From assembly GCA_028291345.1 (NCBI GenBank), contig JAQGIF010000390.1, positions 1-49,805 on the forward strand: a stretch of DNA of 49,805 nucleotides. Reading direction: 5' to 3'. The notes under the pieces were generated by a model. The model made no database searches, had not been told where the DNA came from, and saw nothing but the letters and a program-made list of their open reading frames with translations. Below, piece after piece: positions 1 to 49,805 of the stretch (its first letter is position 1; every line of letters begins with the position of its first letter). The stretch comes from Rhodospirillales bacterium (GTDB taxonomy: Bacteria > Pseudomonadota > Alphaproteobacteria > BOG-932 > Roseiterribacteraceae). The position numbers and the translations under genes are program-made.

Positions 1-27
1 GTCCGGCTCAATATCTTCGCCTGACGC

Positions 28-443
28 CTAAAGCAGGCTGAATTTCACTGGCGTATGCGAGTCCCGCGCCTTCTCGTCCGGCAACCGGTAATCCGTTACG
101 AAGCCGGTCTTAGGATCGAGATTGACGATATAGCCGGCGGAATAGACGGAGAACCAGATCTTGCCGTCTTTGTCGGAGACCAACCCATGCGGCCCGGAGC
201 CCGGCTTCATGGGGTATTCCTTCGACAGGCCCGTCGCCGGGTCCAGCCGGCCGACCTTGTTGGCCCTCTGCTCGGGCGTACCAGAGCGCGCCGTCATTCC
301 CCAGCGCCGGATCATGCGCAGTCCTTGGTCGGCGCGTCGTATTCCTTGATCGGCGGGTTGAGTTCGGTCGCGGCGATCGCGCCCATTGAGACGGCCTGAA
401 CGATCAATCCCGCCGCAAACGACGAGTGCGAATTCCCCGTCAT
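28..443 (-). pseudogene. Decayed streptogramin-lyase (Vgb)-like gene
   Basis: The reverse strand carries recognisable pieces of a beta-propeller lyase of the virginiamycin B lyase type, but in three reading frames. A start at 443 gives a signal-peptide-like N-terminus ending in NPPIKEYDAPTK and stops at 312. The expected next piece, HDPALGNDGALWYA, is in a second frame around 290-320. The continuation NKVGRLDPATGLSKEYP and GSGPHGLVSDKDGKIWF is in a third frame (28-260). It then ends abruptly at SHTPVKFSLL plus stop, where intact homologues continue for several more blades. The family match comes from the repeated [GR]LDPxTG and DGxxWF motifs. Two frameshifts and a truncation make this a dead gene unless the sequence has errors. 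Confidence 0.65.
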
Positions 444-474
444 GGCCGTGCCGCCAGCCTGATCGTTATACCGA

Positions 475-496
475 TGCCCCGGCTCGAGCCGGGGCA
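475..496. repeat. 22-bp perfect palindrome between two gene remnants
   Basis: Positions 475-496 form a perfect inverted repeat with core CCCCGGCTCGAGCCGGGG. It would fold as a strong GC hairpin on either strand. No T-tract follows, so it looks more like a dispersed palindromic intergenic element than a terminator. I saw no second copy in this window. Confidence 0.55.
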
Positions 497-529
497 CCCC
501 AGAATAGCGCCGCCGGTCGATTTCCACAA

Positions 530-692
530 CCACCCTTGTCGCGAGTAATGGGATCGACAGATTCAGTGACTTCCTGATTCTTGCCGTTGGCGATGGTGAA
601 CAGGAAAGGATATTATTCCTGTAGGTGCGGCCGTCGTGCAGCTTGGCGTTGACGACCGTCAGTGCATCGGACTGATCTTCAATGACTTCTCT
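530..692 (-). pseudogene. Remnant of an NTF2/SnoaL-like protein
   Basis: On the reverse strand from 692 the frame reads REVIEDQSDALTVV and KLHDGRTYRNNI (stop codon just upstream at 693-695). One base later, in the neighbouring frame, it continues as FLFTIANGKNQEVTES. The combined pattern GRxYxNxx-FxFxxxxGKxxE resembles the C-terminal strands of SnoaL/NTF2-like polyketide-cyclase-fold proteins. It lacks a start and is frameshifted, so I read it as a fragment. The bases between it and 763 hold nothing I recognise. Confidence 0.4.
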
Positions 693-763
693 TCACAAGA
701 CTGCGCAAATAATTCAAACACGCAGGATATTCGTCCTAAAATCATCCCGCTCTAATCCGCGTC

Positions 764-2560
764 TCATTTTCGAGGCTGATCGGTCGCCTCGACATAGGGA
801 TAGAAAGTCGAAGGTTCGGTCGCTTTGATAAAGGACGTGGCCGCGGCCGTATTTGACTGCTTCGGCATGACCGATAAGTCCGGCTTAAACGGAACAACCT
901 TCCTGAACGCGGTCCAGGCTGCGGTGGTGCCGGGTCCGAATTCACGCGACGCATCCTGAGCCTTGCGAATATCCACCCAGAAGGCGCCCGCCAACAGATC
1001 GTGTCCCAACAGATCGAATGTCGTGCTGACAGCTTGGCTAACCCGGTAGGCTTTGATCCGCGTCTGCGCCTGCAGATCCTCGACCGTACCGACGATCGCC
1101 GCCCCGAACGGTGCGACCGGATTGGTCAAACTCTGAATCTCCTGCTGGAGATCGACCGGGTCATATCCACCAACACCGGCGAAAAAGCCACCTGTCTGAT
1201 CGTGCGGCACGACGTCCGACGCTTTGACGCCGGTGAAAAATGTGCTGCTAAAACGATCGATCCGCAGCATCACCGCTACGTCCATGTTGGCGAGAGCGAT
1301 AACGAATGCCTCCATTTTATTCGCCATCGGATAGGGATCCCAATTGGCATTGGAGACGATATAGCCATGCTTGCCTTTGCTGTTGGGCCCACCCTTTACG
1401 TAGTATTTCATCATCTGGGGCGTCGATAGCTCCCAGGAATCCGTCGGTGACAGATCGGTACGGACGGCCGGATTATGATCCGACGAATTCATCTGAAAGA
1501 TGATGCTGTCTTTAAGATCGGCCCAGGCTTCCCACGCCGACGCCTGGCGGATTGACGATGCGCGCAGGCTTTCAGGATCCTGGATGATTCGCTTCGGGTC
1601 GTCGCCGAACAGGTAGCTGCCCTTGATCATTCCCATTACGCGGGCGGCATCCCAATTCAGCCATTTTTCCGGACGTTCCCGCTGCACGACCAAGCTCAAT
1701 GGCGTGATGCTGCTATTCATTCCGTTCAAGTCCATGGCGTAGATCAGGTCCGCCCATTCCAACGCCCGGCGCGCGTCATGAGTCGCCAGCGCCGCGATCG
1801 CGGTCGAATAGGAGTTGCTGCTGGTCAAGGCATTATTGTCGGCGGCAAACGGCTGCATCGGTTTCAGCCCAGCCTTTGCCAAGGCCTCGGCTGCCGGCAT
1901 GCGCACACCCTGATAATAGGCGTCGCCGGCGCCGACCATCGTTCCGCCGATATTGCCCAGCGGAGAAAGATCGGCCTCTCCCAACGAACCGCGGGACTGC
2001 ACGACCGGTGTAATCCGCTTGTTGATCAGATCAATAAGCATCTGCGCCAGCTGGGGGCTCGGCGCATTATAGGTCATCCCATTGGCGCGGACGACCATCA
2101 TCGCCCGAACGATTTCTTCCTCCGTAACCTCCGGCCCCATCCCGCCAAGCGCGCTCATGCGGAACTCCGTCAGCAGGCTCCGCTCGATCTTTGGCTTATT
2201 CTCCGCCGACAGTGGATCGCCCGAGAAAATAACCGTCTCGCGCTGATCGCCTGCACCGCGATTGAACCAATAGACCGGAATTCCTTCGGCGGCGGCCTCG
2301 AGCAACAAACCGTAATGATCGGCCTCTCGCTGCACTGCCTCGGGACTGACCTGCACCTTTGCCCCATACCGCGCCACCTGAATAAGCTGATCGAGGGTGA
2401 GATCTTCGCCTGTAAGCGTGACCGTCATGTTCGCCATGGTCGGCGAGATTGGATTATAGGCGGGCGCCGCCTGAACCTGAGTATCCAGGCAGCTCAAGAG
2501 CGCGAGAACCGCCGCCGATGCCAAGGCGGTCCGAATACGAGGGCACGAAGCGTCAAGCAT
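764..2560 (-). CDS. Exported HAL/PAL-fold lyase lacking the MIO triad (paralogue 1)
   Basis: 598 aa. It has a Sec-type signal peptide (hydrophobic 11-25, cleavage after VQA near residue 31). The mature protein has the aromatic-ammonia-lyase fold landmarks: PVYWFNRGAG at 96-104 (Tyr97 matches the catalytic Tyr of YGVNTG in HAL), QDPESLR at 327-333, and MNSSDHNP near 357-364 (matches NSxTDNP). The stretch that should carry GSxGASGDLxPL reads GSLGEADLSPL (191-201): Ala-Ser-Gly is replaced by Glu-Ala with one residue missing, so the usual MIO cofactor cannot form. The flanks (ITPVVQSRGSLG) align well, so this is a real substitution. Inference: a beta-eliminase acting on a substrate with a good leaving group, plausibly a trimethylammonium betaine, in the periplasm; a non-catalytic binding role is the alternative. 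It lies 155 bp after paralogue 2 and has its own operator pair upstream. Confidence 0.8.
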   Translation of the reverse strand: MLDASCPRIRTALASAAVLALLSCLDTQVQAAPAYNPISPTMANMTVTLTGEDLTLDQLIQVARYGAKVQVSPEAVQREADHYGLLLEAAAEGIPVYWFNRGAGDQRETVIFSGDPLSAENKPKIERSLLTEFRMSALGGMGPEVTEEEIVRAMMVVRANGMTYNAPSPQLAQMLIDLINKRITPVVQSRGSLGEADLSPLGNIGGTMVGAGDAYYQGVRMPAAEALAKAGLKPMQPFAADNNALTSSNSYSTAIAALATHDARRALEWADLIYAMDLNGMNSSITPLSLVVQRERPEKWLNWDAARVMGMIKGSYLFGDDPKRIIQDPESLRASSIRQASAWEAWADLKDSIIFQMNSSDHNPAVRTDLSPTDSWELSTPQMMKYYVKGGPNSKGKHGYIVSNANWDPYPMANKMEAFVIALANMDVAVMLRIDRFSSTFFTGVKASDVVPHDQTGGFFAGVGGYDPVDLQQEIQSLTNPVAPFGAAIVGTVEDLQAQTRIKAYRVSQAVSTTFDLLGHDLLAGAFWVDIRKAQDASREFGPGTTAAWTAFRKVVPFKPDLSVMPKQSNTAAATSFIKATEPSTFYPYVEATDQPRK

Positions 2561-2610
2561 ATCTCACCCTATCCACCGATGCGCTCATGCGCGCGATCGG
2601 ATCAAAAAAT

Positions 2611-2643
2611 TTCTTTTAAGGAAAATTGCATTCTTGTCAGGAA
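2611..2643. promoter_or_regulatory. Two exact TTCYTNNNARGAA operators, 20 bp apart
   Basis: Upstream of the first exported HAL-like gene lie TTCTTTTAAGGAA (2611-2623) and TTCTTGTCAGGAA (2631-2643). Both match the palindrome TTCYTNNNARGAA exactly, with centres 20 bp apart, so two dimers could bind the same DNA face. The ATG is about 50 bp downstream. The same motif precedes other units in the window (see findings). The binding protein is unknown; the XRE-cupin regulator at 32010 is the best candidate. Confidence 0.65.
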
Positions 2644-2715
2644 TTTTCCATTCTAACCGGCAAGAGTCAACGGGTTTTCTCTGGAAAAAACTTTTATTGA
2701 TCGCTTTACTGTAAA

Positions 2716-4542
2716 TCAGTTTTTCCGGCTTGGAATAAGGCCTTCGCCGCCCGGCATAGCTTCGCCTTGACCACTGAACGCGGCCGCGGGCACCGCCTTC
2801 AAAAAACTATAGGCTGCCAGAGCGGGAGGCATAGTCGCAGGTTGTGTGGGATCCTGCCGCCACGGGATTACCTTGCGAAATGCCGTCCACGCGGCCGCCG
2901 GGGCGGGGCCAAAATTGCGCGAGGGATCCTGCGATCTGCGGATGTCCAGCCAATAGCTGGCCGTCAGCAAGTCCTGGCCCAACAGCTGTACCGTGTCATC
3001 GACTGCTTCGCGGGCACGCGCCACTTTGATATGTGTCTGCGCCTGTAAATCCTCGACTGTGGCGACAAGTGCAAAACCAGATGGCGGCAGCGGGTTGATC
3101 AGCGTTTGCACCTGCTGATACAGGTCGGCAGCGGTCTTGGCGTTGCCTTGTGGCGCATAGTCGCCGCTTTGCAGGACACCGGCCTGCGAATCCCCGGCAT
3201 GACCCTCCAGAATGTCGGCCGGCTTGATCACCGTGAAAAAGCTATTGCTGAAGCGATCCATCCGCAGCAATACCGCCACATCCATATTGGCCAGCGCAAT
3301 CGTGAAGGCCTCGATCTCATTGCCAAGGGGATATGGATCCCAATTTGCGTTTGAGAAAATGAATCCATGCTTCCCGCTACTATTCTTCCCGCCCTTCACG
3401 TAATATTTCAGCGCCTGCGGCGTCGACAATTCCCAGGCGTCTCCAGGCGACGCGTCGACAGTCACCGCTGGATTATGGTCCGAGTTATTCATCTGAATGA
3501 CGACCGTATCGCGCAAATGTCCCCAAGCCTGCCAAGCGGAGCCCTGGCGGATTGCCGACGCCCGCAGACTCTCGGGGTCCTGAATGATGCGCTTTGGATC
3601 GTCGTCGAAAAGATAGCTGCCCTTGATCATGCCGAGAACCCGGGCGGCTTCCCAATTCAGCCATTTATATGGCCGATTGGCCTGGATGGTACTGAAGAGA
3701 GGTGTGACGTTCGAGTTCATGCCGTTCAGGTCCATCGCATAAATCAGATCGGCCCACTCCAGCGAACGTCTTGCATCTTCCACTAATAGTGCCGCCTGCC
3801 CCGTCACATCGGCATTGACCGTACTGACGGTGCCGTCGCCCGGCGCGGGTTGCAGCGGGCTCAGGTGCGCGGCATTCAGCGCCTCTGCCGCCGACATGCT
3901 GACACCTCGATAATAGACTCCTCCAGACCCTACCATTGCCGCATTGACATTGCCGGACATCGGTCCGTCAGCTTCACCCGATCCACCCATCATGCGTGCA
4001 ACCGGCGTTATGCGGTTATTGAGTAAATCCACCAGTGCCTGAAGCAGCTGCGGGCTCGCCGGCAAATAGGTCATCGTATTCGCGCGTATGACCATTGCCG
4101 CACGAACGCTGTCCTCGTCGCCGATTTCAGAGCCCGTGCCGGATTTGGCGCCATTGCGAAACTGCATCAGCGCTTTTTCCTCCAGCTTCGGCTTGTTTTC
4201 CGGGGATAGCGGGTCACCCTCGAAGGTAGCGATTTCACGCTGATTGCCGGCTCCGCGATTAAAAAGATAAACGGGCATGCCCTCGGCTGCCGCTTCCATC
4301 ATCAACGCATGTGTATCGGCGGTACGTTGCATCGCCTCGGGGCTGACCCTGACCTTCGCGCCGTATCGCGCCACAGCTAAAACCTGATCGATGGTCAGAT
4401 CATGGCCGGTCAGAGTGACCGTCTTGTCAGCCATCGTCGGGTCGATCGGGTGATAATCCGGTGCCGCCAGCACGGTTGGCATCAGCAGGCACGAGAAAGC
4501 GATCAGTCCAAGGATCAGCAGATATCGATTGCGATGACGCAT
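2716..4542 (-). CDS. Exported HAL/PAL-fold lyase lacking the MIO triad (paralogue 2)
   Basis: 608 aa from the ATG at 4542. An upstream in-frame TTG at 4563 would add seven residues ahead of the signal peptide and looks wrong. The signal peptide runs MRHRNRYLLILGLIAF through VLA (cleavage near residue 26), then APDYHPI, the same mature start as the other two exported paralogues. Tyr92 sits in PVYLFNRGAG. IIQDPESLR and MNNSDHNP are conserved. The MIO region is GGSGEADGPM (186-195), with neither Ala-Ser-Gly nor the DLxPL that follows it in true HAL/PAL, so it is the most degraded of the four at this spot. Gene order suggests tandem duplication with the 764-2560 gene. The function inferred is the same, and equally unproven. 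Confidence 0.8.
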   Translation of the reverse strand: MRHRNRYLLILGLIAFSCLLMPTVLAAPDYHPIDPTMADKTVTLTGHDLTIDQVLAVARYGAKVRVSPEAMQRTADTHALMMEAAAEGMPVYLFNRGAGNQREIATFEGDPLSPENKPKLEEKALMQFRNGAKSGTGSEIGDEDSVRAAMVIRANTMTYLPASPQLLQALVDLLNNRITPVARMMGGSGEADGPMSGNVNAAMVGSGGVYYRGVSMSAAEALNAAHLSPLQPAPGDGTVSTVNADVTGQAALLVEDARRSLEWADLIYAMDLNGMNSNVTPLFSTIQANRPYKWLNWEAARVLGMIKGSYLFDDDPKRIIQDPESLRASAIRQGSAWQAWGHLRDTVVIQMNNSDHNPAVTVDASPGDAWELSTPQALKYYVKGGKNSSGKHGFIFSNANWDPYPLGNEIEAFTIALANMDVAVLLRMDRFSNSFFTVIKPADILEGHAGDSQAGVLQSGDYAPQGNAKTAADLYQQVQTLINPLPPSGFALVATVEDLQAQTHIKVARAREAVDDTVQLLGQDLLTASYWLDIRRSQDPSRNFGPAPAAAWTAFRKVIPWRQDPTQPATMPPALAAYSFLKAVPAAAFSGQGEAMPGGEGLIPSRKN

Positions 4543-4566
4543 GGTCGGGTGAGCCCCCGTCAAATA

Positions 4567-4599
4567 TTCTCTTAAGGCAATATATTTTCCCTATAAGAA
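4567..4599. promoter_or_regulatory. Tandem near-match operators, 20 bp apart
   Basis: TTCTCTTAAGGCA (4567-4579) and TTCCCTATAAGAA (4587-4599) are imperfect copies of TTCYTNNNARGAA with the same 20-bp centre spacing as the pair at 2611-2643. They lie 25-57 bp upstream of the ATG of the second exported HAL-like gene. The AT-rich stretch between them may carry the -10, in which case binding would repress. Confidence 0.5.
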
Positions 4600-4765
4600 C
4601 GTATATTCATCGCGCTTGGAACCCGAAAATCGGGTCCTGAGACGCCCCCATAAAATAACATCGCCTTATCGGCACTTTGTGATCGACACGCGCTCGGCGG
4701 CACCCATGCATGGCGAACGCCTTCGTCAAAAGGACGCGGGCTTCGACCAGGAAGGTAGGCGACCT

Positions 4766-5716
4766 TTAAAGGATCGGATGGGACGGATGAAAAACCGGAC
4801 GGAATAAATATTTCCGGGCGATGTCACCGTAACCTCTGAATAGAAACTCTTGATTGCGGGCTAACAGGTCCGCTTTGTTTTCTCGATAGTAACACGGTAT
4901 TTCGTACCATGGCATCATCGGTTTCAGATGATGCGCGACATGAAGATTATTGTACAAAAAAACCAGCCCGAAGAACATATTGGACTCAACTGAGGCTGTG
5001 CGATGCTGCGGCAACTCCCCAGCCCTATGCTCGATGAACGCGCGTAAAAGCCCAAGGCTCATGCCTGGATAGGCGATCAATACAATATATTGCCACCATG
5101 GCATCTTGCAGAGGCCGGAGATGAAGGCAAACAGAATCCCGACAGCGACGGCATGGACAGCCCAGTGAGGAAGATGGCTGCGATCTCCGCGCCGAACGCG
5201 CCCGATCTCTCGGGTTGTCAGCTTCCATAGCCTCAGCAGCGGTCCGATGGACAGACGTCCAACCAGGGTCTGATTAAAGATCAGCAGGTTTCGCTGGATC
5301 GATCCCATACGCGCCCATTCCGCCTGGCTCACGTAATAGGTCTCGGTGTCCTCCCCGGGCACTGTCAGGTAATTATCCCGGTGATGAGTGCTGTGACTTT
5401 TGCGATAGAGCGGGAACGGAAACCAGAGTCCGAGCGGCGGAAACACAATCGCGAAACGGAGCCAATCCGGTACTCCCCGGAAAGCATGGATCGCCTCATG
5501 CTGCAGTGAAAACTGCCAAGCGATCAAATATGCGCCGATCAGCATCATCACCCACCAGGGCAGGACGGCATTATACCAGATCAGCAGCGCCCACGCGGTA
5601 TAGATGACAATGGCCAATAGCAAGGTTGGCCCATCGAACTGGCGAAACTTGCGGGCGATGAGTTCCACGTCACATCTCCAGACGTATCGATTGATGATGA
5701 AGAGTTGGTGGCACAT
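4766..5716 (-). CDS. Fatty-acid-desaturase-family membrane di-iron protein
   Basis: 316 aa if started at the ATG at 5716, which follows GAGGGA at a good distance and lies 9 bp after the upstream gene. A GTG at 5668 with GGAG upstream would give 300 aa and remove an atypical N-terminus. Three histidine boxes of the membrane FA_desaturase/hydroxylase family are visible: HEAIH, HSTHH and, near the C-terminus, HVAHH. Hydrophobic segments lie between them (LLLAIVIYTAWALLIWY, WVMMLIGAYLIAW and others). The family covers desaturases, carotenoid hydroxylases and some N-/C-oxygenases; the substrate cannot be read here. It is the last gene of a minus-strand run after the TonB receptor and the PhnD-like protein, so an oxidative step on the imported compound is possible. 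Confidence 0.75.
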   Translation of the reverse strand: MCHQLFIINRYVWRCDVELIARKFRQFDGPTLLLAIVIYTAWALLIWYNAVLPWWVMMLIGAYLIAWQFSLQHEAIHAFRGVPDWLRFAIVFPPLGLWFPFPLYRKSHSTHHRDNYLTVPGEDTETYYVSQAEWARMGSIQRNLLIFNQTLVGRLSIGPLLRLWKLTTREIGRVRRGDRSHLPHWAVHAVAVGILFAFISGLCKMPWWQYIVLIAYPGMSLGLLRAFIEHRAGELPQHRTASVESNMFFGLVFLYNNLHVAHHLKPMMPWYEIPCYYRENKADLLARNQEFLFRGYGDIARKYLFRPVFHPSHPIL

Positions 5717-5725
5717 TCCAATCCC

Positions 5726-6544
5726 TCAAGGGATAAGGGCCTGATGAATATCGGTTGCAAGCGGATGGCTTCGCCAAAAATCCAAGGTCGCCTGATATTC
5801 CCCCGGAAGCGCCGCGTAAGACGACGCGTCGGGTTCCACGAACCGGGTCAGAAGCAGATCTGACATTATTGCTGCTAGCGACGGATCCTGATGAGCCGTC
5901 AGAAATGCGGAGGCCAGTGATTCCCGTCGAGGCGGCGACGCCGCCAGAAATGGAATGGGCCGGGTATCGGTACGGGCGATGACTCGTATTTGAGACGTCA
6001 ACTCCGGCCGGAATTTTTTCAACAACTGAAACGCATAGGCATCGACCGGCGCCACCTCAGCCAGCCGGTCGATAACCGCGGTGATTGCGCCAACCGGCGT
6101 GATGCGGGGTTCGATGACCCGATCAAATAGTGGCTGCTGTCCACCGTATATTTTCAGTAAACGAAGAGGCGCGATATAGCCCGACTGCGAGTCTCGAACG
6201 GTCAAGGCAAGCCGACGGCCGAATGTATCGGGCAACGCCGCATAAGGGCTGTCGGCACGCACGACGAAGTCGGTCCAATATTGCGGCTTTCCGTCAAAGC
6301 CGGTGGGAGACGGGACCGGCGCGACAAGGATTTCCGGTTGGGATTTCGCCAAACTGTAAGGCAAGCCGCACATGAATACCGCAGCCATATCCTGCCTGGC
6401 CCATAAGTCGGATAGCGGTGCAGGCGCGGGATAGTCGATAAAATCGAGCCTCAAACCCGCGCGCTCACCAATCCGTTCGAACAGGCGCTTCCAGGCATCG
6501 CCGATCGCAGGAGCGACGGAATACATACGAGCATTTGCGATCAT
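5726..6544 (-). CDS. PhnD/transferrin-type substrate-binding-like protein, no signal peptide
   Basis: 272 aa, periplasmic-binding-protein-like (PhnD/SsuA class) fold. Visible features are the N-terminal strand with YSVAPAIGDAWKRLFERI, the hinge-type segment AAVFMCGLPYSLAKSQPEILVAPV, the central WTDFVVRADSPYAAL and DTFGRRLALTVRDSQSGY, and a C-terminal helix pair. Relatives in phosphonate/phosphite ABC systems carry a signal peptide; this one starts directly with the mature domain and no permease or ATPase lies nearby. It may therefore act in the cytoplasm as a ligand sensor or enzyme. The weak ribosome site leaves some doubt about the start, but no in-frame upstream extension shows a signal peptide. 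It sits between the TonB receptor and the desaturase-like gene. Confidence 0.6.
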   Translation of the reverse strand: MIANARMYSVAPAIGDAWKRLFERIGERAGLRLDFIDYPAPAPLSDLWARQDMAAVFMCGLPYSLAKSQPEILVAPVPSPTGFDGKPQYWTDFVVRADSPYAALPDTFGRRLALTVRDSQSGYIAPLRLLKIYGGQQPLFDRVIEPRITPVGAITAVIDRLAEVAPVDAYAFQLLKKFRPELTSQIRVIARTDTRPIPFLAASPPRRESLASAFLTAHQDPSLAAIMSDLLLTRFVEPDASSYAALPGEYQATLDFWRSHPLATDIHQALIP

Positions 6545-6576
6545 CTCATGTGCCGACTCTTCTGTGGCCGGAAAAC

Positions 6577-6610
6577 CGATGGCCGGTCTCCTCCCGAAAA
6601 CCGGCCATCG
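6577..6610. terminator. Stem-loop after the TonB receptor gene
   Basis: CGATGGCCGGT (6577-6587) pairs perfectly with ACCGGCCATCG (6600-6610) around a 12-nt loop. On the minus strand it lies about 63 nt after the TonB-receptor stop and is followed by GGTTTTCC rather than a long U-run. It could be a partial terminator or mRNA-stabilising hairpin that lowers expression of the two downstream genes. Confidence 0.45.
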
Positions 6611-6672
6611 CCCTCAGAACGTACTTTCTTTGGCACTAATCCGGCGTGCTATTTCACTCGCCCGATTGACGC

Positions 6673-9543
6673 TTACGACGATGCTTCAGCAGCATAGACG
6701 ATTTGGACCCGCCGATTTTGTGGCTCCCTCACGCCATCACCGGTGGGAACTAGCAAGTCGCGCTTGCCTTTGGCGACGAGTTCGATCTCGCTGGAAGAGA
6801 TACCGTCCTTCTCCAACTGGGCCGCGACCGATTCCGCACGGCGGCGGGATAGGCGCATATTATACGCATCCGAGCCAACCGTATCCGTGTGACCAGTGAC
6901 GGTGAGCTGCGTTACCTTGGCCGGCCCGGCATTCTTCGCCGCCTGATCCACAATAGCTTCGGCCTGCGAAGTCAGATCCGATTTGTTGAAGTCGAAGAAT
7001 ACCAGATAGCTCTTCGGAACCGAAGGCGCCGGAGCGATCACCGGCGGCGGCACGTACGCCGCCGGGGTTTCATCGGACGTGGAACCCGCATCGAAATTAT
7101 ACTTCAACTCGATACCGACTTCACGCGGCCGACCAGGCGTCACGGTCACCAAGCCAAAGTTCCCATTCGAATCGCTCGAAGCACCTGTGTAGTAATATTT
7201 GCCGGTAAGATTGTTACCCCATACACCGACAGAATAAGAACCGTCGGGAGCCACATAAGTGAGCTTAGCACCGACAGTATAGTAAGCAGGCATATTCGCA
7301 AAAACAGGTGCGGTACCGGCGATCCTGCTATCAAGCCAACGGTAATTCAAATCGGCGACAAGGGCCGCATCCCACGGCAGATGGTACGTATAATCGACCG
7401 CGACACTTGCTTCCCAGGTCGGTGCGGTGGTCAACGGCGACTGTAATGTGATGCCGGTTTGGATCGCCTGGGGCGAAAGGGTATCATAACCCTGATTTAG
7501 GTACGCGGCATTCGCCCTGATCACGAGATCGGGCGTCGGCAGGGCTTCGACTTCGAGCTCGAAGCCGGATTCGTGAGCGGCGGCGGAGTTCACGATGCGG
7601 CGAGTTAAAGGAACAATTCCCGGCGCGATTACCGTCGCCTGAATATTTTGATAGTCCTGATAGAAACCAGTCGCATTGATTCTCAGTCGGTGTTCGAGCC
7701 ATTCGCTCTTGATGCCAGCTTCGTAGTCCCAAACACGCTCCTTACCGAACGGACTCATCCCGTTTTGAAATTGCAATCCGACCGGCACCAGCTGTGTATT
7801 GAAACCGCCGCTCTGATAGCCGCCGGTGACGCTGACATAGGTCATGAACTCCGGAGTCCACTGATAGTCGAGTTGGAAACGCGGGTCGAAATCATAGTAG
7901 CTGGCGGCGGCACGTTGCCGCGCGCCGGGTCCCGGGCCAGGCAGATAATAGCCGCCCTTGCCGTTAAAAAAGCCATCGGTGAAATAGACATAGGGAACAG
8001 GGGTTATATACCCCCCTCCCGGCAGGTAGGTTGGATCTCCCAGGGCGTTCCAGAGGACGGATTCGACGCTCTTGCGATCGTAAGAATAGCGGGCACCCGC
8101 AGTGGCGCTGAGTTGGTCAGTGATCTTATAGGTAGCCTGCGCGTAAACGGCGTCACTCTCAAAGTTCTCCGAATCGAGGAACGAGTAGCCGGTCGCATCG
8201 CCATCGAAATCTGGCCCGGTGTTCTGGGCAAATCCAGAACTCTGATTTACATAGACCGCGCCGACAACAAATGTCAGCGCCCCGTCCCAATAGTTACCGG
8301 ATAGATTGAGCTCTTCACTCGTCTGTTCCGTGGTCGTTGCATCTTCTTCGCAATAGATGCAAAGCGGGGTGCCACCATCGCCTGCTTCACCCGACATCGC
8401 TCTAAGACTGCTACGGCGGAAGCCGGTCACCGACTTCAGCGAGAGATTCTCGTCCAGAGCATAATTAATCCGAAGATTGATGGTTCCGACCTCGACTTTG
8501 GTAAACGGCGCCTCATGCCCAAAATACGGATCGACTTTTCCAGCCTGGAAGCCTCCCGGCAACGTGTTGGTCGGCACTGCCGCGAACGGCGTCCCCGTCA
8601 CCTGATACTGCTTCCCGATGATGGGAAATGTCTGGCAATATGTTGGCTGACCCGGATGAGTGGCATTGTAATTCCCGGTCGCATAAGCGCCGTCGTGGCA
8701 GCCTGTGACGATGCTGGCATTGCCGTGGTCTTTATGGCGATCGTACTCGCCAAGTAAGTTGATGCTCAAATCGTCCGTTGGCTTAACCAAGAACTGTATA
8801 CGGCCGGATTTCTCATCCAAATCATCACTTTTCACAGAGTCCAGCTTATGATCGATGTAGCCATCGACATTTGAGCTCATGAAGCTTACGCGAACCGCAA
8901 ATTTATCGGTGACGGGTACGTTGATGGCGCCTTCTGCATCGATCCGATTATACTCACCGACCCGCACATCGACATAGCCGCCGAATGTATCCTTGGGCTG
9001 CTGAGTGTCCAACAAAAGGGCACCGCCGATTGTGTTCTTACCGAACAATGTGCCTTGCGGACCTTTTAGGATCTGCACATTCGCAACATCGTAAAAGCTT
9101 AGAAGCTGGCCTTCGACCCGGGAGATATAGAGATCGTCGAGATAAAAGCCGACCCCCGGATCGAGATTGGGCACGAGAGCGTTCTGACCGATACCGCGGA
9201 TGGTAATCGGATTCGCGGCGCGACCGAAATTGCTATAGGACGTAATTTCGAAATTTGGGGCTAGTCCTCGCAGATCGCTGATGTCATGCACATTTTGCTG
9301 TTGCAGTTGCGCAGCGGAAAAAGCCGTTATTGAAATCGGCGTTTTCTGGATATCCTCAGAACGCCTTCTCGCCGTAACAGTAATTTCTTCCAGTGCCGGA
9401 GCGCCCGCCGCCGCGGCTTGGTCTCCTGTGGAAGTTTGCGCCATCGCCGGCAGCATCGTCAAAACCGACACGGACGCCGCTGACGTCATCAGCAATCCCA
9501 ACAACCGATTTCCGGGCGTCAATTTACCGCGCCGATCACCCAT
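6673..9543 (-). CDS. TonB-dependent outer-membrane receptor fused to a C-terminal OmpA domain
   Basis: 956 aa from the ATG at 9543, preceded by AAGGA at about 9 nt; an ATG at 9552 has no spacing to that site. The signal peptide ends ...MLPAMA. TonB box EEITVTARRR is followed by the plug (GGALLLDTQQPKD region) and a long beta-barrel with LTGKYYYTG and the typical C-terminal PGRPREVGIELKYNF, where such receptors normally stop. Here a Pro-rich linker (VPPPVIAPAPSVPK) leads into a full OmpA-C domain (845-956): YLVFFDFNKSDL, TGHTDTVGS, NMRLSRRRA, EPQNRRV. This domain normally binds peptidoglycan. A TonB barrel with its own wall anchor is unusual. The ligand is unknown; context suggests a quaternary amine or its carrier. 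Confidence 0.9.
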   Translation of the reverse strand: MGDRRGKLTPGNRLLGLLMTSAASVSVLTMLPAMAQTSTGDQAAAAGAPALEEITVTARRRSEDIQKTPISITAFSAAQLQQQNVHDISDLRGLAPNFEITSYSNFGRAANPITIRGIGQNALVPNLDPGVGFYLDDLYISRVEGQLLSFYDVANVQILKGPQGTLFGKNTIGGALLLDTQQPKDTFGGYVDVRVGEYNRIDAEGAINVPVTDKFAVRVSFMSSNVDGYIDHKLDSVKSDDLDEKSGRIQFLVKPTDDLSINLLGEYDRHKDHGNASIVTGCHDGAYATGNYNATHPGQPTYCQTFPIIGKQYQVTGTPFAAVPTNTLPGGFQAGKVDPYFGHEAPFTKVEVGTINLRINYALDENLSLKSVTGFRRSSLRAMSGEAGDGGTPLCIYCEEDATTTEQTSEELNLSGNYWDGALTFVVGAVYVNQSSGFAQNTGPDFDGDATGYSFLDSENFESDAVYAQATYKITDQLSATAGARYSYDRKSVESVLWNALGDPTYLPGGGYITPVPYVYFTDGFFNGKGGYYLPGPGPGARQRAAASYYDFDPRFQLDYQWTPEFMTYVSVTGGYQSGGFNTQLVPVGLQFQNGMSPFGKERVWDYEAGIKSEWLEHRLRINATGFYQDYQNIQATVIAPGIVPLTRRIVNSAAAHESGFELEVEALPTPDLVIRANAAYLNQGYDTLSPQAIQTGITLQSPLTTAPTWEASVAVDYTYHLPWDAALVADLNYRWLDSRIAGTAPVFANMPAYYTVGAKLTYVAPDGSYSVGVWGNNLTGKYYYTGASSDSNGNFGLVTVTPGRPREVGIELKYNFDAGSTSDETPAAYVPPPVIAPAPSVPKSYLVFFDFNKSDLTSQAEAIVDQAAKNAGPAKVTQLTVTGHTDTVGSDAYNMRLSRRRAESVAAQLEKDGISSSEIELVAKGKRDLLVPTGDGVREPQNRRVQIVYAAEASS

Positions 9544-9590
9544 AGCTGACATTCCTTCTCGCCTCGGCCGGCAGGTATTGCATCGCAAAA

Positions 9591-9619
9591 ACGGTAGCTG
9601 CGGCGCACAAATGTGTCAA
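9591..9619 (-). promoter_or_regulatory. Probable sigma-70 promoter of the TonB-receptor unit
   Basis: On the minus strand TTGACA (9619-9614) is followed after 17 nt by TACCGT (9596-9591), giving a leader of about 40 nt to the ATG at 9543. An exact operator lies just upstream, with its centre 24 bp before the -35. Confidence 0.5.
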
Positions 9620-9636
9620 CCTTCAATAAACTATCT

Positions 9637-9649
9637 TTCCTAACAGGAA
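9637..9649. promoter_or_regulatory. Exact TTCYTNNNARGAA operator before the TonB receptor
   Basis: TTCCTAACAGGAA matches the window-wide palindrome exactly. Its centre lies 24 bp upstream of the TTGACA on the minus strand, the same distance as the first site of the mgs promoter. It lies in the gap between the receptor and the divergent TPR-sulfotransferase; the rest of that gap shows no further structure I recognise. Confidence 0.6.
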
Positions 9650-9862
9650 ATAGTATTATATGGGCGAAAGTATCGAATTTCTAAAAATGGATCGGATGCA
9701 GGCTCGCCACCTGTCATATCAGATGAGCCGGCATGTTGCTCTGAATGCGGCTGCTCGGTCGAGTAATCCGTTTTGAACCTGAAACTGCGTGTGATAGCTG
9801 CTGATCGTGGTGCCGCGCGGGAGCCGTCGCGGTCCCAACCGATGTCAGACTGGTGAGAGCGT

Positions 9863-11449
9863 ATGTCCACCGCCGATATGATGTTCGAATCCGCGAAGAA
9901 GGCGTTTGTCGCAGACGATATGGCAACGGCGGAAAGGCTGTGCCGATCGATTATTGCGATTTCCCCCCGCGATGCCCGCCCATGGATCATCCTGACGGAC
10001 ATCACGCTTCGACAAGATCGCCCCAAGGATGCCCTTGTGTGGGCTGAAAAAGCGGTATCACTGAACCAAGGCGACCCCTTCGCCTATCTGGTTAGGGTCA
10101 AATGCTTGATCGCACTAGGTCGGCTCAATGAAGCCAGGGAGACTGCCGAAGCCGGAGTTAGAATCAAACGATGTCCGCCAGTAGCGCTTGACGAATTCGG
10201 CAGAACCTTCAGTCAACTCGGTCGGTACAAACGCTCGCTCGAAGTCCTTAAAATGGCAGTTGCCGCCGAACCGAGAAACTTCCTGTTTCTCTATAATCTG
10301 GCGATTGCGGAACGGACATTTGGCGCGCTCGCCGATTCTGAACGGCATTGCGACCAAGTCGTGGCCATCAACCCTCATTTTCATCGCGCGTATTTTATTC
10401 GAGCCGATCTGCGCAAACAGACGTCTCATCGGAACCATATCCCAGAAATGGAGGCACTGATCGCGCGTGGCGTTCGTGACCCTTACGGTGAGGTATTAAT
10501 GCGTTTCGCGCTGGGTAAGGAGTGCGAGGATATCGGCGAGGATGCTCGCGCCTTTCGGCATATTAAATCTGGTGGCGATCTTCATCGTCGGCATCTCCGC
10601 TACGATGTCCAAAACGACATTGCCGTAATCGATCGTCTGATCGATACCCAAAGTCGACCGGCCCTCAAGGCGATGCCGAAAGGTTTCGACGGCGACGACC
10701 CGATCTTCATTGTCGGACTGCCACGATCCGGAACGACGCTGGTCGAACGGATTGTCGCGGGGCACAGCAATGTAGCCGCAGCCGGCGAACTGGGAGCCTT
10801 CACGACCGAATTAATGCGCGCCACGAAGACAGACGTGCGAACCCACCCGGCAGGCTGGATCGATCGCCTGGCGTCGATGGATCCGGCGGTCCTTGGCGCG
10901 GGCTATTCACGGGTTGCCCGAGAAACCGGAATTCCGTCTTCCCTCCGCTTTACAGATAAATATCCGCCGAACTTTCTCTATTGCGGGGCCATCCATGCGG
11001 CGCTGCCGAATGCCAAGATTATTACTGTAAAGCGTGACCCGATGGATACTTGCTTTGCACTCTATAAGGCGCATTTCGCAAACGGCGCGTACCCCTACTC
11101 ATATAAACTGGACGAATTGGCGGATTATTACTTGGCATTCCGTCGCCTGATAGAACACTGGAAGGTCTCTCTCCCCGCCCATAGTTTCCTGGAAGTTTCC
11201 TATGAGCACATTGTCAGCGATCTGGAAAAACAGAGCCGTCGAATCCTGGCGTTTCTTGGACTTTCTTGGCAGGGCGAAGTCATGAACTTCCACGAAAGCA
11301 AAAGCCCTGCAACGACTGCTAGCGCGGTCCAGATCCGCCAACCGATCTACACATCATCCGTCGGAAGATGGCGGCGGCACGCAGCAGCTCTCGAGCCTCT
11401 GCGAACGCGCCTGGCGGCGGTGCTGCCGCCAGGCGAAATCGACGTCTAA
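9863..11449 (+). CDS. TPR-containing sulfotransferase-family protein
   Basis: 528 aa. Residues 1-190 are tetratricopeptide-like helical repeats (for example ERLCRSIIAISPRDARPW and HCDQVVAINPHFHRAY). From about residue 275 a sulfotransferase domain begins: the PAPS 5'-phosphosulfate loop IFIVGLPRSGTTLVERI, then TDKYPPNF, and the 3'-phosphate region IITVKRDPMDTCFALYK. No signal peptide, so cytoplasmic. ATG follows GGTGAGAG. It is divergent from the TonB receptor and convergent, by only 5 bp, with the third exported HAL-like gene. Such TPR-sulfotransferases are common beside TonB receptors in alphaproteobacteria, where their acceptor is mostly unknown; I cannot assign one. Confidence 0.82.
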   Translation: MSTADMMFESAKKAFVADDMATAERLCRSIIAISPRDARPWIILTDITLRQDRPKDALVWAEKAVSLNQGDPFAYLVRVKCLIALGRLNEARETAEAGVRIKRCPPVALDEFGRTFSQLGRYKRSLEVLKMAVAAEPRNFLFLYNLAIAERTFGALADSERHCDQVVAINPHFHRAYFIRADLRKQTSHRNHIPEMEALIARGVRDPYGEVLMRFALGKECEDIGEDARAFRHIKSGGDLHRRHLRYDVQNDIAVIDRLIDTQSRPALKAMPKGFDGDDPIFIVGLPRSGTTLVERIVAGHSNVAAAGELGAFTTELMRATKTDVRTHPAGWIDRLASMDPAVLGAGYSRVARETGIPSSLRFTDKYPPNFLYCGAIHAALPNAKIITVKRDPMDTCFALYKAHFANGAYPYSYKLDELADYYLAFRRLIEHWKVSLPAHSFLEVSYEHIVSDLEKQSRRILAFLGLSWQGEVMNFHESKSPATTASAVQIRQPIYTSSVGRWRRHAAALEPLRTRLAAVLPPGEIDV

Positions 11450-11454
11450 CTCGG

Positions 11455-13251
11455 CTATTTCTTTGCGGCAGCTTCCAGGTCGAAGCGCTCTCCATCGGTT
11501 GTCGGCATCGCTGGACCCGCAGGATAAAAGCTCTCGGGCGACATCGATTTGAGGAATTCATAAGCGACTACGCTGAAGGGCAGATTTGGCCTGGTCTCGA
11601 TATCCTGTTGAAACGGCACGGTCTTGCGAAAAGCAGTCCAGACCGCAGTCGGTACCTGCCCAAAGCTGCGGCTTGGTCCTTCCGCCTTGCGGACGTCCAT
11701 CCAATAAGTTGAGGTCAAAAGGTCATAGGCCAGAAGTTGCATCGTCAGATCGATAACCTGTCTGCCCCGAGAGCCTTTAAGGCGCGTCTGCGCCTCAATA
11801 TCCGCGACTCCAATGTCGGATGCGTTACCCTCCGGCGTCAGTGAATGCGAGAGGCTCTGGATTTCCTGCCACACATCCATGAACGCGAAATACGGCTCAA
11901 GCATAGTGGGAGACGCTTCGATTTGAGCAGATGTGAGGACGTCGGCGATCTTGATTCCGGTGAAGAAAGCGGTCGGTCCCCTGTCGCTGAACCGCTCGAT
12001 CCGCTGTGCCACTGCCGCATCCATATTCGCGATGGCGTTGCTGAAGGCCTCGATCTCGTTCGCCATTGGATATGGATCCCAATTGGCATTGGAGAATACA
12101 TAGCCATGCTGGCCATGGCTGAGCGGGCCGCCCTTAACGTAATATTTCATGAATTGGGGAGTCGCCAGTTCCCAGGAGTCGGAGGGCGATGCGCCAACGA
12201 TGAACGCTGGATTCTGCTCACCCGAATTGATCTGAACCAGGACATTGTCGCGCAACGACGCCCAGGCCTGCCATGCCGAGCCCTGTCGAATATACGAGGC
12301 GCGCATGCTTTCCGGGTCCTGGAGAATCCTCTTAGGATCATCCTCGAACAGATAGCTTCCACGCAGCATGTCCATCAGGCGCGCCGCATCCCATGCCACC
12401 CATTTGAACGGCCGCTTTGCCTGAACCGGTGTCGATAGCGGCGTAAGGCTGGAATTCATGCTCAGCTTATCCATCGCATGGATCAAATCAGCCCATTCCA
12501 GGGCAGTCCGTCCATCGGCGACCAAAAGGGTCGCCAGAGCATCCGCGTAGGAATTGCTGGTGCCGCCGCCGGGCTCCGTCGAAAGTGGCTTCAATCCAGC
12601 CTTTGTCAGCGCCTCGCCGGCATTCATTCGTACGCCCTGATAATAGGCGTCGCCGCCGCCGGCCATGGTGGCCAGGAAATTGCTTGTCAGGAACAGGTCG
12701 CCTTCGCCAAGGGTGCCACGGGAATACATGACGGGCGTTACGCGCTTATTCAGCAGATCGACGATCATCTGCATGAATTCAGGAGTCGCCGCCTCATAGG
12801 GAACGCTGTTGGCGCGAATGACCAGGAAGGCACGGACCAGGTCCTCATCACCAATCTCAGGCAAAACACCCTCGCGCGCGCCATGCTTCATCTGGGCAAT
12901 CCGCCGCGTCTCTTCGTCGTGGGTGACCACTTCGCGCAATGCGCCGCCGCCGCGATTGAGTCCATAAACCGGCATACCCTCCGCCCCGGCTTCCTGTCGC
13001 AGGCCGTTGCCATCGCTGGCATGTTGGATCGCCTCAGGACTATATTGCACTTTGGCGCCGTAGCGGGCGACCTCGACCACCTGCTCAATCGTCAGATCGT
13101 GGCCGGTAATGGTGACTGTCTTGTTCTCCTTTCTCGGCATGATCGGATGGTATTCCGGTGCGGCGACGGCCAGCGAACTCAATCCCAGGGCGACAAAAAC
13201 GTAAGCCGCGCCAAGGATCGGAAAAGCGTGATTTCGAGACTTCAAGCGCAT
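11455..13251 (-). CDS. Exported HAL/PAL-fold lyase lacking the MIO triad (paralogue 3)
   Basis: 598 aa from the ATG at 13251, which has AGGAG 8 nt upstream; an in-frame GTG at 13269 is less likely. Signal peptide to AVA (about residue 30), then APEYHPI as in paralogues 1 and 2. Tyr96 lies in PVYGLNRGGG. ILQDPESMR and INSGEQNP (the NSxTDNP position) are present but diverged. The MIO position reads GTLGEGDLFL (179-188): again no Ala-Ser-Gly, with Glu-Gly in its place. It is separated from the other two by the receptor and sulfotransferase genes and sits beside the UbiD/UbiX/amidohydrolase genes. That placement fits an eliminase whose unsaturated acid product is decarboxylated later. Diverged NSxTDNP suggests a different substrate from paralogues 1 and 2. 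Confidence 0.8.
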   Translation of the reverse strand: MRLKSRNHAFPILGAAYVFVALGLSSLAVAAPEYHPIMPRKENKTVTITGHDLTIEQVVEVARYGAKVQYSPEAIQHASDGNGLRQEAGAEGMPVYGLNRGGGALREVVTHDEETRRIAQMKHGAREGVLPEIGDEDLVRAFLVIRANSVPYEAATPEFMQMIVDLLNKRVTPVMYSRGTLGEGDLFLTSNFLATMAGGGDAYYQGVRMNAGEALTKAGLKPLSTEPGGGTSNSYADALATLLVADGRTALEWADLIHAMDKLSMNSSLTPLSTPVQAKRPFKWVAWDAARLMDMLRGSYLFEDDPKRILQDPESMRASYIRQGSAWQAWASLRDNVLVQINSGEQNPAFIVGASPSDSWELATPQFMKYYVKGGPLSHGQHGYVFSNANWDPYPMANEIEAFSNAIANMDAAVAQRIERFSDRGPTAFFTGIKIADVLTSAQIEASPTMLEPYFAFMDVWQEIQSLSHSLTPEGNASDIGVADIEAQTRLKGSRGRQVIDLTMQLLAYDLLTSTYWMDVRKAEGPSRSFGQVPTAVWTAFRKTVPFQQDIETRPNLPFSVVAYEFLKSMSPESFYPAGPAMPTTDGERFDLEAAAKK

Positions 13252-13315
13252 ATGGGCGGCTCCTGACACGTCAGCCGGACGCGGCGCGCATCGCCGATCA
13301 AGCGAGATGATAAGT

Positions 13316-13345
13316 TTCTCAATAAGAAAAATTACTTCTTAGGAA
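13316..13345. promoter_or_regulatory. Operator-like site before the third exported HAL-like gene
   Basis: TTCTCAATAAGAA (13316-13328) is a one-mismatch copy of TTCYTNNNARGAA. A half-site TTCTT (13336-13340) begins in exact 20-bp register, followed closely by AGGAA. On the minus strand TATCAT lies just downstream of the first site as a possible -10. Confidence 0.45.
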
Positions 13346-13391
13346 TACTCATCAAATGCCGGTGGCGCGTCAAGAAAGATTGTCCGGTCAG

Positions 13392-14651
13392 CTAAATCTG
13401 TTTGCCATCTAATCGTAGAATCGCATTGAGCACGACCTCAGTCCCTGCGGCGACGGCATCGGCGCTGGCCCATTCCTCCGGCGTATGGCTGCGCCCACCT
13501 TTGCAGGGAATGAAAATCATGGCGGCCGGCGCAACCAGTGACATGAACGCCATGTCGTGCCCCGCGCCGCTTGCCATCTCCACGCAGGAGAGTCCGAGAG
13601 CTTCTGCGCTGTCGTGAAGCAATCCGCGAAGCGCTGGGTCACAGCCGGCAGGCATACTATCCGAAAGTCGATTTAGACCCACACGGTCGACGTTGGCCGC
13701 TTCAGCGGCCTCGCCACTTTCGGTATCGAGCTTCCGGCAAAATTCTTCCATCAACCCTCGGTTCTCGCTGCGCGCATCGATAACGATTCGTGCGGTCTTC
13801 GGGATTACGTTAGACGCGTTCGGCAAAACCTCGACAATTCCAGTCGTCGCCACGAAGTGACCTTGCCCTCGCATGGCAAATGCCTCGGCGGTATCGCGTA
13901 TCCAGCCGATCAGCCGAGCTGCGGCAATCAGCGGATCTCGGCGCAGCGTCATCGGTGTCGTGCCGGCATGCCCCGCCGTGCCCTGGAAAGTGACTTCGAT
14001 ACGGGTGATGCCGACGATCGAAGTCACGATCCCGACATCGAGTTCGTTCCCCTCGAGGACCGGGCCCTGCTCGATATGAAGCTCGAAAGCCGCCACGATG
14101 TCGTTGCGGACCGCATCTTCAAGGCGGGCAGGATCGCCGCCCATGCGGATCAGGGCCATATCGAGCGGTTCGTCCCGTTTGTTGCGCAGCGCGAGATGCA
14201 CCGGCGACAACATACCGGTGATGCCCCGGCTGCCGACGCAGGAAACCCCGAACTCACTTGGTTCTTCTGCAAGAAAATCAATGACTTCTAAGCTATGGTT
14301 GAGTTCGATTCTATGATCGCGCAGATCCCGCGCAATCTCGAGGCCGGCTATCACCCCTGCCATTCCGTCGAAACGCCCGCCGGAAGGCACTGAGTCGCTG
14401 TGCGAACCGATCACGATAGACCCAGCGTTGGGGTCCAATCCTTCGCGCCGGCCGACCAAGTTGCCGGCGGCGTCGATATGGGTCGACAGACCGGCGTCAC
14501 GGAAGCGCTGTTCCAGCCACTCCCGCCCCTCGAGAAACAGCGCAGAGAAGGACCTGCGTGTATATGGGCGCGCCGGATCGGTAATAGCGCCGAGAGCCAT
14601 AATATCTGCCCAAAGCCTATCCCGGTCGATAAGCGCGTTATGCGTCATCAT
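13392..14651 (-). CDS. M20-family N-carbamoyl-amino-acid hydrolase / ureido-acid amidohydrolase
   Basis: About 419 aa, starting at ATGATG (14651 or 14648) inside the 3' end of the UbiX gene (translational coupling). Family landmarks: SHSDSVPSGGRFDGMAG (metal His and Asp), AEEPSEFG (bridging Glu), HIEQGPVLEG (metal His), the lid segment GTAGHAGTTPM, and GAGHDMAF near the end. These are typical of L-carbamoylase, beta-ureidopropionase and allantoate amidohydrolase (HyuC/AllC/AmaB group), all hydrolysing an N-carbamoyl group to amine, CO2 and ammonia. Here the substrate might be an N-carbamoyl or thiocarbamoyl acid left after opening of an imidazolone or thiohydantoin ring, as expected if the lyases act on histidine-derived betaines. 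That link is inference. Confidence 0.85.
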   Translation of the reverse strand: MMTHNALIDRDRLWADIMALGAITDPARPYTRRSFSALFLEGREWLEQRFRDAGLSTHIDAAGNLVGRREGLDPNAGSIVIGSHSDSVPSGGRFDGMAGVIAGLEIARDLRDHRIELNHSLEVIDFLAEEPSEFGVSCVGSRGITGMLSPVHLALRNKRDEPLDMALIRMGGDPARLEDAVRNDIVAAFELHIEQGPVLEGNELDVGIVTSIVGITRIEVTFQGTAGHAGTTPMTLRRDPLIAAARLIGWIRDTAEAFAMRGQGHFVATTGIVEVLPNASNVIPKTARIVIDARSENRGLMEEFCRKLDTESGEAAEAANVDRVGLNRLSDSMPAGCDPALRGLLHDSAEALGLSCVEMASGAGHDMAFMSLVAPAAMIFIPCKGGRSHTPEEWASADAVAAGTEVVLNAILRLDGKQI

Positions 14652-15267
14652 CGGCCTCGATCTGCGAGGCTGGGACGGTAGCAACATCTGTAGGCCACCG
14701 CTTCAATGCACCGACCTCGATACCCAGTACATCAAGCGCACGCGCTGCCGTTTGGGTGACCAAATCCCCAATCGTCTGTGGGTGCGTATAAAATGTCGGG
14801 ACTGGCGGCATGACGATCGCGCCATAGCGCGTCACATTGGCCATCAGCTCGATATGACCGAGATGCAGCGGCGTCTCGCGTAGCATGAGGACCAGACGAC
14901 GGCGTTCCTTCAGGCACACATCAGCGGCGCGAACGATCAGATTATCGCCGAGCGAGACCGCGATCGCGCCGAGCGTGCGCGCCGAGCAGGGGGCGATCAG
15001 CATGCCCTCAACCTTAAAAGACCCGCTGGCCAGCGGGTCGCCGATATCGCGAAAATTATGGCGATAGTCCGCCAAGGCCTCGACCTCGCGCAGCGGCATA
15101 TCGGTTTCTTCGGAGATCGTGCGCGCGCCCGCTGGTGAAACCACTAGATGCGTCTCATGCCTTCCAAGTTCCCGCAATAAGCGCAAAGCTTCGATTCCAT
15201 AGACCGCGCCGGACGCACCGGAAATGGCGATGATAATGCGCGGCCGTGCACTCACGACTTCAGCCAT
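14638..15267 (-). CDS. ubiX: UbiX/Pad1-family flavin prenyltransferase
   Basis: About 209 aa from the ATG at 15267; an ATG at 15303 would add 12 residues. It makes prenylated FMN from FMN and dimethylallyl phosphate, the cofactor of UbiD decarboxylases. Motifs: IIIAISGASGAVYG (FMN phosphate loop), APCSARTLGAIA, and RETPLHLGHIELMA followed by YGAIVMPPVPTFY, all diagnostic. It overlaps the end of the UbiD-type gene upstream and the start of the M20 gene downstream, so the three form one operon. A pathway-dedicated rather than ubiquinone role is inferred from this linkage. Confidence 0.9.
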   Translation of the reverse strand: MAEVVSARPRIIIAISGASGAVYGIEALRLLRELGRHETHLVVSPAGARTISEETDMPLREVEALADYRHNFRDIGDPLASGSFKVEGMLIAPCSARTLGAIAVSLGDNLIVRAADVCLKERRRLVLMLRETPLHLGHIELMANVTRYGAIVMPPVPTFYTHPQTIGDLVTQTAARALDVLGIEVGALKRWPTDVATVPASQIEADDDA

Positions 15268-16637
15268 TTGCGCTGGTCGCGCGGCAGGTTCTCGGTGAAC
15301 CATTTTTTAGCCGCTTCCCGATATGCCAGCGGCGGCAGGGCGCGATCGACGCCTTCGACACGGTCGTTCGCCTTAGCCGTCGCGTCGAACCCGACTTTCG
15401 TCACCAGACCGCCCTGTTCCATCGGCTCCGATCTGTCGGTTCCGGCCTGGGGAATCAGCAACAAATCCCGTTCGAGCTTCATCCGGTTCGTCCGTGCCCA
15501 TTCGACCGCGACGGGATCCCAGGGATCGATATCGGCGTCGACGACCGTCACCCGCTTCACGATACTGACCGCGGCAAAGACTGCGAACATGGCCCGCCGC
15601 GGCTGACCGGGCCCGGCGCCGGCGATCTGGATCACCACGTCGGTGCGCCCGGCGCCGGCCTCAGTTACCGCAACTTCGCGCACATTGGGAATAACGGCCG
15701 CTAGAGTATTGAAAAGGCTTGCCGCGATCGGCAAGGCACCGAGATATATATGCTCGCGATGATAGCCAGGCTCGATCACCTGGAAAATAGCGTCTTCGCG
15801 ACGGGTTAGCGCCGAGAACCGCGCCAAATAGCCGGAGCCGTAATTTTCATACATGCCGTGATATTCCGAGACAAATCCTTCTTCGATCGGCTGATTTGCA
15901 TCGATCGTACCTTCGAGCACCAATTCCGCATCCGCTGGCACCATCAAATCGACTGTCTTCGCGGGCACCACACCAACTGGGTTCCCGAGCAGGCTGCCCG
16001 CGCATTCCATCTCATCGTCGCCGACGCCGAGATATAGGCAGGCGGCCAGCTGTATTGCCGGATGAGCCCCGATGATCACGGCAATTTCAAGCGGTTTTCC
16101 AACCGCCGCCGCGCGCCGGGAAAACAGGGCCAGATGATGGTTTGGAGCGATCCCGACCATGGCGGTATCTCCGTTCAAAATGGCAAAGCGCGCGAAGGAT
16201 GCGTTGCCGCGCCCTGTCTCCGGGTCCCGCGCGACGATCACACCGGCGGTGATATAAGGACGGCTTTCGCGTTCGAAAAAGGTCGGTACCGGCAAACCGC
16301 TGAGCGGGGCCTCGCGTTCGACTACCTGTTGAACGACACCATTATCCACTCGCACCGGTTTGACCGGCGCACGGATCGCCTGATGGATACGCGGCAGAAT
16401 TTCGGCGATCTCGATGCCCAGGGCAGCGGCGATACGCGCTCGTCCGTTCAGGAGATTACCGGCGACCCTGAGCTTCGATCCAACGACAGACTCAAATAGT
16501 AATGACGGTCCGGCATCGGCGGCGGACAGGAAGGCTGAAAGTTCGAAATGCGGATCGACCTGCTTGGCAACCCGCACGAGATCACCGGTATTTTCAAGGT
16601 AAGTCAGAAATGGGCGTATGGACTGCCGATCGCTCAT
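15252..16637 (-). CDS. UbiD-family prenyl-FMN-dependent decarboxylase
   Basis: 461 aa, full length for the family. It removes CO2 reversibly from alpha,beta-unsaturated or aromatic acids. Visible are the substrate-side Arg region GNASFARFAILNGD, IAPNHHLALF, and the catalytic acidic pair in IEEGFVSEYHGMYENYG (Glu...Glu of the ERE triad). Start ATG at 16637; its ribosome site is weak. First gene of the UbiD-UbiX-M20 operon; the 246 bp upstream hold no feature I can name. Fdc-like members decarboxylate cinnamate-type acids, which is exactly the product class of HAL-fold lyases, so a (thio)urocanate- or arylacrylate-type substrate is an attractive guess. Hydroxybenzoate-type activity is the default alternative. 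Confidence 0.88.
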   Translation of the reverse strand: MSDRQSIRPFLTYLENTGDLVRVAKQVDPHFELSAFLSAADAGPSLLFESVVGSKLRVAGNLLNGRARIAAALGIEIAEILPRIHQAIRAPVKPVRVDNGVVQQVVEREAPLSGLPVPTFFERESRPYITAGVIVARDPETGRGNASFARFAILNGDTAMVGIAPNHHLALFSRRAAAVGKPLEIAVIIGAHPAIQLAACLYLGVGDDEMECAGSLLGNPVGVVPAKTVDLMVPADAELVLEGTIDANQPIEEGFVSEYHGMYENYGSGYLARFSALTRREDAIFQVIEPGYHREHIYLGALPIAASLFNTLAAVIPNVREVAVTEAGAGRTDVVIQIAGAGPGQPRRAMFAVFAAVSIVKRVTVVDADIDPWDPVAVEWARTNRMKLERDLLLIPQAGTDRSEPMEQGGLVTKVGFDATAKANDRVEGVDRALPPLAYREAAKKWFTENLPRDQRKWLKS

Positions 16638-16883
16638 TAGGGGCTTTCACATATTGGAAACTGGATCAGGCAAATTCGGCCGAGCACGGAATAGAACCGT
16701 TCGCGCGGCCTGGGCGCAAGGTGCCACCGCTGCGATCCAAGATTTTCTATCGTTCGCTCCGAAGCTTGTATTGGCGCGCTCAGGCTTCCTGTTCGTTGCC
16801 GATCCCGCCCCGTCCTCATCTTCGAGCTTCAGTCAAAGATCGCACATCACAAAAAACAAAAATCACAGTTCTCACGATTTACA

Positions 16884-17876
16884 TTATGGAATTTCATGAG
16901 AAACAATCGCTGCGAGCGGGCTGTCCAAATGAAAGGCTTGCTGGTCGCTTTCGCACCAGTGTTTAAGCGCATTCGCCATCCGCCAAGCCGGACCGTCGGC
17001 CGGATCCGATTTGCGGATTACGGCATGCCAGTCCACGAACAGCCCTTTGCGGGTGATCTTCGCTGCAACCAAAGCGCCCGACCGCAAATAATGGGCGACC
17101 GCCCACTTCGACAATATGCTGATCCCAAAGCCGCCGATGACTAACTCGACGATCGCCTCCGTCAGCTCAACTTTGAGCATCTTGCGATAGGTCACCTGAG
17201 CCGGTTTCAGGAAGCTGTCATATTCATGACCCTTTTCCGCGATATCGCTGTAGGAAATGTAGATCTGGTCGGCGAGATCTTGGGCGACCACGACATCCTT
17301 TCCGGCCAGCGGGTGGTCGGGCGGCATGATCAGAATCAATTCGTCGCGGAATAATCGAACAGACCGGGCCGCCGTCTTGTCCGGAGTGCCGGACGTCACC
17401 GCAATATCGATGTTGCGTTCGACCAACGCCTTCAGCGGACGTTGAGTGGCGTCGGCCACCACCTCTATATCGATGTCGGCGGCGTTTTCCTGGAAACCCT
17501 TCAGGAAACGCGGCAACCAGCGATAGCAACTATACGCGCCACAGCCGATGCGCACGATATGGCGCGCATCGGCGCCGGAGTTCGTGATATCGGCCTCGAT
17601 CCGCTCCAGCTGTGTAAGGATCCGCCCAGCTTCTTCGGTCAGACTCTCCGCCGCCGCGGTCATTTGCATCCGCTTGTTGCCTTGAATGAACAGATTCAAG
17701 CCCAGCCGGCGCTCGGCCTCGCGGATTTGATGACTGAGCGCCGATTGGGTCAAACCCAGCAGCGATGCCGCGCGCGTGACGCTTCCGGTGCGGGCCATAG
17801 CCTGCAGCATTCTCAAGTGACGGATTTCGAGTCTCGGCTGAAACAATGCGCGCCTCACTTCATGAACGATTTTCAT
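16884..17876 (-). CDS. LysR-family regulator resembling MetR
   Basis: 330 aa. The N-terminal winged helix (about 18-78) has FQPRLEIRHLRMLQAMARTGSVTRAA split over the usual LysR helix pattern, then LGLTQSALSHQIREAERRLG. The effector domain opens with CGAYSCYRWLPRFLKGF, close to the CYxCYxWL segment of MetR, and has IGGFGISILSKWAV. Divergent from the cytoplasmic HAL-like gene across 282 bp, so probably its activator and autorepressor. A perfect MetR-type box covers its own start codon. MetR senses homocysteine; here a sulfur-containing or imidazole ligand such as a degradation product of ergothioneine is conceivable, but not shown. Confidence 0.85.
   Translation of the reverse strand: MKIVHEVRRALFQPRLEIRHLRMLQAMARTGSVTRAASLLGLTQSALSHQIREAERRLGLNLFIQGNKRMQMTAAAESLTEEAGRILTQLERIEADITNSGADARHIVRIGCGAYSCYRWLPRFLKGFQENAADIDIEVVADATQRPLKALVERNIDIAVTSGTPDKTAARSVRLFRDELILIMPPDHPLAGKDVVVAQDLADQIYISYSDIAEKGHEYDSFLKPAQVTYRKMLKVELTEAIVELVIGGFGISILSKWAVAHYLRSGALVAAKITRKGLFVDWHAVIRKSDPADGPAWRMANALKHWCESDQQAFHLDSPLAAIVSHEIP
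17863..17875. promoter_or_regulatory. MetR-type box TGAA-N5-TTCA over the LysR start codon
   Basis: TGAACGATTTTCA matches TGAANNNNNTTCA, the site known for MetR, exactly. It covers the ATG of the regulator gene, implying autorepression. A looser TGAA-N8-TTCA lies at 17931-17946 in the same divergent gap, on the side of the HAL-like gene. Confidence 0.5.
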
Positions 17877-18158
17877 GAAAATACTGAAAATTAGTACCTT
17901 TGTCGATCACGAAAACACGCATAAGCTTTGTGAAGAAAATTATTCATATAAACGAATCAGGCTGGTACGGGGAATTCGCTTGCGCGGAGATTGATTTGAA
18001 CTGCAGTTCGTTAAGTCCAGTAACTTTTATCAATTTGGTATCTTATCTCATCCACGATTTGGACAATCTCGCCACACGAAGCCTGATCGAAACGTTCAGC
18101 AGCTATGCGCGAAACCTGTTTTGCCGTCGCGAGACCGCCTTTACCGAGGCGGCATAAA

Positions 18159-19634
18159 ATGGCCGTCCTCCTGACCACACGGCAAGACATCAACCTAGAC
18201 ACCACCTATCGGGTCGCATGGCAGAGGGAATCGGTGCGAATCGCCGGTACGGCGCTCGACCGCATTGCGGCCTGCCGTGGATCGTTCCTCGAGTTAATCG
18301 ATAAAGATCCCGACGTCATCATCTATGGCGTTACCACCGCCATGGGCGAGTTGGCGAGCCATCGCCTAAGCCTCGAATATCGCGAGCGCCACGCACGCAT
18401 CAAACCATACCCAGCCGCGACATCGTTCGGCGACTACCTGCCGGACCGTGTAGTCCGCGGCATCGTTTTCGCGCGACTTGCGAATTTCCTCGAAGGCCAT
18501 GCAGCGACGACGCCTCGGATAGCCATGTCAGTCGCGGCTATGCTTGATGGAGGTCCGATGCCTGCCGTGGCCGCATCCGGCCAAGGTGGCGCAGGGGAGA
18601 TTTTGGCTCTCTATCCCCTGTTTGCCGAGCTTTCGACACAGTTCGAACTCGAGGTCAGGGAGCGCGGGTCGCTTATCAACGGCTCCCCCTGCGCGGCCGC
18701 CTTGACTGCCGACACAGCCTTGACTGCGCGCCGGCGCATTCAATTGGCGCTCAAAACCTTTGCATTGTCGATTGAGGCGTTCCGCGCGCCGCTGGAGCAC
18801 TACGACAACGCGTTGGACGATCTATGGGGTGACGAACACGAAGCGGCCGCGCTCGCCGGCCTGCGAATGTATCTGATTGGTGCATGCGAGGGCCGCCGCA
18901 ATTATCAGGCACCGGTCAGCTATCGCATTCTCCCCAGATTGCTTGGGCACGCCTATCGCGCCCTGGCGGCGGCCGAGCGCGCGGCAACCGTATCTTTGTC
19001 GTCGGTTTCGGATAATCCGGTATACATCGCGCCGGACGCCACGCACCCCTATGGCCGGTGCATCAGTACCGGCGGCTATCACAATGCCATGGCTGCGCCG
19101 GCGATGGACGATCTGTCCGCCATCTGGGCAGATTTGAGTCTGCTGGCAAGCCGGCAGGCCGCGAAGCTGCTGGACGGTCGCGCATCCCATATGCCGGACA
19201 TGCTGGTGATCGGACGCGAGCCAGGCGAGAGCGATGGGCGCGGCAATATCGGCTATATCCCGATGACCATGAGCGGCTATCTGGAACAGGCGAAATCGGC
19301 GGCGCAGACCACTTTCATTCCTGGCAGCGACACTGGCGGCGCGGGACAGGACGATGTTGGAACACCAGCCTTTCTGGCTTGGTCTAAAGAAGCGAAAGCC
19401 GGTCAGTGCCTCGACGCCTCGCTCGCCATGTTGGCGGTTATCGCGTCCCAGGCGCTTTACATCACCGGCCGGCAGGCCCCACTGCACTTGCGCGACTTCA
19501 TGGACATGGTGCGTGGCACAGTTCGACCGGTGGCCGAAGACCGTATTCTGGGGCCCGAACTGGAACGGCTGACCGACAACTTCACGGAGCAAGTCTTCAC
19601 CGTGGACGAAGAGTTGGAATTGGCTGTCGCGTGA
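18159..19634 (+). CDS. Cytoplasmic HAL-fold lyase lacking the aligned MIO triad; ergothionase-like candidate
   Basis: 491 aa from the ATG at 18159 (GAGG about 10 nt upstream). No signal peptide. HAL landmarks: YGVTTAMGELA (catalytic Tyr56), INGSP at 173-177, SSVSDNPVYI near 281-290, RNYQAPVSYR, and a C-terminal QDDVG where HAL has EDHVS. Ungapped alignment of GPMPAVAASGQGGAGEILA with GVTPVVPSxGSVGASGDLA puts Ala-Gly-Glu (145-147) at the MIO position. A literal Ala-Ser-Gly occurs six residues earlier (139-141) and is the main reason for caution. The loop after it is about 25 residues shorter than in HAL. Paired with a MetR-like regulator and upstream of a TMA-degradation cluster, it is best explained as a trimethylamine-releasing lyase for an aromatic betaine such as ergothioneine or hercynine. 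Confidence 0.72.
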   Translation: MAVLLTTRQDINLDTTYRVAWQRESVRIAGTALDRIAACRGSFLELIDKDPDVIIYGVTTAMGELASHRLSLEYRERHARIKPYPAATSFGDYLPDRVVRGIVFARLANFLEGHAATTPRIAMSVAAMLDGGPMPAVAASGQGGAGEILALYPLFAELSTQFELEVRERGSLINGSPCAAALTADTALTARRRIQLALKTFALSIEAFRAPLEHYDNALDDLWGDEHEAAALAGLRMYLIGACEGRRNYQAPVSYRILPRLLGHAYRALAAAERAATVSLSSVSDNPVYIAPDATHPYGRCISTGGYHNAMAAPAMDDLSAIWADLSLLASRQAAKLLDGRASHMPDMLVIGREPGESDGRGNIGYIPMTMSGYLEQAKSAAQTTFIPGSDTGGAGQDDVGTPAFLAWSKEAKAGQCLDASLAMLAVIASQALYITGRQAPLHLRDFMDMVRGTVRPVAEDRILGPELERLTDNFTEQVFTVDEELELAVA

Positions 19635-19669
19635 CCGGTTCTAATCGGTGACCCGTCCCGCCGTTTGAT

Positions 19670-19684
19670 GACGAATTATTCGTC
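19670..19684. terminator. Small hairpin after the cytoplasmic HAL-like gene
   Basis: GACGAATTATTCGTC is a perfect 7+1+7 inverted repeat 36 bp after the stop, followed by GACGGTTTTAG. A weak terminator is possible; the stem is short and the U-run has only four bases. Confidence 0.3.
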
Positions 19685-19786
19685 GACGGTTTTAGCCATT
19701 TGATTTTCGGCGACTATAGTATGATCGCGTCAATCGAAACCGAGGCGATCGCATGTGGATAACCCGAGCTTATGTAAACGGTCGCG

Positions 19787-21427
19787 GTGAATAGCGAACG
19801 TCTCGATCATCTCAGGCGGTCTGCCACAGAAGTGGAGAACGCGACGATCGATGAGTTTCTCGCCGGCCATATCGGACGGCGCGCGTTCTTGCGTCATGGC
19901 AGCGTCCTCGGCATCTCGGCGCCGCTGATCGGAGCATTGGGGCTTTCGGCAAGTTCCGCACGTGCTGGTGGCAAGCAAGGCGGCGTGGTCAGAGTGGGCA
20001 TGCCCATGCCAGCGGGCGCAATCAACCCGCTGACAGTGGCCGACACCGGCGGCATATGCATGCTGTCGCAGGCCGGCGAGTATTTGGCGGTTTCCGATCC
20101 CGACCTTACCTTGCGGCCGGTGCTGGCGGAAAGCTGGAAGCCGAATGACGACGGCAGCGTCTGGACCTTTAAAATCCGCACGGGCGTCAAATTCCATAAC
20201 GGCCAGACGCTAACGGCTGCGGATGTGGTCGCGACGATCGACCGGCTGGCGGATCCAGCAAACGGATCAGTCGCGCTCTCTGCGTTTTCGGGCGCGCTGT
20301 CAAAAGGCGGAGCTAAAGCGACGGACGATAGAACAGTAGAATTCCATCTCGACAGGCCCAACGGCAACTTCCCTTATCTCGTATCATCGGACAATTTCAA
20401 CGCCATTATCCTGCCAGCAAATTACGCGGGCGACTTCGACAAGAACTTCATCGGCACCGGCCCGTTCAAGCTAGAGAAATTTACACCGAGAGCCCGCGCC
20501 TCTTTCGTCCGCAACGACGAATATTGGGGGCCAAAGGCAATCCCCGACCGGACAACCTTCATCTTTTATGACGGCATTCAGGCGCAGGTCCTGGCGATGC
20601 AGGGCGGGCAATTGGACGTGCTTCTGCATGTCCCAGTCCAGGGAAGCCAAGCGCTGCTCATCGATCCGCACCTCAATGTCCTAGCCCTGAAATCCAGCGC
20701 GCACGAGCAACTCCATATGCGCACCGACATGGCACCCTTCAACGACAAGCGCGTGCGGCGCGCGGTGGCGCTGTGCGTAAACCGCGAGAACTTAGTCAAA
20801 GGCATGTTCCGGGACATGGCGGTACCGGGCAATGACAGCCCCTTCGCGCCGATCTATGCCTCGGCAGACCCATCGGTGCCGCAACGCGAGCCGGATATTC
20901 GGGAAGCAAAGGCATTGCTGGCGGCCGCCGGAATGCCCGAGGGCTTCCCAGTCAACTTGACCACCGAGCGGTTCCAGGAAATACCCGACTATGCCGTCGT
21001 CATCCAGAATGCGGTCAAGCAGATCGGCATCACGATCAAACTGAATGTTGAGGATCAATCCGCCTATTATGGCCGGGCGTCGTTCGGACAATCAGACTGG
21101 CTGGACTCGGCAATGGGAATCGAGGACTACGCCCATCGCGGCGTGCCGAACACCTTTTTGACAGCGACATTGAGCAGCGGTGGCACATTCAACGCTGCGC
21201 ATTTCAAGAACACCGAATATGACGGTTTGGCTGCCAACTATATCGCCGCGCTCGATCCCGCTACGCAACGCGACGCGGCGGGCAAGATCCAGCGCCTCTT
21301 ACTGGACGAAACGCCGGTGATCACTTCCTATTTCTATGACTGGCTGTCGGTAACTGCCAAAAACATAACCGGTGTGCGACCCACCGCGATGGCACAGCTA
21401 TATCTGGACCAGGCCGCGTTCGTTTAG
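19787..21427 (+). CDS. Tat-exported ABC solute-binding protein, family 5 (SBP_bac_5)
   Basis: 546 aa from a GTG at 19787. It has a twin-arginine leader (GRRAFLRHGSVLG..., ending SARA near residue 60) and then a dipeptide/oligopeptide/nickel-type binding protein: LAESWKPNDDGSVWTFKIR and GVKFHNGQTLTAADVVATI, FIGTGPFKLEKF, RRAVALCVNRENLV. No permease or ATPase gene follows; the next genes are convergent ETF genes. It is therefore an orphan receptor that must use a transporter encoded elsewhere or act as a periplasmic ligand sink. Its position after the cytoplasmic lyase suggests it delivers the betaine substrate. Confidence 0.85.
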   Translation: MNSERLDHLRRSATEVENATIDEFLAGHIGRRAFLRHGSVLGISAPLIGALGLSASSARAGGKQGGVVRVGMPMPAGAINPLTVADTGGICMLSQAGEYLAVSDPDLTLRPVLAESWKPNDDGSVWTFKIRTGVKFHNGQTLTAADVVATIDRLADPANGSVALSAFSGALSKGGAKATDDRTVEFHLDRPNGNFPYLVSSDNFNAIILPANYAGDFDKNFIGTGPFKLEKFTPRARASFVRNDEYWGPKAIPDRTTFIFYDGIQAQVLAMQGGQLDVLLHVPVQGSQALLIDPHLNVLALKSSAHEQLHMRTDMAPFNDKRVRRAVALCVNRENLVKGMFRDMAVPGNDSPFAPIYASADPSVPQREPDIREAKALLAAAGMPEGFPVNLTTERFQEIPDYAVVIQNAVKQIGITIKLNVEDQSAYYGRASFGQSDWLDSAMGIEDYAHRGVPNTFLTATLSSGGTFNAAHFKNTEYDGLAANYIAALDPATQRDAAGKIQRLLLDETPVITSYFYDWLSVTAKNITGVRPTAMAQLYLDQAAFV

Positions 21428-21485
21428 TCGTCCATAGACCTGCATGCAGGCGATCAGCGCGACGTCGTTAGCTATTGCTGGACGG

Positions 21486-22454
21486 TCAGTTGCCGCCGGC
21501 CTGCGCTTTCAGCTCTTCCGCGATTTCGAACATGTCGCCCACCACGCCGTACTTGGCGACGGTGAAGATCGAAGCATCGGCATCCTTGTTCACCGCGATG
21601 ATGTTCTCAACATGTTTCATGCCCCATTGATGCTGCACCGCGCCCGAAATCCCCATTGCGATATAGAGTTTGCAGTTGGCCGCCAGCTTGCCCGACTGGC
21701 CGACCTGCCGTGCCTTCGGCAGCCAGCCGTTATCGGCGATCGGCCGCGAACAACCCAACGTCGCACCCAGCGCCTCGGCCAATTCCACGAACTGCTCGAT
21801 ATTGGCCTCGTCGCCGACCCCGCGCCCGACCGACATGATGAACTCGGCGCCTGGAATATCGATCCCTCCGCTCGCCGGCGGTTCCTGCCAGCCGAGATGC
21901 TCGGTGCGCGGCTCAATACCGGGAACCGAGATCTCGGTGACCGCCGGTTGGCCGGTGCCGCCGGCTGGCTTAAAGGCGTTGCTGCGAATGGTCAGCAGCA
22001 CGGTTTCCTTGCCGGGGAAATCGATCTCGACGAACACTTTTTCCTTATAGGCGGCGCGGGTCGCGACCAGTTCGCCGCCATCGTAACGCAAGTCGAACAC
22101 ATCGGTGGCAAAGCCAACGCCAAGTTCAGCCGCGATGGCCGGGGCGACGCCAAAGCTGTCGACGCTATGCGGCATCAGGACGACCGACGGCTTCCGTGCC
22201 GCGATCAGCGCCTTGACCGCTGTGCCCGTCACGTCCGGGTCAAACTCGGCGTTAGGCGTCGTAACGGTGACGACCTCGTCGACCGCGCTGACGCTGACCC
22301 AGGGCACGAAGACTGCCGGCTGAGGGGCGATGACGGCGACGGCGATCGATTCGCCGCTGCTTGCTTGCAGTTTCTCCGCCGCGGCAACAGCCTCAAGCGT
22401 AACCGGACGAAACTGGCCCTGCCGATGCTCGGCGATGATGAGAATACCGGCCAT
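21486..22454 (-). CDS. etfA: Electron transfer flavoprotein alpha subunit
   Basis: 322 aa from the ATG at 22454, two bases after the etfB stop. The C-terminal FAD domain is clear: GRGVGDEANIEQFVELAEALGA, the SRPIADNGWLP segment, QVGQSGKLAANCKLYIA, GISGAVQHQWGMK and INKDADA-like AVNKDADASIF. With EtfB it forms the cytoplasmic heterodimer that accepts electrons from trimethylamine dehydrogenase. Last gene of the minus-strand methylamine run; convergent with the binding-protein gene. A small palindrome CCTGCATGCAGG (21439-21450) lies between the two stops. Confidence 0.93.
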   Translation of the reverse strand: MAGILIIAEHRQGQFRPVTLEAVAAAEKLQASSGESIAVAVIAPQPAVFVPWVSVSAVDEVVTVTTPNAEFDPDVTGTAVKALIAARKPSVVLMPHSVDSFGVAPAIAAELGVGFATDVFDLRYDGGELVATRAAYKEKVFVEIDFPGKETVLLTIRSNAFKPAGGTGQPAVTEISVPGIEPRTEHLGWQEPPASGGIDIPGAEFIMSVGRGVGDEANIEQFVELAEALGATLGCSRPIADNGWLPKARQVGQSGKLAANCKLYIAMGISGAVQHQWGMKHVENIIAVNKDADASIFTVAKYGVVGDMFEIAEELKAQAGGN

Positions 22455-22456
22455 GG

Positions 22457-23251
22457 TCAACCCCGAACGTCTTTGATGATCTGTAAGATGCGGCTCGCCT
22501 GCTGGGCCGGCGTACCCTGGATCATTTCGCTGCGCCCCCGTTCTGGGACATACATGCGGCGGATACGCGATAGCGAACCGGCCTCCCCGACCTGATCGTC
22601 GGTCAGGCCAAGATCGGTGTGCGACAGCTCATCGACCGGCTTCGAATTGGCCTGGCGAATACCGCGTAGCGACGCGTAACGCGGCCGGTTAATGCCCAGT
22701 TGGATAGTCAGCACCGCCGGCATGGGTATCGAAGCCTTCTGCTCCAACCCGCCCTCGAGTTCCCGTCGAAAAGCGAGCGATGGTGCGCCCGGCGTGTATT
22801 CCAGGAATGAAACAACAGCACCGTGCGGCCAGCCGAGAATACCCGCAAGCGCGATGCCGGTTTGGGCGAAACCATGATCGGAAGACTGTGCGCCGGTCAG
22901 CACCAATTCGGGCTGCTCTCGCTCAACGACTTTTGCGATGATCCGGGCAATGGCCATTTGGTCCGACCCTTCGAGTGCATCGTCCCAGACCCTGATACCC
23001 CGATCCGCCCCTTTGGCCAGGCATTTGCGAAGCACTTCGTCCGCGTCTTCGGGACCGACCGTCATGACAACGACCTCTACCGTGCCCTCGCCTGCCGCCT
23101 CTTTGATCTTGATAGCTTCTTCGACCGAAAATTCGTCGAATTCGTTGATGTCGTATTCACAGAAATCCGCATCAACATCACGGCCGTCATCCCGCATTTC
23201 GAATTCGTCATCGAGTGACGCGGTCCGCTTGACCGGAACCAAAATTTTCAT
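22457..23251 (-). CDS. etfB: Electron transfer flavoprotein beta subunit
   Basis: 264 aa from the ATG at 23251 (AGG just upstream), starting MKILVPVKR as is usual. The AMP-binding/docking region has DEFEMRDDGRDVDADFCEYDINEFDEF, shown here in parts as NEFDEFSVEEAI, followed by VLTGAQSSDHGFAQTG. C-terminal QASRILQIIKDVRG. It lies 22 bp after the iron-sulfur oxidoreductase and directly before etfA. The acidic insertion near residues 25-45 differs from housekeeping EtfB and is typical of ETFs tied to dimethylglycine- or trimethylamine-type dehydrogenases, as far as I can judge by eye. Confidence 0.92.
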   Translation of the reverse strand: MKILVPVKRTASLDDEFEMRDDGRDVDADFCEYDINEFDEFSVEEAIKIKEAAGEGTVEVVVMTVGPEDADEVLRKCLAKGADRGIRVWDDALEGSDQMAIARIIAKVVEREQPELVLTGAQSSDHGFAQTGIALAGILGWPHGAVVSFLEYTPGAPSLAFRRELEGGLEQKASIPMPAVLTIQLGINRPRYASLRGIRQANSKPVDELSHTDLGLTDDQVGEAGSLSRIRRMYVPERGRSEMIQGTPAQQASRILQIIKDVRG

Positions 23252-23273
23252 ACCCGAAACCTCACAAACCTTT

Positions 23274-25424
23274 TCATTGAACAAGCTCCGCCGCCGCTGG
23301 CGCCGCCATCTTGCCGTCCATATCCATCGCCTCGGCGACCAGTTCGATCAGTTCCTTGACTTGGAATTTTCCTTCAAAACCGGCGGTTTTGACTGCATCT
23401 TCCAACATCGTCATGCATTTCGGGCAATTGACCACCAGCATGTCCAGGCCGGCGATCGTGCCCGCTTCGCGAACACGATTTTCGCCCGGCTTGGTAACGC
23501 CGGGCGGGTCGGGCACCCAGACTCGGCCCCCGCCACCGCCGCAGCAGAAGGAGTTGTCGCGCGAACGCGGCAGCTCGACGAAATCTACCCCGGTGCCGGC
23601 GATAGCCGCGCGCGGCGGATCGTAGCCCTTGTTGAAGCGGCCAAGATGGCAGGGATCGTGATATGTGACCTTATAATCCAGCTTCTTCGACAGGCTGATG
23701 GCCCCGGTATCGATCAATTCCTTCAGCAAAGCGCTCGCGTGATCGATCCGATAGTTTCCACCAAAAGCCGGATATTCGTTTTTCAACGTATTGTAGCTAT
23801 GCGGATCGGTGGTGACGATCCGCTTGAAATCGCACTCAGCCAAGGTCGCGACATTGCCCTCGGCCAGCGTCTGGAACAATCCTTCTTCGCCCACGCGACG
23901 GATATCGTTGCCGGCCGTCGTTTCGGCTTCATAGAGGATGCCGAAATCGATTTCGGCCTCGTGCAGGATCCGAGCGAAGGTCCGGGACACTTTCTGCGAG
24001 CGTGGATCGAAGGATGCGAAATCGCCGAGGAACCACAAGATATCGACCGGCTCCTTACGGGCATCCTTGATTTCGAAGCCAATATCCTTGGCCCAGCGTG
24101 GACGCTTGCGGCGGGACTCGTTGAAGGAATTGCCGGTCTTGTTCACGGCGTCCAGGGTCTTCTGCAGCATCGGGTCCATGTCGCCGGCCTCGACCAACGA
24201 ACGCCGCAACAGATTGATGATCGGCACATGCTCGACCGCGACCGGGCAGATTTCCGTGCAGGCGCCGCACTGGCGGCAGGCCCAGAGGGTTTCCGACCGT
24301 ATCTGGACATTGCCGTCGCCCAGGATCGAGATCGGCGCGGCATGGCCCAGCCCAAGGAAAGACGGGGTCAGTTGCTGGTTGGCGTGCTCGCGCACCGTCA
24401 AGATCAGGTCGCGCGGCGACAGTGGATAGCCCGTCGCATTAGCGGGGCAAGCCTCATGGCATCTGCCACATTTGGTGCAAGCGTCCGCCTGAAGCAGATA
24501 GTGCCGACCAAAATCGCCGATTTCGGTATAGCCGATTTTGGCTTGGTCGAGATCGCCGACCGGCAACCTGCGGACGGCCTCGGGATCGCGCACCAACCAC
24601 GCTCCAATCGCCGTGAAAATATGCTTGGCCTTGGTGTAAGGGATCAAAGCGATGAAGGTCAGCGCCAATAGTCCATGGAACCACCATAGACCGAGCCGGA
24701 GCTTGGCTGCGTCGGCTGCGCTTATACCCAGAATCTTGAGCGCGACCGCCACGGCAGCGCCGGCCGGCGACCACCAGCGATAATCCCAGACCGACGGTTC
24801 GGCCTGCAGCCAGACCAGCCGCGCGCCGGAAAGCACAAACCCCGTGATGCCGATCAGGATCAACGTCCAAAGGAACGCCCAATCTTCGATACGATAGAAG
24901 TCGCGGTTGTAGTCTGGATCGGCTCGTGATCGATCGGGACGGGCATAGTTGAGTTTGGGCGGTTTGATCCAGCCGCGCCGGACCATCATGTAAACCAGCC
25001 CGAGGATCAGCCCGAGCCCGGCGATGTTCAGCACCAATTTAAAGATCAGGTAGAAAGTGCCGTACCAGAAGTTGATCCCGAACGGTCCCAATATGTCGTA
25101 TTGCAGCGTTACCGTCGCGGTGCCGATAAACAGCAGAGCGAAACCATAAAAAATGATCGCATGTACGCCGCCGGCTGCCTGATCGCGGCGCCGGATCGCG
25201 CGATGCGATAAGACGGTTGCTATCGTATCGCCGATACAGTGCCTCGCGACCGCCCACAGATTTTTGTCACGTTTCCCCTTGGCGTATTTCCGGAGCTGGA
25301 TAAAAACGCCCCACAGGAATACCGCGATAGCGACGATCGCCACCCCGTAAAACACCGCAACCATCCAGTGTGGAAAATCCTGGAACAGAATGCGGGTGAT
25401 TTGGTGCGGGGTCTGTTGGGTCAT
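23274..25424 (-). CDS. Membrane iron-sulfur oxidoreductase (DgcB/HdrD-like), ETF:quinone role
   Basis: 716 aa. The N-terminal 260 residues carry about six membrane helices in a NarI-like arrangement (VAVFYGVAIVAIAVFLW, HAIIFYGFALLFIGTATV and others). Then two [4Fe-4S] motifs follow (CTKCGRCHEACP; CRQCGACTEICPVAVEH). The C-terminal half has heterodisulfide-reductase CCG-type cysteines (HDPCHLGRF, FCCGGGGG, NCPKCM). Such proteins pair with EtfAB to pass electrons from flavin dehydrogenases to quinone, as DgcB does with DgcA in dimethylglycine catabolism. Between the TMA dehydrogenase and etfBA genes, it is the likely route to the respiratory chain here, replacing the classical single-chain ETF-QO. 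Confidence 0.88.
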   Translation of the reverse strand: MTQQTPHQITRILFQDFPHWMVAVFYGVAIVAIAVFLWGVFIQLRKYAKGKRDKNLWAVARHCIGDTIATVLSHRAIRRRDQAAGGVHAIIFYGFALLFIGTATVTLQYDILGPFGINFWYGTFYLIFKLVLNIAGLGLILGLVYMMVRRGWIKPPKLNYARPDRSRADPDYNRDFYRIEDWAFLWTLILIGITGFVLSGARLVWLQAEPSVWDYRWWSPAGAAVAVALKILGISAADAAKLRLGLWWFHGLLALTFIALIPYTKAKHIFTAIGAWLVRDPEAVRRLPVGDLDQAKIGYTEIGDFGRHYLLQADACTKCGRCHEACPANATGYPLSPRDLILTVREHANQQLTPSFLGLGHAAPISILGDGNVQIRSETLWACRQCGACTEICPVAVEHVPIINLLRRSLVEAGDMDPMLQKTLDAVNKTGNSFNESRRKRPRWAKDIGFEIKDARKEPVDILWFLGDFASFDPRSQKVSRTFARILHEAEIDFGILYEAETTAGNDIRRVGEEGLFQTLAEGNVATLAECDFKRIVTTDPHSYNTLKNEYPAFGGNYRIDHASALLKELIDTGAISLSKKLDYKVTYHDPCHLGRFNKGYDPPRAAIAGTGVDFVELPRSRDNSFCCGGGGGRVWVPDPPGVTKPGENRVREAGTIAGLDMLVVNCPKCMTMLEDAVKTAGFEGKFQVKELIELVAEAMDMDGKMAAPAAAELVQ

Positions 25425-25532
25425 CGGTGCGACGCGCGACAGGTCGCCGCCACATCTCCACCCTTCACGGCGGAGATGTGGGACAAGCGATGTCTTAACG
25501 GCATTTTTGAGGTCAATAACGTGCCCTAACCC

Positions 25533-27830
<2,298 letters not shown>

Positions 27831-27866
27831 TCACACTACAGCCATGCCGAGAGTTTGGCCAAGTGT

Positions 27867-27899
27867 TGCCTTATAGTCAATAAAGTTTCTTTTAAGGCA
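27867..27899. promoter_or_regulatory. Tandem operator-like sites before the TMA dehydrogenase gene
   Basis: TTCTTTTAAGGCA (27887-27899) and the weaker TGCCTTATAGTCA (27867-27879) are near copies of TTCYTNNNARGAA with 20-bp centre spacing, in the gap between the DUF3445 gene and the TMA dehydrogenase gene. They imply a separate promoter for the dehydrogenase-electron-transfer part of the run. Confidence 0.5.
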
Positions 27900-27923
27900 A
27901 AAATATCGATAGGTCTGGGCTTG

Positions 27924-28985
27924 TCATTCGGGCCCGCATCCGGGTGATGTGGGCGCGCCGTCATCAAAGTGCGACAACCATGCGATGGCATTTTCGCGGA
28001 AACGGGTCAGTCCCTTATAATCGACCAGTTCCGGCGGTAAGGTCTGAAGAACACGATGCAATCGCCGCGCCCATTTCGGGACGGTGGCGATATCCGCGAT
28101 GCTCATAAGATAGCCGCGGATGGAAAACACAATGGCATTCGAGCGCGGCAGTCGCCAGAGACCCTGCAACTCTACCCGAAGATGAACCTTTTCTCCTGCG
28201 TTTTCCGGCGTCACCGTCGTACGGTCCATGCCCCATTTATGGTATTTCTCGGGGCTGGTATCCATGCGCGGGTTGATCGTCATCGTCCAGTTGAGGCGTC
28301 GGACCGGCCTGCCTTGCTGGAGATTGAGAAGGAATTTCAGCGCGCGGTCAAAAACACCGAGTTCGTGCGCGAGCGGGACCGGCCCATGCCACTCCATGAA
28401 ACTCATTCCGATATCGAAATCGAGCGACCAGTCGGCTTGAGCGGTCGCGATTCCCGCATCCATCCACAGATTATTGTGGCGCTGATCGAGCAGACAGAAA
28501 TCGCCCTGACACTGGCGCGTAATATATTCCATTGGCTGATAAGGTAGCGACGCCGCATCGCCGAAGAGAAAATGCTGATCGATGCCGAGCGGCCGGTTAA
28601 TCCAATGCCAACGGTCGCCGTCGCGTTCCAGGGTGAAATGCTCGGGGTAATCCTGTGACATCGCAGTCATTAAAAGTTCCAGTAGATCCCATTGCGCCAG
28701 CATCATGTGCGGGAGCGCCTGACAGCGAAGCGGATCCTCCTTGAGCACCAGAGCCCGTTCTTCCATTTCCGCAACATAATGCTCGTCGACATCGATGGCG
28801 AATTCGGTGGCCGAACCCACGGGCCCTTTCACATGGGGTTCGATATTGACGGCATACATGTATGTGTCTTCGTGGAACGGGAATGGAAAATGCCGAATCC
28901 CTTCCGAGCTGTTCGAAAACGTGAAGTCGTCTCGGAAAGTTTCTGTCTTGAAGACGAGGCCCATCGGCTTCTCCATTCCCTGCAT
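27924..28985 (-). CDS. Haem (PAS-fold, DUF3445) catalytic subunit of dimethylamine monooxygenase
   Basis: About 353 aa from 28985; ATGs at 28976 and 28964 are also possible, the last with GGAG upstream. A long upstream extension in the same frame is read-through of the reductase gene and not real. DUF3445 (haem-dependent oxidative N-demethylase) features: RHFPFPFHEDTYMY, the mid-region LTLERDGDRWHWINRPLG-type segment beginning HFTLERDGDRWHWINRP, QCQGDFCLLDQ, and R(R)LNWTMTINPRMD. The family is the haem-PAS alpha subunit of the four-part enzyme known from Pseudomonas mendocina, converting dimethylamine to methylamine plus formaldehyde. Subunit letters differ between reports, so I leave the symbol empty. 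Last of the four dmm-type genes. Confidence 0.85.
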   Translation of the reverse strand: MQGMEKPMGLVFKTETFRDDFTFSNSSEGIRHFPFPFHEDTYMYAVNIEPHVKGPVGSATEFAIDVDEHYVAEMEERALVLKEDPLRCQALPHMMLAQWDLLELLMTAMSQDYPEHFTLERDGDRWHWINRPLGIDQHFLFGDAASLPYQPMEYITRQCQGDFCLLDQRHNNLWMDAGIATAQADWSLDFDIGMSFMEWHGPVPLAHELGVFDRALKFLLNLQQGRPVRRLNWTMTINPRMDTSPEKYHKWGMDRTTVTPENAGEKVHLRVELQGLWRLPRSNAIVFSIRGYLMSIADIATVPKWARRLHRVLQTLPPELVDYKGLTRFRENAIAWLSHFDDGAPTSPGCGPE

Positions 28986-29011
28986 TTTGGCCGAGCGGTC
29001 GTTCGATCGAT

Positions 29012-29974
29012 TTAAAGATCCAGTCCCAACTCTCGGCCAATGAATCGCGAAACACAGATCATGATCTTCCGGCCGCTGCTTTTTTCTTCGACCGTCAAAT
29101 AATGATCCATGTGATCCAACTCGCCGTCTGCCGAAAGAACCGCAGTCTCGCACTGCCCGCAGGCGCCGCCCCGGCATAGATAGGGGGCATCGACACCAGC
29201 AGCCTCGACCGCCTCCAGAATGCTTTCATGCCTGCCAACCGTGACGGTGAGTCCGCTCCGCAAAAGCCTGACATCGAATCGCGCACCGCCGGTGGGCGCC
29301 AGGAATCTCTCCGAGTGCAGGCTCTCGTTCGGCCATCCGGCTTCGCGGGCGGCGGCCAGAATCGCCTCGATCATACGCGTCGGTCCGCAAACATAGAGAT
29401 GGGTGCCCAGCGGCTGATGATCGAGCAGCGATCCCAGCGGCAGTGTCTCGCCGATATCGCTGCGATACAGGTGAACCCGGCGGCCGAACCGGGCCATCAG
29501 AGTTCTGGCGTAAGCCCCGCAATCGTCGCTGCGCATACGATAATGCAGTTCGAATGGCTGCCCCTGGAGATCCAACTGTTCCGCCATGGCAATGAACGGC
29601 GTTATGCCGATGCCGCCTGCGATCAGAATATGCTTCCGCCCGCGTTGATCGACTGGAAAGAGATTGATCGGATGACTGATCGTCAGTGCAGAGCCGACAT
29701 TTAATCCGTTATGCATGAAATGTGAACCGCCTCGCGAGAGTTCGGTCTTGAGCACCGTGATGTGATAGCTCTCCCCTTGTGCGGGCGAACCCATCAACGA
29801 ATAGGGATTGCGGTAGGTATGGGCGCCGTCCTGCATGGTGACGACGACATGCGATCCCCCGGAGAACAGCGGCATCTGCACACCGGATTCCGGTTCCAGA
29901 CGGAAGCGCTTTATATTGCGCGCGACCGTGTCGATCGCGCCGACCCGAACCGGAATTTGTACGCCGCCGCTCAT
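29012..29974 (-). CDS. Flavin and [2Fe-2S] reductase subunit of dimethylamine monooxygenase
   Basis: 320 aa from the ATG at 29974, which overlaps the stop of the DmmA-like gene (ATGA); the open frame continues upstream but only as overlap. Oxygenase-reductase architecture of the phthalate-dioxygenase-reductase type: flavin-binding domain (TYRNPYSLMGSP), NAD-binding domain (HILIAGGIGITPFIAMAEQL; LYVCGPTRMIEAI), and C-terminal plant-type ferredoxin with CRGGACGQCETAVL and a distal MICVSR Cys. It feeds electrons from NAD(P)H to the haem subunit. Tight coupling on both sides fits a complex. Confidence 0.9.
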   Translation of the reverse strand: MSGGVQIPVRVGAIDTVARNIKRFRLEPESGVQMPLFSGGSHVVVTMQDGAHTYRNPYSLMGSPAQGESYHITVLKTELSRGGSHFMHNGLNVGSALTISHPINLFPVDQRGRKHILIAGGIGITPFIAMAEQLDLQGQPFELHYRMRSDDCGAYARTLMARFGRRVHLYRSDIGETLPLGSLLDHQPLGTHLYVCGPTRMIEAILAAAREAGWPNESLHSERFLAPTGGARFDVRLLRSGLTVTVGRHESILEAVEAAGVDAPYLCRGGACGQCETAVLSADGELDHMDHYLTVEEKSSGRKIMICVSRFIGRELGLDL

Positions 29975-30576
29975 GGGAACATCTGTTCCGATGCCGGCAG
30001 CGAACCCGGCTCTTCCGCGTCGGCTGAAACCCCCATGAACGCCCCAAGCCGGCGCGAATAATGGTCGCGAACCAGCAGATTGACCCCGCAATGCGCACAT
30101 GTCGCGACGTTCGTGGTCACGTTTTCGATAATGCCTTTACAATGGGTACATTGGACGCGGCGGGCCAAAGAGCCGCGGTGTTCAGTGATAATCGAGTGGT
30201 GATCGACTCCATGCGACAGGCCCAGCTGGATCACCTGTCCGATAAACCCTTCGGTCCCGGACGCGTAGAGACGGGTTCCCATGCTGGCTGTCGTCAAAAC
30301 TCCATTCAACCGAAAGAGCAGTGTCTGAATCGTTGGAAACTGATGACAATAGTCCGCGTTGAGCGTCCGAAGACGGTCCAGATGGCTTTGGCCGGCGGAG
30401 GCGCCGCCCGCATACAGTATCGTGACCCGCGAAAGGACGTCGGCGGAGACAGCGCGCAGGCAGTCAAGGACGGCAAGCGCGCCCTCACCTTCCGCCGCCA
30501 CGAGATGACGCTTGGCATAGAGGTCGAGCGCAAGCTGACCATAGACTGGCCGACTCTTGATTCCCGAAACAAGCAT
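29971..30576 (-). CDS. dmmA: DmmA-like zinc-binding subunit of dimethylamine monooxygenase
   Basis: 201 aa. The N-terminal part has VLDCLRAVSADVLSRVTILYAG and resembles a reductase-like Rossmann remnant. The C-terminal DmmA-like domain is distinctive: QCTHCKGIIENVTTN, CAHCGVNLLVRDHYSRRL, GAFMGV, with two CxxC pairs suited to zinc or iron. Good ribosome site (AGGAACGAGAG). Second gene of the four-gene monooxygenase unit, overlapping the reductase by 4 bp. Confidence 0.85.
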   Translation of the reverse strand: MLVSGIKSRPVYGQLALDLYAKRHLVAAEGEGALAVLDCLRAVSADVLSRVTILYAGGASAGQSHLDRLRTLNADYCHQFPTIQTLLFRLNGVLTTASMGTRLYASGTEGFIGQVIQLGLSHGVDHHSIITEHRGSLARRVQCTHCKGIIENVTTNVATCAHCGVNLLVRDHYSRRLGAFMGVSADAEEPGSLPASEQMFP

Positions 30577-30634
30577 AAATCTCTCGTTCCTGCCGACGTG
30601 ACAGACCGATTACTCTATCCGCCAATACGCTGCA

Positions 30635-31768
30635 TCAACCAGATGCCGTCCGCTTCTTCTTGTCGGGATCATCGAATGGCAGGCTGTGCGCGATCGCGGG
30701 ACCGTTAACCTTCTCGCCTTTAACTTCGAGCGATTTGCCGTGGATAGCCGCATCGACGTCGAAACGGGCAATGGCCATGGTCTTGTCCGTGAGCGACGAG
30801 TACATCGCCTGCGTGATGACTCCGACCTGTTTACCGTCGGCGTAAAGTGCGGCGCCGTTTTCGGGCGGCGTGCGCCCCTCGATCAGCACGCCGAATATCT
30901 TGAAGCGTTCCTTTCCCTTCAGCCTGTAATGCTGTTCAGCGCCCCTGAAACCGGTCTTGCGTGGACTGACCGTGAAGTCCAGCCCGAGCTCCCAGAGAGT
31001 GTCGCCAGGAAAATCCTTCTCGAACGGGTACGTTTGCGAATTGTCGTAAGGATAAAACAGCAGATAGCTTTCCACTCGCAGCATATCCAGAGTAGCGAAG
31101 GCGCAGGGAATAATTCCCATCTCTTTGCCTTCGGACAGGACCGTATCCCAGATCAATCCGGCATCCTCGCCCTTGCAAAAAATCTCGTAGCCGCGTTCGC
31201 CGGTATATCCGGTGCGCGAGATTGTCACTGACTTCCCGAACAGGGTCGCGGGCATGTGATGAAAATATTTTAGGCCTCGAATACCGGGAACATGCTTGGA
31301 AAGGAAATCGACCGCCAGAGGGCCCTGGAGAGACAAATCATGGAGATCGTCATCGAACAGGATTGAAGCATTGCGACCAACGATCGCGCTGGCAAAGGTT
31401 TCATGACCTGCGCCGCTACCATGCACGACCATCCAGGAATTCGGCCCCGTACGATAAAGGATGCAATCCTCGATGAAGTTTCCGGCATCGTTGAGCAACG
31501 ACGCATAGGCGGACTTGCCGGGGTAGATTTTGCTGACGTCGCGCGTCGTCGCATAATCTAGAACGGCAGACGCGTGCGGACCGACGATGTGCAACTTTTT
31601 CAGGCCCGAAACATCCATCAGACCAGCCTTGGTCCGGATAGCCGCATGATCGAGTGCGATGTCATGGTCATAGGTCCAGGCGGACCCCATCCCGTTCCAA
31701 TCCTCGAGCTTGGAACCGAGCGCACGATGGCGATCAGCCAACGCCGATGTTCTCCAAGATATTGTCAT
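30635..31768 (-). CDS. GcvT-family THF-binding subunit of dimethylamine monooxygenase
   Basis: 377 aa. Aminomethyltransferase fold: ALDHAAIRTKAGLMDVSGLKKL, LSLQGPLAVDFL, TGYTGERGYEIFC (the folate-site motif), and a C-terminal barrel beginning GVLIEGRTPPENGA. First gene of the dmm-type unit. In the haem N-demethylase complex this subunit takes the released methyl carbon as methylene-tetrahydrofolate, avoiding free formaldehyde, which fits the downstream FolD and PurU in the window. Alternative reading: a dimethylglycine- or DMSP-type demethylase; the adjacent DmmA, reductase and DUF3445 genes make that unlikely. Confidence 0.85.
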   Translation of the reverse strand: MTISWRTSALADRHRALGSKLEDWNGMGSAWTYDHDIALDHAAIRTKAGLMDVSGLKKLHIVGPHASAVLDYATTRDVSKIYPGKSAYASLLNDAGNFIEDCILYRTGPNSWMVVHGSGAGHETFASAIVGRNASILFDDDLHDLSLQGPLAVDFLSKHVPGIRGLKYFHHMPATLFGKSVTISRTGYTGERGYEIFCKGEDAGLIWDTVLSEGKEMGIIPCAFATLDMLRVESYLLFYPYDNSQTYPFEKDFPGDTLWELGLDFTVSPRKTGFRGAEQHYRLKGKERFKIFGVLIEGRTPPENGAALYADGKQVGVITQAMYSSLTDKTMAIARFDVDAAIHGKSLEVKGEKVNGPAIAHSLPFDDPDKKKRTASG

Positions 31769-31918
31769 TCTCGCTCTCTTCGACGTTCAAGTGAGTGTTG
31801 ATTTGTTTCCTCACTGTAATCAAAATTTCGTCTAACGCAACTCTTATGGACGCAAATACAGGGAGCGATCGAAGGCCGAGCGGCCCAACGATCATCGTCG
31901 GCTCGCAACGTTGAATTT

Positions 31919-31963
31919 CGCTGGGCCAGCGCCAAATCAGCATTGAATGTTACAAAAACATTC
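31919..31963. promoter_or_regulatory. Two inverted repeats in the dmm / XRE-cupin divergent region
   Basis: CGCTGGGCCAGCG (31919-31931) and GAATGTTACAAAAACATTC (31945-31963; 7-bp arms, 5-bp spacer) are perfect inverted repeats 47-91 bp before the regulator start. Neither resembles TTCYTNNNARGAA. They may be control sites for the regulator or the divergent dmm unit. Confidence 0.4.
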
Positions 31964-32009
31964 CAACTGATCGCTACGCACCATATCCACTGCCAATAAT
32001 AAGGGGTTA

Positions 32010-32765
32010 ATGTCTTCAATTAACATCGATGGGCGCCATCGCCCGACGGAGGAACGAGTGTCCAATTCGAAGACCGAGAAAAAGACCCGCCTCACCACTG
32101 ACGAGATTGTGAAAACCTGGCCGGAACTGTCCGTGGCCGCAGCCGATGCCGCCGATCCGCTGAAGACGGTTTCCGGTGCTCCCAGCAATAACGAAGAACG
32201 CACCTTGGAGCAGGCTATTGGTATTCAGATCAGGCTGTTTCGCAAACATTACGGCTTAACCGTCGCCGAACTGTCGGGCGCCGCCGGCATCTCCACCGGA
32301 ATGCTGTCCAAAATCGAGAACGGCCAAATTTCGCCATCGTTGACCACTCTGCAGATCCTGGCAAAGGCGCTCAACTTGCCGATGACCTCTCTCTTCGCTT
32401 CATTCGAGGAAAAGCGGGATTGCTCCTATGTCGTCGGCGGCCAGGGCGTATTGATCGAGCGGCGCGGTACGAAGGTAGGACACCAATATCGCCTGTTGGG
32501 GCATTCCCTCGCTGGGGAGGTTGTGGTGGAACCTTACCTCATCACCCTGACCGAAGACGCAGCACCCTACACCGCCTTCCAGCATGACGGGAACGAGTTC
32601 ATTTACATGCTGACCGGCGAAGTCATCTACGCCCATGCCGACCAGACCTATCACCTGCGTCCAGGCGACGCACTGCTGTTCGATTCCGGCGCACCGCACG
32701 GCCCGAAGACTTTGATCACCGTGCCGATGACGTATTTGTCGATCATCACCTACGTTCGCACCTGA
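32010..32765 (+). CDS. XRE-type HTH regulator with C-terminal cupin domain
   Basis: 251 aa from the ATG at 32010 (AAGGGG upstream); a GTG at 32058 with GGAGG 5 nt upstream would give 235 aa and is equally credible. After a disordered N-terminus the HTH spans about 68-125 (LFRKHYGLTVAELSGAAG, ISTGMLSKIENGQISPSL). The cupin follows from about 175 (QHDGNEFIYMLTGEV, YHLRPGDALLFDSGAPHGP). Such regulators control amine, polyamine and amino-acid degradation, sensing a small ligand in the cupin. It stands between the two methylamine units and is the only such dimeric HTH repressor here, so it is my candidate for the repeated operator. Confidence 0.88.
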   Translation: MSSINIDGRHRPTEERVSNSKTEKKTRLTTDEIVKTWPELSVAAADAADPLKTVSGAPSNNEERTLEQAIGIQIRLFRKHYGLTVAELSGAAGISTGMLSKIENGQISPSLTTLQILAKALNLPMTSLFASFEEKRDCSYVVGGQGVLIERRGTKVGHQYRLLGHSLAGEVVVEPYLITLTEDAAPYTAFQHDGNEFIYMLTGEVIYAHADQTYHLRPGDALLFDSGAPHGPKTLITVPMTYLSIITYVRT

Positions 32766-32796
32766 AGTTGTAAGCCAATCGAATAGCAAATCGTGT

Positions 32797-32829
32797 TTCC
32801 TTAAGAGAAATTTTCTTTCCCTATAGTTG
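32797..32829. promoter_or_regulatory. Tandem operator-like sites at the mgs promoter
   Basis: TTCCTTAAGAGAA (32797-32809) is a one-mismatch copy of TTCYTNNNARGAA. A decayed partner TTCCCTATAGTTG (32817-32829) lies 20 bp on and overlaps the -35 of the mgs promoter. This placement suits either a class II type activator or a repressor. Confidence 0.5.
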
Positions 32830-32855
32830 ACACGCTTTCACGTCGTGGCTAGGCT
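32827..32855 (+). promoter_or_regulatory. Probable sigma-70 promoter of the mgs-gmaS-mgd unit
   Basis: TTGACA (32827-32832), a 17-bp spacer, then TAGGCT (32850-32855), 35 bp before the mgsA start codon. The consensus -35 and weak -10 suit regulated expression. Confidence 0.5.
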
Positions 32856-32890
32856 GAAACTCACGTTAAAACGCTGAGTGCAGGCGGACC

Positions 32891-33790
32891 ATGTGTGGCA
32901 TCGTTGGATTGTTTCTGAAGGATAAAACGCTCGAACCCGAGCTGGGAGCCATGCTTTCCCGGATGCTCGGCGTGATGAACGATCGCGGCCCGGATTCTGC
33001 TGGTTTCGCCGTTTATGGCGCTGGACAGCAGGGAGTGATCAAAGCCACTTTGCGGGCCCCGGCGGGTATCGACTTCGAAGCGTTGAGTGAAGAACTGGCG
33101 AGGGTAACCGGCGAATTCGTTCGGATCGTTGCGCATGACACTCACGGCGTCATTGCCGTACCCGCCGACCGCTGGCCGAGCGTGCGATCTTCGATCAAGG
33201 AGATCGCACCCGAGCTTACCATCGTGGGGGAAGGCAACCGCATGGAGCTCTTCAAAGAGGTCGGCCTGCCCTCGGAAGTATCGAAGCGGTTCGGGCTCGT
33301 TAAGATGACCGGAACACATGGCATCGGCCACACGCGCATGGCGACTGAAAGCGCCGTTACTACCAATGGCGCCCATCCGTTCTCGACAGGCATCGACCAG
33401 TGCCTAGTGCATAACGGCTCTCTGTCGAATCACAATGCGGTGCGCCGTGAATTGCAGCGCAACGGCGTAACGTTCGAGACCGACAATGATTCCGAGGTCG
33501 CCGCAGCCTATCTCAGCCAGTGCATGCATGAAGGCGACTCGCTCGCTCGCTCGCTCGAACGGTCGCTGGATGACCTCGATGGCTTTTATACTTTCGTGGT
33601 CGGCACGAGGAACGGCTTCGGCGTATTGCGCGATCCGATCGCCTGCAAGCCTGCCGTGCTGGCTGAAACCGATCGCTATGTCGCCTTCGGATCGGAATAT
33701 CGCGTACTTGTCGATCTTCCCGGCATAGAGCAGGCGCGCGTCTGGGAGCCGGAACCCAGCCAGGTCTATTTCTGGGGGCACAACGAGTGA
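32891..33790 (+). CDS. mgsA: N-methylglutamate synthase subunit A (class II glutamine amidotransferase)
   Basis: 299 aa. It begins MCGIVGLF, so Cys2 becomes the N-terminal nucleophile after Met removal. Other class II landmarks: NDRGPDSAGFAVYG, GIGHTRMATES, VHNGSLSNH and ETDNDSEV. In N-methylglutamate synthase this domain corresponds to the amidotransferase part of glutamate synthase and works with the B and C subunits to move the methylamine unit from gamma-glutamylmethylamide, giving N-methylglutamate. First gene of a long plus-strand unit, with an AGGCGG ribosome site. Confidence 0.92.
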   Translation: MCGIVGLFLKDKTLEPELGAMLSRMLGVMNDRGPDSAGFAVYGAGQQGVIKATLRAPAGIDFEALSEELARVTGEFVRIVAHDTHGVIAVPADRWPSVRSSIKEIAPELTIVGEGNRMELFKEVGLPSEVSKRFGLVKMTGTHGIGHTRMATESAVTTNGAHPFSTGIDQCLVHNGSLSNHNAVRRELQRNGVTFETDNDSEVAAAYLSQCMHEGDSLARSLERSLDDLDGFYTFVVGTRNGFGVLRDPIACKPAVLAETDRYVAFGSEYRVLVDLPGIEQARVWEPEPSQVYFWGHNE

Positions 33791-34524
33791 ACCTCAGCAG
33801 CAATACATCCACCTCCGGCCTCGACCTCGCGCCTCCCAGCGTTATCGACCTCGAACACGAAACAGTGCGCGGTCTGAATGCGAAGATGCATGGATTAAGC
33901 CACGGTACGAACCACGGGTGCTGGCGAATCCTCAATCCACGCGGCCGACATGCGATCGTGGCCGGGCTGGACGCCCCTGTAATGGTCGATATCGCCGGGA
34001 ACGTCGGCTATTACTGCGCGGGCATGAACAAGCAGGCCCATGTCGTCGTGCATGGCAATGCCGGCGTCGGCGTCGCCGAAAACATGATGTCAGGATTTGT
34101 CCACGTGAAAGGCGACGCGAGCCAGGCCGCGGGCGCGACCGCTCATGGCGGTACATTGATTATCGATGGAAACGCCACGGCACGATGCGGCATATCGATG
34201 AAAGGCATCGATATTATCGTCAAAGGGTCGATCGGCCACATGTCGGCCTTCATGGGTCAAGCCGGAACGCTAACCGTGCTAGGCGATGCCGGCGAGGCTT
34301 TGGGCGACTCTATTTATGAAGCACATCTCTATGTGCGTGGAACGGTGACGAGCCTTGGGGCCGATTGCGTCATCAAAGCATTGCGAGACAAACACAAGGC
34401 CGAGCTTTTTGAGAAGCTGAAAGCCGCGGGCGTCGATGGGCAGGTCGATATCTCCGATTTCAAACGCTACGGCTCCGCCCGTACGCTTTATCATTTTCAC
34501 ATCGACAACGCGTCGAACTATTGA
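33787..34524 (+). CDS. mgsB: N-methylglutamate synthase subunit B (GXGXG domain)
   Basis: 245 aa, starting at GTG overlapping the mgsA stop (GTGA). It is the beta-helical GXGXG domain found at the C-terminus of glutamate synthase alpha chain: GLSHGTNHGCWRILNP, IAGNVGYYCAGMNKQ, GNAGVGVAENMMSG, GSIGHMSAFMGQAGTL. Structural subunit linking amidotransferase and FMN synthase parts. No cofactor of its own. Confidence 0.9.
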   Translation: MNLSSNTSTSGLDLAPPSVIDLEHETVRGLNAKMHGLSHGTNHGCWRILNPRGRHAIVAGLDAPVMVDIAGNVGYYCAGMNKQAHVVVHGNAGVGVAENMMSGFVHVKGDASQAAGATAHGGTLIIDGNATARCGISMKGIDIIVKGSIGHMSAFMGQAGTLTVLGDAGEALGDSIYEAHLYVRGTVTSLGADCVIKALRDKHKAELFEKLKAAGVDGQVDISDFKRYGSARTLYHFHIDNASNY

Positions 34525-34534
34525 GGCGCGGGCA

Positions 34535-35872
34535 ATGACAAATTCCTCCGATATTCCGCGCACACCACCGCGCAAATCCGCAACTTTCGACGATTACACG
34601 CTGGCGGAAATCCGCCGTGCGGCCGCAACCGGGATCTATGATATCCGCGGCGGCGGTGCGAAGCGCAGGGTGCCGCATTTCGACGATCTATTATTCCTCG
34701 GCGCTTCCATCAGCCGCTACCCTCTTGAAGGCTATCGCGAGCGGTGCGGCACCGACGTCGTTTTGGGTGCGCGCTTTGCGACGAAGCCGATCCATCTCAA
34801 AATCCCGATTACCATCGCCGGGATGAGTTTCGGCTCGCTGTCGGGCAACGCCAAAGAAGCGCTCGGGCGCGGCGCATCGGCCATGGGCACCTCGACGACG
34901 ACCGGCGACGGCGGCATGACGCCGGAAGAGCGCGGTCATTCCCAGACCCTTGTCTATCAGTATTTGCCGTCGCGCTATGGCATGAACCCCGACGATTTGC
35001 GTAGGGCCGACGCGATCGAGATCGTCATCGGCCAGGGGGCGAAGCCGGGCGGCGGCGGAATGTTGCTGGGCCAGAAGATTTCGCCACGCGTCGCGAAGAT
35101 GCGCACCCTGCCGGAAGGTATCGACCAGCGGTCCGCCTGCCGTCATCCGGACTGGACGGGCCCCGACGATCTAGAGATTAAGATCGAGGAATTGCGTGAA
35201 ATCACAGATTGGGAGAAGCCGATCTACGTAAAGGTCGGCGCGGCACGGCCTTATTATGACACTGCATTGGCCGTAAAATCGGGCGCGGATGTCGTGGTGC
35301 TGGACGGTATGCAGGGCGGCACTGCCGCAACCCAGGAAGTCTTCATTGAGAATGTAGGGCTGCCGATCCTGTCCGCTATCCGGCCGGCGGTGCAGGCGCT
35401 ACAGGATCTGGGCTTGCATCGGAAAGTCCAGCTTATCGTTTCCGGCGGCATTCGAAACGGCGCGGACGTTGCGAAGGCTTTGGCCCTCGGCGCCGACGCT
35501 GTCTCGATCGGCACGGCTGCCTTGGTAGCCCTTGGGGACAACAATCCGGTCTTCGAGAGCGATTACGCGGCGCTCGGAACCACTGCGGGTGCTTACGACG
35601 ACTGGCAGGAGGGTCGCGACCCTGCTGGCATAACGACACAGGACCCGGCATTGACTCAACGGCTCGATCCCGTCGCCGCCGGGCGCCGCCTGGCCAACTA
35701 TCTCGCGGTCCTGACTCTAGAGGCACAGACGATCGCGAGAGCCTGCGGAAAAAGCCACGTGCATAACCTGGAACCCGAGGATCTCGTCGCCCTGACCATC
35801 GAAGCGGCGGCCATGGCGCGTGTACCGCTCGCGGGTACGGAATGGATCCCCGGATTTAACGGGAAGATTTGA
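34535..35872 (+). CDS. mgsC: N-methylglutamate synthase subunit C (FMN glutamate-synthase domain)
   Basis: 445 aa from the ATG at 34535 (GAGG upstream); the frame is open further back but only over mgsB. TIM-barrel FMN-binding domain of glutamate synthase: ITIAGMSFGSLSGNAKEALGRGA, TSTTTGDGGMTPEERGHS, GQGAKPGGGGMLLGQKI, VVLDGMQGGTAATQ, and the FMN-phosphate loop VSGGIRNGADVAKALALGA. It does the reductive transfer onto 2-oxoglutarate. Follows mgsB by 10 bp. Confidence 0.92.
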   Translation: MTNSSDIPRTPPRKSATFDDYTLAEIRRAAATGIYDIRGGGAKRRVPHFDDLLFLGASISRYPLEGYRERCGTDVVLGARFATKPIHLKIPITIAGMSFGSLSGNAKEALGRGASAMGTSTTTGDGGMTPEERGHSQTLVYQYLPSRYGMNPDDLRRADAIEIVIGQGAKPGGGGMLLGQKISPRVAKMRTLPEGIDQRSACRHPDWTGPDDLEIKIEELREITDWEKPIYVKVGAARPYYDTALAVKSGADVVVLDGMQGGTAATQEVFIENVGLPILSAIRPAVQALQDLGLHRKVQLIVSGGIRNGADVAKALALGADAVSIGTAALVALGDNNPVFESDYAALGTTAGAYDDWQEGRDPAGITTQDPALTQRLDPVAAGRRLANYLAVLTLEAQTIARACGKSHVHNLEPEDLVALTIEAAAMARVPLAGTEWIPGFNGKI

Positions 35873-35942
35873 CCAAGCAAATGCTGTTCCCGGCAACGAT
35901 CAACAATTACTAGTCAAATAACACCCGAACAGGAAAGATAAT

Positions 35943-37244
35943 ATGGCGAGAGATCTCGTGAGTTCGGCAACGGCACTCGGAATTAAATATTTCTTGATTT
36001 CCTATACGGATCTTTTCGGAACGCAGCGGGCAAAGCTGGTTCCTGCTTCAGCGATAGGCGGCATGGTCAAGGCCGGTGCTTCGTTCGCCGGCTTCGCCAC
36101 GTGGCTCGATATGACGCCGGCCCATCCGGATCTTTTCGCGGTTCCCGATCCCGAAAGCCTGGTGCAATTGCCATGGAAGCCGGAGGTGGGGTGGCTGGCG
36201 GCTGATCTATGGATGGACGGCAAAGAAGTCGAACAAGGTCCGCGCAACACGCTCAAGCGCGTGCTCGCCGCCGCGAAGGAAGACGGGTACGAGATCAAAA
36301 CCGGCGTCGAATGCGAATTCTTCCTGGTCACCCCGGATGGCAAGTCGATTGCCGATGCCGCAGACGGCCAGGAAAAGCCCTGCTACGACCAGTCCGCGTT
36401 GATGCGGCGTTATGACGTTATCACCGAGATATGCGACGCCATGTTGGCCCTGGGCTGGAAGCCCTATCAAAACGATCACGAAGACGCCAACGGCCAGTTC
36501 GAGATGAATTGGGAATATGGCAATGCGCTGATCACGGCCGACCGGCATTCCTTCTTCAAATTCATGGCCAGATCGGTCGCGGAAAAGCATGGCTTGCGCG
36601 CGACCTTCATGCCGAAGCCATTCGGAAACCTGACCGGTAGTGGCTGCCACACCCACGTCTCGCTTTGGAAGGGCAAGAATAACCTTTTCGCCGATCCCAA
36701 GGGGGAATTGGGCGTTTCCGATCTCGGCTATCGGTTTATCGGCGGCTTGATCAATTCAGCCGATGCGGTTTGCGCAATCACCAATCCGACGGTGAATTCC
36801 TATAAGCGCATCAACGCGCCCCGCACCCTGTCGGGCGCCACCTGGGCGCCGAATACCGTGACGTATTCAGGCAACAACCGCACGCATATGGTTCGAATTC
36901 CCGAACCCGGACGTTTCGAGTTCCGTCTGCCTGACGGCGCAGTAAACCCCTATCTGCTGCAGGCGGCGATCGGCGTGGCGGGCCTCGACGGCATTCGCGA
37001 GAAGCGCAATCCCGGCAAGCGCCTCGATATCAATATGTATACGGACGGCCATACGGTGAAGGGCGCCAAACGGCTACCGCTCAACCTGCTCGATGCCTTG
37101 CGCGCATTGGAAAAATCCACGGTCCTTGCCGAGGGCCTCGGCAAGGACCTGATCGGCGCTTACACAAAACTACGCATGGCCGACTGGGATGCCTATTCAC
37201 GCCACCTGACGGAATGGGAGCGCGAGACGACCTTGGATTGCTGA
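35943..37244 (+). CDS. gmaS: Gamma-glutamylmethylamide synthetase
   Basis: 433 aa, glutamine-synthetase fold. It ligates methylamine to glutamate with ATP, the entry step of the N-methylglutamate pathway. Landmarks: YTDLFGTQRAKLVP, GVECEFFLVTP (metal Glu), DANGQFEMNWEYG, GSGCHTHVSLW, INAPRTLSGATWAPN, RIPEPGRFEFRLPDGAVNPY. Length and the position between mgsABC and the mgd genes support GmaS rather than a housekeeping glutamine synthetase. Start ATG follows AGGAAAG. Confidence 0.93.
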   Translation: MARDLVSSATALGIKYFLISYTDLFGTQRAKLVPASAIGGMVKAGASFAGFATWLDMTPAHPDLFAVPDPESLVQLPWKPEVGWLAADLWMDGKEVEQGPRNTLKRVLAAAKEDGYEIKTGVECEFFLVTPDGKSIADAADGQEKPCYDQSALMRRYDVITEICDAMLALGWKPYQNDHEDANGQFEMNWEYGNALITADRHSFFKFMARSVAEKHGLRATFMPKPFGNLTGSGCHTHVSLWKGKNNLFADPKGELGVSDLGYRFIGGLINSADAVCAITNPTVNSYKRINAPRTLSGATWAPNTVTYSGNNRTHMVRIPEPGRFEFRLPDGAVNPYLLQAAIGVAGLDGIREKRNPGKRLDINMYTDGHTVKGAKRLPLNLLDALRALEKSTVLAEGLGKDLIGAYTKLRMADWDAYSRHLTEWERETTLDC

Positions 37245-37278
37245 GCTCCTGAAGCTTGGCCAGGGCGTCCGATATATC

Positions 37279-38529
37279 ATGCAATATTCCGCATTCAGCC
37301 TGCTGAAAAACGCGCTTACGGGCCATCGCTATTGGAAGCCCGCTTGGCGTGAGGCGCAGCCCCGCGACCGCTACGACGTCGTGATCGTGGGCGGCGGCGG
37401 TCACGGCTTGGCGACTGCCTATTACCTCGCCAAGAACCATGGCATCACCAACGTCGCCGTAGTCGAAAAAGGCTATATCGGCTCGGGCAATGTCGGGCGG
37501 AATACGACCATCGTGCGGTCGAACTACCTGCTGCCCGGCAATGTCCCCTTCTACGAATGGTCGATGAAGCTTTGGGAAGGCCTGGAGCGGGACATCAACT
37601 ACAATGCGATGGTGAGCCAGCGCGGGGTTCTGAACCTGTGCCATTCGGATGCTCAGCGTGACGCCTTCGCCCGGCGCGGCAACGCAATGCGCCTGCATGG
37701 TGTCGATTCGGAGTTGCTCGAAAAGGAGCAGGTCCGCAAAATCGCGCCGTACCTTAATTTCGACGATGCTCGTTTTCCGATCCAGGGCGGCCTGCTTCAG
37801 CCGCGCGGCGGTACGGTACGCCACGACGCGGTCGCCTGGGGTTATGCCCGGGCGGGTGATCGGCGCGGCGTCGATATTATTCAGAACTGCGAAGTCACCG
37901 GCTTTCGGATCGACAATGGCAAGATCCTTGGCGTGGAAACGTCACGCGGCTTCATCGGTGCCAGCAAAGTCGGCATGGCCGTTGCCGGCAATGCATCGCG
38001 GGTCGCCGGCATGGCCGGAATGCGGTTGCCGATCGAAAGCCACGTGCTGCAGGCTTTCGTGTCGGAGGGAATTAAACCGCTGATCGATACCGTCATCACC
38101 TTCGGCGCGGGTCATTTCTATATCAGCCAATCAGACAAAGGCGGTCTCGTCTTCGGTGGGGACATAGACGGCTATAATTCCTACGCCCAACGCGGCAACT
38201 TGCCGACGGTCGAGGATGTCTGCGAGGGCGGCATGGCCTTGATGCCGATGATCGGTCGTGTGCGCATGCTGCGCCAATGGGGCGGGATCATGGACATGTC
38301 GATGGACGGTTCACCGATCATTGACAGGACTCCGGTCGACGGACTCTATCTCAACGCCGGCTGGTGCTATGGCGGGTTCAAGGCCACGCCGGCATCGGGC
38401 TGGTGTTTTGCCCATCTGATCGCGCGCGACGAGCCGCACGCGGTCGCCGCAGCCTATCGGTTGGACCGCTTCGCGACTGGTCACGTGATCGACGAAAAGG
38501 GCCAGGGCGCCCAACCGAACCTGCACTGA
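37279..38529 (+). CDS. mgdA: N-methylglutamate dehydrogenase subunit A (sarcosine-oxidase beta-like)
   Basis: 416 aa FAD protein of the D-amino-acid-oxidase family: VVIVGGGGHGLATAYYLAK (dinucleotide loop, about 36-54), EKGYIGSGNVGRNTTIVRS, and C-terminal GWCYGGFKATPASGWCFAHL. Close to SoxB of heterotetrameric sarcosine oxidase. In this neighbourhood it is the catalytic subunit that oxidises N-methylglutamate to glutamate with the methyl going to THF. Followed after 3 bp by the delta-like subunit. True sarcosine oxidase is the alternative; direct linkage to mgsABC-gmaS favours Mgd. Confidence 0.88.
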   Translation: MQYSAFSLLKNALTGHRYWKPAWREAQPRDRYDVVIVGGGGHGLATAYYLAKNHGITNVAVVEKGYIGSGNVGRNTTIVRSNYLLPGNVPFYEWSMKLWEGLERDINYNAMVSQRGVLNLCHSDAQRDAFARRGNAMRLHGVDSELLEKEQVRKIAPYLNFDDARFPIQGGLLQPRGGTVRHDAVAWGYARAGDRRGVDIIQNCEVTGFRIDNGKILGVETSRGFIGASKVGMAVAGNASRVAGMAGMRLPIESHVLQAFVSEGIKPLIDTVITFGAGHFYISQSDKGGLVFGGDIDGYNSYAQRGNLPTVEDVCEGGMALMPMIGRVRMLRQWGGIMDMSMDGSPIIDRTPVDGLYLNAGWCYGGFKATPASGWCFAHLIARDEPHAVAAAYRLDRFATGHVIDEKGQGAQPNLH

Positions 38530-38532
38530 CCG

Positions 38533-38793
38533 ATGCAAATCGAATGCCCCTTTTGCGGTAAACGCGACGCGCATGAATTCGCCTATCTGGGCGACGCGAC
38601 GGTCGCGCGGCCGGACCCCGCCGTGCCGGACGCCGCGCGCGCCTTCTACGAATATGTCTATCTACGCGACAATCCCGCCGGATCGCATCGGGAGCTTTGG
38701 TATCACAGCGCCGGCTGTCACAGCTGGCTCGTGGTTACGCGCGACACCCGCACCCATGCGATCGAAACGATCGCCCAGGTTGGCGCCCGGTGA
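38533..38793 (+). CDS. mgdB: N-methylglutamate dehydrogenase subunit B (sarcosine-oxidase delta-like)
   Basis: 86 aa. Zinc-binding small subunit: IECPFCGKRDAHEFAYLGDA with CxxC, YLRDNPAG, and LWYHSAGCHSWLVV giving the third Cys and the His. Usual size for SoxD. Its stop overlaps the GTG start of the alpha-like gene. Confidence 0.88.
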   Translation: MQIECPFCGKRDAHEFAYLGDATVARPDPAVPDAARAFYEYVYLRDNPAGSHRELWYHSAGCHSWLVVTRDTRTHAIETIAQVGAR

Positions 38794-41780
38794 CCCCTCT
38801 GCCCCAATCAAGGCGCCTTGCCTCCGGCGGCCTGATCGATCGGTCGCGCACATTGAGCTTCCAGTTCGACGGCAAGCCGATGACCGGCCATCCCGGCGAT
38901 ACGTTGGCTTCGGCATTGATCGCCAACGGCACGATTCTGGCGGGACGTTCGTTCAAATATCACCGGCCGCGTGGAATTCTTACTGCTGGCTCCGAAGAGC
39001 CGAATGCACTGGTCGAGTTGCGCAGCGGCGCGCGGCGCGAACCCAATACCAAAGCCACCACAGTCGAACTGTTCGATGGGCTCGTGGCGCGTAGCCAGAA
39101 TCGTTGGCCGTCGCTCGGCTTCGACGTGATGAGCGTCAACTCGCTCTTGTCACCCATCTTCGTTGCCGGTTTCTACTATAAGACCTTCATGTGGCCGGCG
39201 GCCTTCTGGGAAAAGCTTTACGAGCCGCTGATCCGCCGGGCAGCCGGCCTGGGCAGGGCATCGCGCGAGCCCGATCCCGACAGCTACGAGAAAGCCTTCG
39301 CCTTTTGCGACGTTTTGGTCATCGGTGGCGGTCCGACCGGGCTGATGGCAGCCTTGAGCGCCGCTCGCGCCGGCGCCCACGTCATCCTCTGCGACGAGGA
39401 TTTTAGTTTCGGTGGCCGGCTGCTGAGCGAGCAGTTCGTGATTGACGGCCAATCCGGCGCGGATTGGAAGGCGGCGGCGGTATTCGAACTGGAGCAGAAC
39501 CCCGCCGTCACGCTGATGCGGCGGACCACGGTCTTTGGCGGCTACGACCAGAGCACCTATGGCGCGCTGGAGCGGGTCGGCGACCACCTGCCTGTGCCCC
39601 TGCCGCATATGCCGCGCCAGCGCCTGTGGAAGATCGTCGCCAAACGAGCGGTTCTGGCCGCGGGCGCGGTCGAGCGGCAGATCGTCTTTGGCGGCAACGA
39701 CCGGCCCGGCGTGATGATGGCCTCGGCGCTGCGCAGCTACGTAAACCGCTTTGCCGCCGCGCCGGCACAGCGGCTGGGCCTATTCACCAATAATGATGAC
39801 GGCTGGAAGACCGTCGCCGACTGCATTCGTGCCGGCATCAAGGTCGAGGCGGTGATCGATCCGCGTCCAGCAATTCCCGAGGCCTTCCGGCAACTGGCGA
39901 TCCAGGCCGGCGCGCGCCTATTTGAGGGCGGCCTGGTTCAGGACGCCCACGGCACGGCGCGCGGGCTGCAGTCGATCGATGTCATGACCTCGACCGGGCG
40001 AACCGAAAGCGTTGCGGTCGACGGGCTTGCCGTGTCCGGCGGATGGAACCCAGCTGTCGCCTTGACCTGCCATTTAGGCGCACGCCCCGTGTGGCGTGAC
40101 GATATCTCAGCGTTCGTTGCCGGCGACACGCCGCCCGGCCTAGTGGTGGCCGGTGCCGCGACGGGTGCCTTCGATCTGCGATCCTGCCTTGCCGACGGCG
40201 TCCGCCTGGGCGCCGAAGCCGCCCAGGCCGCGGGCTTCACCGCCGTTGCGCCCACGGTTCCGGCAGCCTCGGAAGAAACACTGGGGTTGATGCCCCTCTG
40301 GAAAGTCACGGGCGCCCGCACCAAGGCATTCGTGGATTTTCAGAACGATGTGACGGCCAAGGACATCGTGATCGCCGAACGCGAGGGTTTCCGATCGGTC
40401 GAACATTTGAAGCGCTATACGACCCTGGGCATGGCAACCGACCAGGGCAAGACTGCCAATGTGAACGGCCTCGCTATCATGGCAGCCTTGACTGGCCGCT
40501 CGATTCCCGAGACCGGAACGACGACATTCCGGCCGCCGTACACGCCGGTTGCGATCGGTGCATTCGCCGGCCATCATCGCGGCAAGCATTTCCGCCCAAC
40601 CCGGCTGACTCCGTCCCATGCATGGGCGGCTGAACAAGGCGCTCAGTTCGTCGAAGCCGGCCAGTGGCTTCGTGCCCAATGGTTTCCGAAGCCGGGCGAG
40701 ACGGATTGGCTGACCAGCGTCAACCGTGAAGTCATAGCCGTCCGCGGCGCTGTCGGCGTTTGCGACGTCTCCACCTTAGGCAAGATCGATATCCAGGGCG
40801 CCGACGCGGGGACGCTGCTCGATCGAGTTTATATCAATGGATTTTCTGCGCTTCCGGTCGGCAAGGTCCGATACGGCGCGATGCTGCGTGAAGACGGCAT
40901 CGTCATGGACGACGGCACGACAGCCCGCCTTGCCCAAGACCGTTACGTCATGTCGACGACGACTGCGAACGCCGCGAAAGTGATGCAACACCTGGAATTC
41001 TGCCATCAAGTGCTATGGCCGGAACTCGACGTCCAGATGGTCTCGGTGACCGAGCAATGGGCCCAGTTCTCGATTGCCGGGCCGCGGGCGCGGGACACGA
41101 TCCAAAAGCTAATCGATCCCATGGCCGATGTCTCCAACATGGCCCTACCTTACATGGGCGTGACCACGATCACTGTATGCGGCGGTATTCCCGGTCGTCT
41201 GTTCCGCATCTCATTCTCAGGCGAACTGGCCTATGAATTAGCCGTCCCAGCCCGCTACGGCGACGGTGTAATCCGCGCCATCATGTCGGCTGGCGCGGAA
41301 TACGGCATTGTTGCCTACGGCACCGAGGCGCTGGGCGTTATGCGCATCGAGAAAGGCCACCCCGCCGGCAACGAATTGAACGGCACGGCCACCGCTCGCG
41401 ACCTTGGCCTAGGCAAGTTGATGTCGCAAAAGAAGGACTTCATCGGCCGCGTCATGGCCGAGCGTTCAGGCCTCACGAATCCCGACCGGCCAAGCTTAGC
41501 TGGCTTCGTTCCCGTGAATCGCGCCGATCGCCTGCGGGCCGGCGCGCATTTCCTGGGACTTGGCGCGCACCCCTCCGCATCCAACGACCAAGGTTACATG
41601 ACCTCGGTGGCGTTCTCGCCATCGCTATCCCATTGGGTCGGCCTCGGCCTGATTAAAAACGGTCCGAACCGGCATGGCGAGCGTGTCCGCGCCTATGACC
41701 CGGTCCGCCGCGGCGACATTGAGGTCGAGATCTGTTCCCCGGTCTTCATCGATCCAGAAGGAGGGCGGCTCCGTGTCTGA
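38790..41780 (+). CDS. mgdC: N-methylglutamate dehydrogenase subunit C (sarcosine-oxidase alpha-like)
   Basis: 996 aa from a GTG at 38790 overlapping the mgdB stop; the upstream in-frame ATG lies inside mgdB. Order of domains: N-terminal ferredoxin-like segment (LSFQFDGKPMTGHPGDTLASAL), a pyridine-nucleotide-disulfide-oxidoreductase-type domain (VLVIGGGPTGLMAALSAARAG; AAGAVERQIVFGGNDRPGVM), and a C-terminal GcvT-like folate domain (from about residue 610; SFSGELAYELAVPARYG, LGVMRIEKGHPAGNEL). The folate domain captures the oxidised methyl as methylene-THF. Family length is about 970-1000. Confidence 0.9.
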   Translation: MTPLPQSRRLASGGLIDRSRTLSFQFDGKPMTGHPGDTLASALIANGTILAGRSFKYHRPRGILTAGSEEPNALVELRSGARREPNTKATTVELFDGLVARSQNRWPSLGFDVMSVNSLLSPIFVAGFYYKTFMWPAAFWEKLYEPLIRRAAGLGRASREPDPDSYEKAFAFCDVLVIGGGPTGLMAALSAARAGAHVILCDEDFSFGGRLLSEQFVIDGQSGADWKAAAVFELEQNPAVTLMRRTTVFGGYDQSTYGALERVGDHLPVPLPHMPRQRLWKIVAKRAVLAAGAVERQIVFGGNDRPGVMMASALRSYVNRFAAAPAQRLGLFTNNDDGWKTVADCIRAGIKVEAVIDPRPAIPEAFRQLAIQAGARLFEGGLVQDAHGTARGLQSIDVMTSTGRTESVAVDGLAVSGGWNPAVALTCHLGARPVWRDDISAFVAGDTPPGLVVAGAATGAFDLRSCLADGVRLGAEAAQAAGFTAVAPTVPAASEETLGLMPLWKVTGARTKAFVDFQNDVTAKDIVIAEREGFRSVEHLKRYTTLGMATDQGKTANVNGLAIMAALTGRSIPETGTTTFRPPYTPVAIGAFAGHHRGKHFRPTRLTPSHAWAAEQGAQFVEAGQWLRAQWFPKPGETDWLTSVNREVIAVRGAVGVCDVSTLGKIDIQGADAGTLLDRVYINGFSALPVGKVRYGAMLREDGIVMDDGTTARLAQDRYVMSTTTANAAKVMQHLEFCHQVLWPELDVQMVSVTEQWAQFSIAGPRARDTIQKLIDPMADVSNMALPYMGVTTITVCGGIPGRLFRISFSGELAYELAVPARYGDGVIRAIMSAGAEYGIVAYGTEALGVMRIEKGHPAGNELNGTATARDLGLGKLMSQKKDFIGRVMAERSGLTNPDRPSLAGFVPVNRADRLRAGAHFLGLGAHPSASNDQGYMTSVAFSPSLSHWVGLGLIKNGPNRHGERVRAYDPVRRGDIEVEICSPVFIDPEGGRLRV

Positions 41781-42378
41781 TCCGATGCCGAACCCCCGCT
41801 TTGCATTCGCCGGACATTTGACTGCAATCGGATCGTTGGTGGCCGGAGCCGGGATTACGCTGATGCCGAAGGACGACCTCGCCCTCGCCACCGTCATTGC
41901 CCGAAAGGGGCAGGCCGGCGTGCTTGGCGAGCGCGTTCAGGCGCTGTTCGGCATCCCGCTGCCCGCCCGCCCCAAACGAGCCGCAGCGGGGAAAATTGCG
42001 TTCATTGGTACGGGGCCTGGCCAATGGCTCGCGATCGAGGAATCGAGTGGCGATCCGCAATCCTTTGCCGCCAAGCTGGCGACGGAATTCGCCGGCAGCG
42101 GGTCGGTGTGCGATCAGTCGGACGGCCGCGCCGTGATCCGCGTATCGGGACCCCGCGCGCGCCACGTCTTGGCCAAAGGCTTGCCGGTTGATCTCCATCC
42201 GCGTGCATTCGGGCCGGGCGACGCAGCACTGAGCCAGATCGCCCTTATCAGCACGCTTCTGTGGCAGATCGACGAAGCGCCGACTTACGAAATCGCCGTC
42301 TTCCGCAGTATGGCCGGAAGCTTTGCCGACTGGCTGATCGCCAGCGGTGCCGAATACGGGATCGCGGCCATGTCCTGA
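41773..42378 (+). CDS. mgdD: N-methylglutamate dehydrogenase subunit D (sarcosine-oxidase gamma-like)
   Basis: 201 aa from a GTG at 41773 (GGAGG upstream), overlapping the mgdC end by 8 bp. Gamma subunits are small GcvT-like folds with low conservation. Visible here are LARGVIARKGQ-like [53 protein letters not shown], and [20 protein letters not shown] with [12 protein letters not shown] at the end. Assignment rests on these and on order. Confidence 0.85.
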
Positions 42379-42482
42379 GACAGCCAAAGGGCAAACGGAT
42401 GCCCGCAGCGATACCTCCCTTAATCCGCGCCAGTGTCATGGTCGACCATGGGCTGTCGCGCAACGCTAATGGATCGAACGAT

Positions 42483-43346
42483 ATGTCCTCGGATCACATC
42501 ATTTTGACCCTGTCTTGTGTGAACAAGCCCGGAATTGTCGCCGCAGTATCGACCTATCTTTTCGAGAGCGGCTACAACATCCTGGAGGCCAACCAATTCG
42601 ACGATACCGAAACCCACCTATTTTTTATGCGTGTCGTGCTGAACCCGGTTCGCGAAGACACCGGCATCGCCGCGTTGAAGGTGGGTTTCGAGCTGATTGG
42701 CGATCATTTCGAGATGAAATGGACGATGCGCTCAAAAGCCAACAAGCAGCGCGTCATGATTTTGGTTTCGAAATTCGACCATTGCCTGACCGATCTCATA
42801 TATCGCTGGAGGATCGGCGATATCTCGATGGATATTTCGGCAATTGTCTCAAATTACCCACGCTCGACCTACGAGCATCTCGACCTTGACGGCATTCCCT
42901 TTCACTACCTGCCGATCACGAAAGAGACCAAGCTCGAGCAGGAGGCACTGATCTGGAATCTGGTCGAAGAGACCAAAACCGATTTCGTCGTGCTGGCCCG
43001 GTATATGCAGATCCTGTCGGACGGGCTGTCGGCCAAGCTGTCGGGCAAATGCATCAACATCCATCATTCCTTCCTGCCCGGCTTCAAGGGCGCCAAACCG
43101 TACAGCCAAGCCTATGACCGGGGCGTCAAACTGATCGGCGCGACGGCGCACTATGTGACAGCGGATCTCGATGAAGGGCCGATCATCGAACAGGACGTCG
43201 AGCGCATCAACCACTTCGCGACGCCGGACGATCTTGTCCGCAAAGGCCGCGACATCGAACGTCGAGTCTTGGCCCGCGCCCTCACCTGGCATCTCGAGGA
43301 TCGCGTATTCCCCAACGGACGGCGCACCGTCGTCTTTACCGAATAG
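42483..43346 (+). CDS. purU: Formyltetrahydrofolate deformylase
   Basis: 287 aa from the ATG at 42483; earlier in-frame ATGs (42399, 42438) would add an atypical extension. An N-terminal ACT domain ([21 protein letters not shown], ...[10 protein letters not shown]) precedes the formyltransferase-like domain: [38 protein letters not shown], given in parts as [16 protein letters not shown], and [20 protein letters not shown] (catalytic Asn-His-Asp). It releases formate and THF from 10-formyl-THF, regenerating the acceptor used by the demethylating subunits. Confidence 0.93.
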
Positions 43347-43395
43347 TCGCTTTCTCCCTGAACGGCCGATCACATCCGACGAAAGGATAATTCGA

Positions 43396-44277
43396 ATGTC
43401 TGCGCGCATTATTGACGGCAAGGCAGAAGCCATTCGCCTCAGAGCCCGGATCGCTGAGGAAGCCGCACAACTCAAGCGCTCGCATGGGGTCGTTCCCGGC
43501 CTCGCGGTCGTTCTGGTCGGTGACGATCCGGCCAGTGAAGTCTATGTCAGAAACAAGGCCACCCAAACTCGCGAAGCCGGCATGGCCTCATTCGAGTACC
43601 GACTGCCGGCCAGCCTGTCCGAAAGGGCGCTGCTGGATCTCATCGAAGAGCTCAATGTCCGCAGCGATGTGAACGGCATTCTGGTCCAGTTGCCGTTACC
43701 GCCGCACATTTCGGCTGAAAATGTCGTCAACGCGATCGCTCCGGAAAAAGATGTCGACGGCCTGCATCCCACCAATGCCGGACTGCTTGCGGTCGGCAGG
43801 CCGGCTCTAGTCCCCTGCACGCCCCTCGGCTGTGTGATCTTGGCCAAGACGGTTCACGAGAATCTACGCGGCATGGATGTGGTCGTCGTCGGACGGTCAA
43901 GCTTGGTCGGACGCCCTGCGGCCCAACTCTTTATAAGTGAAAGCTGCACGGTGACGGTGGCACATTCGGCGACGCGCGATCTGCCTGCCGTCTGCCGGCG
44001 GGCCGATATTTTGCTGGTCGCGGTTGGACGACCGCTCCTGGTCAAGGCTGACTGGATCAAGCCGGGCGCGACGGTGATCGATGTCGGCATCAATCGCGTG
44101 GCGAAGGATAGCGGCGGAACCCGGCTCGTCGGCGATGTCGCGTTCGAAGAGGCCGTCCAAGTTGCGGGCGCGATTACCCCCGTTCCGGGCGGCGTGGGAC
44201 CGATGACGATTGCATGTCTTCTGGCCAATACGATAACCAGCACGAAGCTGCGGCTCGGCCTGCAGCTCGCCGCTTAA
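43396..44277 (+). CDS. folD: Methylene-THF dehydrogenase / methenyl-THF cyclohydrolase
   Basis: 293 aa from the ATG at 43396 (AAAGGA upstream). Signatures: [20 protein letters not shown] with the catalytic Lys, [33 protein letters not shown], the NADP site [16 protein letters not shown], and [17 protein letters not shown]. With PurU it turns methylene-THF from the dmm and mgd steps into formate plus reducing power. No formate dehydrogenase lies in the window. Confidence 0.95.
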
Positions 44278-44283
44278 TTTAGT

Positions 44284-44296
44284 TTCTTTTAAAGAA
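44284..44296. promoter_or_regulatory. Exact TTCYTNNNARGAA operator before the APC permease
   Basis: TTCTTTTAAAGAA is an exact copy inside the near-perfect 19-bp inverted repeat AGTTTCTTTTAAAGAAACT (44281-44299). A TTGACA (44303-44308) follows at once, with only a weak -10 (CATGAC at 17 bp). Low GC content of the stem argues against a terminator for folD. Confidence 0.6.
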
Positions 44297-44423
44297 ACTA
44301 TTTTGACAGCGCAGAGAGAAAAATGCATGACTCACCGGCAGTGAGATCACACGGAAAAGTAAGAAAAGTTGGGATGGGAAGAGGAGACTTGCGAGAACTG
44401 CGGTAACGGTAAAGGGAATCGAT

Positions 44424-46139
44424 ATGACAGCCGTTGGTATTGTCGAAACGTCAGACGAATCCGGTACGTTGCACCGGGCGATCGATTGGAAAGGTGCATT
44501 CTGGGTCGCGAGCGGCGTACCGGCGTTGGTGCTGTTTTCCATCGGCGGTGTTGCGGGGAATGTCGGAGCCCTCACTTTTGCGGTCTGGGCCCTGTCGATG
44601 ATCATGGGCTTCATCCAGTCCTTCACCTATGCCGAAATCGCCGGCCTTTTTCCCAATAAGTCGGGGGGCGCATCGATCTACGGCGCAGCGGCCTGGGTCA
44701 GATACAGCAAGCTGATCGCCCCATTGTCCGTCTGGTGCAACTGGTTCGCCTGGTCACCTGTCCTATCTCTCGGCTGCTCCATTGCCGCCGCCTATATCAT
44801 CAATGCATACGCGCCAGGTCCGACGGCGGATTCGTCTGCCGTGATATCCTGGCTTGCCGCTCACGGGGCCAGCTTGGCCGGCAGCGATGCCGACAAGACC
44901 GCCGCAGCCATTGCCGCGGTTACGCCATCGATCCGGAATTGGAGCCTATTGAGCCATCATTTCGGTCCAATGGGATTTTCGCTCAATGCCGCCTTTTTCA
45001 TTGGCGCGGCCTTGATGCTGATGGTCTTCGCGATCCAGCATCGCGGCATTATGGGCACCGCGAGCGTGCAAAAATGGATCGGCCTAATGGTCATCGTGCC
45101 AATGGCCATCGTCGGCGTCGTTCCGATCGTTACTGGGCAAGTTCATCTGTCCAACTTCATCCCGATGCTGCCCCTAGCGGCTTCGGGCGCCCCGGATGCC
45201 GGAAGTTGGAATCTCGCCGGCTGGACATTGACGCTGGGCGGCATGTTCATTGCTGCCTGGTCGACTTATGGCTTTGAAACCGCCGTTTGTTACACGAGCG
45301 AATTCCGCAATCCATCGACCGATACGTTCAAGGCGATTTTTTATTCCGGTCTGCTATGCCTCGCGCTGTTCACGCTGGTGCCCTTCGCGTTTCAAGGTGT
45401 GCTTGGCGTCAGCGGTATGTTGGCAGGGCCGATCGGCGACGGCTCCGGCGTGGCGGAAGCGCTTGCCGGAATGGTCGGTGGCGGACGCATCGTGACAGGC
45501 ATTCTGGTCATACTCATGATCCTGGCGCTGCTGCTGTCGATTATGACGGCGATGGCCGGCTCATCGCGAACCCTATATCAGGGCTCGGTCGATGGCTGGC
45601 TTCCCCGGTATCTGAGCCACGTCAACAGCCATGGTGCACCCACCCGTGCCATGTGGACCGACCTTCTGGTTAATCTGGCGGTTCTGTCGATTGCCTGCGC
45701 CGACTCCGCCAGCTTCTTCTTCATCCTCGCAGTGTCGAATTGCGGCTATATCATCTTCAATTTCTTGAACCTGAATTCGGGCTGGATCCATCGTATGGAT
45801 TCAGGACATGTGGCGCGACCCTATCGTGCGCCGACATGGCTTCTCGCCACCGGCAGCGTCTTCGCCTTCATCAACGCGGCGTTTATGGGCGCGGGCGCGA
45901 AAGTGTGGAATCCCATGGCGTTATGGGCGGGTTTTATCACGGCGGCCCTGATCATCCCAGTTTTCCTTTATCGACACTACGTACAGGATGGCGGCAAATT
46001 TCCGCATGAAATGCTGGAGGATCTACATGTCGGCGGCCCAACAGCGGCAACCGAAAAACGGGCGGGAATTCTGCCCTATCTGGCGCTAATCGCGGGGATA
46101 GCCGTTGTGTTGATCGCAAATGCGATTTTCGTGGTCTGA
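44424..46139 (+). CDS. APC-superfamily amino acid/amine permease
   Basis: 571 aa with about 12 hydrophobic helices. It opens with the APC-type segment VLFSIGGVAGNVGALTFAVW and the consensus TYAEIAGLFPNKSGGASIYGAA. Inner-membrane proton-coupled uptake of an amino acid or amine. It has its own promoter region with an exact operator, so it appears to be in the TMA regulon and may bring in a methylated amino acid or glutamate-like nitrogen compound. A long loop near residues 130-175 (between helices 3 and 4) is larger than usual. Substrate unknown. Start ATG follows AAGGGA. Confidence 0.88.
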   Translation: MTAVGIVETSDESGTLHRAIDWKGAFWVASGVPALVLFSIGGVAGNVGALTFAVWALSMIMGFIQSFTYAEIAGLFPNKSGGASIYGAAAWVRYSKLIAPLSVWCNWFAWSPVLSLGCSIAAAYIINAYAPGPTADSSAVISWLAAHGASLAGSDADKTAAAIAAVTPSIRNWSLLSHHFGPMGFSLNAAFFIGAALMLMVFAIQHRGIMGTASVQKWIGLMVIVPMAIVGVVPIVTGQVHLSNFIPMLPLAASGAPDAGSWNLAGWTLTLGGMFIAAWSTYGFETAVCYTSEFRNPSTDTFKAIFYSGLLCLALFTLVPFAFQGVLGVSGMLAGPIGDGSGVAEALAGMVGGGRIVTGILVILMILALLLSIMTAMAGSSRTLYQGSVDGWLPRYLSHVNSHGAPTRAMWTDLLVNLAVLSIACADSASFFFILAVSNCGYIIFNFLNLNSGWIHRMDSGHVARPYRAPTWLLATGSVFAFINAAFMGAGAKVWNPMALWAGFITAALIIPVFLYRHYVQDGGKFPHEMLEDLHVGGPTAATEKRAGILPYLALIAGIAVVLIANAIFVV

Positions 46140-46166
46140 CATCCGGCAGGCGAAGCAAAGCGGGCA

Positions 46167-47171
46167 ATGAAGCCGATCTACATCACCTATCTGAACGGCC
46201 TCGATATCGCTGAGATCGCGATTCAGGACAATGAAATCCTGCATGCTGTCGAGGCTGGTCTTGCCGCGCAGGGGCGCGGCGAGACGGTAATCGAACCGCG
46301 GGTCCATCTGATTCCCGATCCGAAGCTGCACGGGCATTTCAATATATTGCGTGGCTATATTGGCGGCGAAATCAACTATGCCGGGGTGAAGATCGTGGGC
46401 GACTATGTCGACAACTACAAGCGCGACCTGCCCTCGGAGATCGGGATGCTCGCGCTGTTCGATCCGGCGACCGGTATTCCCCGCGCGCTTCTCGATGCGA
46501 CGGCTATCACCGACATGCGCACGGGGGCAATAACAGCGATCGGCGCCAAATACCTTGCGCGCAGGGACAGTAAAATTCTGGCCCATATTGGCGCGCGCGG
46601 CACCGCCTATTGGAACGTTCGTCTCCTCGATCGATTCTTCAATTTCGACGAGATTCGAGTTCATTCGCGGCGGCCGGAAAGCCGTGAAGCCTTTGCCCGA
46701 AGGCTAAGCAATGACCTCGGTAAGCCGGTTCTCGCTACCGAAAGCTGGGAAGACGCCGTAAAGGGTGCGGATATCGTTGTCGAAGCCTCCCGCCTGACCG
46801 AGCCGGCGCCGTTGCTGAAAACGGAATGGATCAAGTGGGGCGCGCTGGTGATCCCCTACGGGACAATGAGCGCGGTCGAACTTTCGCTTACCGATATCAT
46901 GGCCAAGCTGGTGGTCGATGATTGGGGTCAGTGCAAGGCTGGACAGTTCGGCGCGATGCGCGCCCATGTCAATGCTGGAAAGCTCAGCGAGCAGACCTTG
47001 CATGCCGAACTGGGCCAGATCGTTGCCGGACAGAAAACCGGGCGCGAATACGAGGATGAGACCATCCTATTTTGGCATCGGGGGCTGTCGCTGAGCGATA
47101 TAGCGCTTGGCCATGCCATGCTTGAAAAGGCCGACCGGCTGGGTTTTGGCCAACGTCTGCGCTTCGCATGA
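46167..47171 (+). CDS. Ornithine cyclodeaminase / mu-crystallin family protein
   Basis: 334 aa, full length for the family, 27 bp after the permease. Landmarks: GGEINYAGVKIVGDYVDN (substrate side), GIPRALLDATAITDMRTGAITAIGAKYLA shown here as LLDATAITDMRTGAI, and a NAD-binding loop HIGARGTAYWNVRLL that departs from the usual GAGxQA. Family members are ornithine cyclodeaminases, alanine/N-methyl-amino-acid dehydrogenases and ketimine reductases. In this setting an N-methyl-amino-acid or imine reductase is thinkable; the sequence does not decide. Confidence 0.82.
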   Translation: MKPIYITYLNGLDIAEIAIQDNEILHAVEAGLAAQGRGETVIEPRVHLIPDPKLHGHFNILRGYIGGEINYAGVKIVGDYVDNYKRDLPSEIGMLALFDPATGIPRALLDATAITDMRTGAITAIGAKYLARRDSKILAHIGARGTAYWNVRLLDRFFNFDEIRVHSRRPESREAFARRLSNDLGKPVLATESWEDAVKGADIVVEASRLTEPAPLLKTEWIKWGALVIPYGTMSAVELSLTDIMAKLVVDDWGQCKAGQFGAMRAHVNAGKLSEQTLHAELGQIVAGQKTGREYEDETILFWHRGLSLSDIALGHAMLEKADRLGFGQRLRFA

Positions 47172-47208
47172 CGAGGCGTACGGTCACGTTTCTTGCCGCA
47201 GGAAAACG

Positions 47209-48531
47209 ATGACGTCGGCCACCATCGACCGATCGGCCGCCGCAAGGCCGACCGGTACGGCGCGCGCGGTCGTCGCGGCCTCCATCGGCAACATGCTCGA
47301 ATGGTACGACGTCACCGTCTACGCGTCTTTTGCCATTTATATCGCCCATAATTTCTTTCCCAGTAACGATCCGAGCATCGATCTGCTGAAGGCGTTCCTG
47401 GCCTTCGGCGTCGGATTTATCGTTCGGCCGATAGGCGCGGTCATAATCGGCATTTACGGCGACCGTGCAGGCAGAAAAGCGGCACTCACACTGACGATTC
47501 TGGTGATGGCAGCGGGCACATTGATCATCGCTGCCGCGCCGATTTATGCGGTGATCGGCTTCGGCGCGCCGCTGCTTTTGCTGACGGGGCGCATCCTGCA
47601 AGGATTCTCGGCAGGTGGTGAAATAGGCGGGGCGGCAGCCTTCCTGGTCGAAAATGCCAGTGCGGACAAGAAAGGCATCTACGCCTCGTGGCTGCAGGCG
47701 AGCATGGGCATGTCCAACATACTGGGCGCGCTGGTCGCGATGTCGGTCACGGCCCTTCTGGCCCCTGATCAGATCATGTCATGGGGGTGGCGAATCCCGT
47801 TCATGGTCGGATTGCTGATCGCGCCTGTGGGTCTGATCCTGCGCAAGACTCTGCATGAGACGCCGGCATTCGAGGCTGAACAGCTTCGACAGAGGACGGC
47901 GGCCGTTTCGCCCGGCTCTCCGCTGGTCAGGATTTTTCGCAAACACTGGCGGCAGCTGCTCACCGGCCTAGGCTTTTCGATCCTGTGGGCGGTCGCCGTC
48001 TATACGCTGATGATCTATTCGCCGGTCTACGTTCAAAACGCTTTCCACTTCACGCCCTCCCAGGCTTTCACCGCGACGTTCATCGGTAACTTTTTCCTCG
48101 TCGGGGGTTGTTTCGTGTCGGGCGCGGTTTCAGACCGCATCGGCCGTAGAGCGATGCTGACGATCGGGGCGACTCTGCTGTTGATCGGCGTCCTGCCGCT
48201 TTACCTGTGGCTGCAGGCATCGCCGACGATGATGACATTGATCATCGTGCAGACTTCATTCTGCATCCTGGTCTCGAGTTTCGTTGGAGCCGCGCCAGCC
48301 GCCTTGTCGGAGCTGTTTCCGACCGGCGTCCGGTCGACCGGCATGTCGCTGGTCTATAACACGGCGATCACTGTGTTCGGCGGCTTCGCCCCCGCCCTTT
48401 TGACCGATGTCACACATGGCGGCACTCGTCTCGTACTGGCTCCGGCATGGTACGTAATGATCGCCGCCGCCCTTGCCCTGGTCGCCATGCCTAACCTTGG
48501 ACGTCAACACGACAATACGCTTCCAAGTTGA
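47209..48531 (+). CDS. MFS transporter of the metabolite:H+ symporter (ProP-like) family
   Basis: 440 aa from the ATG at 47209 (CAGGAAAA upstream); the longer open frame overlaps the preceding gene. MHS features: NMLEWYDVTVYASFAIYIA, IGIYGDRAGRKAALTLTI (motif A), GRILQGFSAGGEIGGAAAFL, and GWRIPFMVGLLIAPVGLILR. Members take up proline, betaines, shikimate and di/tricarboxylates. Given the surrounding pathway a betaine is a fair guess for the substrate. Convergent with the sensor kinase. Confidence 0.88.
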   Translation: MTSATIDRSAAARPTGTARAVVAASIGNMLEWYDVTVYASFAIYIAHNFFPSNDPSIDLLKAFLAFGVGFIVRPIGAVIIGIYGDRAGRKAALTLTILVMAAGTLIIAAAPIYAVIGFGAPLLLLTGRILQGFSAGGEIGGAAAFLVENASADKKGIYASWLQASMGMSNILGALVAMSVTALLAPDQIMSWGWRIPFMVGLLIAPVGLILRKTLHETPAFEAEQLRQRTAAVSPGSPLVRIFRKHWRQLLTGLGFSILWAVAVYTLMIYSPVYVQNAFHFTPSQAFTATFIGNFFLVGGCFVSGAVSDRIGRRAMLTIGATLLLIGVLPLYLWLQASPTMMTLIIVQTSFCILVSSFVGAAPAALSELFPTGVRSTGMSLVYNTAITVFGGFAPALLTDVTHGGTRLVLAPAWYVMIAAALALVAMPNLGRQHDNTLPS

Positions 48532-48621
48532 TCGCGTGGTAAAGCACCGGGATGACGACCGCGCCGACCACCCGTCGCGGAACTGGGCCCACTCGATCAT
48601 TACCGAAGCTATTCTACAATC

Positions 48622-49805
48622 CTATGCGATCGGAGCAGCCAGGTAAGCCTTGGGTGCTACCAAAACGAATTCAGTGCCAGGGGCGCGTCCCATAAACCGA
48701 AGATCGCCGTTCAGCTGCTTCGTAAAAGCACGGATAAGCTGCATCCCCAATCCGTGGTCGAACTGTGGGTCGAAAGCGAGGGGTAGTCCTTTTCCTTCGT
48801 CGCGCACTGAAAGCTCAAACGTCTCTTCTTCGCCAGCCTTGAGGGAAACCCAAATTTGGCGGATATCCTCATTGGAATAGGCGTGCTTCGCGGCGTTGGT
48901 GATCAGCTCGTTGGCCAACAGCGCAACAGAAATCGCGCGATCGGTGGCAATTTCCATCCCCTCAGGCGCATCGACGAGGACCTCGCAGTTTGTGGTGACC
49001 TGGTCGAGGTCGCCGCACAACTCGGTGACAAACGCTCCGAGATCGATGGTACGGATGCGTCGCGTTTTATGGAGCCGCTCATGGACACGCGCGACAGTCG
49101 ATATCCGGTTCGAGGCTTCTTCGAGCTGGTCCCGAAGCTCCGGCGACTCAGCTCGCGTAGATTGAAGCCGGAGTATGCCGGTGACGAGCTGAAGGTTGTT
49201 CTTGATCCGGTGATTGAGCTCCTGCATCAGCAGTTCTTGCAATTCGACCGCGGCATCTCTGTCACACTCGAACCTCTGGCGTTCGATTGCCAGGCCGAGC
49301 AAATTCGCCGCCCCTTTTAGGAATGCGAGATCATGTTTGGTGAACTCCCCTTCCGTACGGCTGTCGACCTCCAACACTCCATAGGGATTCTGGTCTCCCT
49401 GTATGATGACGTTGATTGCGCGTCGAATGCCATATCGGAGCAACAGGTCAGGGATTTGGAAGCTGTCTTCGATCTGGAGATGATTCGAGATCACGGGCTC
49501 GCCGTTGCGAAGCGCAAAACCAGCAGGGGAGCTCAGGTCGGTGCCCGGCAATACCGTTCCGATGATGCTCGCGTCCCAGCCCACGCCTGCGCGCACTAAA
49601 AAGCCTTTCTGCACGGAAAGATATTCGAGCACCTGGCAAAACTCCGCTTCCATGCCTTCGGCAGTGAGGGCTGCCGTCCGCTCGATAAGCTCGGGGGACG
49701 GCGTTCCGTGCAGTGCGAGCATGCCCAACTCGGCCAGGATTTCTTGTTGATGGATCCGCAGATGCAGCGCACCCTCCAAGGAGTCGGCGAAGGTTTTGGT
49801 TTCGG
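48622..49805 (-). CDS. GAF-containing HisKA_2-type sensor histidine kinase (N-terminus beyond window)
   Basis: The frame stays open to the window edge (reads ETKTFADS before the first internal TTG at 49779), so the true start lies beyond 49805. Visible are a GAF domain (about 150 residues; NVIIQGDQNPYGVLEVDS), the phosphoacceptor box LLMQELNHRIKNNLQLVTGIL (His in ELNHRIKNN), and an ATPase domain with VALLANELITNAAKHAY, VRDEGKGLPL and HGLGMQLI. Cytosolic as far as seen. HisKA_2/HWE kinases are especially common in alphaproteobacteria, often in general stress signalling. No partner regulator is in view, and a link to amine metabolism is not indicated. Confidence 0.88.
   Translation of the reverse strand, partial: ETKTFADSLEGALHLRIHQQEILAELGMLALHGTPSPELIERTAALTAEGMEAEFCQVLEYLSVQKGFLVRAGVGWDASIIGTVLPGTDLSSPAGFALRNGEPVISNHLQIEDSFQIPDLLLRYGIRRAINVIIQGDQNPYGVLEVDSRTEGEFTKHDLAFLKGAANLLGLAIERQRFECDRDAAVELQELLMQELNHRIKNNLQLVTGILRLQSTRAESPELRDQLEEASNRISTVARVHERLHKTRRIRTIDLGAFVTELCGDLDQVTTNCEVLVDAPEGMEIATDRAISVALLANELITNAAKHAYSNEDIRQIWVSLKAGEEETFELSVRDEGKGLPLAFDPQFDHGLGMQLIRAFTKQLNGDLRFMGRAPGTEFVLVAPKAYLAAPIA

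Follow-up and report, generated by a model that had tools for sequence, protein, structure and literature searches.

TonB-dependent receptors (TBDTs) are commonly portrayed as barrels with a free end, dragged through the membrane or confined to islands within it; a typical TBDT stops at its last barrel strand. Both termini of a TBDT barrel face the periplasm. A barrel followed by a Pro-rich linker and a C-terminal OmpA domain is the arrangement of OmpA and OprF, in which the barrel has 8 strands. In the OmpM proteins of diderm Firmicutes, nutrient uptake and tethering of the outer membrane to peptidoglycan are genetically linked (PMC10628300). Here we analysed a 49,805-nucleotide stretch of DNA (the window; contig JAQGIF010000390.1) from a Rhodospirillales bacterium of BOG-932, a soil/bog lineage of Alphaproteobacteria, family Roseiterribacteraceae. 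Unlike typical TBDTs, a receptor encoded in the window runs on past its last strand into a linker and an OmpA-C domain, and it differs from OmpA and OprF in that its barrel is that of a TonB-dependent transporter.

The receptor gene is a single frame that opens with ATG at 9543, closes with TAA at 6673–6675 and is free of interruptions; alternative starts in the same frame exist at 9552 (ATG) and 9588 (TTG) (Table 1). A Ton-box-like segment, LEEITVTARR, recognized by eye, follows the signal-peptide-like N terminus and precedes the plug. Plug and barrel both score above the Pfam cut-off, the barrel profile (TonB_dep_Rec_b-barrel, PF00593) matching residues 334–779 with an E-value of 9.1e-33, and the fold search agrees. 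After the last barrel strand, PREVGIELKYNF, the sequence continues with DAGSTSDETPAAYVPPPVIAPAPSVPKSYLVFFDF. A Pro- and Ala-rich linker of about 27 residues separates this strand from the OmpA domain, whose Pfam match (residues 849–944, E 2.6e-19) spans all 98 profile positions. An earlier note on this DNA had described a receptor and a complete OmpA-C domain in one frame, and the Pfam matches to Plug, barrel and OmpA, with the domain starting at about residue 845, bear it out. Neither an SLH domain nor a porin barrel is among the receptor's Pfam matches. By Pfam and fold search alike, the barrel is of the TBDT type, not the 8-strand OmpA type.

Table 1. Receptor gene, its parts and neighboring genes (window positions; residues are those of the receptor)
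Feature	Position	Strand	Basis
TonB-dependent receptor with C-terminal OmpA domain (P0001)	6673..9543	-	Open frame, 956 aa; Pfam; AlphaFold2 fold match
Signal-peptide-like N terminus, residues 1-35	9439..9543	-	By eye from sequence
Plug domain, residues 65-175	9019..9351	-	Pfam PF07715, E 1.7e-15
Transmembrane beta-barrel, about residues 186-817	7093..8988	-	Pfam PF00593; AlphaFold2 strands
Pro-rich periplasmic linker, about residues 818-844, PAAYVPPPVIAPAPSVPKS	7012..7092	-	Sequence; linker type recurs in other fusions
OmpA-C peptidoglycan-binding domain (predicted), residues 845-950	6694..7011	-	Pfam PF00691; separate model; Foldseek
Phosphonate-type periplasmic substrate-binding protein, downstream	5726..6544	-	Pfam PF12974
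Fatty acid desaturase family, downstream	4766..5716	-	Pfam PF00487
Two aromatic amino acid lyase (HAL/PAL family) genes	764..4563	-	Pfam PF00221
TPR-sulfotransferase, divergent neighbor	9863..11449	+	Pfam PF13469 + TPR
Aromatic amino acid lyase (HAL/PAL family)	11455-13269	-	Pfam PF00221
Aromatic amino acid lyase (HAL/PAL family), partial by Pfam	18105-19634	+	Pfam PF00221

Structural modeling gave a similar picture. In the full-length AlphaFold2 model, built on a 26-row alignment, plug and barrel strands are confident up to residue 817, with pLDDT above 90 at many positions. The OmpA tail of the same model is poor (mean pLDDT 68.5) because the aligned tails are too alike to inform it. A Foldseek search with the receptor model returned TonB receptors, the best match being FyuA (4epa; TM-score 0.87 by target length), and Fiu was also among the nearest solved structures. 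The OmpA part modeled alone with a diverse alignment reached a pLDDT of 81.8, and its Foldseek matches included the C-terminal domain of OprF (5u1h), Pal (1oap) and A. baumannii OmpA with a diaminopimelate peptide (3td5), with 2hqs and 4r40 also among them.

The residues expected to line the diaminopimelate pocket are present. Asp 887 (6883–6885) and Arg 902 (6838–6840), the counterparts of the pair with which OmpA holds diaminopimelate, are 15 residues apart, like Asp 241 and Arg 256 in E. coli OmpA, and the pocket residues align with those of Pal. Moreover, Asp 887, Asn 895, Arg 902 and the neighboring Gly are invariant in 55 of the 55 complete fusions described below. Since the termini of a TBDT are periplasmic, the OmpA domain lies on the side of the membrane from which peptidoglycan can be reached. 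With both pocket residues, Asp and Arg, kept throughout and a fold of the peptidoglycan-binding type, an anchored receptor, as the earlier note had suggested, is the natural reading of sequence and modeled fold. The conserved pocket, together with a linker resembling that of OmpA itself, leads us to predict that the receptor should bind peptidoglycan non-covalently.

The four aromatic amino acid lyase genes lie within 19 kb, in the company of a UbiD-type decarboxylase (15252–16637), a LysR regulator and an M20 peptidase. Together they may make up a pathway for aromatic amino acids or cinnamate. The closest paralogue of the receptor in its own genome (C301, 58% identical) also adjoins aromatic amino acid lyase genes. 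Guessing from such neighbors, the substrate is perhaps an aromatic compound. Farther along the window (25533–48531), there are genes for an OYE/trimethylamine-dehydrogenase-like protein, HODM/DmmA-like dimethylamine monooxygenase subunits, glutamate-synthase-like, glutamine-synthetase-like and sarcosine-oxidase-alpha-like proteins, and FolD, a set that suggests the use of methylated amines.

We then asked how widespread this architecture is. The genome from which the window comes (G000; 5.63 Mb in 401 contigs, 97% complete) encodes 64 plug domains and 39 OmpA domains. At least 28 TBDT–OmpA fusions are found among them, 25 complete and three cut at contig ends (C37, C65 and C86), so the receptor is not a one-off. 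Besides the receptor in the window, at least 27 others in this genome have the architecture, in addition to those of relatives. Fusions make up about 44% of the plug-bearing receptors. Over half of the receptors therefore do without the 3′ cassette, that is, the linker end plus the OmpA domain, which indicates that it is dispensable for TonB-dependent uptake. In one further receptor (C252; L167 8303–11029, plus strand), a TAG stop falls exactly at the junction and the cassette stays open behind it; this may be a receptor that naturally lacks the tail, or else an error.

The relatives found by sequence are the bog_932 MAG and an alpine-bog MAG. They are the two MAGs belonging to BOG-932, a lineage of order rank whose first isolate is Roseiterribacter gracilis (PMC11164329); sister-genus genome G003 is probably that of R. 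gracilis. Complete long-frame fusions number 26 in the window genome and 19 in G001 (one in each being an autotransporter), eight in G002, which is incomplete, and one each in G003 and G004. The 55 complete fusions served as the set for the pocket-residue count. The single fusion of G003, a near-complete genome in three contigs, lies at G003:C1:732412-735057 on the minus strand.

Outside the family, no full-length match to the junction profile was among those listed for the sampled 385 alphaproteobacterial and 398 pseudomonadotal genomes, with at most 5–6 candidates scored per genome and a profile whose barrel half is tuned to the BOG-932 family. Elsewhere, the matches listed covered the OmpA part only, nearly all in frames of 200–560 residues. 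Three long OmpA frames from outside the family were rejected as TBDT fusions: L254 and L255 are autotransporters and the third is an 8-strand porin. A long frame in G516 has no recognizable OmpA tail, and the loci in G045 and G399 yielded no frame that could be interpreted. Bacteroidota have many long OmpA frames, which the junction profile has no power to resolve. A TBDT–OmpA fusion in an 'Acidobacteria' MAG (L097) was set aside as probably a mis-binned contig, since just one contig of that MAG bears such genes. We found no description of TBDT–OmpA fusions in the open-access literature. The earlier note had named proof that the architecture is common as a refutation: common it is inside the BOG-932 family, but outside, it is absent from the matches listed in the sampled genomes. 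The domains are known ones, their combination is uncommon and lineage-wide, and the dynamics of the cassette are unusual.

These dynamics emerge when barrels and cassettes are compared separately. Barrel identity between unrelated fusions of the same genome is about 23%, and cassette identity is 88–91%. The tree of barrels requires 27 changes of the genome label (shuffled mean 23.3), with orthologues pairing across species. On the tree of all OmpA cassettes, which takes in stand-alone OmpA copies, the label needs 14 changes (shuffled mean 34.9), and genomes cluster. For fusion cassettes alone at third codon positions, the number is eight (shuffled mean 22.3, minimum 18). Two pairs show the effect directly: the barrels of C160 and C359 are 17% identical and those of C388 and C392 33% identical, with cassette DNA identities of 93.5% and 96.6%, respectively. 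In both pairs, the DNA is unrelated before the linker and past the stop codon. The fusion trait itself is scattered. On a tree of 63 TBDTs (61 from the window genome plus two sister-genus fusions, cassette removed), it requires 15 changes, 12 of them forced by well-supported branches, and close paralogues occur with and without the cassette. Diverse barrels, similar cassettes and a scattered trait together indicate that the cassette was gained or lost many times and partly homogenized; the sequences point to gene conversion combined with repeated gain or loss.

The extent of conversion should be read with care. At four-fold sites, cassette identity is 0.52–0.58 within genomes and 0.50–0.51 between non-orthologues, against a barrel background of 0.41; in the window genome, it is 0.52 within versus 0.51 between genomes. 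Since these sites have mostly diverged, purifying selection accounts for a large part of the cassette likeness at the protein level, and conversion is patchy or old and least evident in the window genome. Given this divergence, recent conversion of all copies is not supported. Recent wholesale duplication of whole genes was rejected as the source of the cassette likeness, as barrels pair by orthologue across species. The evidence for conversion is direct for certain pairs and otherwise statistical, consisting of the third-position clustering. In addition, the assemblies of the fusion-rich genus are fragmented, with several contigs breaking off within the cassette, and some apparent conversion tracts could be products of local mis-assembly. 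The OmpA domain of the sister-genus fusion groups with stand-alone OmpA proteins of its own genus, and the barrel of this fusion shares about 22% identity with those of the other fusions, which suggests, with moderate support, a second, independent fusion.

Cassette variants are also present on other barrels of the window genome. An autotransporter barrel carries one at its C terminus (C327; L178 6193–8949, plus strand), as does another at G001:C206. A PagL lipid A deacylase continues into an OmpA domain in one frame (C54; L186 2904–3821, minus strand). A BBP2-type porin barrel is preceded by an OmpA domain according to Pfam (C220; L185 1–1464, minus strand); in L213 and L214, the OmpA domain has the same early position within a long frame. 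Finally, the 8-strand OmpA porin C310 (L182, 390 residues) bears a variant; among OmpA domains that are not part of a fusion it comes nearest, at about 80% identity. Orphan OmpA cassettes occur at G001:C234 and G002:C373; orphans beside complete fusions were seen at L194 7796–8101 (plus strand) and at the start of L062.

Taken together, the data make it likely that the receptor belongs to a family of peptidoglycan-anchored TBDTs that combine uptake with outer-membrane tethering and share a cassette homogenized by conversion, the anchoring being predicted from sequence. According to this model, the barrel would import its substrate with TonB energy, and the flexible Pro-rich linker would lead to a periplasmic OmpA domain that binds peptidoglycan non-covalently, most likely via the diaminopimelate side chain. 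The cassette probably derives from a resident 8-stranded OmpA porin; it would have been gained and lost repeatedly and homogenized by gene conversion, as the barrels diversified for different substrates. Each receptor would then be both a transporter and a non-covalent fastener that holds the outer membrane to the cell wall, and a large part of the transporter repertoire would double as a tethering system. The broader idea that in Bog-932/Roseiterribacteraceae the nutrient-receptor repertoire took over outer-membrane tethering, through one interchangeable, conversion-homogenized cassette on tens of barrels, is more tentative, and we lean slightly against it. Other candidate tethers exist besides the fused receptors, since the window genome also encodes a Pal-like OmpA lipoprotein as well as OmpA porins.

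Could the receptor and an OmpA gene have been joined by a sequencing or assembly artefact? The assembly is fragmented, and contigs C37, C65, C86 and C164 start or end within the cassette. The junction nevertheless recurs in tens of genes, in three independent assemblies of the genus and in the three-contig genome of the sister genus, which makes an artefact extremely improbable. The sequencing error or missing stop that the earlier note had named as a possible undoing is thereby dismissed, given the same junction in at least 27 other receptors and in two independently assembled sister-species genomes. A different possibility is that the anchor aids the receptor by immobilizing the barrel, by providing a counter-hold against the pull of TonB or, as the earlier note had proposed, by keeping it near TonB–ExbBD; the note had also envisaged that the anchor could hold the receptor close to wall-bound substrate. 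The domain is in the appropriate compartment and on nearly half of the TBDTs, and with TonB_C domains in only about 3 to 5 frames, the receptors must share or compete for TonB. However, autotransporter, PagL and porins, none of which uses TonB, bear cassette variants too, and closely related receptors exist in both forms. A general envelope role is therefore likelier than receptor-specific aid, which we regard as rather unlikely.

Homogenized cassettes next to highly diverse barrels, their repeated gain or loss and the orphan copies in G001 and G002 would also fit a cassette that serves mainly as a recombination platform, through which new barrels are swapped into expressed loci under pressure from phages, bacteriocins or shifts in substrate, and in which anchoring plays the lesser part. 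Yet the protein is conserved while synonymous sites have diverged, a sign of selection on the OmpA domain itself, and the pocket residues are never lost, so we give this explanation little credence. We think it similarly improbable that the OmpA part binds another partner, such as TolB, BAM or a periplasmic chaperone, instead of peptidoglycan and serves assembly or division-site targeting. Pal-type domains do bind TolB, with 2hqs and 4r40 among the fold matches, and Pal is reportedly a component of the Caulobacter BAM complex; but all pocket residues are retained and the nearest solved relatives are peptidoglycan-binding domains. Peptidoglycan-anchored receptors remain our preferred reading.

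If the receptor repertoire did take over tethering, a proteobacterium would have coupled the mechanics of its envelope genetically to substrate uptake. A lineage that has apparently bolted dozens of receptors to the wall offers a natural test of whether immobilization helps or hinders TonB transport, and the cultured relative R. gracilis, apparently with a single fusion, makes the question testable. The fused receptors are also a case for how outer-membrane tethering evolves, and it is unusual for bacteria to show concerted evolution of one domain across tens of outer-membrane barrels that are otherwise unrelated.

How does the receptor compare with known proteins? With TonB-dependent receptors such as FyuA and Fiu, it shares the signal-peptide-like N terminus, the plug and the 22-strand-type barrel, as well as a Ton-box-like segment that is a candidate for contact with TonB. 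Lipoproteins of the Pal/YfiB type have the same OmpA fold and pocket, but are lipid-anchored and lack a barrel. The autotransporter–OmpA proteins L254 and L255, from two other alphaproteobacterial genomes, also place an OmpA-C domain after a non-OmpA barrel and a Pro-rich linker; their barrels, however, are those of autotransporters, and they are unrelated to the BOG-932 autotransporter fusions. OmpM is the closest parallel in role, a role that we infer here from sequence: a single protein, present as several paralogues, for both uptake and tethering. The two are not homologous. OmpM works passively, as a trimeric porin, and carries an SLH domain at its N terminus, whereas the receptor described here is a presumably energized TBDT with a C-terminal OmpA domain.
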